Assembly (NCBI GenBank): GCA_024421095.1
Contig: JAHQYM010000011.1
Location: 1 to 45,153 of the forward strand
Reading direction: 5' to 3'
DNA from: Acidimicrobiia bacterium
GTDB lineage: Bacteria; Actinomycetota; Acidimicrobiia; Acidimicrobiales; Aldehydirespiratoraceae
DNA length: 45,153 bases
Shown here: in pieces, positions 1-45,153 of the stretch
Position numbering within the stretch: position 1 is the stretch's first letter
Layout of the letters: every line of letters starts with the position of its first letter
Notes under the pieces: generated by a model
The model's input: the letters and a program-made list of their open reading frames with translations, nothing else
The model's database searches: none
Told to the model about the DNA's origin: nothing
Position numbers and translations under genes: made by a program

Positions 1-363
1 ATCATTCACAAGTACTTCAAGGTCCAGGCCGGCGACCAAGTCTTCCTGCGGGAATTCAACAGCACGACTGTAGAAGAGCCCCAAGTCGTCTACTCCTCGC
101 AAAGCAACATGAACTACAAAATCGAACTTGGTGCGGCCAGGGACGCCAAATACCCGTCCGAAGGCCGTCCAGTAGTGGTCTTTCGACGAGAAGCCAACTA
201 CTCGGTGCAACATCTGTACGTGTTGCTCATGCCAGGGGACCAGGGTCATGCTGAGTTGACGAAGCTAGCCGAGGCAGCTTTCAAGGGACGCGGGAATCAG
301 GTTTGTAGGGTGATCGTCACACGAAGCAGCATCTTGCAGGCATGGCCTGCGTGCCCGTTCTAG
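1..363 (+). CDS. C-terminal part of a protein truncated by the window edge; possibly the restriction enzyme of the adjacent RM locus
   Basis: Frame 1 is open from base 1 (IIHKYFKVQAGDQVFLREFNSTTVEEPQ...) into the listed ORF 109-363. Convergent with and overlapping the end of two DNA methyltransferase genes. Restriction role inferred from position only. Confidence 0.45.
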   Translation: MIHKYFKVQAGDQVFLREFNSTTVEEPQVVYSSQSNMNYKIELGAARDAKYPSEGRPVVVFRREANYSVQHLYVLLMPGDQGHAELTKLAEAAFKGRGNQVCRVIVTRSSILQAWPACPF

Positions 364-1229
364 CTTGATTCTTTAGCCATTAGCGCGTCGTAGGGAAGCA
401 CCTTCGGGCCGCGGGTCCTACGATCTGATGGCTTTCCGAATATCAGAATGTGCTCGTGAAGTGTCTTGAACAGGAAGTTGGGAGGGTAAGGGTAGCTTCC
501 GAAGATCGGCCGCTGCGATCCCCATGACCCCCACCGGCCGCCGGTACCGTCCTTAGACCAGATGACCTCGCCGACAACAACGAATCCGAGACCCCTAAGC
601 GTCACGATGAAGTCAGCTGCGAGCGGAAACGTCAACAGACCGTGGTCGGTGTGCTGGCTCACGTTGGCCGTCACGAGGCAAAGTTTGCGGCCTGGCCGCA
701 GAACGCGAAGGCATTCCCTCCAAACGGGTTCGATCTCCTCAAAGAACTGCCGGTAGCCGTCAACGTTCCCGAGATTGGAACCGTTGCCACCATAATCGGC
801 CTTGTTCCAATAAGGAGGGCTGGTGACGATCAAATCGATGCCGTTGTCCTCCATTGAGGACATGCCACGACTATCGCCAACTGTGACCGACAGAGTCGCA
901 CCCTCCTCGGTCGGCGGCGCGTCGTCGATGATCCGTTTGGCGAACATCTCGTTCTGTTCGATACAAACCGCACTCCGGCCGAGTGGGAGCGCTGCATGAG
1001 CCGTGTTTCCGACGCCCCCAAAGGGGTCAAGGACTGTCTCGCCGACAAAACTGAAGAGTTTGATTAGACGATGTGGGATCTCGACGGGAAAGACGGCCGG
1101 ATGATCCGGGTCAGATGTGTTCGCAACGTGCCAAACCGTCTTTGTCCACTCACGCCACTCCTCCTTCGAAACCCGGCTCTTCTCCTTGATCTCTGGTGGT
1201 ACCTTCGCCATGCCTAGTCCTCTCTCCAC
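360..1229 (-). CDS. Site-specific DNA methyltransferase (N4-cytosine/N6-adenine type)
   Basis: SAM motif VLDPFGGVGNTAHAA, catalytic motif DLIVTSPPYW, and LFKTLHEHILIFGK. Start may be the internal MAKVPPE at about 1211. Confidence 0.85.
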   Translation of the reverse strand: MERGLGMAKVPPEIKEKSRVSKEEWREWTKTVWHVANTSDPDHPAVFPVEIPHRLIKLFSFVGETVLDPFGGVGNTAHAALPLGRSAVCIEQNEMFAKRIIDDAPPTEEGATLSVTVGDSRGMSSMEDNGIDLIVTSPPYWNKADYGGNGSNLGNVDGYRQFFEEIEPVWRECLRVLRPGRKLCLVTANVSQHTDHGLLTFPLAADFIVTLRGLGFVVVGEVIWSKDGTGGRWGSWGSQRPIFGSYPYPPNFLFKTLHEHILIFGKPSDRRTRGPKVLPYDALMAKESS

Positions 1230-3463
1230 GATGCAAGCGCTCGTTGCAGACCGTAGTCGTTGTCGCTGCGTCCCGCAGTGGTCAGTTCGCGGACGAACTC
1301 TCTGAGTTCATCTGCGAAACTGATCGGAAGCCCAAACGCTTCAAGGAGAGTCCGGTCTGCTAAGTTGAGCAGGTCAGGGCTAGCGTGTGGGCAATAGGAC
1401 AGAGTTGTTTTCCCGCCGTTGAGGCTGATCACCGGATACTTGACGACTTCGTCCCATAGCGACTGACCGATTCTCGCTAACCGTGGGAGCGCTGGAGAAT
1501 ATTGCAGTTCGCCCAGCATCGGTACATCCTGAAGCCAACCGATCGGTACATGAAACGCGTCACGCTCAACCCTCCAGAGCCAGAACAGCAGCCGGCTGGA
1601 CAGCACCGCGTACACAGTGTCGGCCTCTTCTGGAGTCCTCAGCGTCAGCTCAGACAACGGACTAGCGGTGGGGCTCCCGCCGCTTGCTGTGATCGCGGCG
1701 GGCGTTCTGTAGACGTTAAGCCAGTTGTACGCCGTTCCAGCGACGTAGAGCGAGCATTCGTCCCCGTCTGCCTCAGCAGCCGACACGCGTCGTCGATCAA
1801 CCAGAAGGGAATCGAGTGTTCTCAAACTCGGCCTCAGGGCACGATACACGGTCGCTTGAGTGTTCGAACCAACTTTGGGAACTCCGTCAACGAAGGAGTG
1901 ATCGCCCATCTCTACACGGGGGATCCGATCAAATAGTCCATGGCGATTGCTGCTGGTCCATCGCATAACCGGACTCGTAACGAGCCGTCTCCGTTCGGTG
2001 GCGTGCCATGTGACGATGGCTGTTCGCTGCTTTACGTCATCTCCGAAGAGAGCGTCTGGCGTTCGATCAAAGAACTCGAAAGTCCAATGCCCACTCGATT
2101 GAATCGCCGCTTCACGCAACCGGCGCACCGGCTCCGTAGTCGAGTACCCGATCGACATTGGTACGACCAGCGCCCCGGCTCCCTCCGGTCGCAACTGGCT
2201 ACACAACAGTTCGACGAAACCCAGGTAGATGTCGGTGGAGCAGTTGGCGGACTCATACGTACGGAACCGGAAAGCGAGATCTGTGAAGTCGGCGTCTTCG
2301 CCGAGCCGGGAGTACGGGGGATTTCCGACGATCACATCGAAGCGCTCCGCCAGCCACGCAACCGGCACCGAGCCTCTCGAGAACAAGTTCCCCTGACCAC
2401 CGAGACCGTCGAGAACGGCAAGGGTGTTGGCGGCGAGAAGCTGCCCTCGGATCCGCCACCAAAGATCGAACACGGTCTCGCCTAGCGGTGGGCGAGACGC
2501 CAGCACGTAGTCGACAAGCAACACGAACGAAGCCATGTCGACCGCGCACTCATCGATGTCGACACCATGCAGACACGATATTGCCTGGTCTGGTGTGTAG
2601 TCGCGCGCAAGAAGCTCCTTGAAAGTTGACCGCAGAAAGACCCCTGTGCCAAGCGCAGGGTCCAGAACCCGTGGGTGAGGCCCAAGCCTCGCTTGGCTTA
2701 GGGCAGTTGAAACGATGTGTTCTGCTACGTCAGTCGGCGTGTAGAAAGACCCCCGCTGTTTACGGGTCGCACGTGCAGTACCGTTGCCGGTACCCTGCAC
2801 GATGTTTCGTCGGTACTCGTGAGGTATCGGATCGAGCGCGTACGGAAGCATTTCAAGGACTCCCTCGCGACTTACCAGTTCGGCAAGGAGCGCCTGTGCT
2901 CGCTCCAACTCTGCTACGGGCATCATCGCCGCCGTTGCGGTAGAGCCAGTGAACCAGCGCTCGGCGTCTAACAGCGAACTCCCACGATCCAGATAGCCGA
3001 GGAGCACACCACAAACCCATGCAGTGACAAGTCTGCGGCTCGCGCGATTGATCGAACCAAGGAGGAGCGCTGAGTTATGGCACGGACCCGGCTCAGCAAG
3101 TACCGTTGACACTTCGCCCAGCGCCACCAGCGCCTCGCAGACGGTCTGTTCGGCTTGGAGCAGGCCCCTACTCCAGCGGGATGCCTCCGTCGTGAAAGGA
3201 CGTCCAGCGATCGCCACGGACCTTGGCTCCCTAGCTTCGCTAAGGGGGCTGGGTCCCAACATCCGTGGCAGGTCAACAACATCCGTCATTGCTAGCTGAG
3301 CATACTCGACAGCCGCCATCTGAGCGCGCGAAATTTTGCGCGAACGGGATTGAACTACAGATTTGGAATTTGACACAACGGACATGGGGATCTCCATTCT
3401 TGGGTGCCGCTGAAAGCCGGAACGGTCAACGTATCGAGGCGGTGTGACAGTGCCCGATATCAC
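1214..3463 (-). CDS. N6-adenine DNA methyltransferase (Type II/IIG-like N-6 DNA methylase)
   Basis: RGSFYTPTDVAEHIV, VLDPALGTGVFL and FDVIVGNPPYSRLG are classical N6-MTase motifs. Start may be at about 3397 or 3385. Confidence 0.85.
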   Translation of the reverse strand: MISGTVTPPRYVDRSGFQRHPRMEIPMSVVSNSKSVVQSRSRKISRAQMAAVEYAQLAMTDVVDLPRMLGPSPLSEAREPRSVAIAGRPFTTEASRWSRGLLQAEQTVCEALVALGEVSTVLAEPGPCHNSALLLGSINRASRRLVTAWVCGVLLGYLDRGSSLLDAERWFTGSTATAAMMPVAELERAQALLAELVSREGVLEMLPYALDPIPHEYRRNIVQGTGNGTARATRKQRGSFYTPTDVAEHIVSTALSQARLGPHPRVLDPALGTGVFLRSTFKELLARDYTPDQAISCLHGVDIDECAVDMASFVLLVDYVLASRPPLGETVFDLWWRIRGQLLAANTLAVLDGLGGQGNLFSRGSVPVAWLAERFDVIVGNPPYSRLGEDADFTDLAFRFRTYESANCSTDIYLGFVELLCSQLRPEGAGALVVPMSIGYSTTEPVRRLREAAIQSSGHWTFEFFDRTPDALFGDDVKQRTAIVTWHATERRRLVTSPVMRWTSSNRHGLFDRIPRVEMGDHSFVDGVPKVGSNTQATVYRALRPSLRTLDSLLVDRRRVSAAEADGDECSLYVAGTAYNWLNVYRTPAAITASGGSPTASPLSELTLRTPEEADTVYAVLSSRLLFWLWRVERDAFHVPIGWLQDVPMLGELQYSPALPRLARIGQSLWDEVVKYPVISLNGGKTTLSYCPHASPDLLNLADRTLLEAFGLPISFADELREFVRELTTAGRSDNDYGLQRALASWRED

Positions 3464-3753
3464 AGCCGCTAAATCTGGAATCCACCGATGGGTTTGTGGG
3501 GTTGACGGTTTGGGGCCGGGTGTTCGCGGTGCTGGTGTGTGCGCGGGCCGAGGAATGGAAAGGGTTCGGGGTTGGGGTCGTGTTGGGTTGGCGGCGCTTG
3601 GGGGCTGTGTCTGAGTCGGGCCGGGTGCTGTGTTGGCCGATCAGTTGAGCAGGGGCAGATTGCGGATCTGTTACCGTGCGCGGGTTATGGTCCACCGTCA
3701 CGGCGATGTGGGTCTGGTGGCTAGTCGGAACTGCTGCAACAGTTCCTCTTGGG

Positions 3754-3837
3754 TCATTCTGCGACCGGGTTGAGGCGGTTCTTGATGCAGCGAAGCAGAT
3801 TGAGTCCCGTGAGGGCCGAGGACTTGGGATTCTCGTC
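3754..3837 (-). pseudogene. C-terminal remnant of an aspartate dehydrogenase-like gene
   Basis: Minus-strand translation DDENPKSSALTGLNLLRCIKNRLNPVAE closely matches the C-terminus of the intact gene at 5556-6530 (ENPKSSALTALNLARCIENRLNPVVI). Confidence 0.6.
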
Positions 3838-4090
3838 ATCGCGAGCGAACGGATGCTCGCCAGTGGGCTTCCGGCGGACACCGATGCCGCTACGGCGACC
3901 AAGGTCGGCTCGGTGGTCCACGCTCTCTGCGTGCGCGACGGGCACCCGGTTCCGCCCTGGGTGATGCAGGCGCGCTCACCGGTGGAGGTGCCGCTGGTGC
4001 CCGCCGCGGATCTGTTGTTGCCATTCGGTCAGCGGATGCGCCGGTGTGCCCTAGCGTGGTGCGGTCACCGGTGGGTCTACTTCTCGGCAG

Positions 4091-4273
4091 CGACCCAGCA
4101 ACGAACAAACCGACGGGCTGCTGCGACGATGGCTACCCAAAGGCACCAACCTCAACTTGAACCCCATACACCTCGCGCTCATCTAAGACGCCCTCAACCA
4201 CATGCCCCGCAAACTCCACAACTGGAAACCTACACAACACGTCTACACTATGCTCTGTCGCAACCACCGATAG
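4091..4273 (+). pseudogene. IS30-family transposase C-terminal remnant
   Basis: Translation RPSNEQTDGLLRRWLPKGTNLNLNPIHLALI*DALNHMPRKLHNWKPTQHVY resembles the IS30 C-terminus (NENTNGLLRQYFPKGT...LNxRPRKxLxWxTP). In-frame TAA at 4184-4186. Confidence 0.7.
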
Positions 4274-4374
4274 AACTTGGCGTGGCCCGGCCATGCTGGC
4301 TGGTCCTCGATAAGGAAGATGCGCCGCAGCGCCGCGAGGTCAGTGGTAGCCGTCCTCTGCTTGTCGTCCACGGG

Positions 4375-5226
4375 TCAGGCTCTCCGCCGTTCGGTTTTGC
4401 GAGGTTTCTGTAGAAAGCCGAGTGGCACCAATCGAGGCACCGTGGTTTGGTAGTTTCTGTAAGTGGGGTACTTCTCGCTGGAGATCTTCTCTGTGAGGGT
4501 TGTTGAACCTTGGAACAGCAGGATCAGGAGGGGGAAACCGAGCCCAGTCCAATGCCAGATTTCGTTCGACGCGGATACGGCGAAGGCGTAGAAGGCTGTC
4601 CACAATCCCATCTCGGAGAAGTAGTTGGGATGACGCGAGAATCGAAACAGTCCCCTATCCATGAAAGGTTCCACCTCGATTCCGTCGGCGAGTCGACGCT
4701 TTTTGGTCTGCTGGAAGCGCCACATCTGCGCGTCAGCGGTGCTCTCGAGTGAAAGGAACATTAGGAACACCGCAGTGGCTAGGTAGTCCAACCAACGCAG
4801 CGGCCGTTCGGAATGAACCCACGCTTGATGGATGGGCGAAGTGAACAGCCAGATGATCGCCATCTGACCGAAAGAGACGAACACGAAGTTGAGTAGCTGG
4901 AACCAGAACCGGCCGAAGCGTTCGCGGAGATAGTCCCACCGGTAGTCCTCTCCGCTGAGCCGGTAGCCGCCCTTCATCGCCAGGTTGGACGTCAGCCGGA
5001 TCGCCCAAATCGTGACCAGCACGGTCATGAGGTTGACGCGTGCAGAACCGAAACCCAGATCGGCGGCAACCATCACGCATAACACCGCCGGGACCAACGA
5101 CCACAAGCGGTCCACCCAGGAATAGTCGTCCGTCAGCAACGAGAGCACCCAACAGAGCGCGGCCAAGGAGACGCACACATACACCGTGTCCCCGTAGGGG
5201 GTGCCCGCGAGAACACTCGGGATCAT
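4375..5226 (-). CDS. DUF1295 / steroid 5-alpha-reductase-like membrane protein
   Basis: Multi-TM protein with FRFSRHPNYFSEMGLW and YRNYQTTVPRLVPL, typical of DUF1295. Confidence 0.85.
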   Translation of the reverse strand: MIPSVLAGTPYGDTVYVCVSLAALCWVLSLLTDDYSWVDRLWSLVPAVLCVMVAADLGFGSARVNLMTVLVTIWAIRLTSNLAMKGGYRLSGEDYRWDYLRERFGRFWFQLLNFVFVSFGQMAIIWLFTSPIHQAWVHSERPLRWLDYLATAVFLMFLSLESTADAQMWRFQQTKKRRLADGIEVEPFMDRGLFRFSRHPNYFSEMGLWTAFYAFAVSASNEIWHWTGLGFPLLILLFQGSTTLTEKISSEKYPTYRNYQTTVPRLVPLGFLQKPRKTERRRA

Positions 5227-5243
5227 TTGGTTGCTCCCCTCAT

Positions 5244-5465
5244 CTAGCCAGGCGCCAAGGTGAGTCCCAGATTAGCGGCGGCGACGACGAGATCGTGGTC
5301 GCCGCTGGCGAAGACTGTGTCCTCATCGGCAACTGTGCGCGCCGCAGCGAGGCGAACGGCATCGTAGCCGCGTAGATGCTGCTCTTCGGTCAAGTCGCCC
5401 GCAATTCGGACCAGTCGTTCGGTGATCTCAATGTGGGCGACTTGGGCAATGAGGTCGTCGAGCAA
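5244..5465 (-). pseudogene. PIN-domain (VapC-like) toxin C-terminal fragment
   Basis: LRGYDAVRLAAARTVADEDTVFASGDHDLVVAAANLGLTL resembles the C-terminal half of VapC PIN domains; the N-terminal half and an antitoxin are not visible. Confidence 0.5.
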
Positions 5466-5555
5466 CGCGACCGCAGAAACAAGCCCTCTGTGGGTCAGCC
5501 GCCACTCAGGCCTGCGGTTGTGTGTTTGATTCGTGGGTATGGGTCTCGTCTTGGG

Positions 5556-6530
5556 TTATATGACGACTGGGTTGAGGCGGTTCTCGATGCAGCGAGCCAG
5601 ATTGAGTGCGGTCAGGGCCGAGGACTTTGGGTTCTCTTTGAGTGGCTTGTTTCGCAGGACGACGGAGAGTTCACCGAATTGTCCTTCGGCGCGGATCTCG
5701 TGTCGGTTGACCATTGCGTTTGGGTCCGCGATCAGCGTCACCCGGGTCGTCTGCGGTCCTGTGCCGGCCAATGCCGTGGTGAGGGCCGCGTTGGCGTTCT
5801 CGGGGAACCGCGAGGCTGCTTCGCGCGCTGTACAGCTGAAGAACGCTTCGGCTCCGGTGAGTGCATGCAGGTCGCACAGATCCTCCGCTGGGGTGCCCAG
5901 CCATGCCAGCGGGGGCTTGATGATGTGATGTTCGACCGTGTCGATGCCGATTTTGCTTGCTGCGGCCAACGCGTCCACACCTCCGAGCGCGCCGGGCGGC
6001 ACATGGATCTGGGCCCCCGCGCGGACGGCCAACTGTGTGAGGTCATCGAGAACGCCCGGTTCCGCGAAGGCAGAGACCGATGTGACAACGAAGTCAACGC
6101 CCTCTGAAAGAGCGGCCCGGCCCCACGGGACGACGGTGTGGCGACCAGCCGCCTCAACGACCATCTCCGCTTCAACCTGACCGAGTTCTTGTGGACGGGT
6201 AAGCACCAGCGCCTCCGGCGGAAGGCCCGAGCGGGGCTTCGCCGGGTCGCGCACCGCAACCGCCACGATCTCCACTCGGGCACCGCGGTCACGCAACAGC
6301 CGGGCTGTCGCTCGGGCGATCGCACCCCAACCCACCAAGACCAGCCGCAACCCGGTTGCCTCGCGTGCCGTGGCGGGTTCTTGGGTTTGTTGGTGGGTGG
6401 GTTGATCGCTACGGACCAGTCGCAACCCGGTTGCCTCGCCCACCGTGGCGGGTGTGCTCACTTGTGCCACAGCTTGAAGCAACCAGCGGGGGCTTCGGGG
6501 GGTTCCTTGCCCGGTTGCACGGCCCCGCAA
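5556..6530 (-). CDS. Aspartate dehydrogenase family protein (DUF108)
   Basis: LVLVGWGAIARATARLLRDRG Rossmann motif; VPPGALGGVDALAAASKIGIDTVEHHIIKPPLAW and a C-terminus typical of L-aspartate dehydrogenase. The first ~60 residues look like a repeat-derived extension, so the true start is probably internal (about 6350-6400). Confidence 0.75.
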   Translation of the reverse strand: MRGRATGQGTPRSPRWLLQAVAQVSTPATVGEATGLRLVRSDQPTHQQTQEPATAREATGLRLVLVGWGAIARATARLLRDRGARVEIVAVAVRDPAKPRSGLPPEALVLTRPQELGQVEAEMVVEAAGRHTVVPWGRAALSEGVDFVVTSVSAFAEPGVLDDLTQLAVRAGAQIHVPPGALGGVDALAAASKIGIDTVEHHIIKPPLAWLGTPAEDLCDLHALTGAEAFFSCTAREAASRFPENANAALTTALAGTGPQTTRVTLIADPNAMVNRHEIRAEGQFGELSVVLRNKPLKENPKSSALTALNLARCIENRLNPVVI

Positions 6531-6742
6531 TGACCGCGGGCACCCAGTTCGTCATCCCAGTAGAAGCGCTCGAACAGCGGAGTCAACCAACTCACGATGC
6601 TGGTCAGGATCGTATCCACGCGATGCACGAGCGGCGGGCCCTCAAAGCGGTGCCACTCAAAGCGATGCCGGTCAAAGGCATCCTTCTCCCGTTCGGGGCG
6701 CAGCGTCAACAGTATCGGTAGGTGTCTGATGGTTTCAAGCAC
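6458..6742 (-). CDS. Hypothetical short ORF in frame with and downstream of the alpha/beta-hydrolase stop codon
   Basis: Open frame with plausible composition (LPILLTLRPEREKDAFDRHRFEWHRFEGPPLVHRVD...). No recognised family. Confidence 0.25.
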   Translation of the reverse strand: MLETIRHLPILLTLRPEREKDAFDRHRFEWHRFEGPPLVHRVDTILTSIVSWLTPLFERFYWDDELGARGHCGAVQPGKEPPEAPAGCFKLWHK

Positions 6743-6772
6743 AGGGTTGAGATCGAAGGGGAAGCGCCCGCT

Positions 6773-7507
6773 TCAGTCCCGTCCGGCCTCGATGATCTTG
6801 GTGGCTAGCAGCTCTGGATTCGAGAACAGTGCCTCGTGTCCGCCGGGCATCGCCACGATGCGGGCCAAGCCCAGCCGGGCGCTGAAGCGTGGGTGCCATG
6901 CGTACTCGCCGTGGGGCATGGCGATGTCCTCAGTGCAGTTGATGTAGGACTTGGCGATGGGCAAATCCCAGAAACGCTTCAGGCTCAACTTGTCCGACAG
7001 GGTCTTGCGGGGGTGAGGGCTCGTCAGCTCGTAGGCTCGCTGGGCTTGCGCGAGGTCCATGTCGTTGCAGAAGACCTCGCGCCACACCACGAACGGCAAC
7101 ACACACGACCCGTCGCCGCGCTCGGCTGCACTGCCGTCCATCATGTCCTTGTAGTGGGGTGGGCTGACATCGTCGATCGACTCGCCGTCGAGCAGCACAA
7201 AAGCGTTCCAGTAGACGAGGCGCTTGATGCGTTCCCCGATCGCCTCGGCGACCGCGGAGATGATCGTGCCGCCGTAGCTGTGCCCCACGAGGACGATGTC
7301 GCTCAACTCGTTCTGCTCAATGTACGCCACCGCCGATGCGGAAGCGGCCTCGTGGCCGATCCTGCGGTCGATGTCGTCCCCGTGGCCGTTGCCAGCCAGT
7401 GTCGGGGTGTGAACGGTGTGTCCCTCGGCGCGGATACGCTGGGCTACGTCGGACCACCCCGACCCGTCATGCCATGCCCCGTGGATAAGAACGTAAGTGT
7501 CGGCCAT
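6773..7507 (-). CDS. Alpha/beta hydrolase
   Basis: MADTYVLIHGAWHDGSGW, nucleophile elbow VLVGHSYGG, C-terminal GGHEALFSNPELLA. Confidence 0.85.
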   Translation of the reverse strand: MADTYVLIHGAWHDGSGWSDVAQRIRAEGHTVHTPTLAGNGHGDDIDRRIGHEAASASAVAYIEQNELSDIVLVGHSYGGTIISAVAEAIGERIKRLVYWNAFVLLDGESIDDVSPPHYKDMMDGSAAERGDGSCVLPFVVWREVFCNDMDLAQAQRAYELTSPHPRKTLSDKLSLKRFWDLPIAKSYINCTEDIAMPHGEYAWHPRFSARLGLARIVAMPGGHEALFSNPELLATKIIEAGRD

Positions 7508-7803
7508 TGAGTCATCCTCCTGTCTCGATGATCGGTCTGTGCCATCTCCCATGCTGACTCCCGTGCCGCACGAGTTCGGCGCGCACAATTATGGGGCTCC
7601 GCATCCCCCGGCGCAAATACCAAACGCGTCAGCAGACCTATCGCTTCTGGTATGAACATGACCCCGGCAGCGTGACCAGCTTTGTTGCGTCAAGGTTTTG
7701 TGTTTCCGCAACGGGGGTGCCGTGCTACAAACCACAAATATGCTGCACGCACGTTTTTCGCCTATTCTGTGAATCAGTTGACGCACCTACAGATACGTTT
7801 GGA

Positions 7804-8367
7804 TCATGAATTGCCGAGTTTGGTCATTGCGGAGTCAACACATTCAGCTTCAACGCTCGCGTCAGGTTCGGATTGAACATCTGGCCAAGAACCGACATCA
7901 AAACCCTGAGCCACTAAACAATCCAATACCAGTTGATTTCGTCGCTCCACTTCCTCGCTTGACAACGCATTTTGAAGACCGAGAGTGTTGTTGATCAACC
8001 AGAAAAGTGTTTGCTGATAATTTTCATATATTGCGTAGTTCGCTGCCGCAATTTCAGACGTTGCTCCGCCGGTAATATTGAATTGCATTCCAGCGTCTTG
8101 CCAGACGGGCGTTACGGTCACTCCCTGAGCGCTAGCACATTCAACAACCTCGCTTGCGGCTCGGTCGGCTTCACCCGGCGTAACGTAAAAATCAGCGAGT
8201 ATCTCTCGTTGCGTTGGTGATGCTGTCGGAAGCGCCTCAAGAATTTGTTGACGCATAACAGACATCATTTCCGCGCGATCGACTTGGGCTTCACCAGCAC
8301 TGCAACCAATGGCAAACAAAGCAATAAGCAACGCGGTACAGTAATGTCTAAAAGTTGAGGGGAACAT
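7804..8367 (-). CDS. Putative secreted lipoprotein
   Basis: Internal ATG at 8367 gives MFPSTFRHYCTALLIALFAIGCSAGEAQ, a signal peptide with a lipobox-like IGC. The rest of the listed 374-aa ORF runs into the tandem repeat. Confidence 0.6.
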   Translation of the reverse strand: MFPSTFRHYCTALLIALFAIGCSAGEAQVDRAEMMSVMRQQILEALPTASPTQREILADFYVTPGEADRAASEVVECASAQGVTVTPVWQDAGMQFNITGGATSEIAAANYAIYENYQQTLFWLINNTLGLQNALSSEEVERRNQLVLDCLVAQGFDVGSWPDVQSEPDASVEAECVDSAMTKLGNS

Positions 8368-8473
8368 ACTTAAGCATACATCATTAACGTTGCGCGTAAC
8401 TTCTTCATGTCCCCATCTCCTTGTATGGTTGGCGTCATCTATCTGTGCTTGTAACAGAGTGTAGTATAGGCGT

Positions 8474-9637
8474 GTGGGTTTTGCGGGCTCTTCGCGTTTG
8501 GGGGTGGTGTCGGTGGTGTGTTTGGCCGAGGGTCGAATATGGAGGTCGGCAAGGACCTTGTCAGATGAACCCTCAACCAACCCATCAGGCAAGCGCCCAA
8601 TGATCTCACGCGATGAACCCTCAATCAACCCGTCGGGTGTGTCCGCCGCCGTTTCGGTGGTTGAGGCTCCGACTATCTCGTTGGGTGAGCGTCCGACAGT
8701 CCCGTCAGACGTACCCTCAACCCGCCCATCCGGTGAGCACCCGGCTGCCTCGCCGGATAAGTCGGCAAGGACCTTGTCAGATGAACCCTCAACCAACCCA
8801 TCAGGCAAGCGCCCAACAATCTCACCCGATGAACACTCAACCCACCCGTCGGGCGAGTCCGCGACGAACTCGTCAGGTAAACCGCCGAACCGCCCATCAG
8901 ATAAGCACCCGACCGTTTTATCGGACAAGTCGGCGAGGACCTCGTCACATGGGTCGTCAACCAGCGGACCCGGTGACTCCTTGGACGTTTCGGTGAACGA
9001 GCCTTCAACCCACCCAGCAGATCAACGCCCGACCGACTCAACAGATATACCCTCAACCCGTCCAAACGAAAAGCGCTCCGCCTTTTACGCGGACGAGCAC
9101 GCAACCCACACAGCAAATCAACCCCGGGTTGCCTCATCAGATGACCCCTCAACCCACCCATCGGAGCAGCGCCCGTCTATCTCGTCGGGTCGGCCACGCC
9201 ATGCTCGAACCGGCGCAGAATCGGCGCAACCGCTTGCCGACGACGCAACCCAGTCGTCTATCCAGAATACGCCCGGGCTCGTGCATGGCGAGCAAACTCA
9301 GCGAAAGCAACAGACAAGTTCCGACACCGAACAACGACACCCCACAACCAGAACCACCCACTACCACCCGGTCGACGGCATCGACACCTCCCACCTAAAG
9401 GCCGCGCGGGTGGGTCTCCACCCACCTGTCGTCGGGTCTTCCCGAGTGGACCTTGGGGAACATCTAGCACCGACAACCAGTGGACACGCTACCTCCCACA
9501 TTTACGCGCGGGTGCAATCATTTCGATTTGTTCAGGAGTGGCGAGGTCTAGTTGCGGAAGGGTTTGTCGGCCACCGACACACCGAATTCGGTAGGGCGGG
9601 TGCTCTGTTGTCTAGGTGCGGGCGGGCCGATGTTTGA
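8474..9637 (+). CDS. Possible repeat protein (8-residue repeats, DEPSTxPS / GKRPTISP-like)
   Basis: Long open frame in register with the 24-bp repeat. Other frames are also open, so coding status is unproven. Confidence 0.25.
   Translation: MGFAGSSRLGVVSVVCLAEGRIWRSARTLSDEPSTNPSGKRPMISRDEPSINPSGVSAAVSVVEAPTISLGERPTVPSDVPSTRPSGEHPAASPDKSARTLSDEPSTNPSGKRPTISPDEHSTHPSGESATNSSGKPPNRPSDKHPTVLSDKSARTSSHGSSTSGPGDSLDVSVNEPSTHPADQRPTDSTDIPSTRPNEKRSAFYADEHATHTANQPRVASSDDPSTHPSEQRPSISSGRPRHARTGAESAQPLADDATQSSIQNTPGLVHGEQTQRKQQTSSDTEQRHPTTRTTHYHPVDGIDTSHLKAARVGLHPPVVGSSRVDLGEHLAPTTSGHATSHIYARVQSFRFVQEWRGLVAEGFVGHRHTEFGRAGALLSRCGRADV
8540..9187. repeat. 24-bp degenerate tandem repeat, 27 units in perfect register
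   Basis: Units read by eye: gatgaaccctcaaccaacccatca (8564), ggcaagcgcccaatgatctcacgc (8588), gatgaaccctcaaccaacccatca (8780), gatgacccctcaacccacccatcg (9140). 9140-8564 = 576 = 24x24, so no net indel. Confidence 0.9.
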
Positions 9638-9947
9638 CCGCTGAGGTGACGGCCACGGTTATCGGTGTGTCGGGGCCGGGTTGGCCTTCCACGATTGCTT
9701 TCCCGTCGGCGATCAGGCTGAATCCGTCGTCGGCTGCAGGCCACAACACGCAGACATCGGGGCGGTCGATCGCATTAGCGGCAGCGCTACGACCGACAAC
9801 GGCTGAGATGGTGCCGTCATCGGCCACATCGACCGCTACATGAATTACCCTAGGTCGGCCGTCGGCACCGGTGGTCAGCACGTAGGCAGCCGGCCCATGC
9901 TGTTGCGCTACACCGGCCAAGTCGCTTGGTTCAACAGCAATACTCAT
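9612..9947 (-). CDS. Pyridoxamine 5'-phosphate oxidase-like (PPOX/FMN-binding split-barrel) protein
   Basis: HGPAAYVLTTGADGRPRVIHVAVDVADDGTISAVVGRSAAANAIDRPDVCVLWP is split-barrel-like. Confidence 0.65.
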   Translation of the reverse strand: MSIAVEPSDLAGVAQQHGPAAYVLTTGADGRPRVIHVAVDVADDGTISAVVGRSAAANAIDRPDVCVLWPAADDGFSLIADGKAIVEGQPGPDTPITVAVTSAVKHRPART

Positions 9948-10082
9948 ACCCCAAGCGTAACGGCTCGACGTTCAAGCTCGCCGCTACGCCCGAGTTTTGC
10001 AGGGCGTGGCCATTCACCTGCGGTGTCGTTTTGGTGGTTTGTTGGGGTGGTGCTTGACCTGTTGCGGGTCAAACGTGGCTAT

Positions 10083-10616
10083 TCACCTGTGATGACCCTT
10101 CGGTGGCTTCGGCCGGTGCCGGTTGCGCTGTTCGGCCCGGCGTTGTTGTCGGTTCTTGCGGTGCATCTGCAGCGGCGCCGGTTCATCGAGACGCTGCATT
10201 CGCTGATCACAGCATTCGCACAGCATGCTTGAACCCGCCAAGACCTGCAGGAAGTCGCCCTCCTCGGGGAACCTGCGGTAGCGGTTGACCCACTCAGCGA
10301 CCAGCCCATCGTGGAAGTGTCTGGGGTCCACCGGCACGAGTTCGATGTCAGACAGCGCCAACACCTCAGGGTCGATCCGTCCGTCTTCCACCACCATGTT
10401 CCCCAACTTCGACACCAACTCCGCTTGAACGTCCGGCCGCATATGTATGACCAGCAGGTCGGGATGGTCCAACCCCTCGCGGAGTCCCATCGTGTACGTC
10501 CAGCCGTTCTCGCCGTGTTTTCGCACCTGGGTTATCGCAAACCGATGCACATCGATCATCAGATCGTGCATCCGCCCGACCTGCTCTTCGCCGTATCCTT
10601 CGCATCTAATACACAT
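10083..10616 (-). CDS. DUF4262 domain-containing protein
   Basis: GWTYTMGLREGLDHPDLLVIHM followed by VPVDPRHFHDGLVAEWVNRYR. Confidence 0.7.
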   Translation of the reverse strand: MCIRCEGYGEEQVGRMHDLMIDVHRFAITQVRKHGENGWTYTMGLREGLDHPDLLVIHMRPDVQAELVSKLGNMVVEDGRIDPEVLALSDIELVPVDPRHFHDGLVAEWVNRYRRFPEEGDFLQVLAGSSMLCECCDQRMQRLDEPAPLQMHRKNRQQRRAEQRNRHRPKPPKGHHR

Positions 10617-11144
10617 GCTGACACCTTATCACTGGTTTATGACATTACGCAACATTAAATATCTTAAAATATGTTTTGGTGAATGAATGCTCACCCGCAG
10701 TACTGGAGATTGCGGACCGAAACGGTTCCCGCTGGGGGTGCCTGTTATGCCGCTCGGCAGGATCTAATCGAACAGGACCGGAGCCGTGCAACTGATCGGC
10801 GGTTGCTTGGCCACGGGGGTCAGCAAGAGTCAACAGGGCCAGACTTTCCGCGCCGGTCGGCGCCGTGCTATGAAAGCTATGCGGCGGGGGTCGACAAGAG
10901 TCAACATGTGGGCCAGGCTCGCCGGCGACTGAGGCTCGGGTGGTCCCGAACAGCCGTTTCGCGCTATCGTCGGAGTATTCAGCGGTGCGCGGTTCGGTCG
11001 CAGTCGGACGACCCGCTAGCTTTTCTACGGCCTCCACTCGAACCGCCATTAGATTTCGGGGGTTGCACTTGGAGGGGTGGCGTATCCCGATGCTACACTA
11101 TGGGGGTCTGGAGATGTGGGCGGTATGCACAGTGTGCCGCTCCA

Positions 11145-12434
11145 ATGTTGGAATTGAGGAACACGGCTGTGTCGATTGTTGCGATTGGTTGTAGTCACCG
11201 GTCAACCCCGCTCGGCAAATTAGAGCGAATGACCGTGCGGGTTGACGACCTACCAAAAGCCCTGCACGGTCTAGCACAAACCGACCATCTCTCCGAGGTC
11301 GTGGTGCTATCCACCTGTAACCGAGTCGAGGTTTATGCGTTCGCTGAACGTTTCCATGGTGGCTACCGAGATGTGCGCGAGTTCTTAGCCCAACACGCTG
11401 GCTTGCCACCCGAAGACGTAGCTGACCATCTCTACGCCTACCACGATACCGAAGCGGTTCGGCACCTGTTCTCGGTTGCTTGTGGCCTTGATTCCGCGGT
11501 GGTCGGTGAACACGAAATACTCGGCCAGATACGCACGGCTTGGGAAACCGCAGTTGAGGAACAGACGGTCGGGTCGGTGATCGGCGGCCTATTCCGTCAC
11601 GCCCTGACGGTAGGCAAACGTGCCCGAACCGAAACTGCAATCGGGCGGGGCATAGCTTCTGTGGCACAAGCAGCGGTGGCGATTGCGGACGAGCGCATCG
11701 GCGGGATATCTGGGCGCATTGTTCTAGTGGTCGGTGCTGGTGAAGTAGCTGAAGGCACCGTCAAGTCTCTGGCCAAAACCCAAGCCGCCGAAATCGTGGT
11801 TGCAAACCGATCCTTTAGCCGTGCCGAGCAATTGGCGACACGTTGCGGCGGCACTGCGATTCACATCACCGAACTTCCAGATGCGCTAACGCGAGCTTCC
11901 GTGCTGGTCACAACCACAGGAGCTCAAGACCTTATTCTGCAAGCCACAGACGTGGCAACCGTAGTCTCAGTACGTGGCAACAAACCCTTAGTGATCGTTG
12001 ATGTAGCCGTTCCCCGAGATGTCGACCCGGCGGTGAGCCAGATCGAAGGAGTCACCCTCCTGAACATGGACGACATTGGCGATTTCGTTGACGATGGCTT
12101 AGAAAACCGTAATCTCGAGGTGGGTAACGCGGCGGCGATCGTAGATGCTGAAGTGCAGCGTTACCAATCGATTACCTCAGCTCGTGAAGTGGCACCGTTA
12201 ATCAGCGCATTGCGCCAGCAAGCAGACAACGTGCGGATTAAGGAACTTGAACGAGTTGCCCCCAAGTTGGGTGACCTCAGCACGGCGCATCTCGACACCG
12301 TCGAAATGCTCACCAAACGGATCATCAACAAGATGTTGCATGGCCCGTCAACACATCTAAAAGATGCCGCTGGGAGTGCTCGTGGAGACCGTTTAGCCGA
12401 ATCCTTACGTGACCTCTACGACCTTGAACCGTGA
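11145..12434 (+). CDS. hemA: Glutamyl-tRNA reductase
   Basis: VAIGCSHRSTPLGKLER, VVLSTCNRVEVYA, VVGEHEILGQI. Start set at ATG 11145; the upstream part of the listed ORF is not HemA-like. Confidence 0.95.
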   Translation: MLELRNTAVSIVAIGCSHRSTPLGKLERMTVRVDDLPKALHGLAQTDHLSEVVVLSTCNRVEVYAFAERFHGGYRDVREFLAQHAGLPPEDVADHLYAYHDTEAVRHLFSVACGLDSAVVGEHEILGQIRTAWETAVEEQTVGSVIGGLFRHALTVGKRARTETAIGRGIASVAQAAVAIADERIGGISGRIVLVVGAGEVAEGTVKSLAKTQAAEIVVANRSFSRAEQLATRCGGTAIHITELPDALTRASVLVTTTGAQDLILQATDVATVVSVRGNKPLVIVDVAVPRDVDPAVSQIEGVTLLNMDDIGDFVDDGLENRNLEVGNAAAIVDAEVQRYQSITSAREVAPLISALRQQADNVRIKELERVAPKLGDLSTAHLDTVEMLTKRIINKMLHGPSTHLKDAAGSARGDRLAESLRDLYDLEP

Positions 12435-12464
12435 GCTTGGTGTGACAAGAAAATCAAGAAAATA

Positions 12465-13259
12465 ATGTCTGCACCAACCTCAGTCAACCACGCTGGCAGG
12501 CGTGCTCTTGAGGGTGTGCGGGTAGTGGTCACGCGGGCTCAAGATCAAGCCGGTGGTCTAGTTGATGCGTTAGCAGAACACGGTGCCGAAACTGTGGTTG
12601 TGCCAGTCATCAAAGTCGTTGACCCCGAAGACAAAGGCGTGTGCCTAAGACAACACCTAAAGAGTTTAGGCACCGGCGACTGGCTCGTGATTACTAGCCC
12701 AAACGGTGCGAGCAAGGTTGCTGAAGCGCTTCGGGTGGTTCCATTAGCTGACGATGTGGCGGTTGCGGTTATCGGCCCGGGCACCAAGAGTTGTACCGAA
12801 GATTTGGGTATCAGGGTTGATCTAATCCCCGATGCGTCTATCGCTGAAGGTTTGCTTGAGGCGTTTCCGTCTCCAAACCAGCCCGACGCAAAGGTGCTGT
12901 TGGCCCGCGCTGCGGAAGCCCGCAGGGTGCTCCCCGAAGGTTTGAGAGCAAAGGGCTGGATCGTCCATGATGTGGCTGCCTACCAAACCCTGCGTGTTCC
13001 TGTTGAGGAAAGTAACATTCGTGCCTGCCGCCGAAGTGATATCGTGGCGTTCACCGCATCGTCAACAGTCACGAACCTGCACTCGGCGGTAGGTGTTGCC
13101 AACTTGCCCCCGGCCATCGCGGCTATCGGCCCGGCAACCGCCAAAACGGCTAGTGAGTTGGGGCTAACCGTAGATGTAGTAGCCGAGCCACACACCATCA
13201 ACGGTCTAGTAAAGGCGATAGTCGAATTTCAAACGAACGCTTCGGGGCGCTTATGCTGA
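12465..13259 (+). CDS. hemD: Uroporphyrinogen-III synthase
   Basis: GVRVVVTRAQDQAGGLVDALAEHGAETVVVPVI and DWLVITSPNG, next to other hem genes. Confidence 0.9.
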   Translation: MSAPTSVNHAGRRALEGVRVVVTRAQDQAGGLVDALAEHGAETVVVPVIKVVDPEDKGVCLRQHLKSLGTGDWLVITSPNGASKVAEALRVVPLADDVAVAVIGPGTKSCTEDLGIRVDLIPDASIAEGLLEAFPSPNQPDAKVLLARAAEARRVLPEGLRAKGWIVHDVAAYQTLRVPVEESNIRACRRSDIVAFTASSTVTNLHSAVGVANLPPAIAAIGPATAKTASELGLTVDVVAEPHTINGLVKAIVEFQTNASGRLC

Positions 13260-13383
13260 TCTGGGTATCAACACGAGCCGCACTGTCACACCCCCGCTCT
13301 TTACTTGCGGGACGGACCAATCGCGGCCCGGTCATTGATTCGGCCGCATCGTTACCATAAACTCGAATGTGAGAGGAAATCCT

Positions 13384-14214
13384 ATGCCCACCATTGTTGA
13401 CACCATCTATGGATCTCGCCTGCAAGCTAAACCGGTAGTGAAATGGCCGGGCGGGAAGCGGCGCCTCGTCAACCAAATCCTTGAACAATTCCCTGAACCG
13501 CCGATCCACAACTATTGGGAGCCATTCGCTGGCGGCGCGGCGATTTTTTTGGCAGTAGCAAACGATGTTTCGGCTTCTTCTATTATCAGCGACACCAACA
13601 GCCGATTAATCCAAACATATGTTGCGCTATCTATAAACGTTGAAAGGGTTGTTCAACGCTTAGCCGATCTCGCTCGACAACATTCCGAAGAGTTCTACTA
13701 TCAAGTGCGCAAAGAATACAACAATGGCCTCGATGAGATTGGGCAAGCAGCGGCGTTCATTTACATGAACCGCGTTGGCTTCAATGGTCTTTACCGCGAA
13801 AACCGCAAAGGCGAATTCAATGTTCCGTACGGTCATAGGCCATTTTCTTTCGATCCCGACAATTTCCGTGTAGCAGCTGCATTGTTTGCACAAGCGGATT
13901 TGAGGGTTGGCGATTTTTCGCAGGTGACACCGACTGGAAATGATGTTGTGTACTGCGACCCGCCGTACCATCGCACTTTCACTTCGTACACTGGCACTGG
14001 CTTTACGGATGTCGACCAGGTGCGTTTACGTGATGCTTGCCTAACTTGGCGCGATGCCGGGGCAACCGTCATTGTGAGCAACTCACTTACCGAATTCACG
14101 ATTGAGCTTTACCGGGATTTTGAAGTAAAATATCTTCAAGCAAATCGCCTCATCAGCAGAAATGGTGACGAACGACAGTCTGTAGTTGAAATGCTAGCGA
14201 TACTAAGGCCGTGA
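13384..14214 (+). CDS. Dam-family (D12 class) DNA adenine methylase
   Basis: VKWPGGKRRLV, YWEPFAGGAAIFLA, YMNRVGFNGLYRENRKGEFNVPYG, VVYCDPPYHRTFT. Confidence 0.93.
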   Translation: MPTIVDTIYGSRLQAKPVVKWPGGKRRLVNQILEQFPEPPIHNYWEPFAGGAAIFLAVANDVSASSIISDTNSRLIQTYVALSINVERVVQRLADLARQHSEEFYYQVRKEYNNGLDEIGQAAAFIYMNRVGFNGLYRENRKGEFNVPYGHRPFSFDPDNFRVAAALFAQADLRVGDFSQVTPTGNDVVYCDPPYHRTFTSYTGTGFTDVDQVRLRDACLTWRDAGATVIVSNSLTEFTIELYRDFEVKYLQANRLISRNGDERQSVVEMLAILRP

Positions 14215-14663
14215 ACGCCAAACCAAACGCCACCGGAAACAACGCTGAACAATTCGTGATCGGACAAATACACGCAGCAGAATTTGAGGAAGTGGACCGT
14301 AAAGAGATACTGGATTACGGGCGTCTACCGGGTCAACGAATATATGCGGCGCAAGTAGACATAGGGCAAAGCATATATGGAACCAAACGTCGCGTCGATC
14401 TCGTCCTTCGTTGCGATAAATATCCAGAAGGGCTAATAATTCAAATTAAGTGGCAACAATCACCAGGCAGTGTCGATGAAAAATTTCCATACGAGGTTGA
14501 ATGCATCAAACAAGACAAGCTCCCAACGGTCATCGTCATTGAAGGCGGAGGGTACAAAGATGGCGCGTTAGATTGGTTGCATTGTCAAGAGAGTAAGGTT
14601 GAACGCCTGCTGGGGGTGCTCAACTTTGGAGACTTCTCGCGTTGGCTGCAAAAAGTGCGCTGA
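14211..14663 (+). CDS. Putative PD-(D/E)XK-type Type II restriction endonuclease
   Basis: GTG start overlaps the methylase TGA. RVDLVLRCDKYPEGLIIQIKWQQ fits a D-x(n)-(E/Q)-x-K nuclease core. Confidence 0.7.
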   Translation: MNAKPNATGNNAEQFVIGQIHAAEFEEVDRKEILDYGRLPGQRIYAAQVDIGQSIYGTKRRVDLVLRCDKYPEGLIIQIKWQQSPGSVDEKFPYEVECIKQDKLPTVIVIEGGGYKDGALDWLHCQESKVERLLGVLNFGDFSRWLQKVR

Positions 14664-14685
14664 TGAATATTGCTGAGCACGCTTG

Positions 14686-15609
14686 ATGTGGGCGGCAACG
14701 CGCAATAGCCCTTTGGCCTTGTGGCAAACCCGTTATGTCGGGTCTTTGCTTAGCGCTGCAGGCGTGGTGGATCGTCTTCACGAACTGCATGTGTCAACCC
14801 AAGGTGACCAGCAACAAAACGCACCCATACACACCATGGGCGGTAAAGGAGTTTTCGCAAAAGAAGTGCAACATGCGGTACTTGACGGCCGAGCCGACCT
14901 GGCCGTGCATTCGGCTAAAGACCTGCCGTCCAGCACACCCGAAGGCTTATGCATAGCCGCAATAACGCCACGCGGCGATACACGTGACGCTCTCGTTGGC
15001 ACCCAGCTCAGAGACCTACCGCACCAAGCACGCATCGCAACCGGTTCAGCGAGACGGCGAGCCCAGTTGGCTTGGCACCGACCAGACCTAGAATTTTTTG
15101 AGTTGCGAGGCAACATCACCACCCGGCTACGAAAAGCCGAGAATTATCACGCAATCGTGATGGCAGTAGCAGCCATTCAACGCCTCGAACTAAAACCTGA
15201 GATAGTTGAACCGCTCGACCATCAACTAATGGTTCCCCAGGTTGCCCAAGGCGCGATAGCTGTGGAATGCCGCGCTGAAGACTCAGCAACCCGAACCGCT
15301 TTGAAGACGATAGAAGACCCCGTTGCCCGTGTCACGGTAGATGCCGAAAGAGCATTCTTAGCCGAACTAGGCGGTGACTGCACGCTGCCCGCAGGTGCAA
15401 TAGCGGTATTTGATGACACCAACCCTGGCCACGAAATTGAAATGTTGGCGACACTGGCCTCATTAGATGGCCAAACACTGTTGCGTCACCAAAGCGTAGG
15501 TAAGGCTGTAGACCCGGCAGCGCTAGGACGAAACGTGGCCCGCCACCTGCTTGACAAAGCGGGAGGCAACGCATTGCTAGCAAACCTAAGAACACCAGAA
15601 ACTAGCTAA
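14686..15609 (+). CDS. hemC: Porphobilinogen deaminase (hydroxymethylbilane synthase)
   Basis: ATRNSPLALWQT, GGKGVFAKEVQHAVLDGRADLAVHSAKDLPS, ATGSARRRAQL. Confidence 0.95.
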   Translation: MWAATRNSPLALWQTRYVGSLLSAAGVVDRLHELHVSTQGDQQQNAPIHTMGGKGVFAKEVQHAVLDGRADLAVHSAKDLPSSTPEGLCIAAITPRGDTRDALVGTQLRDLPHQARIATGSARRRAQLAWHRPDLEFFELRGNITTRLRKAENYHAIVMAVAAIQRLELKPEIVEPLDHQLMVPQVAQGAIAVECRAEDSATRTALKTIEDPVARVTVDAERAFLAELGGDCTLPAGAIAVFDDTNPGHEIEMLATLASLDGQTLLRHQSVGKAVDPAALGRNVARHLLDKAGGNALLANLRTPETS

Positions 15610-15948
15610 AACCACAAGGCCGAACTCGCATCCGCAATTTCAACCTAAGAGCGTGCGCGGGTTGACCTCGCGCACCGCCGCGACCGAACGAAGCCGTGGC
15701 CAGAGCGGCCCGTGAGCGCAGCCAACAAGAGCAGGACACGACAGCGTTCCGCGCACCGAAGATGTTCAATCCGCGCACTCTCAAAGCGAACCGAGCGCCA
15801 TCAACAGCACCGATGAAGCAATAGTTACGATCCGCACCCACGCTGCCCCAACAAGACGATAAGATACCTAATGCTCAGCCACAAGAGCTTAAACGCTGTG
15901 ATGCGCTGCGCGCTCGAAACCGCGAATACATGGGGGGAACCGAAGAAA

Positions 15949-16608
15949 ATGTTGAGATTCGCTGAAGAACTTGTGTTGTTGTTGTTGCGTGACGATGACG
16001 GGAAGTTCGTTCACGTGCCTAATTGGTTGTTAGACAGAATCCTTGCTGGAGCCGTGCTGATGGACTTAGCGATGGAATATCGCCTAGACACAGACCCAGA
16101 AAGGCTAGTGTTGCTAGACGACACACCGACCGGCGACAGCCTGCTAGACCCCACACTGGCGCGTGTCGCAGCCGAACCGCAAGGCGAAAATGATGCTCGC
16201 TACTGGGTCGAACAAGAAGCCCAACACGGTGCCGGTATCCGTGAAGAAGTGCTGAGGCGACTAGTCGAGAAGGGCATTCTCGAACGCCAAGACGACCGGT
16301 TCCTGTGGGTGTTCAAATCTCGCCGCTACCCGATCGTTGATGGCAAAGTCGAACGGGAAGTGAAACTGCGGATTATGGGTGTGCTGTTCAGCGACGAAAT
16401 CCCCGACCCACGTGATGTGGTAATCATCTGCCTAGCGGACGCTTGCGGACTATTCAGAGAACTGCTACCGAAACGAGAACTCGACCAAGCGTCAGTGCGC
16501 ATTGAGCAAGTCCGCAAACTCGATCTTATCGGCCAAGCAATGTCACAAACGATCTACGACATGGGGATGTGGCTCGCTGCTAGCCGGATCGAAGGCCGAA
16601 TGTTCTAA
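15949..16608 (+). CDS. GPP34 (GOLPH3/VPS74-like) family protein
   Basis: MLRFAEELVLLLLRDDDGKF and LLDRILAGAVLMDLAMEYRL. ATG at 15949 preceded by gggggg-rich RBS. Confidence 0.8.
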   Translation: MLRFAEELVLLLLRDDDGKFVHVPNWLLDRILAGAVLMDLAMEYRLDTDPERLVLLDDTPTGDSLLDPTLARVAAEPQGENDARYWVEQEAQHGAGIREEVLRRLVEKGILERQDDRFLWVFKSRRYPIVDGKVEREVKLRIMGVLFSDEIPDPRDVVIICLADACGLFRELLPKRELDQASVRIEQVRKLDLIGQAMSQTIYDMGMWLAASRIEGRMF

Positions 16609-16657
16609 ACCCGAACCCGCCGCTGCGTGCCTCAACCAATTGGGTTAGCCTGACAGG

Positions 16658-17638
16658 GTGCCATTTCCTCAACGCCGTTTGCGCCGACTGCGCCGCACCC
16701 CGGCCTTACGGCGACTCGTGGCCGAAACGCAGCTACGGGTTGAAGACCTGATCGCACCGCTTTTCGTGCGTGAAGGGTTGCGGGACCCGCAGCCGATAGC
16801 TTCATTGCCCGGCCATGCCCAACACACGATCGACTCTTTGCGAACCGAGGTGCGGGAACTCCGTGAGTTGGGTGTTGGAGCGTTTTTGCTTTTTGGTGTC
16901 CCGCAACACAAGGATGCGGTTGGTTCGCAAGCCTGGCATCCCCACGGCATTGTGCAGAAGGCGTTAGGGGAGTTACGCAACGAGCACGGCTCCGACCTAG
17001 CACTGATCGCCGATTTGTGCCTTGACGAATACACCGACCACGGACATTGTGGGGTGCTTGATACGACAGGTCAGCCAGACAACGATGCTACCCTTGAACT
17101 GTATGGCAAAGTGGCGCTCGCTCAAGCCAATGCCGGAGCCGAAATTGTGGCACCATCGGGGATGATGGACGGTCAAGTAGCGGCGATCCGTAGCGCCCTA
17201 GACGATGGCAGTTTTCACAACACGGCCATTCTGGCTTACTCCGCCAAGTACGCCACCGCGCTTTACGGGCCTTTCCGTGACGCAGTTGACGTAAGCATCG
17301 TCGGCGGCGGTGACCGAAGTGGTTATCAGCAAAATGTGGCCAACGCTCGTGAAGCGGCACTAGAGATAAGTGAAGACATTGCTGAAGGTGCCGACATGGT
17401 GATGATAAAGCCCGCTTTGGCGTATCTTGATGTGATTGCTCGTGCTCGCAGGGAGACCGATGTTCCTTTGGCGGCTTACCATGTGAGCGGTGAATACGCC
17501 ATGGTCCACGCGGCTGCACAACGGGGTTGGCTGGAGCTTGAAGCGGTGGCATTCGAGCACACTCTGGCAATCAAGCGCGCCGGAGCCGACATGATCTGTA
17601 GCTATTTCACTCGGTTGCTTGCCGAGGAAGTGCTGTGA
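16658..17638 (+). CDS. hemB: Delta-aminolevulinic acid dehydratase (porphobilinogen synthase)
   Basis: RLRRTPALRRLVAET, DLCLDEYTDHGHCGV, IVAPSGMMDGQVAAIR, MVMIKPALAYLDV. Confidence 0.96.
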   Translation: MPFPQRRLRRLRRTPALRRLVAETQLRVEDLIAPLFVREGLRDPQPIASLPGHAQHTIDSLRTEVRELRELGVGAFLLFGVPQHKDAVGSQAWHPHGIVQKALGELRNEHGSDLALIADLCLDEYTDHGHCGVLDTTGQPDNDATLELYGKVALAQANAGAEIVAPSGMMDGQVAAIRSALDDGSFHNTAILAYSAKYATALYGPFRDAVDVSIVGGGDRSGYQQNVANAREAALEISEDIAEGADMVMIKPALAYLDVIARARRETDVPLAAYHVSGEYAMVHAAAQRGWLELEAVAFEHTLAIKRAGADMICSYFTRLLAEEVL

Positions 17639-18924
17639 ACACGGCGGCTTCAACCACGGCGGCTTCGCGGTTGTCGAACACTGCTTTGTTTGGTCGTGCG
17701 GAGATGGTTATTCCCGGAGGGGTGAACTCACCTGTCCGAGCTTTTGGTTCGGTGGGTGGCACGCCGTATTTTGTGGCTCAAGCCGAGGGTGCCTACGTCA
17801 CCGACGTTGAAGGCAATCGCTACATCGACTATGTGCAAAGCTATGGTCCTTCGATCCTGGGACACGCGCACTCAGCCGTCACCCAAGCCGTGCAAAACGC
17901 TGCCGCTTTGGGTACTAGTTATGGAGCGCCCACTCACAGCGAGGTGCGGTTAGCTGAAGAAATTTGCGGCCGTGTGGCAGGGGTGGAGATGGTACGACTC
18001 GTGTCGAGCGGAACTGAAGCCACAATGACCGCTATTCGTGTTGCGCGAGCGGCTACTGGGCGTGACCGAATCGTGAAGTTCGCGGGCAATTATCATGGTC
18101 ATTGCGATGCTTTGTTGGTTGCTGGCGGTTCGGGTATCGCACAGCAGGGTTTGGTTGGTTCTGCTGGGGTGACGGAGGGTGCTGTGGCCGACACTGTGGT
18201 GGCTCCATACAACGTAGTGCCAACTTTGGACGAAACGGTTGCGGCGGTGGTGGTTGAACCAGTTGCTGCGAACATGGGGCTTGTCGAACCTGTTGAGGGT
18301 TTTCTTGAGGGTCTGCGTGTGGCGTGTAGCGAGGTTGGTGCGTTGTTGATTTTTGATGAGGTGATTACTGGGTTCCGTCTTTGTTTTGGCGGTGCAGCAC
18401 AGTGGTATGGGATTAGGCCCGATATCTGGTGTTTCGGTAAGGTGATCGGTGGTGGTTTGCCGATGGGAGCGCTTGGAGCATCGGTTGCGATCATGAACAA
18501 TCTCGCTCCGTTAGGTGGGGTGTATCAAGCGGGTACTTTGTCGGGGAACCCTTTGGCCACCGCCGCGGGGTTAGCCACACTCGAGCATTTGACCACCGAC
18601 GCGTTCCGCAAACTGGTTGACATATCAACATATCTGCAACAAGGTATGACCGAGGCTTTTGAAGCTGCCGGGGTTGCTGCTTGTGTGCCGCGGGTGGGGC
18701 CGCTCTTGGGGTTGTTTTTCGGTGCTAACCCGCCAACAGACTTCGATTCGGCCAAAGCGATTTGCGACAACGGGATTTATGCGAAGTTTTTTCACAAGAT
18801 GTTGAGCCGGCGTGTGGCCTTCGCCCCTGGTGCCTATGAAGCGATCTTCACTTCGCTAGCCCACACCGAAACCGAACTAGATGCCACAATCGCAGCTTGC
18901 GCCGAAACCGCCAAAGAACTATGA
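17635..18924 (+). CDS. hemL: Glutamate-1-semialdehyde 2,1-aminomutase
   Basis: MVIPGGVNSPVRAFGSVGG, VKFAGNYHGHCDALLV, LIFDEVITGFR. Confidence 0.96.
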   Translation: MNTAASTTAASRLSNTALFGRAEMVIPGGVNSPVRAFGSVGGTPYFVAQAEGAYVTDVEGNRYIDYVQSYGPSILGHAHSAVTQAVQNAAALGTSYGAPTHSEVRLAEEICGRVAGVEMVRLVSSGTEATMTAIRVARAATGRDRIVKFAGNYHGHCDALLVAGGSGIAQQGLVGSAGVTEGAVADTVVAPYNVVPTLDETVAAVVVEPVAANMGLVEPVEGFLEGLRVACSEVGALLIFDEVITGFRLCFGGAAQWYGIRPDIWCFGKVIGGGLPMGALGASVAIMNNLAPLGGVYQAGTLSGNPLATAAGLATLEHLTTDAFRKLVDISTYLQQGMTEAFEAAGVAACVPRVGPLLGLFFGANPPTDFDSAKAICDNGIYAKFFHKMLSRRVAFAPGAYEAIFTSLAHTETELDATIAACAETAKEL

Positions 18925-19012
18925 TCCAAACTCGCCGGGCCGTTCACGTTTTCGTGTACACCAATCGTTAACCAAAAAGGTTGCGTGAACGCTGCTGGCG
19001 CTCACCGAGCGT

Positions 19013-20014
19013 TCAGAGCGAAAAAGCTGAGTCGTATAGGCGATCTGCGAGCGATTTGATTTCTGCGACTAGGGCAAGCTTCGTTCGCCACCCAACTGGG
19101 ATCGCCGCCGCGCCGTAGTATGCGCCGGCGAGCTGACCGTAGATGGCACCAGAAGTGTCTGCATCGTCACCGAGATTCACCGCGAGCAAAGCGCCTTCGC
19201 GGAAGCTGTCGGAGCAACGGAAGGCCCACAAAGCGGCTTCAAGAGAATCGACAACGTAGCCCGTTCCTTTAATTTGCGGCGGTTCACGATCCTTGAACGA
19301 TCCTCCCGCAACGCACGCAACCTTTTCGGCGAGGGGGTCTCGCTGCCAGAGCTGATCGACGGGGCAATAGCCCGAAGAGAGCAGCACTTGCTTGCCGAGG
19401 CCCCGCAAGGCACCGTGCAGCAGACCAGCGAAGTAGCGGCAGGCATCTACCGATTCCCGTGCCTGGTGCGTGATCCGTGAACTGTCGGCGGCCGTGTCAA
19501 TGGCTTGCACAGCGTTAGCTGCGTAGTACATTGGCACCGGCGCGAGCCGCATCAGCGAACCGTTCCCTGCGCTCATTGGATCGGTGGAACCGGCAAACGG
19601 GTCTCCGTTTTGTATGAAGCGCGATAGTGCGCTGCTGACAGTCATCCCGATGTCGAAACACGCGCCCGTGCTCGACAAATAGCCTTCGCGCCACCAGCGC
19701 ACGTAACGCGTCATCTGGTCGGTGGGATCAAACCCACCGCACTCAAGCAAGCTCGTGGCGAGACACAGTGCCATTGACGTGTCGTCAGTCCACTCTCCAG
19801 GCTCTAAGGCGAACGGTCCGCCTCCGACCATGTCATCTATCGGTGCAAACGAGCCGGGGTATTGGAACTCGAGCGTGGTGCCGAGAGCGTCGCCCACGGC
19901 CAGTCCCAGCAAGCAACCCCGGAAGCGATCTCGTGTGACGGCCTCACCACCAGATGCTCCCGAGACGGGTTCGCTTACCGTGCGTTCGGTTGATGGTCGC
20001 CTCACGGCCGGCAT
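19013..20014 (-). CDS. ADP-ribosylglycohydrolase family protein
   Basis: RDRFRGCLLGLAVGDALGTTLEF, EWTDDTSMALCLA, NLGDDADTSGAIYGQLAGAYYG. Confidence 0.93.
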   Translation of the reverse strand: MPAVRRPSTERTVSEPVSGASGGEAVTRDRFRGCLLGLAVGDALGTTLEFQYPGSFAPIDDMVGGGPFALEPGEWTDDTSMALCLATSLLECGGFDPTDQMTRYVRWWREGYLSSTGACFDIGMTVSSALSRFIQNGDPFAGSTDPMSAGNGSLMRLAPVPMYYAANAVQAIDTAADSSRITHQARESVDACRYFAGLLHGALRGLGKQVLLSSGYCPVDQLWQRDPLAEKVACVAGGSFKDREPPQIKGTGYVVDSLEAALWAFRCSDSFREGALLAVNLGDDADTSGAIYGQLAGAYYGAAAIPVGWRTKLALVAEIKSLADRLYDSAFSL

Positions 20015-20057
20015 GTTCGGTTGCGAGGCGTGTGCAACTGTTGAGCTTTCAACACCA

Positions 20058-21374
20058 TCATTCCCCCAGATCCACGAAGGGACTGTGAATGCGCGGTTCT
20101 ATCTTGGTGAGGCCGCCGAGGTAGGGGTGCAGGGCTTCTGGCATCTCAACTGAACCGTCGGGTTGGCGATAAGTCTCCACAATCGCTGCCCAGACCCGTG
20201 GAACGGCTAGCGCCGAGCCGTTCAGGCTATGTGCAAACTCGGTTCCCTTGGTGCCTTTGCGACGAAAACGGATGTTTGCACGGCGGGTTTGATAGTCGGT
20301 ACACCAAGAAACTGAGGAAACCTCAAGCCAACGATCAGCGCCCGGCGCAAACACCTCAATATCAAACGTGCGTGTGCCAGCACCGCTAATGTCGCCGCAA
20401 GCCAAATCTAAAATGCGATAGGTCAACCCCAAATCACGGATAGCACCCTCAGCTCGGTCAAGAATTTCGTGATGCATATCGTGACCCTGCTGAGGAGTGC
20501 AGAACGCATACATCTCGACTTTGTCAAACTCATGCACCCGCAACAAACCACGAGTGTCGCGGCCCGCCGCGCCCGCTTCACGCCGATAACAAGACGTGTG
20601 CGCCATTAGCCGCAAAGGCAAATCCGTCTCGCTCAACACCTCTCCAGCAAACATTGAAGTCAACGGAACCTCAGCAGTTGGAATAGCCCACAAATCGTCA
20701 CGCGAAACGTGGTAGGCATCATCGGCAAACTTTGGTAGATGCCCACTACCGATCATCGTGTCTGACTTCACTAGGGTCGGCGGCCGCACTTCTTCAAAAG
20801 CGTCACGGTTGCGTTCAAGGCCAAAAGCAATCAAGGCCCGCAACAACTGTGCTCCGGCACCTCGATACATCACGAACATCGAACCGGAAAGACGCACTGC
20901 ACGGTCGACATCAAGTATTTGTAGTTGTTCACCGACATCCCAATGGGGAACTTTCTGGTGATCATCGAAACGTTCGGGATCGAACCCCGAGTTGCGCACT
21001 TCGACATTAGCATCTTCAGAAAACCCGTCTGGCGCATCGCTTGACGGCATATTCGAAACGTTGAGCAGCCGCACTTCAATTTCTCTACTGAGTTGCGTAC
21101 ACCGTTCATCAAGCACCTTTTCTTCGGCCCCCAAAGCACGGCTACGGGCAGCTAACTCCTTGGTATCAGCCGATTTGCCTTCGGCGTGCAACAAGCCAAC
21201 TTGTTTGGAAGTTTGGCGTATTTCGGCGCGCAATTCATCTCGGCTGGTGGACAATGCACGTAACCTCGAATCAAGTTCAACGATCTCATCAATTGCCGAT
21301 GTTGACTCGCCTCGGCGCGCGATAGCAGCCTTTACGGCATCTGGGTTTGAGCGGATTAACTTGATGTCGAGCAT
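20058..21374 (-). CDS. serS: Seryl-tRNA synthetase
   Basis: MLDIKLIRSNPDAVKAAIARRG, motif 2/3 CYRREAGAAGRDTRGLLRVHEFDKVEM, NGSALAVPRVWAAIVE. Confidence 0.96.
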   Translation of the reverse strand: MLDIKLIRSNPDAVKAAIARRGESTSAIDEIVELDSRLRALSTSRDELRAEIRQTSKQVGLLHAEGKSADTKELAARSRALGAEEKVLDERCTQLSREIEVRLLNVSNMPSSDAPDGFSEDANVEVRNSGFDPERFDDHQKVPHWDVGEQLQILDVDRAVRLSGSMFVMYRGAGAQLLRALIAFGLERNRDAFEEVRPPTLVKSDTMIGSGHLPKFADDAYHVSRDDLWAIPTAEVPLTSMFAGEVLSETDLPLRLMAHTSCYRREAGAAGRDTRGLLRVHEFDKVEMYAFCTPQQGHDMHHEILDRAEGAIRDLGLTYRILDLACGDISGAGTRTFDIEVFAPGADRWLEVSSVSWCTDYQTRRANIRFRRKGTKGTEFAHSLNGSALAVPRVWAAIVETYRQPDGSVEMPEALHPYLGGLTKIEPRIHSPFVDLGE

Positions 21375-21439
21375 AAGCTATGACGTTAGCGCCCCATCCG
21401 CGTAGTATGTCAAATTGCTGCTGAAGCTAAAACAAAAGG

Positions 21440-22369
21440 TCAGTTCGGGGCTTCACGAGGTGGTGCCGGGTTGTCGTCAAAGACTTTTTGTACATCACTG
21501 AACGACAGATCACCAGAAAGCGGAAACGTCGAGGCACGCGCTGCGGTAGCAGCGAGCGGTTTACGGTTGCCACGGGCTCGCGAATCGGCTTCACGACGAC
21601 CCGCCGTAAATCGAAAATAGCGAAGCGTGATAAGCGCCCAAAGATAAAATCCGCCCACAACTTTCATTACCGCTCCGGCAGCTTGCTGATCGTCTGTAGG
21701 CGAAATTCCCCAAAGCCCCACGCTGTGATCGTATGCCGAATAGACCACACCATTAGCGAACGTCAGCCAGCCGGCAGGTACGGTTGGCACGATCGAGCTA
21801 ATAAACAGGTAGACCATTTTGCCCGGTTCACTCAACTGCAACTCAGGCAATGGCCCTACTACTGGGAACCACATCAACAAAGCCGAGAAAAAGACCGCTA
21901 AATGGATTGCGTAATGAAAAACACCATTTTCCACAGACAAGTTCACGACCGCCGACCAATGCGAAAGGATTTGTAAGGCGTTGAATATCACGGCTGCGGT
22001 AATCGGTTTGGTCAACACCTTCAAAATACGCGAACTCAAACCACCATCTATCACAATCAATCTGGCCAACCATTCCGGCATCGCTAAGAGCATCAACGGG
22101 GGCACGATAAAAGCGATCAACAAATGTTGCCCCATATGCACTGAATAAAGGTACTCTTCGGCGATGTCATGCATGGGCCAATCCGCTGCTACCCACAAAA
22201 GAAAGACACCAAACGCGAAGCAACGTTTCTGTCTTTTGGTGACAATGGTTTGCCCGTCTGGCACCACCAAAGGGCCAATGTGGTGCACCGAGTAATACCC
22301 CAGAAAAATTATGCCGGCGATCAACAACCAAACCGCGGGATGAGCCTCAAATTCCCACGGCCCACTCAT
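21440..22369 (-). CDS. ctaG: Cytochrome c oxidase assembly protein, caa3_CtaG family
   Basis: Multi-TM protein with MGQHLLIAFIVPPLMLLAMPEW and MWFPVVGPLPELQLSEPGKMVYLF. Confidence 0.88.
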   Translation of the reverse strand: MSGPWEFEAHPAVWLLIAGIIFLGYYSVHHIGPLVVPDGQTIVTKRQKRCFAFGVFLLWVAADWPMHDIAEEYLYSVHMGQHLLIAFIVPPLMLLAMPEWLARLIVIDGGLSSRILKVLTKPITAAVIFNALQILSHWSAVVNLSVENGVFHYAIHLAVFFSALLMWFPVVGPLPELQLSEPGKMVYLFISSIVPTVPAGWLTFANGVVYSAYDHSVGLWGISPTDDQQAAGAVMKVVGGFYLWALITLRYFRFTAGRREADSRARGNRKPLAATAARASTFPLSGDLSFSDVQKVFDDNPAPPREAPN

Positions 22370-22372
22370 CGC

Positions 22373-22741
22373 TCAAACCCAGAACTCAAAAGCAGTGAGC
22401 GTAGCAACATAAACGGCCACCGCGAGCAGCAAACCCCCAACAAACATTTTCGCAAAGATTGAGTTGTCGAACTTGAGATGCATAAACCATGTGGCCACCA
22501 ACCAGAACTTGACAACCATCATCAATAGCAACGAAGGGACAAGTAGTTGCCCCCAGTTGTACACCGTCTCAAAATAGGTAAAAACTTCAACCGCAGTAAT
22601 CGCCGCAAGTATCAAAGCAATCTTGATGTAAGCCCAGTCCGACGGGTGTTTGTGCTCGTGTGCTGCGGCATTTTCGTGGTTGTCAGCTTGCTCCGTGGAA
22701 TGAGTGGCCGTGTCGGTACTCGTTGTGTTGGTAGCGGTCAT
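22373..22741 (-). CDS. Cytochrome c oxidase subunit IV (prokaryotic COX4 family)
   Basis: YIKIALILAAITAVEVFTYF...LLMMVVKFWLVATWFMHLKFD. Confidence 0.85.
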   Translation of the reverse strand: MTATNTTSTDTATHSTEQADNHENAAAHEHKHPSDWAYIKIALILAAITAVEVFTYFETVYNWGQLLVPSLLLMMVVKFWLVATWFMHLKFDNSIFAKMFVGGLLLAVAVYVATLTAFEFWV

Positions 22742-22756
22742 TTTCCCTCCAATTCC

Positions 22757-23392
22757 CTAAGCCGGAATCAGATAAATCACGGTGAATATAAAAATCCACA
22801 CAATATCTACGAAGTGCCAATACAACCCCGCGATCTCGACAGTTTCGGCGTGCTGTGGCCTTAACTTGCCTTGCCAAGAGGCAACGAACAAAGACATCAA
22901 CATCACAATTCCCAAGCTGACATGCACCCCATGAAAACCGGTAAGCGTGAAAAAGGCCGAACTAGCCGGGTTGTTCGTAAAGCCAACATCTTCACGCAAG
23001 AAAGCCGTGAACTCGTATACTTGGCCGCCAATAAACACACCACCGAGCAAACTCGTGGTCAGCAACCAAATCCTGAACCCGAAATTGTCGCCACGGGTGA
23101 TCGCGGCCAAAGCCAACACCATCGTCAATGAACTCATCAGTAAGACAAAGGAACTTACAGACGTGAAGGGGATGTCGAAAACGTCTGTTGGTATCGGTAA
23201 GTTGTCTGGGCCTCGGCGGGTTTTGTAAAGCAGGTACGTAGAGATCAAACCGCCAAAGAGCAAGCATTCAGACCCCAGAAATAACCACATCGCCAACTTC
23301 GTGTTGGAAATACCCGTAGAAGGCCCGTGTTCAGAAGATTCCTGATCGCTGTGGTCGTCAACGGTTGCCGTTTCGAGGGTTGCGTTGCTCAC
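22757..23392 (-). CDS. ctaE: Cytochrome c oxidase subunit III
   Basis: KLAMWLFLGSECLLFGGLI, TGFHGVHVSLG, GLYWHFVDIVWIFIFTVIYL. Confidence 0.95.
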   Translation of the reverse strand: MSNATLETATVDDHSDQESSEHGPSTGISNTKLAMWLFLGSECLLFGGLISTYLLYKTRRGPDNLPIPTDVFDIPFTSVSSFVLLMSSLTMVLALAAITRGDNFGFRIWLLTTSLLGGVFIGGQVYEFTAFLREDVGFTNNPASSAFFTLTGFHGVHVSLGIVMLMSLFVASWQGKLRPQHAETVEIAGLYWHFVDIVWIFIFTVIYLIPA

Positions 23393-25440
23393 TCGTAGCC
23401 TCCTTGCGTGCTCGGCGTTCCCACAGTTGCGAGTTCACCATCGCTGTCGCCGCTGCCACCGCTGCCGTCGTTGTCACCGTCGCCATCATTGTCTTCGTGG
23501 TGCTGGCCATGATCGGCATCTGGGTCATCAACTGGTTCAAGTGCCCATGCATACATCGCCATACCAACCATGAGTCCGCCGGGAACACACAACCACAAGT
23601 TGAAGATTAGCCCGTAACCGATCAACGGCAAACCCAACGCCAACACCAACGGCCAAAAAGACGGGGAAGGCAAATGCACACCTCTGGCCGAACCGTCTTG
23701 CGCAGCCGACTGCACACTAGAAATCCGTACCACATTTCCATCATCGTCAATGGCGTATTTGCGGTGCCACCACTCATCTAGGCCGTCAACCGTTGGAACT
23801 TCGTCAAAGTTATGTTCGGGAACCGGCGATGGCACCATCCACTCCAAACTACGCGCGTCCCAAGGGTCGGGGCCCGGGGGAGGCAAGTCGGCTGCCTCGC
23901 GTTTTGACCTCCAAATGTTGTGGAAGAAAACCACAACTGACAATGCAATGATGAACGAACCAATCGTGGCCACCAAGTTCCAGAACTCAAAACCGAAACC
24001 TGCCGAATAGGTGTCGATGCGGCGGCTCATCCCTTGCAACCCGAGCACATGCATGGGGCCGAAGGTTAAGTTGAAGCCGATCAACATCAACCAAAAGTTG
24101 AGTTTCCCTCGGCGCTCATTGAGCAGGTAACCGAAAACCTTCGGCCACCAAAAGTACAGGCCACCCATCAAGCCAAGCACCCCACCGCCAAAGATCACAT
24201 AATGGAAGTGCGCCACGATGTAATATGTGTCTGTTTGTTGAGTGTCGGCCGGAGCCAAAGCGTGGGTCACCCCCGATAACCCACCAATCGTAAACATGCC
24301 CACGGTGCTCACAGCAAACAACATCGCCGTGGTGTAACGAATTTGCCCGCCCCACATGGTGGCGATCCAATTCAAGATCTTCACCCCTGTCGGTACCGCG
24401 ATAAACATTGTTGACAACGAAAATGCCGCAACAGAAATTGGGCCGATGCCAGAAACGAACATGTGATGCGCCCAAACACCCCAACCCATAAACCCAATCG
24501 CTATTCCCGAAAAGACCATAAAGGAATAGCCAAAAATCGGCTTACGGCTAAACGTTGGAATTATTTCGGAAACCACACCAAATGCCGGCAAAATAATGAT
24601 ATAGACCTCTGGATGTCCGAATATCCAGAAAAGATGCTGCCATAACAATGGATCACCACCCATATCTGGATTAAAGAAATCCGAGCCAAATAGGCGGTCG
24701 AACATCAGCAGAAACAAAGCAACCGTTATCACTGGCAAAGCAAACAGCAACAAAAACTGGGTGATTAAAAGCATCCAAGTAAGCACTGGCATGCGGAACA
24801 AATCCATCCCCGGTGCCCGCATGTTCAAACAAGTGACGATCAAGTTGATGGCTGAAACTAGCGAAGCGATACCAGCAATCAACAAACCAATCGCATAAAA
24901 ATCGACCCCATGGCTAGGCGAGAATGCCAAGCCGCTATTGGGTGAGTAACAGAACCACCCACAATCCGCGCCACCACCACCGACAATCCAAGAACTATTT
25001 AAGAAAATCGCGCCGGATAACCAAATCCAATAGGACAGCGCATTCAGTCTCGGGAAAGCCACATCCCTAGCACCGATCTGCAACGGAATCAGATAGTTCG
25101 CAAAGGCTGCCGCCAAAGGCATGATAAACAAGAACACCATGGTCACGCCGTGCATGGTGAAGACTTGGTTATAAACGTCCGCCGAGAGCACCCCACCGTT
25201 AGGCACCGCCAGTTGCAAGCGAATCAGTAGCGCTTCCACACCACCAACCACAAAAAATACCATGGCCGAAACGCCATACATAATCCCGATCTTTTTGTGG
25301 TCGACGGTGCTCAACCAATCCCGCCAACCTCGACCACCCTGCGGACGGGTCAGCACCCCGAGTGGGCGCTCCACAAAGGGTGTGACACCAGATTCGAGTT
25401 CCAAAGGCTTCTCGGTTACAGTTGCGTTTGTAGGGGTCAT
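23389..25440 (-). CDS. ctaD: Cytochrome c oxidase subunit I (canonical, all ligands present)
   Basis: MHGVTMV, WIFGHPEVY, WAHHMFV, VAHFHYV. Acidic/His/Gly-rich C-terminal tail. Confidence 0.97.
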   Translation of the reverse strand: MTPTNATVTEKPLELESGVTPFVERPLGVLTRPQGGRGWRDWLSTVDHKKIGIMYGVSAMVFFVVGGVEALLIRLQLAVPNGGVLSADVYNQVFTMHGVTMVFLFIMPLAAAFANYLIPLQIGARDVAFPRLNALSYWIWLSGAIFLNSSWIVGGGGADCGWFCYSPNSGLAFSPSHGVDFYAIGLLIAGIASLVSAINLIVTCLNMRAPGMDLFRMPVLTWMLLITQFLLLFALPVITVALFLLMFDRLFGSDFFNPDMGGDPLLWQHLFWIFGHPEVYIIILPAFGVVSEIIPTFSRKPIFGYSFMVFSGIAIGFMGWGVWAHHMFVSGIGPISVAAFSLSTMFIAVPTGVKILNWIATMWGGQIRYTTAMLFAVSTVGMFTIGGLSGVTHALAPADTQQTDTYYIVAHFHYVIFGGGVLGLMGGLYFWWPKVFGYLLNERRGKLNFWLMLIGFNLTFGPMHVLGLQGMSRRIDTYSAGFGFEFWNLVATIGSFIIALSVVVFFHNIWRSKREAADLPPPGPDPWDARSLEWMVPSPVPEHNFDEVPTVDGLDEWWHRKYAIDDDGNVVRISSVQSAAQDGSARGVHLPSPSFWPLVLALGLPLIGYGLIFNLWLCVPGGLMVGMAMYAWALEPVDDPDADHGQHHEDNDGDGDNDGSGGSGDSDGELATVGTPSTQGGYE

Positions 25441-25441
25441 C

Positions 25442-26704
25442 TCAGTTCACCTCAGTTGCCAAAATCTGGGCTCTGGTCGGCTCTTGGCCAAGCGTGGCCA
25501 AAAAGGCAATCACGTCGCTGATCTGCCGCTCAGACAACCCCATGTCGGGCATCCCACGGGGCAATTCACCATCAGCGAGATCGTTCGCGTAGTTTTCCTT
25601 CACTTCGTTAGGGTTGCGTATCCACGCAGCAAGTTGATCGTCATTGAGCGAATAGTCGGAGTTGTAAAGGTTGAATATCCCGCCTGCGAACGTAGTGCGG
25701 CTAGCGAAATGGGTAAGGTCTGGTGCCGAACCAGCGTAAGTCTCAGCGCCGTTGTAGTCCGCATCGTTAAGTCCCCTCACCAGATGACAACTCGCGCAAT
25801 AGGTTGAGAACACCTCGGCACCGCGTCCTTGCGCCGAATCTTCGTTCGTGGGCAAATTGGCGGGTTTCATCTGCGAGTCGATCCAAGTCTGAAAATCCGC
25901 TGGTGTAACCGCAACTGCCTGCATCCTCATACGACTATGCGACAAACCACAAAATTCCGTACACTGCCCGAAGTAAACGCCCGGTTCGTCCGCCGACAAC
26001 TTCCACGGTGTGTACAAGCCTGGAACAGCGTCTCTTTTTCCGTTGAGCGCTGGAATCCAGTGTGAATGAATCACGTCACGAGAGGTCACAATCAGCTCGA
26101 TCTCTTCTCCCGCGGGAATTACCATCTGGCCCGAAGTAACGATGTCGGCTGGCGGCAGATCCCAAGGGTCACCAAGATCATCTGTAGTAATGTCTTGCGA
26201 TAGGTAGTAACGGTATTCCCACCACCACTGCTGACCAACCACAACCACTCGAGGCTCCCAAGTTTGAGCCTGTCCGTCAACCTGAACCTCCATGGCATTG
26301 GCTTCGGTGCTATTGATCGCTAGATGCGTCACCAAACTGGCTACCGCAACGATCACCATGATCACGAAAGGCCCGAGCGTCCAGCCAATTTCCAAAGTGT
26401 TATTGTGCGAAACCTGTTTCGGGAATTCGCCTTGATAATCCTCGTTTGCTGGAACCCGATTCTTCACTGCCAGCCAAACCAAAGCACCACAAACCAGCAC
26501 CAGCACCACACCCGCAACGATAAAGACCGGTACCGCCAAATCATTAATCTGGCGAGCTGTCTCGCCTTGATCTTGAAAGGTGTCTAACTCAGCATCAGCA
26601 GCGCAACCGACCAACAACAAGCCAAAACCGGCCAGCGTCAGCGTCGACCACAAGCGCCGGGCAAACGCCCAACGAGACTCCTCGGTCCTCATTGCTTCAC
26701 TCAC
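25442..26704 (-). CDS. ctaC: Cytochrome c oxidase subunit II with fused C-terminal cytochrome c domain (caa3 type), lipoprotein
   Basis: Lipobox LLLVGCAAD; CuA motif GQCTEFCGLSHSRM; CASCH heme c motif. Confidence 0.95.
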   Translation of the reverse strand: MSEAMRTEESRWAFARRLWSTLTLAGFGLLLVGCAADAELDTFQDQGETARQINDLAVPVFIVAGVVLVLVCGALVWLAVKNRVPANEDYQGEFPKQVSHNNTLEIGWTLGPFVIMVIVAVASLVTHLAINSTEANAMEVQVDGQAQTWEPRVVVVGQQWWWEYRYYLSQDITTDDLGDPWDLPPADIVTSGQMVIPAGEEIELIVTSRDVIHSHWIPALNGKRDAVPGLYTPWKLSADEPGVYFGQCTEFCGLSHSRMRMQAVAVTPADFQTWIDSQMKPANLPTNEDSAQGRGAEVFSTYCASCHLVRGLNDADYNGAETYAGSAPDLTHFASRTTFAGGIFNLYNSDYSLNDDQLAAWIRNPNEVKENYANDLADGELPRGMPDMGLSERQISDVIAFLATLGQEPTRAQILATEVN

Positions 26705-27494
26705 CTTGGTGTGCCTCCACAGATTCGGGGTTGTTTGATTCTAAATCTATTTCGTGGTGCTCGAAATCCCGTTCACCCGTGACTGTTGCCACAACCCCAC
26801 CAGCAAGAACCGCCACCGCCACCGCCAAAACTGTGGCAGACAAAAGGTTTTTGTTGACTCGCGGTCTACTCACCAACAAAACCGCCAAAGCCAAAATCAC
26901 CACCGACACAACCCCAGCCACAACCACCGCCCCAAGTTTCGAAGCCGCCAACAGAATCCGGCTAATCGCCAAAACCCCCAAAGCCACAATCCCTGCGCCC
27001 AAAACCGGGATCTCAATAGGTGCCATAATCCGATTGCGAAGCACTCTGTTGGCTTCACGGTCGCCGGTAGCGCGATCAGACCACGCATCCATCAACCATT
27101 CAACCGCCACGACCGCGCAAAGAACCAAGCCAGCCACAAAAACCGCCGTATGCAAAACCAACCCGATGGCCATCGCGCCAACACCGAAAGCGCCAACAAC
27201 CGGCCAAAAACTAGCAGTCACCAAACTGTTCGTAGGGATCTGTTCAACCCCCATGTAATGCGCTTGTGCAGCCGGATCAGCATCCCGAAATGAAACAAGA
27301 AACATCGCCACCGACATCGATACGAAAGCTAGACCGAACAACATCGAGTAGCCGAGATGCTCGCCCACCCCACCTTTCCAACCCATCGACAAGGGGCCAA
27401 GATGGTTGCCCCCAGTGGTGTACCCATAAAACACTGCACCCGTAATGAGTGCCATCCCCAACCCGAAAAAAAACTTAAAACCGGTAGTAAACAT
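26697..27494 (-). CDS. Multi-TM membrane protein, weakly CtaF (actinobacterial oxidase subunit IV)-like
   Basis: N-terminal FFFGLGMALITGAVFYGYT and SFWPVVGAFGVGAMAIGLVLHTAVFVAGLVL resemble actinobacterial CtaF; extra TM segments follow. Stop overlaps ctaC start. Confidence 0.6.
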   Translation of the reverse strand: MFTTGFKFFFGLGMALITGAVFYGYTTGGNHLGPLSMGWKGGVGEHLGYSMLFGLAFVSMSVAMFLVSFRDADPAAQAHYMGVEQIPTNSLVTASFWPVVGAFGVGAMAIGLVLHTAVFVAGLVLCAVVAVEWLMDAWSDRATGDREANRVLRNRIMAPIEIPVLGAGIVALGVLAISRILLAASKLGAVVVAGVVSVVILALAVLLVSRPRVNKNLLSATVLAVAVAVLAGGVVATVTGERDFEHHEIDLESNNPESVEAHQGE

Positions 27495-27499
27495 CTGCC

Positions 27500-28087
27500 C
27501 TACTTATTGATATAGACGAGGAAGTAGACAACGGCCCACATCAACACAACCGTATGCCAAAACAGCGCCGCCGCAGACACAGCTTCGGCTCTTTTCGGCC
27601 CGAACTGGCCAGCCAAAGCACGCACAAACGTAAACGTGATAAAAAGTACCGCCGCAATCAAAAACACAATAAAAGTTCCGTTAATCACAAAAAACAGAAA
27701 CTCGGCGTTACTAGCAGCCAACGCGAAACCAGTATCGTTGATGATGAACCAAAGCTGATTGAATATCGCCACCCCAAACAAAGTGGTCAACGCCAAAGCC
27801 ACATAAGCATTGACACGATCTTCGGCATTGATCGCCTGCACCGCCCACTGAACCGTGAACACTGACAATACCAACGTCCAAAAGACGAACCCCGATGGAC
27901 CTAACTCAACCGTTCCCTCAGCGAACCACTCCATCGCCTCATGGCGCGCCCTCGCCCTTTCCCGAACGTATACCGCCACCACCGACAAGAAAAACATGAA
28001 AGCCGCGGCGCAGCCAAAAACCGTGCCCACCAGCAGACTACGAGGTCGATAAATTTGCGCGGGCAGAAACCGCGTTGTGGTAATCAT
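27500..28087 (-). CDS. Heme-copper oxidase subunit III-like paralogue lacking the typical HGxHV motif
   Basis: FWHTVVLMWAVVYFLVYIN aligns with YWHFVDIVWIFIFTVIYLI of ctaE; HGVHV is replaced by an NGTFI-like segment. Confidence 0.7.
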   Translation of the reverse strand: MITTTRFLPAQIYRPRSLLVGTVFGCAAAFMFFLSVVAVYVRERARARHEAMEWFAEGTVELGPSGFVFWTLVLSVFTVQWAVQAINAEDRVNAYVALALTTLFGVAIFNQLWFIINDTGFALAASNAEFLFFVINGTFIVFLIAAVLFITFTFVRALAGQFGPKRAEAVSAAALFWHTVVLMWAVVYFLVYINK

Positions 28088-29922
28088 CAGGAATCCTCTT
28101 CAGTGTCGTTCACCGAATCTAACAATGGAACCTCAGAGACAACGCGCGCTGGCGCATCCAAAAAATTGCCCAACGGCGGAGGTGAAGGCGTGGCCCACTC
28201 CAAAGTCAAACCACCAAAAGGATTGTCACTAAGCGTCTCAGTATTGCCTTGCGGTTTCAGCCAAGCCGCAACAACAGCCAAAACACCCAACACGATCAAC
28301 AACGCGCCCACCGCGGCGCAAGCGTTCATCACCTCAACAAGATTCTCATTAGAAGGAACGCTCACCAAAGACACCGAAGCAGCGGAATACTGATACGCCA
28401 ACGCGCCAGCTCCAAAGAAACCGCTAACAAAATCAGCACCACCAAGCAACACAGCCCCAAGCGCGATATTGAAAATCGCCGAACGACCCAAACCACCCGG
28501 CAAAAGGACACCAGCAATCTTTGGTGCCCAAAACCAAATCCCCGCAATCCCCGCAAGCAGCGCCGCAAACCACACCAAATTCATAACCGCAGTAACCGTT
28601 GTACGTCCGCCCAAATCCCATGGCTGCACAACACGAACCAACCCCGCAACCGTAGCCGCAAGCAACACCAACACCGCCGCAAACGCAGCCAAACCATGCA
28701 CCGACAACAAGCCAGCGAGATTTAGTTTTTTGGTTCTCTCAAGACTCGCAAGACTCGGTTCCAAAGCCGCAGCAGCGTCCGCCCCCGGACGCGCAAACGT
28801 GGCCGCAACTGCCGCTACCGAACCCAGCACCGGCAAGGCCACCGAAAGCCCAAACACCACAAACACAAACTGCTCATCGTGGCTATCACCTTGAAACCAC
28901 GGTTGGCTCCAACCACCAACCGACAACAACCCAAAGAAACCGATAAGAGCCATGGCCGCAGCGTGCTGTGCATGGCGGCGCTTCGCAACCACTGCTGCAA
29001 CCTGACCAAAAACCCCAAGCACGGGAATAGCCAACGCGTAAATCTGCGGTTGTTCAATCAACCAACCCAACTGTGCGAACACAGCATCGCTGCCCTCAAT
29101 ATTCCCAAACTCGCCCGGCCCACCACGCAAATCAAAATAGATCAGCACAAGATTGCCCAACGCCAACGGCAACGTCAACAACCAAACAGCCGCAGCCACC
29201 AGCATCGACCAAGCAAACAAAGGCACCCGCAACAAATTCATACCCGGTGTGCGCAACGACACCACTGTTGTAGCAACACAAACCGAAGCCACCACGATCG
29301 CGCCGATCAGCAGCGCGGTACCCACCAACGTCAACGCAATCGCATCAGCTTCACTAGGGCTCACGCCATCAAGAGCACCCCAACCACCGCCCGCCAAAAC
29401 CGCAACAACCGTGATACCCGCTCCGATCATGAACAACCACGCAGCCCCGTGTGCAGCCCGAGGAAAAGCAATATTCGTAGCTCCAACCTGCATCGGCACT
29501 ACCACCGTCGCCAAACCCACAAACAACGGCAACACCACCAACAACACCATGCCCAAGCGATAAAGGCCAAAAAACTGGAAATAATTGTTGGTCCCCGCAA
29601 AAATGTCGTCTGGCGACGAATTGATGTCCTCAATTCTGAGCAGCACCCCCACAACTGCAACCGCCAACAACATCAACAAACTAGACCGCAACCACAAACG
29701 GCCAATGCGCTTATGGTCGGTAGTTGTCAAGGCATCGAAAACCCCGCCCACTTCCGAAGCAACAGGGCTCTCAAAAGAAACCGAAGGGGCGGAAGCGGCA
29801 GATGCGGCAGATGTGGGCGACACTAAAGACTCGGGATCGCTAGGCAAGGTGCCTGTTGCAGTTGCTGAATCGGTCATCGTCATTGGTGCAATAATCCTCC
29901 GCACACTCTCGGCGCGGCGCAC
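28087..29922 (-). CDS. Heme-copper oxidase subunit I-like paralogue apparently lacking all heme/CuB histidine ligands
   Basis: Collinear with ctaD (TTTDHKRIGRLWL; VVPMQVGATNIAFPR; SLRTPGMNLLRVPLFAW; WFWAPKIAGVLLPGG) but with non-His residues at ligand motifs. Start probably at internal MTMTDSATAT (about 29883). Confidence 0.85.
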   Translation of the reverse strand: MRRAESVRRIIAPMTMTDSATATGTLPSDPESLVSPTSAASAASAPSVSFESPVASEVGGVFDALTTTDHKRIGRLWLRSSLLMLLAVAVVGVLLRIEDINSSPDDIFAGTNNYFQFFGLYRLGMVLLVVLPLFVGLATVVVPMQVGATNIAFPRAAHGAAWLFMIGAGITVVAVLAGGGWGALDGVSPSEADAIALTLVGTALLIGAIVVASVCVATTVVSLRTPGMNLLRVPLFAWSMLVAAAVWLLTLPLALGNLVLIYFDLRGGPGEFGNIEGSDAVFAQLGWLIEQPQIYALAIPVLGVFGQVAAVVAKRRHAQHAAAMALIGFFGLLSVGGWSQPWFQGDSHDEQFVFVVFGLSVALPVLGSVAAVAATFARPGADAAAALEPSLASLERTKKLNLAGLLSVHGLAAFAAVLVLLAATVAGLVRVVQPWDLGGRTTVTAVMNLVWFAALLAGIAGIWFWAPKIAGVLLPGGLGRSAIFNIALGAVLLGGADFVSGFFGAGALAYQYSAASVSLVSVPSNENLVEVMNACAAVGALLIVLGVLAVVAAWLKPQGNTETLSDNPFGGLTLEWATPSPPPLGNFLDAPARVVSEVPLLDSVNDTEEDS

Positions 29923-30018
29923 CGCGCACCCGTGATCGCTAATCGCTGAGTTAAGAAACCAAGCGATGAGTTTACAAGGATACGTCCACTAGTTTTCACA
30001 CCCGACCGAAGCTGTTTT

Positions 30019-30915
30019 TCAGAAACCACTGCGAACCACCTCATCAATCGCCATCGCTGCGAACAACAAAGTGACATAGGTTATCGACCAACCAAACAAG
30101 CGCATCGCAAGTTGCGGTTCAGGGTTGCGCAAGACTCTCAACGCCAACGCCGCAAAGACCGCACCCAACAAGACCGCCGAACCAAAATAAAGCCAACCCA
30201 TGTTCGCCACTGGAGCAAACAGCAAAGTCAAACCCCAAAGCAACAAGGTATACACGAGAATACGACTTGCCGTCTTCTTGAGGCTCACCACCACCGGCAA
30301 CATCGGCACATCGGCAGCTTGATAATCGTCCTTGTAGCGGATCGCCAACGCCCAAAAATGCGGTGGCGTCCAAACGAAAATGATCGCAAACAAAACCAAA
30401 GGCGGCCAATCAAGAGAGTTGGTAACCGCAGACCAGCCAACCAGAACCGGTACCGCCCCCGCCGCACCTCCAATCACAATGTTGCTTTTTGAGGTGCGCT
30501 TCAACCACAACGAATAAACAAACACATAAAACAAAGTTGCCGCAACTGCCAAAACCGCGGACAACAAGTTGACCATCCCCCATAACCAAGCGAACGCAGC
30601 AATTTCCAGAAAAATAGCGAACAACAACGCTTGGCGCGGCGTGACCTCACCAGTCACCAACGGACGGCCCTTGGTGCGCTCCATGAGACCATCAATATCT
30701 CGATCGATGAACATGTTTGCTGCGTTCGCTCCGCCCGCCGCGAGCGTTCCACCCAGCACAGTTGCGAACATCAACCAAATGGAGGGCAACCCCGCGGCAG
30801 CAACAACCATCGTGGGAACAGTCGTGACCAACAACAATTCAATGATGCGTGGCTTGGTCAACGCCACGAACGCCATCAGACGCGACCTCTCATGCACTCG
30901 AGCAACGCTACTCAC
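30019..30915 (-). CDS. ctaB: Protoheme IX farnesyltransferase (heme O synthase)
   Basis: LTKPRIIELLLVTTVPTM, GGANAANMFIDRDIDGLMERTKGRPLVTG, WTPPHFWALAIRYKDDYQAADVPMLPVV. Confidence 0.95.
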   Translation of the reverse strand: MSSVARVHERSRLMAFVALTKPRIIELLLVTTVPTMVVAAAGLPSIWLMFATVLGGTLAAGGANAANMFIDRDIDGLMERTKGRPLVTGEVTPRQALLFAIFLEIAAFAWLWGMVNLLSAVLAVAATLFYVFVYSLWLKRTSKSNIVIGGAAGAVPVLVGWSAVTNSLDWPPLVLFAIIFVWTPPHFWALAIRYKDDYQAADVPMLPVVVSLKKTASRILVYTLLLWGLTLLFAPVANMGWLYFGSAVLLGAVFAALALRVLRNPEPQLAMRLFGWSITYVTLLFAAMAIDEVVRSGF

Positions 30916-31040
30916 AACCCTCAGGCTACGGGCAGCACATCAAGACCACCCCCAGAGCATGCCATTTGTGGATAAAGTCGCGAACCGCACGGCGCTAAAC
31001 CCTGTCGCTCAGCAGCTTTAGAAGGGCCTAACCTGTAGCT

Positions 31041-32003
31041 GTGAACTTGACCGCACGGCTGCGCGCTATCGCCTATGCACCAATTAGCCCCGACCGTTAC
31101 CAACGCTGGACACGTGGCGCGCTGTGGTCATTAACCGTGATCGTGGTATCTGGCGGAGCCGTGCGGCTCAGCGGGTCAGGCCTCGGCTGCTCCGACTGGC
31201 CCAACTGCGAAGAAGACCAGTTTGTTGCCGACCTCGAATATCACGCACTCATCGAATTCGCCAACCGCCTCTTTACTGGTGTCGTAGCGGTTGCGGTAGT
31301 CCTCGCCGTACTTGGTTCGCTGCGCCGCTCACCACGGCGAGCCGATTTGATCGCGTGGTCTTTCGGGCTCGTAGCGGGAGTTGTCGCGCAAATCGTTTTG
31401 GGAGCGCTACTCGTGCGAACCGAACTCGACCCGAGGTTCACAATGGGACATTTCTTATTGAGCATGGTCTTGCTGGCCAACGCTGCGTTGCTCGTAGATT
31501 TGGCCGGACGCGACGACCTAGCCGCACGGCGCAGACCAGGACCCTTGAGCCGCACAACCCGGGCCATCACCACGCTCTCAGCGGTGTTGCTCGTTAGCGG
31601 CACAATCGTCACCGGTTCAGGCCCGCACAGCGGCAGCGACGAAGCCGAAGTCGCAGCCAGACTCCCCTTTCTGGTGCGGGAAGTCACCCGGATACATAGC
31701 ATCATTGCCATAGTGTTGCTCGTCAGCGTATTGTGGCTGATCCGCGCCGCTCACCTGCACCAACAAACCGAAGCGCGCCGCCGAGCGGAAATCGCTTTAA
31801 GCCTGCTTATCGCTCAAGCGGCAATTGGTTACTGGCAATATTTTGCGGGGGTGCCAGTGCTGCTCGTTGGATTCCACATCCTCGGCGCGTCACTAAGTTG
31901 GATTGCGATTGTGCGCCTACACTTAGCCACAGGCATCGACGCTCGCAACGAATCCGAGGAAACCAACAAAACAACCCCCCAACAGGCCGCAAAACCCGGT
32001 TAG
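31041..32003 (+). CDS. ctaA: Heme A synthase
   Basis: GGAVRLSGSGLGCSDWPNC, HALIEFANRLFTG, GHFLLSM, TGSGPHSG. Divergent from ctaB. Confidence 0.92.
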   Translation: MNLTARLRAIAYAPISPDRYQRWTRGALWSLTVIVVSGGAVRLSGSGLGCSDWPNCEEDQFVADLEYHALIEFANRLFTGVVAVAVVLAVLGSLRRSPRRADLIAWSFGLVAGVVAQIVLGALLVRTELDPRFTMGHFLLSMVLLANAALLVDLAGRDDLAARRRPGPLSRTTRAITTLSAVLLVSGTIVTGSGPHSGSDEAEVAARLPFLVREVTRIHSIIAIVLLVSVLWLIRAAHLHQQTEARRRAEIALSLLIAQAAIGYWQYFAGVPVLLVGFHILGASLSWIAIVRLHLATGIDARNESEETNKTTPQQAAKPG

Positions 32004-32063
32004 AACCCTGTATGCTGCTTGGTTCGATAGCGTAAGCTGTCGTGCGACTGGATCACTGGTCGA

Positions 32064-32136
32064 GCCCCGTTCGTCTAGCGGCCTAGGACGCTGGCCTTTC
32101 ACGCCGGTAACACGGGTTCAAATCCCGTACGGGGTA
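32064..32136 (+). tRNA. tRNA-Glu (TTC)
   Basis: gccccgt...cctttcacg...ggttcaaatcc...acggggta; anticodon ttc; cloverleaf arms visible. Confidence 0.95.
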
Positions 32137-32256
32137 CTTCTAGGTTGCATCAACGCCGCGGCCACCGCTGCGGCGTTGATTTCAGTGGTGGGTGATCGGG
32201 TTGCTATTTTCGGCAACTCGGCATACCGTTTCGAGTCGCACGGTTCGTCCGTGAAG

Positions 32257-32334
32257 GGTCCTGTAGATCAGTTTGGAGTGATCGCCACCCTGTCAAGGTG
32301 GAGGCCGCGGGTTCAAATCCCGTCAGGACCGCCA
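32257..32334 (+). tRNA. tRNA-Asp (GTC)
   Basis: ggtcctgtagatcag...ccctgtcaaggt...ggttcaaatcccgtcaggaccgcca; anticodon gtc; CCA encoded. Confidence 0.93.
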
Positions 32335-32358
32335 CGCATTCTAATCTGGATGCTGTGG

Positions 32359-32434
32359 GGTCGGGTAGCTCAGTTGGCAGAGCGGCCGCCTGAAAAGCGG
32401 TAGGTCACCGGATCGACGCCGGTCCCGACCACCA
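32359..32434 (+). tRNA. tRNA-Phe (GAA)
   Basis: ggtcgggtagctcagttggcagagc...cctgaaaagc...cccgaccacca; anticodon gaa; CCA encoded. Confidence 0.95.
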
Positions 32435-32479
32435 AAGCGGCCCGGCATGTGCGCCGGGTCGCTACGAGATCGTCAAGGT

Positions 32480-33943
32480 TCAACCGGGGAGATGCTTGAC
32501 TGCCTGGCCGCTAGCAACTCCATCTTGAACTGCTGCGTCAGCAACCGCTTTCGCAACCAACGGAGCAACCGTACGATCAAACACCGACGGCACAACGAAA
32601 TCAGCACGCAACTCCGTTTCAGGCACGCAAGCAGCAATCGCTTGCGCGGCACTCACCTTCATATTTTCGGTAATGCTGTGTGCACACACGTCAAGGGCAC
32701 CTCTAAACATACCAGGGAAGGCCAGCACATTGTTGATCTGGTTGGGGAAATCAGACCGGCCGGTAGCCATCACTGCAGCAATACCATCAGCGATCTCAGG
32801 ACGGATCTCAGGTTCTGGGTTGGCTAGAGCAAACACGATGGGGTCACGAGCCATCAGGCGCAAGTTCGCAGCGTCAATAAGGTTCGGTGCCGACACTCCA
32901 ATAAACACATCAGCACCCACCAGCACGTCGGCGAGCGTGCCTATTTTTCGGTCGGGGTTGGTGATCGCCGCGAAGCCGTCCTTGATTTTGTTTTGCTGCC
33001 CCCGCCCCGTATACACAGCACCGATACGATCAACCCCAATCACTTCCCCAACCCCGGCATCAACAAGAATTTTGCCAACTGCTACACCCGCGGCACCCAT
33101 CCCAGAAATAACCGCCGAAATGGCGCCGATATTCTTGTCAACCAGTCGCAAAGCGTTTGTCAGTGCAGCTAAAACCACAATAGCAGTGCCGTGTTGGTCA
33201 TCATGAAAGACCGGTATCGGTAGTGTGGCTTTGAGCCGTTCTTCAATCTCGAAACACGCTGGAGCGGCGATGTCTTCAATATTGATCCCGCCAAAAGTGG
33301 GAGCGATATGCGTGATCGTCTCAATGATCTCTTCGGGGTCTTGGGTATTTAGGCAGATCGGGAACCCGTCAACTCCCCCGAACTCTTTGAACAGGAGGGC
33401 TTTGCCTTCCATCACCGGCATTGCTGCAAACGCGCCAATATTACCTAGACCAAGAACCGCACTGCCGTCGCTGACAATTGCTACAGAGTTTTTCTTGATG
33501 GTGTAGCGATGGCTCAGTGACCGGTCTTCACGGATGCTGAGGCAAACACGCGCCACGCCTGGGGTATAAGCCATTGCCAGATCGTCTGCATCGCCGACCG
33601 AACAGAGGGGAAGCACCTCAATTTTGCCTCCCTCATGAAGCGCGAAAGTGCGGTCCCACCAGTCTAGGACGGTGACACCCTCAAGTGCCGCTACCTTGCT
33701 CGCAATCAACTCGGCGTGCGTTTCTGAGCGACAATGCACATCAATATCGCGCACCACGTTAGGTCCTTTAGCTTCGAAACCCGGTATGGCGGCGATGTTC
33801 CCACCGGCATCTCCCACGGCTGTGGCGAAGCGTGCTAGGGTGCCTGGGATGTTGTCTAGCGAGACCTTGAGCGTAATGGAGTAGGCTGCGGTTGGCGCGT
33901 TCGGCACACCAGTAACACTATTTGCATCACCCCACAATGCCAC
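32480..33943 (-). CDS. NAD(P)-dependent malic enzyme with N-terminal ACT domain
   Basis: AYSITLKVSLDNIPGTLARFATAVGDAGGNI (ACT) then AYTPGVARVCLSI and VFHDDQHGTAIVVLAAL. Confidence 0.93.
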   Translation of the reverse strand: MALWGDANSVTGVPNAPTAAYSITLKVSLDNIPGTLARFATAVGDAGGNIAAIPGFEAKGPNVVRDIDVHCRSETHAELIASKVAALEGVTVLDWWDRTFALHEGGKIEVLPLCSVGDADDLAMAYTPGVARVCLSIREDRSLSHRYTIKKNSVAIVSDGSAVLGLGNIGAFAAMPVMEGKALLFKEFGGVDGFPICLNTQDPEEIIETITHIAPTFGGINIEDIAAPACFEIEERLKATLPIPVFHDDQHGTAIVVLAALTNALRLVDKNIGAISAVISGMGAAGVAVGKILVDAGVGEVIGVDRIGAVYTGRGQQNKIKDGFAAITNPDRKIGTLADVLVGADVFIGVSAPNLIDAANLRLMARDPIVFALANPEPEIRPEIADGIAAVMATGRSDFPNQINNVLAFPGMFRGALDVCAHSITENMKVSAAQAIAACVPETELRADFVVPSVFDRTVAPLVAKAVADAAVQDGVASGQAVKHLPG

Positions 33944-33948
33944 ATAAC

Positions 33949-33969
33949 AATCTTAGAACGATTAAGATT
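33949..33969. promoter_or_regulatory. Palindrome AATCTTA-N7-TAAGATT directly upstream of the malic enzyme start
   Basis: aatctta gaacgat taagatt: perfect 7-bp arms about 5 bp before the GTG at 33943. Confidence 0.5.
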
Positions 33970-34063
33970 AGTGCATATGGTGAGTTGTTCGATTAACCTT
34001 GTAGTGTTTATTCGCAGGTATTTCATAGGCAAATGATCCTGACAAAAAAGAAAGCAGACAATT

Positions 34064-34531
34064 ATGTTCCAACACAGGCCTTCACCTGAACCGATAAACC
34101 AAGAAGAACCTAAAGAACCGGAAGAATCCAAAGGAAAACGGGCGCTCACAGACGAACATCGAGCAGCTCTCAAAGCCGGCAAAACCCGTAGTCGTGCAGT
34201 TCGCCTCTATCTTGAAGCTTTGAAGAGACAACCTCCCAAGTATGGGCGGCGGTCACCCGAGACCTTGCGTGAACGAGTCAAAGCCATTGACAAAGACCTA
34301 GCGACCGCCACGCCGCTGCAGTCGCTTCACCTGACACAAGAAAGAATCAATCTTCTCCACAAGCTTGAAGCCGCTGAAACAATTCAAGACTTGGTCGGTC
34401 TTGAAGACGAATTCGTCAAAGTAGCCAAAGAATACGGCACCGACAACAAGATCAGTTATCGTGCTTGGCGCGAGGTTGGGGTGCCTGCTGCCACCCTCAA
34501 ACGCGCCGGCATAAGCCGCGCTGCCTCATAG
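34064..34531 (+). CDS. Conserved-looking hypothetical protein (charged, helical)
   Basis: ORF with good coding character: RSRAVRLYLEALKRQPPKYGRRSPETLRERVKAIDKDL...KISYRAWREVGVPAATLKRAGI. Confidence 0.7.
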   Translation: MFQHRPSPEPINQEEPKEPEESKGKRALTDEHRAALKAGKTRSRAVRLYLEALKRQPPKYGRRSPETLRERVKAIDKDLATATPLQSLHLTQERINLLHKLEAAETIQDLVGLEDEFVKVAKEYGTDNKISYRAWREVGVPAATLKRAGISRAAS

Positions 34532-34597
34532 CAACAAAGAACCGCTAGCAACAAAGAACCGCTTCGCCGTTGATCCGATCCGAAGCCTCAGACAGAC

Positions 34598-36018
34598 TCA
34601 CACACGGATGTTCGCGTCTGCGCGGGCGGCGTGCGGATACTGAGCGATAACCGCGTTGGCGCGAGCAACAACACGCTCAACTTGTGTGACGGCGGTGCCC
34701 AAAAAGCCATCGACATCGGCGAGACAACGTTTGATGCTTGACTGATCGACACCGAATCGTTCGTCGGCTGCCAAACGGTCAACGAAACTAATCCTATCAG
34801 CCCCTTGTCGGCGAGCCAAGACCGACTCGACGGCATAGCGTTTAATCAGTTCGTGAGCTTCTTCGCGCCCAAGACCCTTTATTACGGCCTCCGTCAACAA
34901 CCGCGAAGTGGCAAGAAACGGGAGTTCGCGCTTGAGTTCCGCATCAATCATCGCTTCGAAAACACCGAAATTGTCATACACACTAATTGCCGTCTGTAAC
35001 AAACCTTCGGCCGTAAAAAAGGCATCGGGTAGCATCACCCGCCGAACCGCTGAACAACTCACGTCTCCCTCGTTCCATTGCCGACCGGCGAGGCTTGCGG
35101 CCATTGTCAAATAACCATCTAGCAAGGTGCGTAACGCAGCAATACGCTCAGAACTACGGCTATTCATTTTGTGAGGCATCGCCGTAGAACCAACTTGATC
35201 ATCAGAAAATCCTTCTGTAGCGAGTTCATGGCCGGCCATAAGCCGCAGCGTGGTTGCCGCGGATGCAGCAGACGAGACAACCTGCACCAAACTCGAAATC
35301 ACATCAAGATCAAGAGAGCGTGGATAAACCTGTCCGACACTATCAAGCACACGGTCAAAACCGAGATGATCCGCTACCATCTGTTCTAGTTGATCAACGG
35401 CAGCAGGATCATTGAGCAAATCAAGTTGATCGGCACGAGTACCAACAGCACCCTTAAGGCCCCGCAAAGGGTAACGCTCCAACAAATTCTCAAGACGTTC
35501 TAAACCGAGAAGGGTCTCCTCGGTCGCATCAGCGAAACGTTTACCCAAAGTCGTTGCTTGAGCAGCCACATTGTGGGTACGGGCAACCATTACCAAATCA
35601 ACATGCGTTTCCGCTAAACGGGCGAAGCGAGCAAGCAGCGCAACCAAACGATCACGTATCAACATAAGCGCTTGACGAATTTGCATTTGTTCAACATTTT
35701 CGGTCAGGTCTCTAGAGGTCATTCCCCGATGAATGTGTTGACACTGTGCGAGGTCGCAAAACTCTTCTACACGAGCCTTGACATCATGGCGCAGCACCGC
35801 CTCACGGGCCGCGATAGAGTCTAAATCCACCCACTCCAACACCGCTTCGTAGGCCTCAACCGCACCCGACGGAACCTCCATCCCGAGTGAGACCTGCGCC
35901 TTTAACACCGCTAGCCACAAACGCCGCTCTTGAATAATCTTGTTGTTCGCAGACCAGATCTGTTGCATCTCTTCGCTGGCATAACGTTCGGCCAAAACGT
36001 TGGCAAACACCACAGACA

Positions 36019-36019
<1 letters not shown>
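34598..36019 (-). CDS. purB: Adenylosuccinate lyase
   Basis: HIHRGMTSRDLTENV, GSTAMPHKMNSRSSERI. Confidence 0.95.
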
Positions 36020-37341
<1,322 letters not shown>

Positions 37342-37372
37342 TTAGCTTGTGCGTACGAATTCCGTGCAAAAA

Positions 37373-39862
37373 TTATCGCAAGACGATTTCTCGGTGGTCG
37401 GTGTCTCCCTGAAGGTCAACCTTCACCGTGTCGCCTTCACCGAAGCGGCCTTCGAGAATGGCGATAGCTAACGGATTGCCGATACTGCGTTGAATCAAAC
37501 GGCGCAACGGTCTGGCCCCGAACGCTGGGTCGTAACCCTTTTGCGCCAAGAATGACCGAGTTTGTTCATTGATCTCAAGCGTGATGCGGCGATCCGCCAC
37601 GCGGTCTTGAAGGTGTTCGATCTGCAGATCGAATATTTTGGCTATATCGGTTTCGCTCAAAGCCCTGAAACGCACCGTGTCGTCAATGCGGTTGATGAAC
37701 TCGGGCCTGAAAAAGTTTTTCGGGTCACCAGCAAGATTAGAGGTCATTATCAATACCACATTAGAGAAATCAACTGTGCGGCCTTGTCCATCGGTCAACC
37801 GTCCATCATCAAGCAAAGCCAGCAAAACATTGAAAACATCAGCATGAGCTTTTTCTACTTCATCTAACAGCACTACTGAATAAGGGCGCCGTCGCACCGT
37901 CTCAGTAAGTTGGCCGCCTTCGTCATAACCGACATATCCGGGCGGTGCACCAATCAACCGACTAACACTGTGTTTTTCCATATATTCAGACATGTCGACA
38001 CGCACCATCGCCCGCTCGTCATCGAACAGAAACTCAGCTAATGAACGAGCCAACTCGGTTTTGCCAACGCCGGTCGGCCCGAGGAACAAGAAACTACCAA
38101 TAGGGCGACGAGGATCAGCGAGCCCGGCACGCGAACGGCGAATCGCGTTTGCTACCACCGATACGGCATCATCTTGGCCTATCACCCTTTGCTGCAAATG
38201 CTCTTCAAGACGCACCAGTTTTTGCACTTCACCCTCCATCAAGCGCGACACAATGATGCCAGTCCAACGACTAACTACTTCGGCGATGTCTTGGTCGTCA
38301 ACCTCTTCTTTCAACATCGGGTCTGTGCTTTGCAGTTCGTCTAATTCTGTCTTGGCTGCCACGAATCGGCGTTCAAGCTCAGGGATTTTCCCGTAACGAA
38401 GTTCGGCGGCACGCTCTAGGTCGGTTTCACGTTCAACCTCACCTCGCAAATGTTCAAGCTGTTCGTTGATCTCACGAAGCGCAGTTATGGCATCTTTTTC
38501 GGCTTGCCACCTAATTGTCAGCGCGGCTAGGCTCTCGCGAAGATCAGCCAATTCACGGTCTAAGTCATGTAGACGTTCCACCGATGCTGCATCGGTTTCT
38601 TTGGCTAACGCCACCCGTTCGATTTCGTATTGCCGGATGCGTCGCTCTACTACATCAATCTCAGTTGGCACGGAGTCAATCTCGATGCGCAACGAACTAG
38701 CGGCTTCATCAATAAGGTCGATCGCTTTGTCTGGCAGGAAACGGCCCGTGAGGTAGCGGTCGCTGAGCATCGCCGCGGCAACCAAAGCAGAATCCTGGAT
38801 GCGCACGCCGTGATGCACTTCATAACGCTCCTTGAGGCCACGCAAAATGGCGATGCTTGACTCCACCGATGGCGGGGCCACAAACACTTGTTGGAAACGC
38901 CGCTCCAAGGCCGGGTCTTTCTCAATGTGTTTGCGGTATTCGTCTAAGGTGGTGGCACCAACCATACGTAAACGACCGCGCGCCAGCATGGGTTTTAGCA
39001 TGTTGGCGGCGTCCATCGCCCCTTGTGTGCCACCGGCACCAACGACCGTATGCATTTCGTCAACAAAGGTGATGATCTCCCCATCCGCATCCTCAATTTC
39101 TTTGAGAACGGCTTGCAGACGCTCCTCGAACTCGCCTCGGTATTTGGCACCAGCCAAAAGCAGCGAAATGTCTAGGTTTATGAGTTTCTTGTTTTGCAAC
39201 GTGTCGGGAACATCACCTTCCACGATGCGAGCCGCAAGCCCTTCCACAATCGCGGTTTTGCCCACGCCGGGTTCGCCGATCAGAACGGGATTATTTTTGG
39301 TGCGACGTGACAACACACGAATAACCCGGCGTATTTCCTCATCACGCCCAATAACTGGGTCGAGTACACCGTCACGCGCGGCCGCAGTTAAATCGTGCCC
39401 GAACCGTTCCAACGCTTGGAACTGGTTTTCTGGAGTTTGCGTTGTCACGCGGTGCGAGCCGCGAACCTCGCCAAGGGCGCTTTGCAGTGCTGCACGTTCA
39501 ACTTCTAGGAGTTCAGCGGAGGCCAACAAAAGGTGTTCGGTGGAGAGATAGTCGTCATGTAGTTCGGCTCGTAGTTGGTCAGCTTCGTTGAGTGTGGTAA
39601 TGAGTGTTTTAGACAACTGAGGGTCGGAACCGTAAGCGTGGGGGAGTTTGTCTAATTCTGCGGTCGCTTTATTTTGTGCCGCACGAACATCAACGCCTAG
39701 ATGATGTAGCAGCGGTTGCACAATGCCTTCTTGTTGTCCGAGCAGCGCGATGAGCAGATGTTGGGGGGTGATTTCTGGGTGAGCTTTCGAGCGCGCCATT
39801 TCGGTTGCAGACGAAAGCACTTCAGTTGTCTTAAGTGTCCAACGGTTAGGGTCTAATGCCAT
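37373..39862 (-). CDS. clpB: ATP-dependent chaperone ClpB
   Basis: [42 protein letters not shown]-domain, [11 protein letters not shown]. Confidence 0.95.
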
Positions 39863-39927
39863 ATTATTTCAATGTCTTTCCATGTTTTAGGGTTTAGCAA
39901 AGAGTAGTAACACTATAGCACAGAAAA

Positions 39928-39948
39928 GTTGAGTATCCCACACTCAAC
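39928..39948. promoter_or_regulatory. HAIR-like HspR operator in the clpB-acs divergent intergenic region
   Basis: GTTGAGT-atcccac-ACTCAAC; spacer exactly 7 nt; arms extend to aaagttgagt/actcaacttt (39925-39951). HAIR consensus is CTTGAGT-N7-ACTCAAG. Confidence 0.8.
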
Positions 39949-40028
39949 TTTGTATTGTGTTAGGATTTGCTTTGGCCATCCACTCGGCTAACCTCAAACA
40001 TAAAGCACCGCACACGAAAGGAACGACA

Positions 40029-42056
40029 ATGAGCAACACCAACACCGAGGCTCAAGGTTCACCCGAAGCTCAAGGTTCAATTGAGGTCTACGAAAACGAA
40101 GCGCGCAGATTCCCCCCAGCTACGGCATTTAGCGAAGCGGCACTAATCAAAGACCGCTCTATCTACCACCAAGCCGACCAAGACTACGCCGCTTTTTGGG
40201 CTCGCCAAGCACGAGAGTTGTTGACTTGGAACCGCGACTTCAGCAAAGTCCTTACCTGGGATTTACCGTATGCCAAATGGTTTGAAGACGGCACACTGAA
40301 CGTCTCCGAAAACTGCCTTGACCGCCACGTAGCGTCAGGGTTGGGCGACCGCATCGCCTACCACTGGGAAGGCGAACCTGGCGATACCCGCACCATCAGC
40401 TACGCTGAGCTACTAACTGAAGTCCAAAAGTTCGCCAATGTCTTGAAAAGTTTTGGGCTCACAAAAGGCGACCGGGTAGCCATCTACATGCCGATGATCC
40501 CCGAGTTGCCAATCGCCATGCTGGCCTGCACACGCATCGGTGTTGCACATTCGGTGATCTTCGGTGGATTCTCGCCCGACGCGATCACCGACCGTTGCGA
40601 AGATGCCCAAGCTCGTCTCATCATCACCGCCGATGCCGGCTACCGCCGAGGTGCCCCGTCCGCCTTGAAACCCAATGTGGACGCAGCCCTCAACGCCGCT
40701 GCGTCATCAGTTGAAAACGTCATCGTGGTAGACCGTTGCGGCACAAACCCAAACATGGTGCCGCAAAGAGACCACTGGTGGCACGATTTGATGACAAGCG
40801 CAGCGCCGCAATGTGCGCCTGAACCGATGGCTGCCGAACAGTTGCTGTACCTGCTCTACACCTCTGGCACCACAGCCAAACCCAAAGGCATTATGCACAC
40901 CACCGGCGGTTACCTAACCCAGGTGGCATTCACCCACAAATATGTGTTCGACATAAAACCCGAAAGCGACGTGTATTGGTGTGCAGCCGACATCGGCTGG
41001 GTGACGGGACATTCCTACATTGTCTATGGGCCGCTCACCAATGGTTGCACCTCAGTAATGTATGAGGGCACCCCAGACACCCCCCGCCCCACCAAACGGC
41101 ACGGCAACCAAGCACAATGGCACAAAGACCGGCTTTGGGACATCGTAGAACGTTACCGCGTGACCCAACTTTATACCGCCCCCACCGCTATCCGCACATT
41201 CATGAAATGGGGCGAGAACTGGCCAAACAAACACGACCTTTCAAGCCTGCGCGTATTGGGAACTGTTGGCGAACCCATCAACCCTGAAGCCTGGATGTGG
41301 TATCACAAACACATCGGCGGTGGCTCCTGCCCGATTGTCGACACTTGGTGGCAGACAGAAACTGGTTCCCACATGATCACTCCTTTGCCGGGTGTGACCA
41401 CCACTAAACCGGGTACTGCCACCCAAACCATTCCCGGCGTGTACGCTGAAGTGGTAGACGACAACGGTAAACCAATTGAGGTCGGTGGCGGGTACCTGAC
41501 TATCACCCGCCCCTGGCCATCAATGTTGCGGGGCATTTGGGGAGACCCGCAACGCTATCACGACACCTATTGGTCAACCTTTGAAGGCCGCTATTTCGCT
41601 GGTGACGGTGCGCGCATCGATGCCGACGGCGACATCTGGCTTTTGGGTCGGACCGACGATGTGATGAACGTGTCTGGCCATCGCATATCCACCGCCGAAG
41701 TAGAAAGCGCGCTCGTTGACCACCCCGCGGTAGCCGAAGCTGCGGTTGTTGGCAGCAAAGACGAAATCACTGGGCAAGCTATTGTCGGCTACGTGATATT
41801 GATTGGGTCAAAGCTGCCTTCAGAAGCGTTACGTGAAGAAATACGCTTACACGTCGGCACCAAACTCGGCCCCACCGCACGACCCAAAGCAGTGTTCTTA
41901 GTGCCCGACCTTCCCAAAACCCGGTCCGGCAAAATCATGCGCCGTTTGCTGCGTGATGTGGCAGACGGCCGAGACCTAGGCGACACCACCACACTCGCCG
42001 ACCCTGACGTAGTAGCGGCAATCCGCGAGGGTGCCGATCAACACCAAGAAGAGTAG
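40029..42056 (+). CDS. acs: Acetyl-CoA synthetase (acetate--CoA ligase)
   Basis: [68 protein letters not shown]. Confidence 0.95.
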
Positions 42057-42066
42057 ACTTGACACC

Positions 42067-42906
42067 ATGATTAACACAGCAAAAACTTTCGCACTACTGA
42101 GCTTGCTTGGCGGCCTAATAATCGTTGCGGGCGGCGTGATCGGCAGCAGCACCGGTTTGGTAATCGGACTAGTGATCGCTTTGGTGATGGTTGGCGGTTC
42201 CTACTGGTTTAGCGACAAACTAGCAATCAAATCAGCTCGCGCTGAAGCTGTCACCCGTGCCCAAGCACCGCAATATTATGCGATCATGGAAGACCTAACC
42301 GCACGGGCAAAGATGCCGATGCCAAAGCTTTATGTGTCACCCAACCCCCAACCAAACGCTTTCGCTACGGGACGCAACCCGAACAACGCAGCCGTGGCTG
42401 TGACGGTTGGATTGTTGGAACGCATGAACGCCGATGAACTGCGCGGCGTGTTAGCCCACGAACTCGCCCATATCCGTAACCGTGACATCCTCATAGGTTC
42501 GGTGGCTGCGGCGATCGGGATGGCAATCACTTTCGTTGCCAACATGATGATGTGGGGAGCAATTTTCGGAGGTGGCGACCGTGACCGCAACCCGATCGGG
42601 CAACTCGCCTTCGCCATACTCGCGCCAATCGCCGCGACGATTATTCAAGCCGCGGTAAGCCGCAGCCGTGAGTTTCAAGCCGATGCATCAGCCGCCAAAC
42701 TCATCGGCAGCGGCGCACCTCTAGCTAGCGCTCTTGAGAAGCTCGAACGGGGCGCGCAGGCCATACCAGTGAACGTCAACCCGAACCAAGCGAGTGCCTA
42801 CATAGTCAATCCGCTGAGCGCCCAAGCCCGTGGCAGCGGCGGGAGCAGGCTGTTCAGCACTCACCCCCCAACCGCCGAAAGGATTGCCCGTCTGCGCACA
42901 ATGTGA
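42067..42906 (+). CDS. htpX: HtpX-like zinc metalloprotease
   Basis: [18 protein letters not shown] (HExxH), [28 protein letters not shown]. Confidence 0.92.
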
Positions 42907-43114
42907 AACCCACACCGGCGCTAGATCTGAGGGGGTGGGTGGTGCCTAGGGGCGGGCGCCGCAGCTGGGTTAGGTGGAACCCCCGAACCATGCGTCGTCC
43001 ACGATAACATGGCAGGATATAGCAACGTTAAGGCTGATTTCGCGCCACGGATTCTGATTTTTGTTACGCTACATTGGGAGGGGTTGGTGGTCTTAGAAAA
43101 GGAGGCTTCGTCCG

Positions 43115-43444
43115 ATGGGTTCTCAGCAAAGAAGCTACAAGAAGTTTTTGACTGCGGAGCAGAAGTACGATTTGTGGGTACGGATGCTTTCTGGGCAGAT
43201 CACACAAGCCGAGGCGGCTGCTGTGGCTGGTGTGGACCGGTCGGTGATCGCCCGGCTGCGGGCGGTGGCTCGCGACGGGGCGGTAGCGGCGTTGGCTTCG
43301 TCGAAGCCGGGTCAGCCTCGTCAGTCCCGAGCGGAGGCGACCGAGACCGCAGCGTTGCGCTCGGAGGTGGAACGGTTGGAGCGTGCCGTGGTCGAACAAG
43401 CCGAAGAACTGGCGGTGCTGCGCGAAAAAACGGGTAACCGATGA
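43115..43444 (+). CDS. IS3-type transposase N-terminal/orfA-like protein (part of a decayed element)
   Basis: FLTAEQKYDLWVRMLSGQITQAEAAAVAGVDRSVIARLRAVA (helix-turn-helix) followed by a leucine-zipper-like segment ALRSEVERLERAVVEQAEELAVLREKTG. Confidence 0.65.
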   Translation: MGSQQRSYKKFLTAEQKYDLWVRMLSGQITQAEAAAVAGVDRSVIARLRAVARDGAVAALASSKPGQPRQSRAEATETAALRSEVERLERAVVEQAEELAVLREKTGNR

Positions 43445-43508
43445 GCGGTCCTGTCCCCACCGGCGTTGATGGGACCCGGAAACGAAGGATTGCGAAGCGC
43501 AAGTAACC

Positions 43509-43730
43509 GTCCTGTCGCCACCCGCGTTGATGGGACCGCCAAGACTGTGTTGTTGGGGTTGATCGACGATGCCGTCGCCGCGGGTTGGACGCGCAGCCGG
43601 GTGTGTTTGGTGCTGGGCGTGTGACCGTCGCCGGGCGTGGCGCTGGATGCCGCGCCGAGGGAACCCTCGACGATGCCCGCCTAGGTGGCTGGTCCGAAAT
43701 GCCGATTTCGCTCGACACGCAAACTTCTGA
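43509..43730 (+). pseudogene. Frameshifted, truncated continuation of the transposase
   Basis: PVATRVDGTAKTVLLGLIDDAVAAGWTRSRVCLVLGV* continues in the +1 frame as DRRRAWRWMPRRGNPRRCPPRWL. No DDE catalytic domain visible. Confidence 0.6.
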
Positions 43731-43788
43731 CCTGGGGTTTTACTTCACCAGTTTGGCGATTTTGGTAGAAAAACACCAGCCACCTAGG
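43680..43788. repeat. 14-bp perfect inverted repeat flanking about 81 bp
   Basis: cctaggtggctggt (43680-43693) and accagccacctagg (43775-43788). Confidence 0.75.
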
Positions 43789-43891
43789 GGTGTTATTCCG
43801 ATTCCTGCCGGTGCGGAGGGTTCACATGAACGCAAATTGTCGATGGTGGAACACGCAACCAACCCCGCGAGATGCCGTTTGGTGGTTGGTG

Positions 43892-45153
43892 TCAGGGTTG
43901 TGGTGGGGTTGGTAGGTCCAAAGCTCGCACTAGGAAGGTTGCCATTTCGGCGCGGGTTACGGAACCGTTGGGGCAGTAGCGCAACGGATCGGTGCCGCAG
44001 CCGACGGTTATGCCTGCCGCGTGGATTGCGTCGATGTTGGCGGCGTGGGTGTTTGTGGTGTCTACGTCGGTGAACCCGGCTGGTTGTACGGGTTCCAGAT
44101 CGAAGGCGCGCACCAGGAACGTTGCCATCTCCGCACGTGTTACGAGATCGTTGGGGCAGTAGCGCAACGGATCGGTGCCGCAACCGACTGTTACGCCCGC
44201 GGCGTAGAGTGCGTCGATGTTGGGGGCGTGGGTGCTTGCGGAGTCAACGTCGGTGAACCCGGCCGGTTGCGCGGGTTCCAGATCGAGGGCGCGCACTAGG
44301 AAGGTTGCCATCTCCGCCCGGGTGAGTGGGTCGTTGGGGCAGTAGCGCAACGGGTCGCTACTACAACCTTCGGTTATGTCAGCGGCGTAGAGTGCGTCGA
44401 TGTTGGGGGCGTGGGTGTTTGTGGTGTCTACGTCGGTGAACCCGGCTGGTTGCACCGCCCCGTCGTCAGTTTCAGGATCGGTGCCGGGGTCGTCGGCAGC
44501 AGTCTCGTCCGTCTCGTCGGTGCCGGTGTCGTCGGTGTCGTCAGTCCCGTCGGTGCCGTCAGTCCCGTCAGTCCCGTCGGTGTCGGGGGGCGCGGTTGTG
44601 GTTAGGGGCACAGTTGTGGTTGGGGGCACGGTTGGGGTTGGTGTGAAAGTTGGGGTGAAAGTTGGCGTGTTGCGGGTTGGTTGGAGGTTGCTGGGCGGGG
44701 ATATGAAGACGTAGGAGTTTCGGTAGGTGGGGTGACGGAACAGGTGGTCGTCGCCGTCGGCGATGCGCAGGTTGATCCTTTTTCGGTCGGTGCCGGCGTT
44801 GTCGGTTAGCGTCAAAGACAACCGGGCGAACCGGTCGCCGGCGGGGATGGTCACGGTTTTTTCTTCTATACGGAAATCGCCGGGGTTGTCTTCGTTCTGC
44901 CATTCGACCGCGGTGCTTGAACCGAGCACTTCAACAGTGATGTCAAGATCGGATTCCACGGGTCGGTTCGTCGCGATCGGTAGGGATACGATGCTGCCAC
45001 GAACCCCCGAGGTAGAGTACCCGAAAGTTTTGGTGGGCGCTACCGACCCGATCAGAACCAGGTCATTCCCCGAGTAACGGGCCACAACAGAATCAGGGAA
45101 ACGAACCACCTGAGTCCCAGTGCAATCAGGTATTGGGGCTAAAGTTCCTCCAG
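43892..45153 (-). CDS. Cell-surface protein with Thr/Pro and Thr-Asp-Gly linker and three C-terminal SLH domains; N-terminus lies outside the window
   Basis: Three copies of FTDVDxxxTHAxNIDAxxAAxxTxGCxxDPLRYCPNxxxTRAEMATFLVRAxDL. Frame stays open to the window edge (GGTLAPIPDCTGTQVVRFPDSVV...). Confidence 0.88.
   Translation of the reverse strand, partial: GGTLAPIPDCTGTQVVRFPDSVVARYSGNDLVLIGSVAPTKTFGYSTSGVRGSIVSLPIATNRPVESDLDITVEVLGSSTAVEWQNEDNPGDFRIEEKTVTIPAGDRFARLSLTLTDNAGTDRKRINLRIADGDDHLFRHPTYRNSYVFISPPSNLQPTRNTPTFTPTFTPTPTVPPTTTVPLTTTAPPDTDGTDGTDGTDGTDDTDDTGTDETDETAADDPGTDPETDDGAVQPAGFTDVDTTNTHAPNIDALYAADITEGCSSDPLRYCPNDPLTRAEMATFLVRALDLEPAQPAGFTDVDSASTHAPNIDALYAAGVTVGCGTDPLRYCPNDLVTRAEMATFLVRAFDLEPVQPAGFTDVDTTNTHAANIDAIHAAGITVGCGTDPLRYCPNGSVTRAEMATFLVRALDLPTPPQP

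Follow-up and report, generated by a model that had tools for sequence, protein, structure and literature searches.

The 24-bp tandem array carried by the window, a stretch of 45,153 nt from an Acidimicrobiia bacterium (contig JAHQYM010000011.1), is very probably the orphaned C-terminal tail of a protein of the dispersed DUF222-HNH (13E12-type) family, built of 8-residue repeats (PSTNPSGE / RPTVSSDE) and now reduced to a pseudogene fragment. The genome to which the window belongs (2.7 Mb in 231 contigs, designated below by C-numbers such as C228 and C196) was searched using the window stretch as query, and five sister genomes from the same genus (G001-G005), some of whose bins presumably come from sponges, were compared with it. 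The features of the locus are listed in Table 1.

Table 1. Features of the array locus and its immediate neighbors, in window coordinates.
Feature	Position	Strand	Evidence
Putative lipoprotein gene (MFPSTFRHYCTALLIALFAIGCSAG...), neighbor, outside the relic	7804..8367	-	G005 homolog
ISL3-type terminal inverted repeat (left end), GGCTCTTCGCGTTTGGGGGTGGTG, plus sub-terminal sequence	8486..8545	+	Genome recurrence, sharp boundary, ISArsp7 match
216-bp (9-unit) higher-order duplication, copies 8545-8646 and 8761-8862	8545..8862	+	216-bp period also in C196
24-bp / 8-residue tandem array, 26-27 units, very probably orphaned tail of a DUF222-HNH protein	8546..9187	+	Self-similarity, paralog matches
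Non-repeat C-terminal end of the tail, closing ...HPVDGIDTS like paralogs	9188..9391	+	Paralog comparison
4-bp insertion CCTCC-CACC-TAAAG, CACC duplicated; TAA stop removed	9383..9396	+	Stop conserved in ten paralogs
Remnant of family 3' flank; homology ends near 9489	9392..9489	+	Paralog comparison
Small gene, 111 aa, no Pfam match, right neighbor, outside the relic	9612..9947	-	ORF

A preliminary description of this DNA had placed a 24-bp tandem repeat in perfect phase at about 8540-9187. Measurement bore this out, since the 26-27 units (26.7) lie in strict register on the plus strand from 8546 to 9187 without any change of register. Over that span, self-identity averaged 0.511 at lags divisible by 24 and 0.261 at other lags (sd 0.040, maximum 0.342). 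Individual units share only about half of their positions, and this probably accounts for the failure of Tandem Repeats Finder to report the array. The higher-order copy of nine units that had been described was recovered as well, its two copies being 92% identical over 102 nt. An alternation of two unit flavors is present as claimed, but it is weak and local, with mean unit identities of 0.47 at lag 1, 0.50 at lag 2, and 0.58 at lag 9. The variation had also been said to concentrate at the wobble position, and this was contradicted by the data: column entropies at codon positions 1, 2, and 3 were 1.25, 1.10, and 1.24, and the window copy differed from its best paralog, C196, by 67, 50, and 56 substitutions at these positions, respectively. 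The wobble-position argument for coding was therefore discarded.

Sixty-four matches to the window stretch were found in its own genome, distributed over more than 20 contigs, the best of them reaching 78% over positions 73-1010 of 1164. In ten paralogs (C228, C196, C5, C46, C149, C168, C40, C210, C43, and C142) the tail continues the plus-strand reading frame of an HNH region that ends in YLKPP or a similar motif ahead of the array. HNH-bearing copies occur on at least 14 contigs, making this a dispersed, multi-copy family. Pfam HNH (PF01844) scored above its cut-off in the three copies tested (C228, C149, and C196), and Pfam DUF222 (PF02720) did so in one, C196. The uninterrupted 690-codon frame of C228 did not reach the DUF222 threshold, and its 690-aa product aligns with the family across the whole N-terminal part. 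When C228 was aligned with ten relatives, the DUF222-HNH part was found to be conserved and the tail optional, and the His and Cys positions of the HNH region were invariant in all 11 sequences. A Pfam scan of the window ORF detected neither DUF222 (PF02720) nor HNH (PF01844), and scans of 8474-9637 against Pfam, NCBIfam, and PHROG were without any match, while the tail of the window copy is homologous to, and in frame with, that of HNH-bearing members. Judged by these sequence comparisons, the window copy is a fragment of a DUF222-HNH member and not itself a member.

Two other identities for the family were considered and rejected. PADLOC gave only weak, HNH-level matches to defense systems (best E 0.0045), and PHROG yielded just generic HNH matches. 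In a wider scan of genome contigs, the family was found with an alignment as query; with the tailed protein as query there was no match. DUF222-HNH (13E12) genes were multi-copy in several of the actinobacteria searched. One relative, on the minus strand of G002:C17 (L096; 2688-4904), carries a long tail made of an unrelated repeat of 7-bp period (RQPATGNEQ-like), which suggests that repeat tails arose more than once in the DUF222-HNH family.

The coding strand, which had earlier been regarded as undecidable by eye, can be assigned to plus because the HNH fusions are in frame and only the plus frame is free of stops in all 12 tails. That frame contains 0 stops in 4092 codons, a count that is partly so by choice for the paralogs, whose tails were delimited as open frames, and not for the window copy; the other five frames carry 61, 246, 227, 69, and 40 stops. 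Ungapped matches between the window tail and 11 paralogs are all in frame. Furthermore, an array of the same kind in G004, which represents another species within the genus, has only the corresponding frame open, and this frame closes with HEPVDGIDTS-stop. Pairwise pN/pS by itself fails to discriminate between the frames, which are told apart by the stop counts and the in-frame matches. The weak amino-acid constraint (pN/pS about 0.65-0.9) is what would be expected of a non-coding minisatellite or structural DNA repeat, but the stop-free plus frame, the matches that all keep frame, and the in-frame fusion to a conserved HNH domain make such an origin exceedingly improbable. The proposal that the array was translated as an 8-residue repeat therefore holds true by origin, in the plus frame, as the tail of a DUF222-HNH protein.

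Both open frames previously pointed out, 8474-9637 (+) and 7804-8928 (-), do exist. Because the minus frame stays open through 14-15 units and is in frame with lipoprotein-like sequence, it could be taken to encode a lipoprotein with an N-terminal 8-residue repeat. This interpretation is almost certainly wrong. Inside this ORF, at 8367 (-), begins a signal sequence of the lipoprotein type that includes a lipobox-like cysteine, and repeats placed ahead of it would bury the signal. In addition, a homolog in G005 matches residues 9-186 of the short form, the only form used as query, with 62% identity, and the minus frames of the 12 tails hold 40-227 stops. No homolog of the lipoprotein was found in G001-G003. 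Most simply, the minus ORF is a lipoprotein gene starting near 8367 together with a chance run into the array.

The plus frame of the window, with GTG as a possible start, remains fully open for 387 codons, and inside the array it has neither a stop nor a frameshift. These properties would fit a functional, free-standing 8-residue repeat protein encoded by 8474-9637, a reading that we consider unlikely. The first 24 codons of the frame are mostly transposon-end sequence, the same tail is attached to HNH in the paralogs, and the Pfam, NCBIfam, and PHROG scans were empty. Moreover, ten paralogs end in GACACCTCC-TAA or nearly so, and the window copy has lost this shared stop because of a 4-bp insertion that duplicated CACC. 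Openness itself decides neither way on function, since simulated neutral drift of 5% left no stop in 25% of runs. The free-standing reading thus gives way to that of an orphaned tail lacking both a catalytic domain and a stop codon.

The left edge of the window copy, at 8486, is an ISL3-type inverted repeat that begins GGCTCTTCGCGTTTG and has a sharp outer boundary, with flanks that differ between copies. Its complement motif, CAAACGCGAAGAGNC, occurs 11 times in the genome, compared with 0 for the reversed control. At 8486 the inverted repeat agrees with those published for ISArsp7, an ISL3-family element with the inverted repeat GGCTCTTCGCGTTTCGTGGTGAAT and an 8-bp target duplication (PMC6305408). 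Closely similar inverted repeats flank fragments of ISL3 transposase (PF01610) in the same genome. Beside the array itself there is no transposase, such genes and fragments lying elsewhere in the genome, and past 9489 no matching right end was found within the window.

Other copies of the family retain right ends. In C5, C149, and C228 a right-end inverted repeat follows the stop at a distance of ~250-280 bp, and in C168 at a greater one, whereas the family 3' flank at the window breaks off before reaching the position of this repeat (~270 bp past the stop in C5 and C228). A single tail-to-inverted-repeat junction is common to C40, C210, C43, and C56 and is followed by four different outer flanks, an arrangement that is best explained by movement of a unit carrying that end. 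The notion that the whole gene is always bounded by inverted repeats found no support as a rule, because the 5' ends of the family copies in the window's genome are heterogeneous and the DUF222-HNH copies of G005 have no such repeats; ISL3-type ends are therefore not a general property of the family. Solo right ends with no adjacent tail were also observed (L029, C11:2616; L028, C35:4022; L033, C205, locus position 4186). These consist of ~150 bp closing in an ISL3-type inverted repeat and resemble miniature elements.

Taken as a whole, we infer that gene copies moved with ISL3-type ends, that an internal deletion may have joined a transposon end to the tail to produce the window copy, and that this copy would now be a decaying pseudogene fragment. 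At the window site, no right-end inverted repeat, target duplication, or empty site was found in this fragmented assembly of 231 contigs. A second tail relic is present on C148 of the same genome (L022, G000; about 1953-2520); it has no catalytic part, contains stops in its tail, and adjoins an ISL3-type inverted repeat.

On either side of the array, the synteny with G005 breaks down. The counterparts of the left neighbor (~471 kb), the lipoprotein gene (~359 kb), and the right neighbor (~937 kb) lie at three distant places on G005 C1, so that window positions 7600-10700 unite three places far apart in G005, which puts the relic at, or close to, a point of rearrangement. In fragmented assemblies such as this one repeats can be misjoined, and the broken synteny, together with the location of most other copies at contig ends, could point to a chimeric join of a repeat copy and unrelated flanks. 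We regard such an artifact as very improbable, however, because the window copy is distinct from all others (identity no higher than 88% over its best long stretch) and because its left junction is a transposon end, a boundary that is biologically expected. The G005 counterpart of the right neighbor has a DUF222-HNH gene nearby. Elsewhere in the window, at 43892-45109 on the minus strand, a 405-aa ORF matches an S-layer homology (SLH) domain and contains internal 183-bp repeats (2.9 copies).

Among the paralogs, summed pN/pS was 0.13 for the catalytic part and 0.65 for the tail. By these ratios, the catalytic part is under strong purifying selection, and the tails evolve fast and under weak constraint at the amino-acid level. 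The top self-similarity lag was 216 bp in the window, C196, and C149, 192 bp in C210, and 168 bp in C40, and C43 showed both 192 and 384 bp; all self-similarity periods and match offsets are multiples of 24 bp. The tail is composed of 17% Ser, 16% Pro, and 11% Thr, and an AlphaFold model, low in overall confidence (mean pLDDT 45), showed no secondary structure in this region. The tail is probably a disordered or floppy, Ser/Pro/Thr-rich segment, and in intact copies it would most likely be a dispensable, flexible appendage on the nuclease. Growth and shrinkage may occur by unequal recombination or slippage involving whole units and blocks of 7 to 9 units. The arrays vary among copies by entire 24-bp units and by larger blocks, which explains why the frame persists while residues drift. 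A more speculative and rather doubtful suggestion is that the 24-bp arrays form a diversification module, in which recombination between the arrays of paralogs would keep creating tails of new length and sequence and so change the partners or targets of the nuclease, with orphan arrays such as this one serving as donors.

Some coding minisatellites encode disordered, Ser/Pro/Thr-rich protein tails. The arrays described here are like them in having a period that is a multiple of 3, as a result of which whole units can be gained or lost without loss of frame, and in their higher-order blocks and low amino-acid constraint. They differ in that the tail extends an HNH protein from a dispersed family and in that no surface-anchoring signal was noticed. 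With the ISL3 family, as represented by ISArsp7, the likeness lies in the inverted repeat, found at 8486 and bordering several copies on their outer side; at the window site, in contrast, no adjacent transposase, second inverted repeat, or target duplication was found. The REP13E12 loci of M. tuberculosis are gene-conversion hot spots and have been described as without a defined function (PMC13061034). REP13E12 / 13E12 genes (PF02720 + PF01844) of Mycobacterium tuberculosis and other actinobacteria resemble the present family in being dispersed, multi-copy HNH genes, with DUF222 detected here in one copy tested. What sets the proteins described here apart is a long C-terminal tail made of 24-bp / 8-aa repeats; in addition, ISL3-type inverted repeats adjoin many copies, and the window copy consists of the tail only. 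Among the titles and abstracts listed in searches of the open-access literature, none described such repeat tails.

For annotation, the consequence is a correction: what looks like a repeat-protein ORF of 387 codons is most plausibly a gene fragment. It derives from a gene of a known kind that bears a variant tail, and it matters mainly for the family rather than for the window copy. Tails that evolve fast while preserving frame, combined with ISL3-type ends, provide a handle on the spread, recombination, and decay of the 13E12 family.

Follow-up and report, generated by a model that had tools for sequence, protein, structure and literature searches.

A ligand-free COX1 homolog with CtaE- and CtaF-like partners in the caa3 oxidase operon of Acidimicrobiales: a candidate structural module

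Genes of the caa3 operon

The window, by which we mean the whole stretch of DNA analyzed (45,153 nucleotides), carries on its reverse strand a conserved run of genes that begins with ctaB (30019–30915), encoding heme O synthase. Three genes follow, psD (28087–29922), psE (27500–28087), and psF (26697–27494), which we call the module. Behind them lie the genes of a caa3-type cytochrome c oxidase: ctaC (25442–26704), encoding an intact subunit II with the CuA motif and the cytochrome c domain of the caa3 type; ctaD (23389–25440), the intact catalytic subunit I with all its ligands; ctaE (22757–23392), an intact subunit III; cox4 (22373–22741), subunit IV (COX4_pro); and ctaG (21440–22369), a caa3-type assembly factor. 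The genes of the module are tightly spaced, since psD and psE share 1 nt, 5 nt separate psE from psF, and psF overlaps ctaC by 8 nt. A homolog of ctaA (31041–32003), named by sequence reading as heme A synthase, lies on the forward strand and is divergently oriented, as it is at most related loci. Three tRNA genes in tandem (32064–32431, forward strand) lie beside it.

We collected operon regions from about 100 genomes, which gave 105 psD loci with 103 distinct sequences. As far as the contigs reach and the genes were detected, the order ctaB-psD-psE-psF-ctaC-ctaD-ctaE-cox4-ctaG is kept on one strand at all 105. Co-occurrence was scored in a sample of 296 genomes of the class that were at least 90% complete, with caa3-type ctaD taken as a match with E below 1e-220. 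All 102 sampled Acidimicrobiales genomes with a caa3-type ctaD carry the module. The module was seen without caa3 in two genomes only (G185 and G316, loci L091 and L128), both of which end at contig edges, and genome G073 has no module. At the sister-order loci examined, an orthologous caa3 operon (ctaC-D-E-cox4-G) keeps its catalytic genes in the same order but lacks psD, psE, and psF. In principle, therefore, the caa3 oxidase does not require the module.

The open reading frame of psD is unbroken. A sequence-only reading of this DNA had described an intact frame of 611 codons; the frame is indeed intact, but translation probably starts at ATG 29883 (residue 14, with GGAGGA upstream) and not at GTG 29922, which shortens the protein to 598 aa. 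The same reading had recognized a COX1 homolog here, and two analyses agree with it. The Pfam COX1 model matches psD with E 2.4e-32 (112.8 bits, gathering cut-off 34.8), and psD is predicted to fold like COX1. The AlphaFold2 model, built on a 49-sequence alignment, reached a pLDDT of 86 and a pTM of 0.90. The matches that Foldseek listed for this model belong to COX1 chains of bo3, of mycobacterial and Corynebacterium CtaD, and of Thermus caa3. The best E was 4e-20, and the top matches had a TMq of 0.79–0.81; mycobacterial CtaD are the best relatives of psD with a solved structure. As modeled, psD is a genuine COX1 homolog with the COX1 fold.

Only two COX1 genes were found in the genome of the window, psD and the intact ctaD, which lies about 4.4 kb further downstream. 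Cytochrome b of the same genome (8138–9753 of locus L162, G000:C5) is split into two genes of 265 and 266 aa, whereas in classical actinobacteria QcrB is one long protein; the split genes adjoin a Rieske-like protein, CxxCH-containing proteins, and nuo-like genes.

Residues lost from psD and its partner subunits

The alignment columns of psD were set with MAFFT (95, later 208 COX1 sequences) and, independently, by comparing profiles of psD and the adjacent ctaD in hhalign (E 6.5e-54), and the two agree. Residue pairs are given below in Rhodobacter numbering first and in psD numbering second. The helix II ligand of low-spin heme a, His102, is replaced with Tyr121 (29560–29562). The CuB ligand His284 is replaced with Gln291 (29050–29052), and the CuB ligands His333/His334 with Gln340/Pro341 (28900–28905). 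His411, the heme a3 ligand, becomes Val446 and His413, a ligand of heme a, becomes Asn448 (28579–28587). All these codons lie on the reverse strand, as does that of the D-channel residue Asp132, which is replaced with Asn150 (29473–29475). Glu286 is changed to Gln293, Tyr288 is retained as Tyr295, and Lys362 and the Arg481/Arg482 pair are missing as well. psD thus has none of the six metal-ligand histidines. Both alignments place the replacements where the sequence-only reading had seen them, and they also agree with it that Glu286 is lost while Tyr288 stays and that the D-channel Asp132 has become Asn. The adjacent ctaD (23389–25440) retains every ligand and channel residue that psD lacks. 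COX1 scaffold motifs are still present in psD.

It is the metal ligands that define heme-copper oxidases. psD fails the tests of the catalytic subunit I of a heme-copper oxygen reductase, as the six His and D132/E286/K362 are absent. Assignment to NO reductase (NorB-like) or to another heme-copper oxidase class was also rejected: the ligand positions are not His, and the family matches only models of the CtaD/QoxB/CyoB type.

The neighboring psE encodes a degenerate, CtaE-like subunit III. The best model for it is NF050119, that of the actinobacterial aa3 CtaE, which 29 of 30 members of its family match; the window psE scores 47.7 bits against it, under the cut-off of 190. Three features that 94 intact CtaE keep invariant or nearly so, a Glu, the HGxH motif, and an Asp, are missing from psE. 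By sequence, homology of psE to subunit III is clear, but the invariant COX3 residues are lost.

The third gene, psF (TM265), encodes 265 aa with a CtaF-like N-terminal part and a helical extension. The profile of its family matches mycobacterial and Corynebacterium CtaF over positions 5–132 (E 7e-5 to 3e-3). CtaF are also its top Foldseek matches, which are weak (E 0.02–0.06). The Pfam model PF12270 stays under its cut-off against psF, and the window psF alone has no Pfam match. In sister orders (L152, L158, L159), a gene near the caa3 operon encodes a separate membrane protein of about 250 aa, which matches the psF profile at positions of about 146–239, in the C-terminal helical part. psF may therefore have arisen as a fusion between CtaF and such a protein. 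The module has no second subunit II. Since psE resembles subunit III and psF matches CtaF, the degenerate set is, as judged by these matches, composed of CtaD, CtaE, and CtaF homologs together (subunits I, III, and IV). The proposal of a non-catalytic subunit I thus stands as regards the missing ligands, but not as regards a lone subunit, because psE and psF belong to the same set. By descent the module belongs to the COX1, CtaE, and CtaF families; as an enzyme it fails their defining tests.

Orthologs, descent, and selection

COX1 matches were found in 60 of 61 genomes of relatives, and clear psD orthologs occur throughout the family and in many other families; the named relatives are MAGs of Acidimicrobiaceae/Acidimicrobiia. 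No catalytically competent psD occurs at any of the 105 loci. H333 and H334 are never His, and D132 and K362 are lost everywhere (105/105). None of the six His is kept at 66 loci, the maximum kept is three, and E286 is retained at five. Gln is preferred at two of the former CuB positions, His284 (64/105) and His333 (85/105). The neighboring ctaD retains all these residues wherever its sequence is present (103/103). Scoring the His columns in orthologs had been suggested with the original observation, and it returned normal ligands at none of the 105 loci. A sequencing or annotation error in psD was rejected, because the orthologs at these loci across Acidimicrobiales, with 103 distinct sequences, share the losses.

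We found no other conserved membrane His in the psD orthologs that could take over heme ligation. The one widespread His (88/105) belongs to an N-terminal DHK motif that is common to canonical ctaD. Nor did we see a new conserved charge in the membrane part of the orthologs. An ion-conduit role, which had been listed among the possible functions, is therefore unsupported, since the proton-pathway residues are lost as well.

In a tree rooted on E. coli CyoB, the psD sequences form a single clade (100/100) that joins the classical actinobacterial aa3 CtaD (100/99), and the operon's own ctaD falls in a separate caa3 clade. A single psD clade was again obtained in an unrooted tree of 97 sequences. 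By this phylogeny psD is a descendant of the classical actinobacterial aa3-type CtaD lineage, although its exact attachment point is less certain than its monophyly because the branches are long. A tandem duplication of the neighboring ctaD was rejected as the origin of the module, given that psD and the operon ctaD sit in separate clades.

In the two first-branching psD lineages (families f8/f10/f11/f15, and f33) the CuB His are all absent, and His102 and His413 are kept. These two residues bind low-spin heme a axially. In the f8/f10/f11/f15 group, His411 is kept as well. Close to the heme a site, a helix I Arg is present in all basal copies but one, which has Lys. The psF proteins of the same lineages end in a cupredoxin domain (PF13473, lowest E 1.6e-11), whose His, Cys, His, and Met are spaced as in a type-1 copper site. 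This copper site is present at seven loci (L059, L061, L063, L064, L090, and L123 of these lineages, and L060 of family f14), all of which keep the His102/His413 pair; three more have the pair but no copper site. Among the loci without the pair it was found at none of 60 that could be scored, 35 not being scoreable by the motif used. The psF of the window and of most relatives has no cupredoxin site. By eye, the tail of the Ilumatobacter-type psF (L138, L108) resembles a ligand-free cupredoxin.

The simplest history suggested by these sequences is a stepwise loss, in which CuB would have gone first, because basal psD keep the heme a His and the blue-copper domain but no CuB ligands. Both heme sites, the high-spin and the low-spin one, would have been lost later, as would the copper domain. 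Judged by its residues, the present window is the fully cofactor-free end of this series. The module of the basal lineages may still be redox active, and the word structural may therefore fit only the derived majority, this window included.

The psD frame is open at each of the 105 loci, and the module has become fixed in about 20 families. Median dN/dS (Nei-Gojobori, 28–30 pairs that are not independent, including some codons upstream of the true starts, which would raise the values) was about 0.17 for psD (28 pairs), 0.15 for psE, and 0.14 for psF, compared to 0.13 for ctaC, 0.10 for ctaE, and 0.06 for ctaD. The value for psD is far from 1, as expected if selection acts on it. Evolutionary rates covary between psD and CtaD (partial r 0.70) and between psD and CtaG (0.64), and the covariation is thus not specific to CtaD.

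A structural role in caa3 and its alternatives

We favor, with modest confidence, the reading that psD, psE, and psF form a cofactor-free, permanent structural module of the operon's caa3-type cytochrome c oxidase. It is suggested by the intact fold, the retained partners, the missing subunit II, the coupling of the genes, their co-occurrence with caa3, and the purifying selection. According to this scheme, the membrane subunits CtaD, CtaE, and CtaF of an aa3 oxidase would have lost all catalytic cofactors and become a permanent part of caa3. psD would fold as a 12-helix COX1 and pair with psE and psF in the manner of the ancestral subunits; subunits III and IV are indeed co-retained and co-degenerate with it. 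This pseudo-protomer would pack against the catalytic CtaC-CtaD-CtaE-Cox4 complex and shape or stabilize it, for oligomerization, complex III docking, or electron entry, much as the heme-less CydB supports CydA. Physical assembly with caa3, the lack of a replacement cofactor, and the exact structural job are what we infer here. A structural partner, scaffold, or anchor kept by selection had already been suspected from the sequence, and the COX1 fold, the absence of orthologs with normal ligands, and the dN/dS of psD all speak for it. More tentatively, we propose a hetero-oxidase, in which a working caa3 protomer would bind a pseudo-complex-IV protomer that carries no cofactors and whose subunits I, III, and IV come from another oxidase lineage. 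Basal lineages would have kept a CuB-less electron-transfer intermediate that combines heme a and blue copper.

The nearest known system, by the phylogeny of psD, the family of psE, and the CtaF match of psF, is the actinobacterial aa3 CtaD/CtaE/CtaF, complex IV of the bcc-aa3 supercomplex. psD has the same fold, but the module differs in lacking the CuB, heme a, and heme a3 ligands, the proton-channel residues, the COX3 invariant residues, and a subunit II of its own, and in being embedded in a caa3 operon. By analogy, the closest precedent for a heme-less companion of a catalytic homolog would be CydB of cytochrome bd, which folds like CydA and, in place of heme, carries ubiquinone (PMC6853902). 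CydB is likewise a heme-less homolog of a catalytic subunit and makes up a structural half of its enzyme. However, it belongs to an unrelated family, is a single subunit, and has been proven to co-assemble; the module has three subunits and a co-assembly inferred from its genes.

As the main alternative, the module could serve as a docking adaptor, whose pseudo CtaD-E-F surface would link caa3 to the bc complex or to another donor. This is attractive in that QcrB of C. glutamicum docks on exactly CtaDEF (PMC8795186) and the module descends from the aa3 lineage to which this CtaDEF belongs. We nevertheless consider it unlikely. A classical long QcrB was not found in the four module-bearing genomes examined (G000, G085, G042, and G273), and docking of complex III is weakened because only a split cytochrome b, of about 270 aa, was seen there, and also accompanies caa3 in sister orders without the module.

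It is still less probable that the three proteins act as an assembly factor, that is, as a chaperone platform outside the finished oxidase for insertion of heme A and copper into CtaD and CtaC. The module is flanked by ctaB/ctaA, which serve to make heme A, and by ctaC-ctaD, and ctaG follows further downstream; this arrangement would suit such a role, as would the putative copper-binding cupredoxin domain of basal psF. However, a chaperone would hardly seem to need three large subunit homologs, the region already has ctaB, ctaA, and ctaG, and the window and most relatives have neither the known metal-binding residues in psD nor the cupredoxin site in psF.

We give even less credit to a membrane role apart from any oxidase, in which the module would bind a new ligand such as a quinone or a lipid, or act as a conduit, and have nothing to do with the structure of caa3. 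The vacated heme cavities could hold a quinone, as in CydB (PMC6853902), and Gln is strongly preferred at the two former CuB positions; yet the linkage to caa3 in 102/102 genomes and at 105/105 loci favors a caa3-related role, and the membrane part shows no new conserved charge. Finally, a neutral relic, a decaying duplicate awaiting loss, would fit the divergence and fast evolution of psD (mean distance 1.30, against 0.40 for ctaD), but it is effectively refuted by a dN/dS below 0.6 in all 28 measurable pairs and disagrees with the open frames across so many families, which leaves it hardly any probability.

Returning to the structural module, we found no description of the psD family in the open-access literature, with subscription papers outside the search. 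A published classifier of heme-copper oxidases discards sequences without the six His (PMC3084760), and the family would therefore stay hidden from surveys. The module is unusual among heme-less companions in comprising three heme-copper oxidase subunits and in having its intermediates preserved. A three-subunit pseudo-oxidase under selection across an order would show that the scaffold of complex IV can be reused without its chemistry, and it offers a natural series of intermediates in which CuB was lost first. Non-catalytic roles of the oxidase scaffold (oligomerization, complex III docking, assembly) become testable in relatives, some of them culturable. Counts of COX1 homologs overestimate the terminal oxidases of Acidimicrobiales.

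Elsewhere in the window, a heme-biosynthesis cluster extends over 10683–15609. Between its hemD and porphobilinogen deaminase genes lies a gene for a D12-class adenine-specific DNA methyltransferase (13369–14214), and a GPP34 (Golgi phosphoprotein 3 family) domain protein is encoded downstream of the heme genes (15871–16608).
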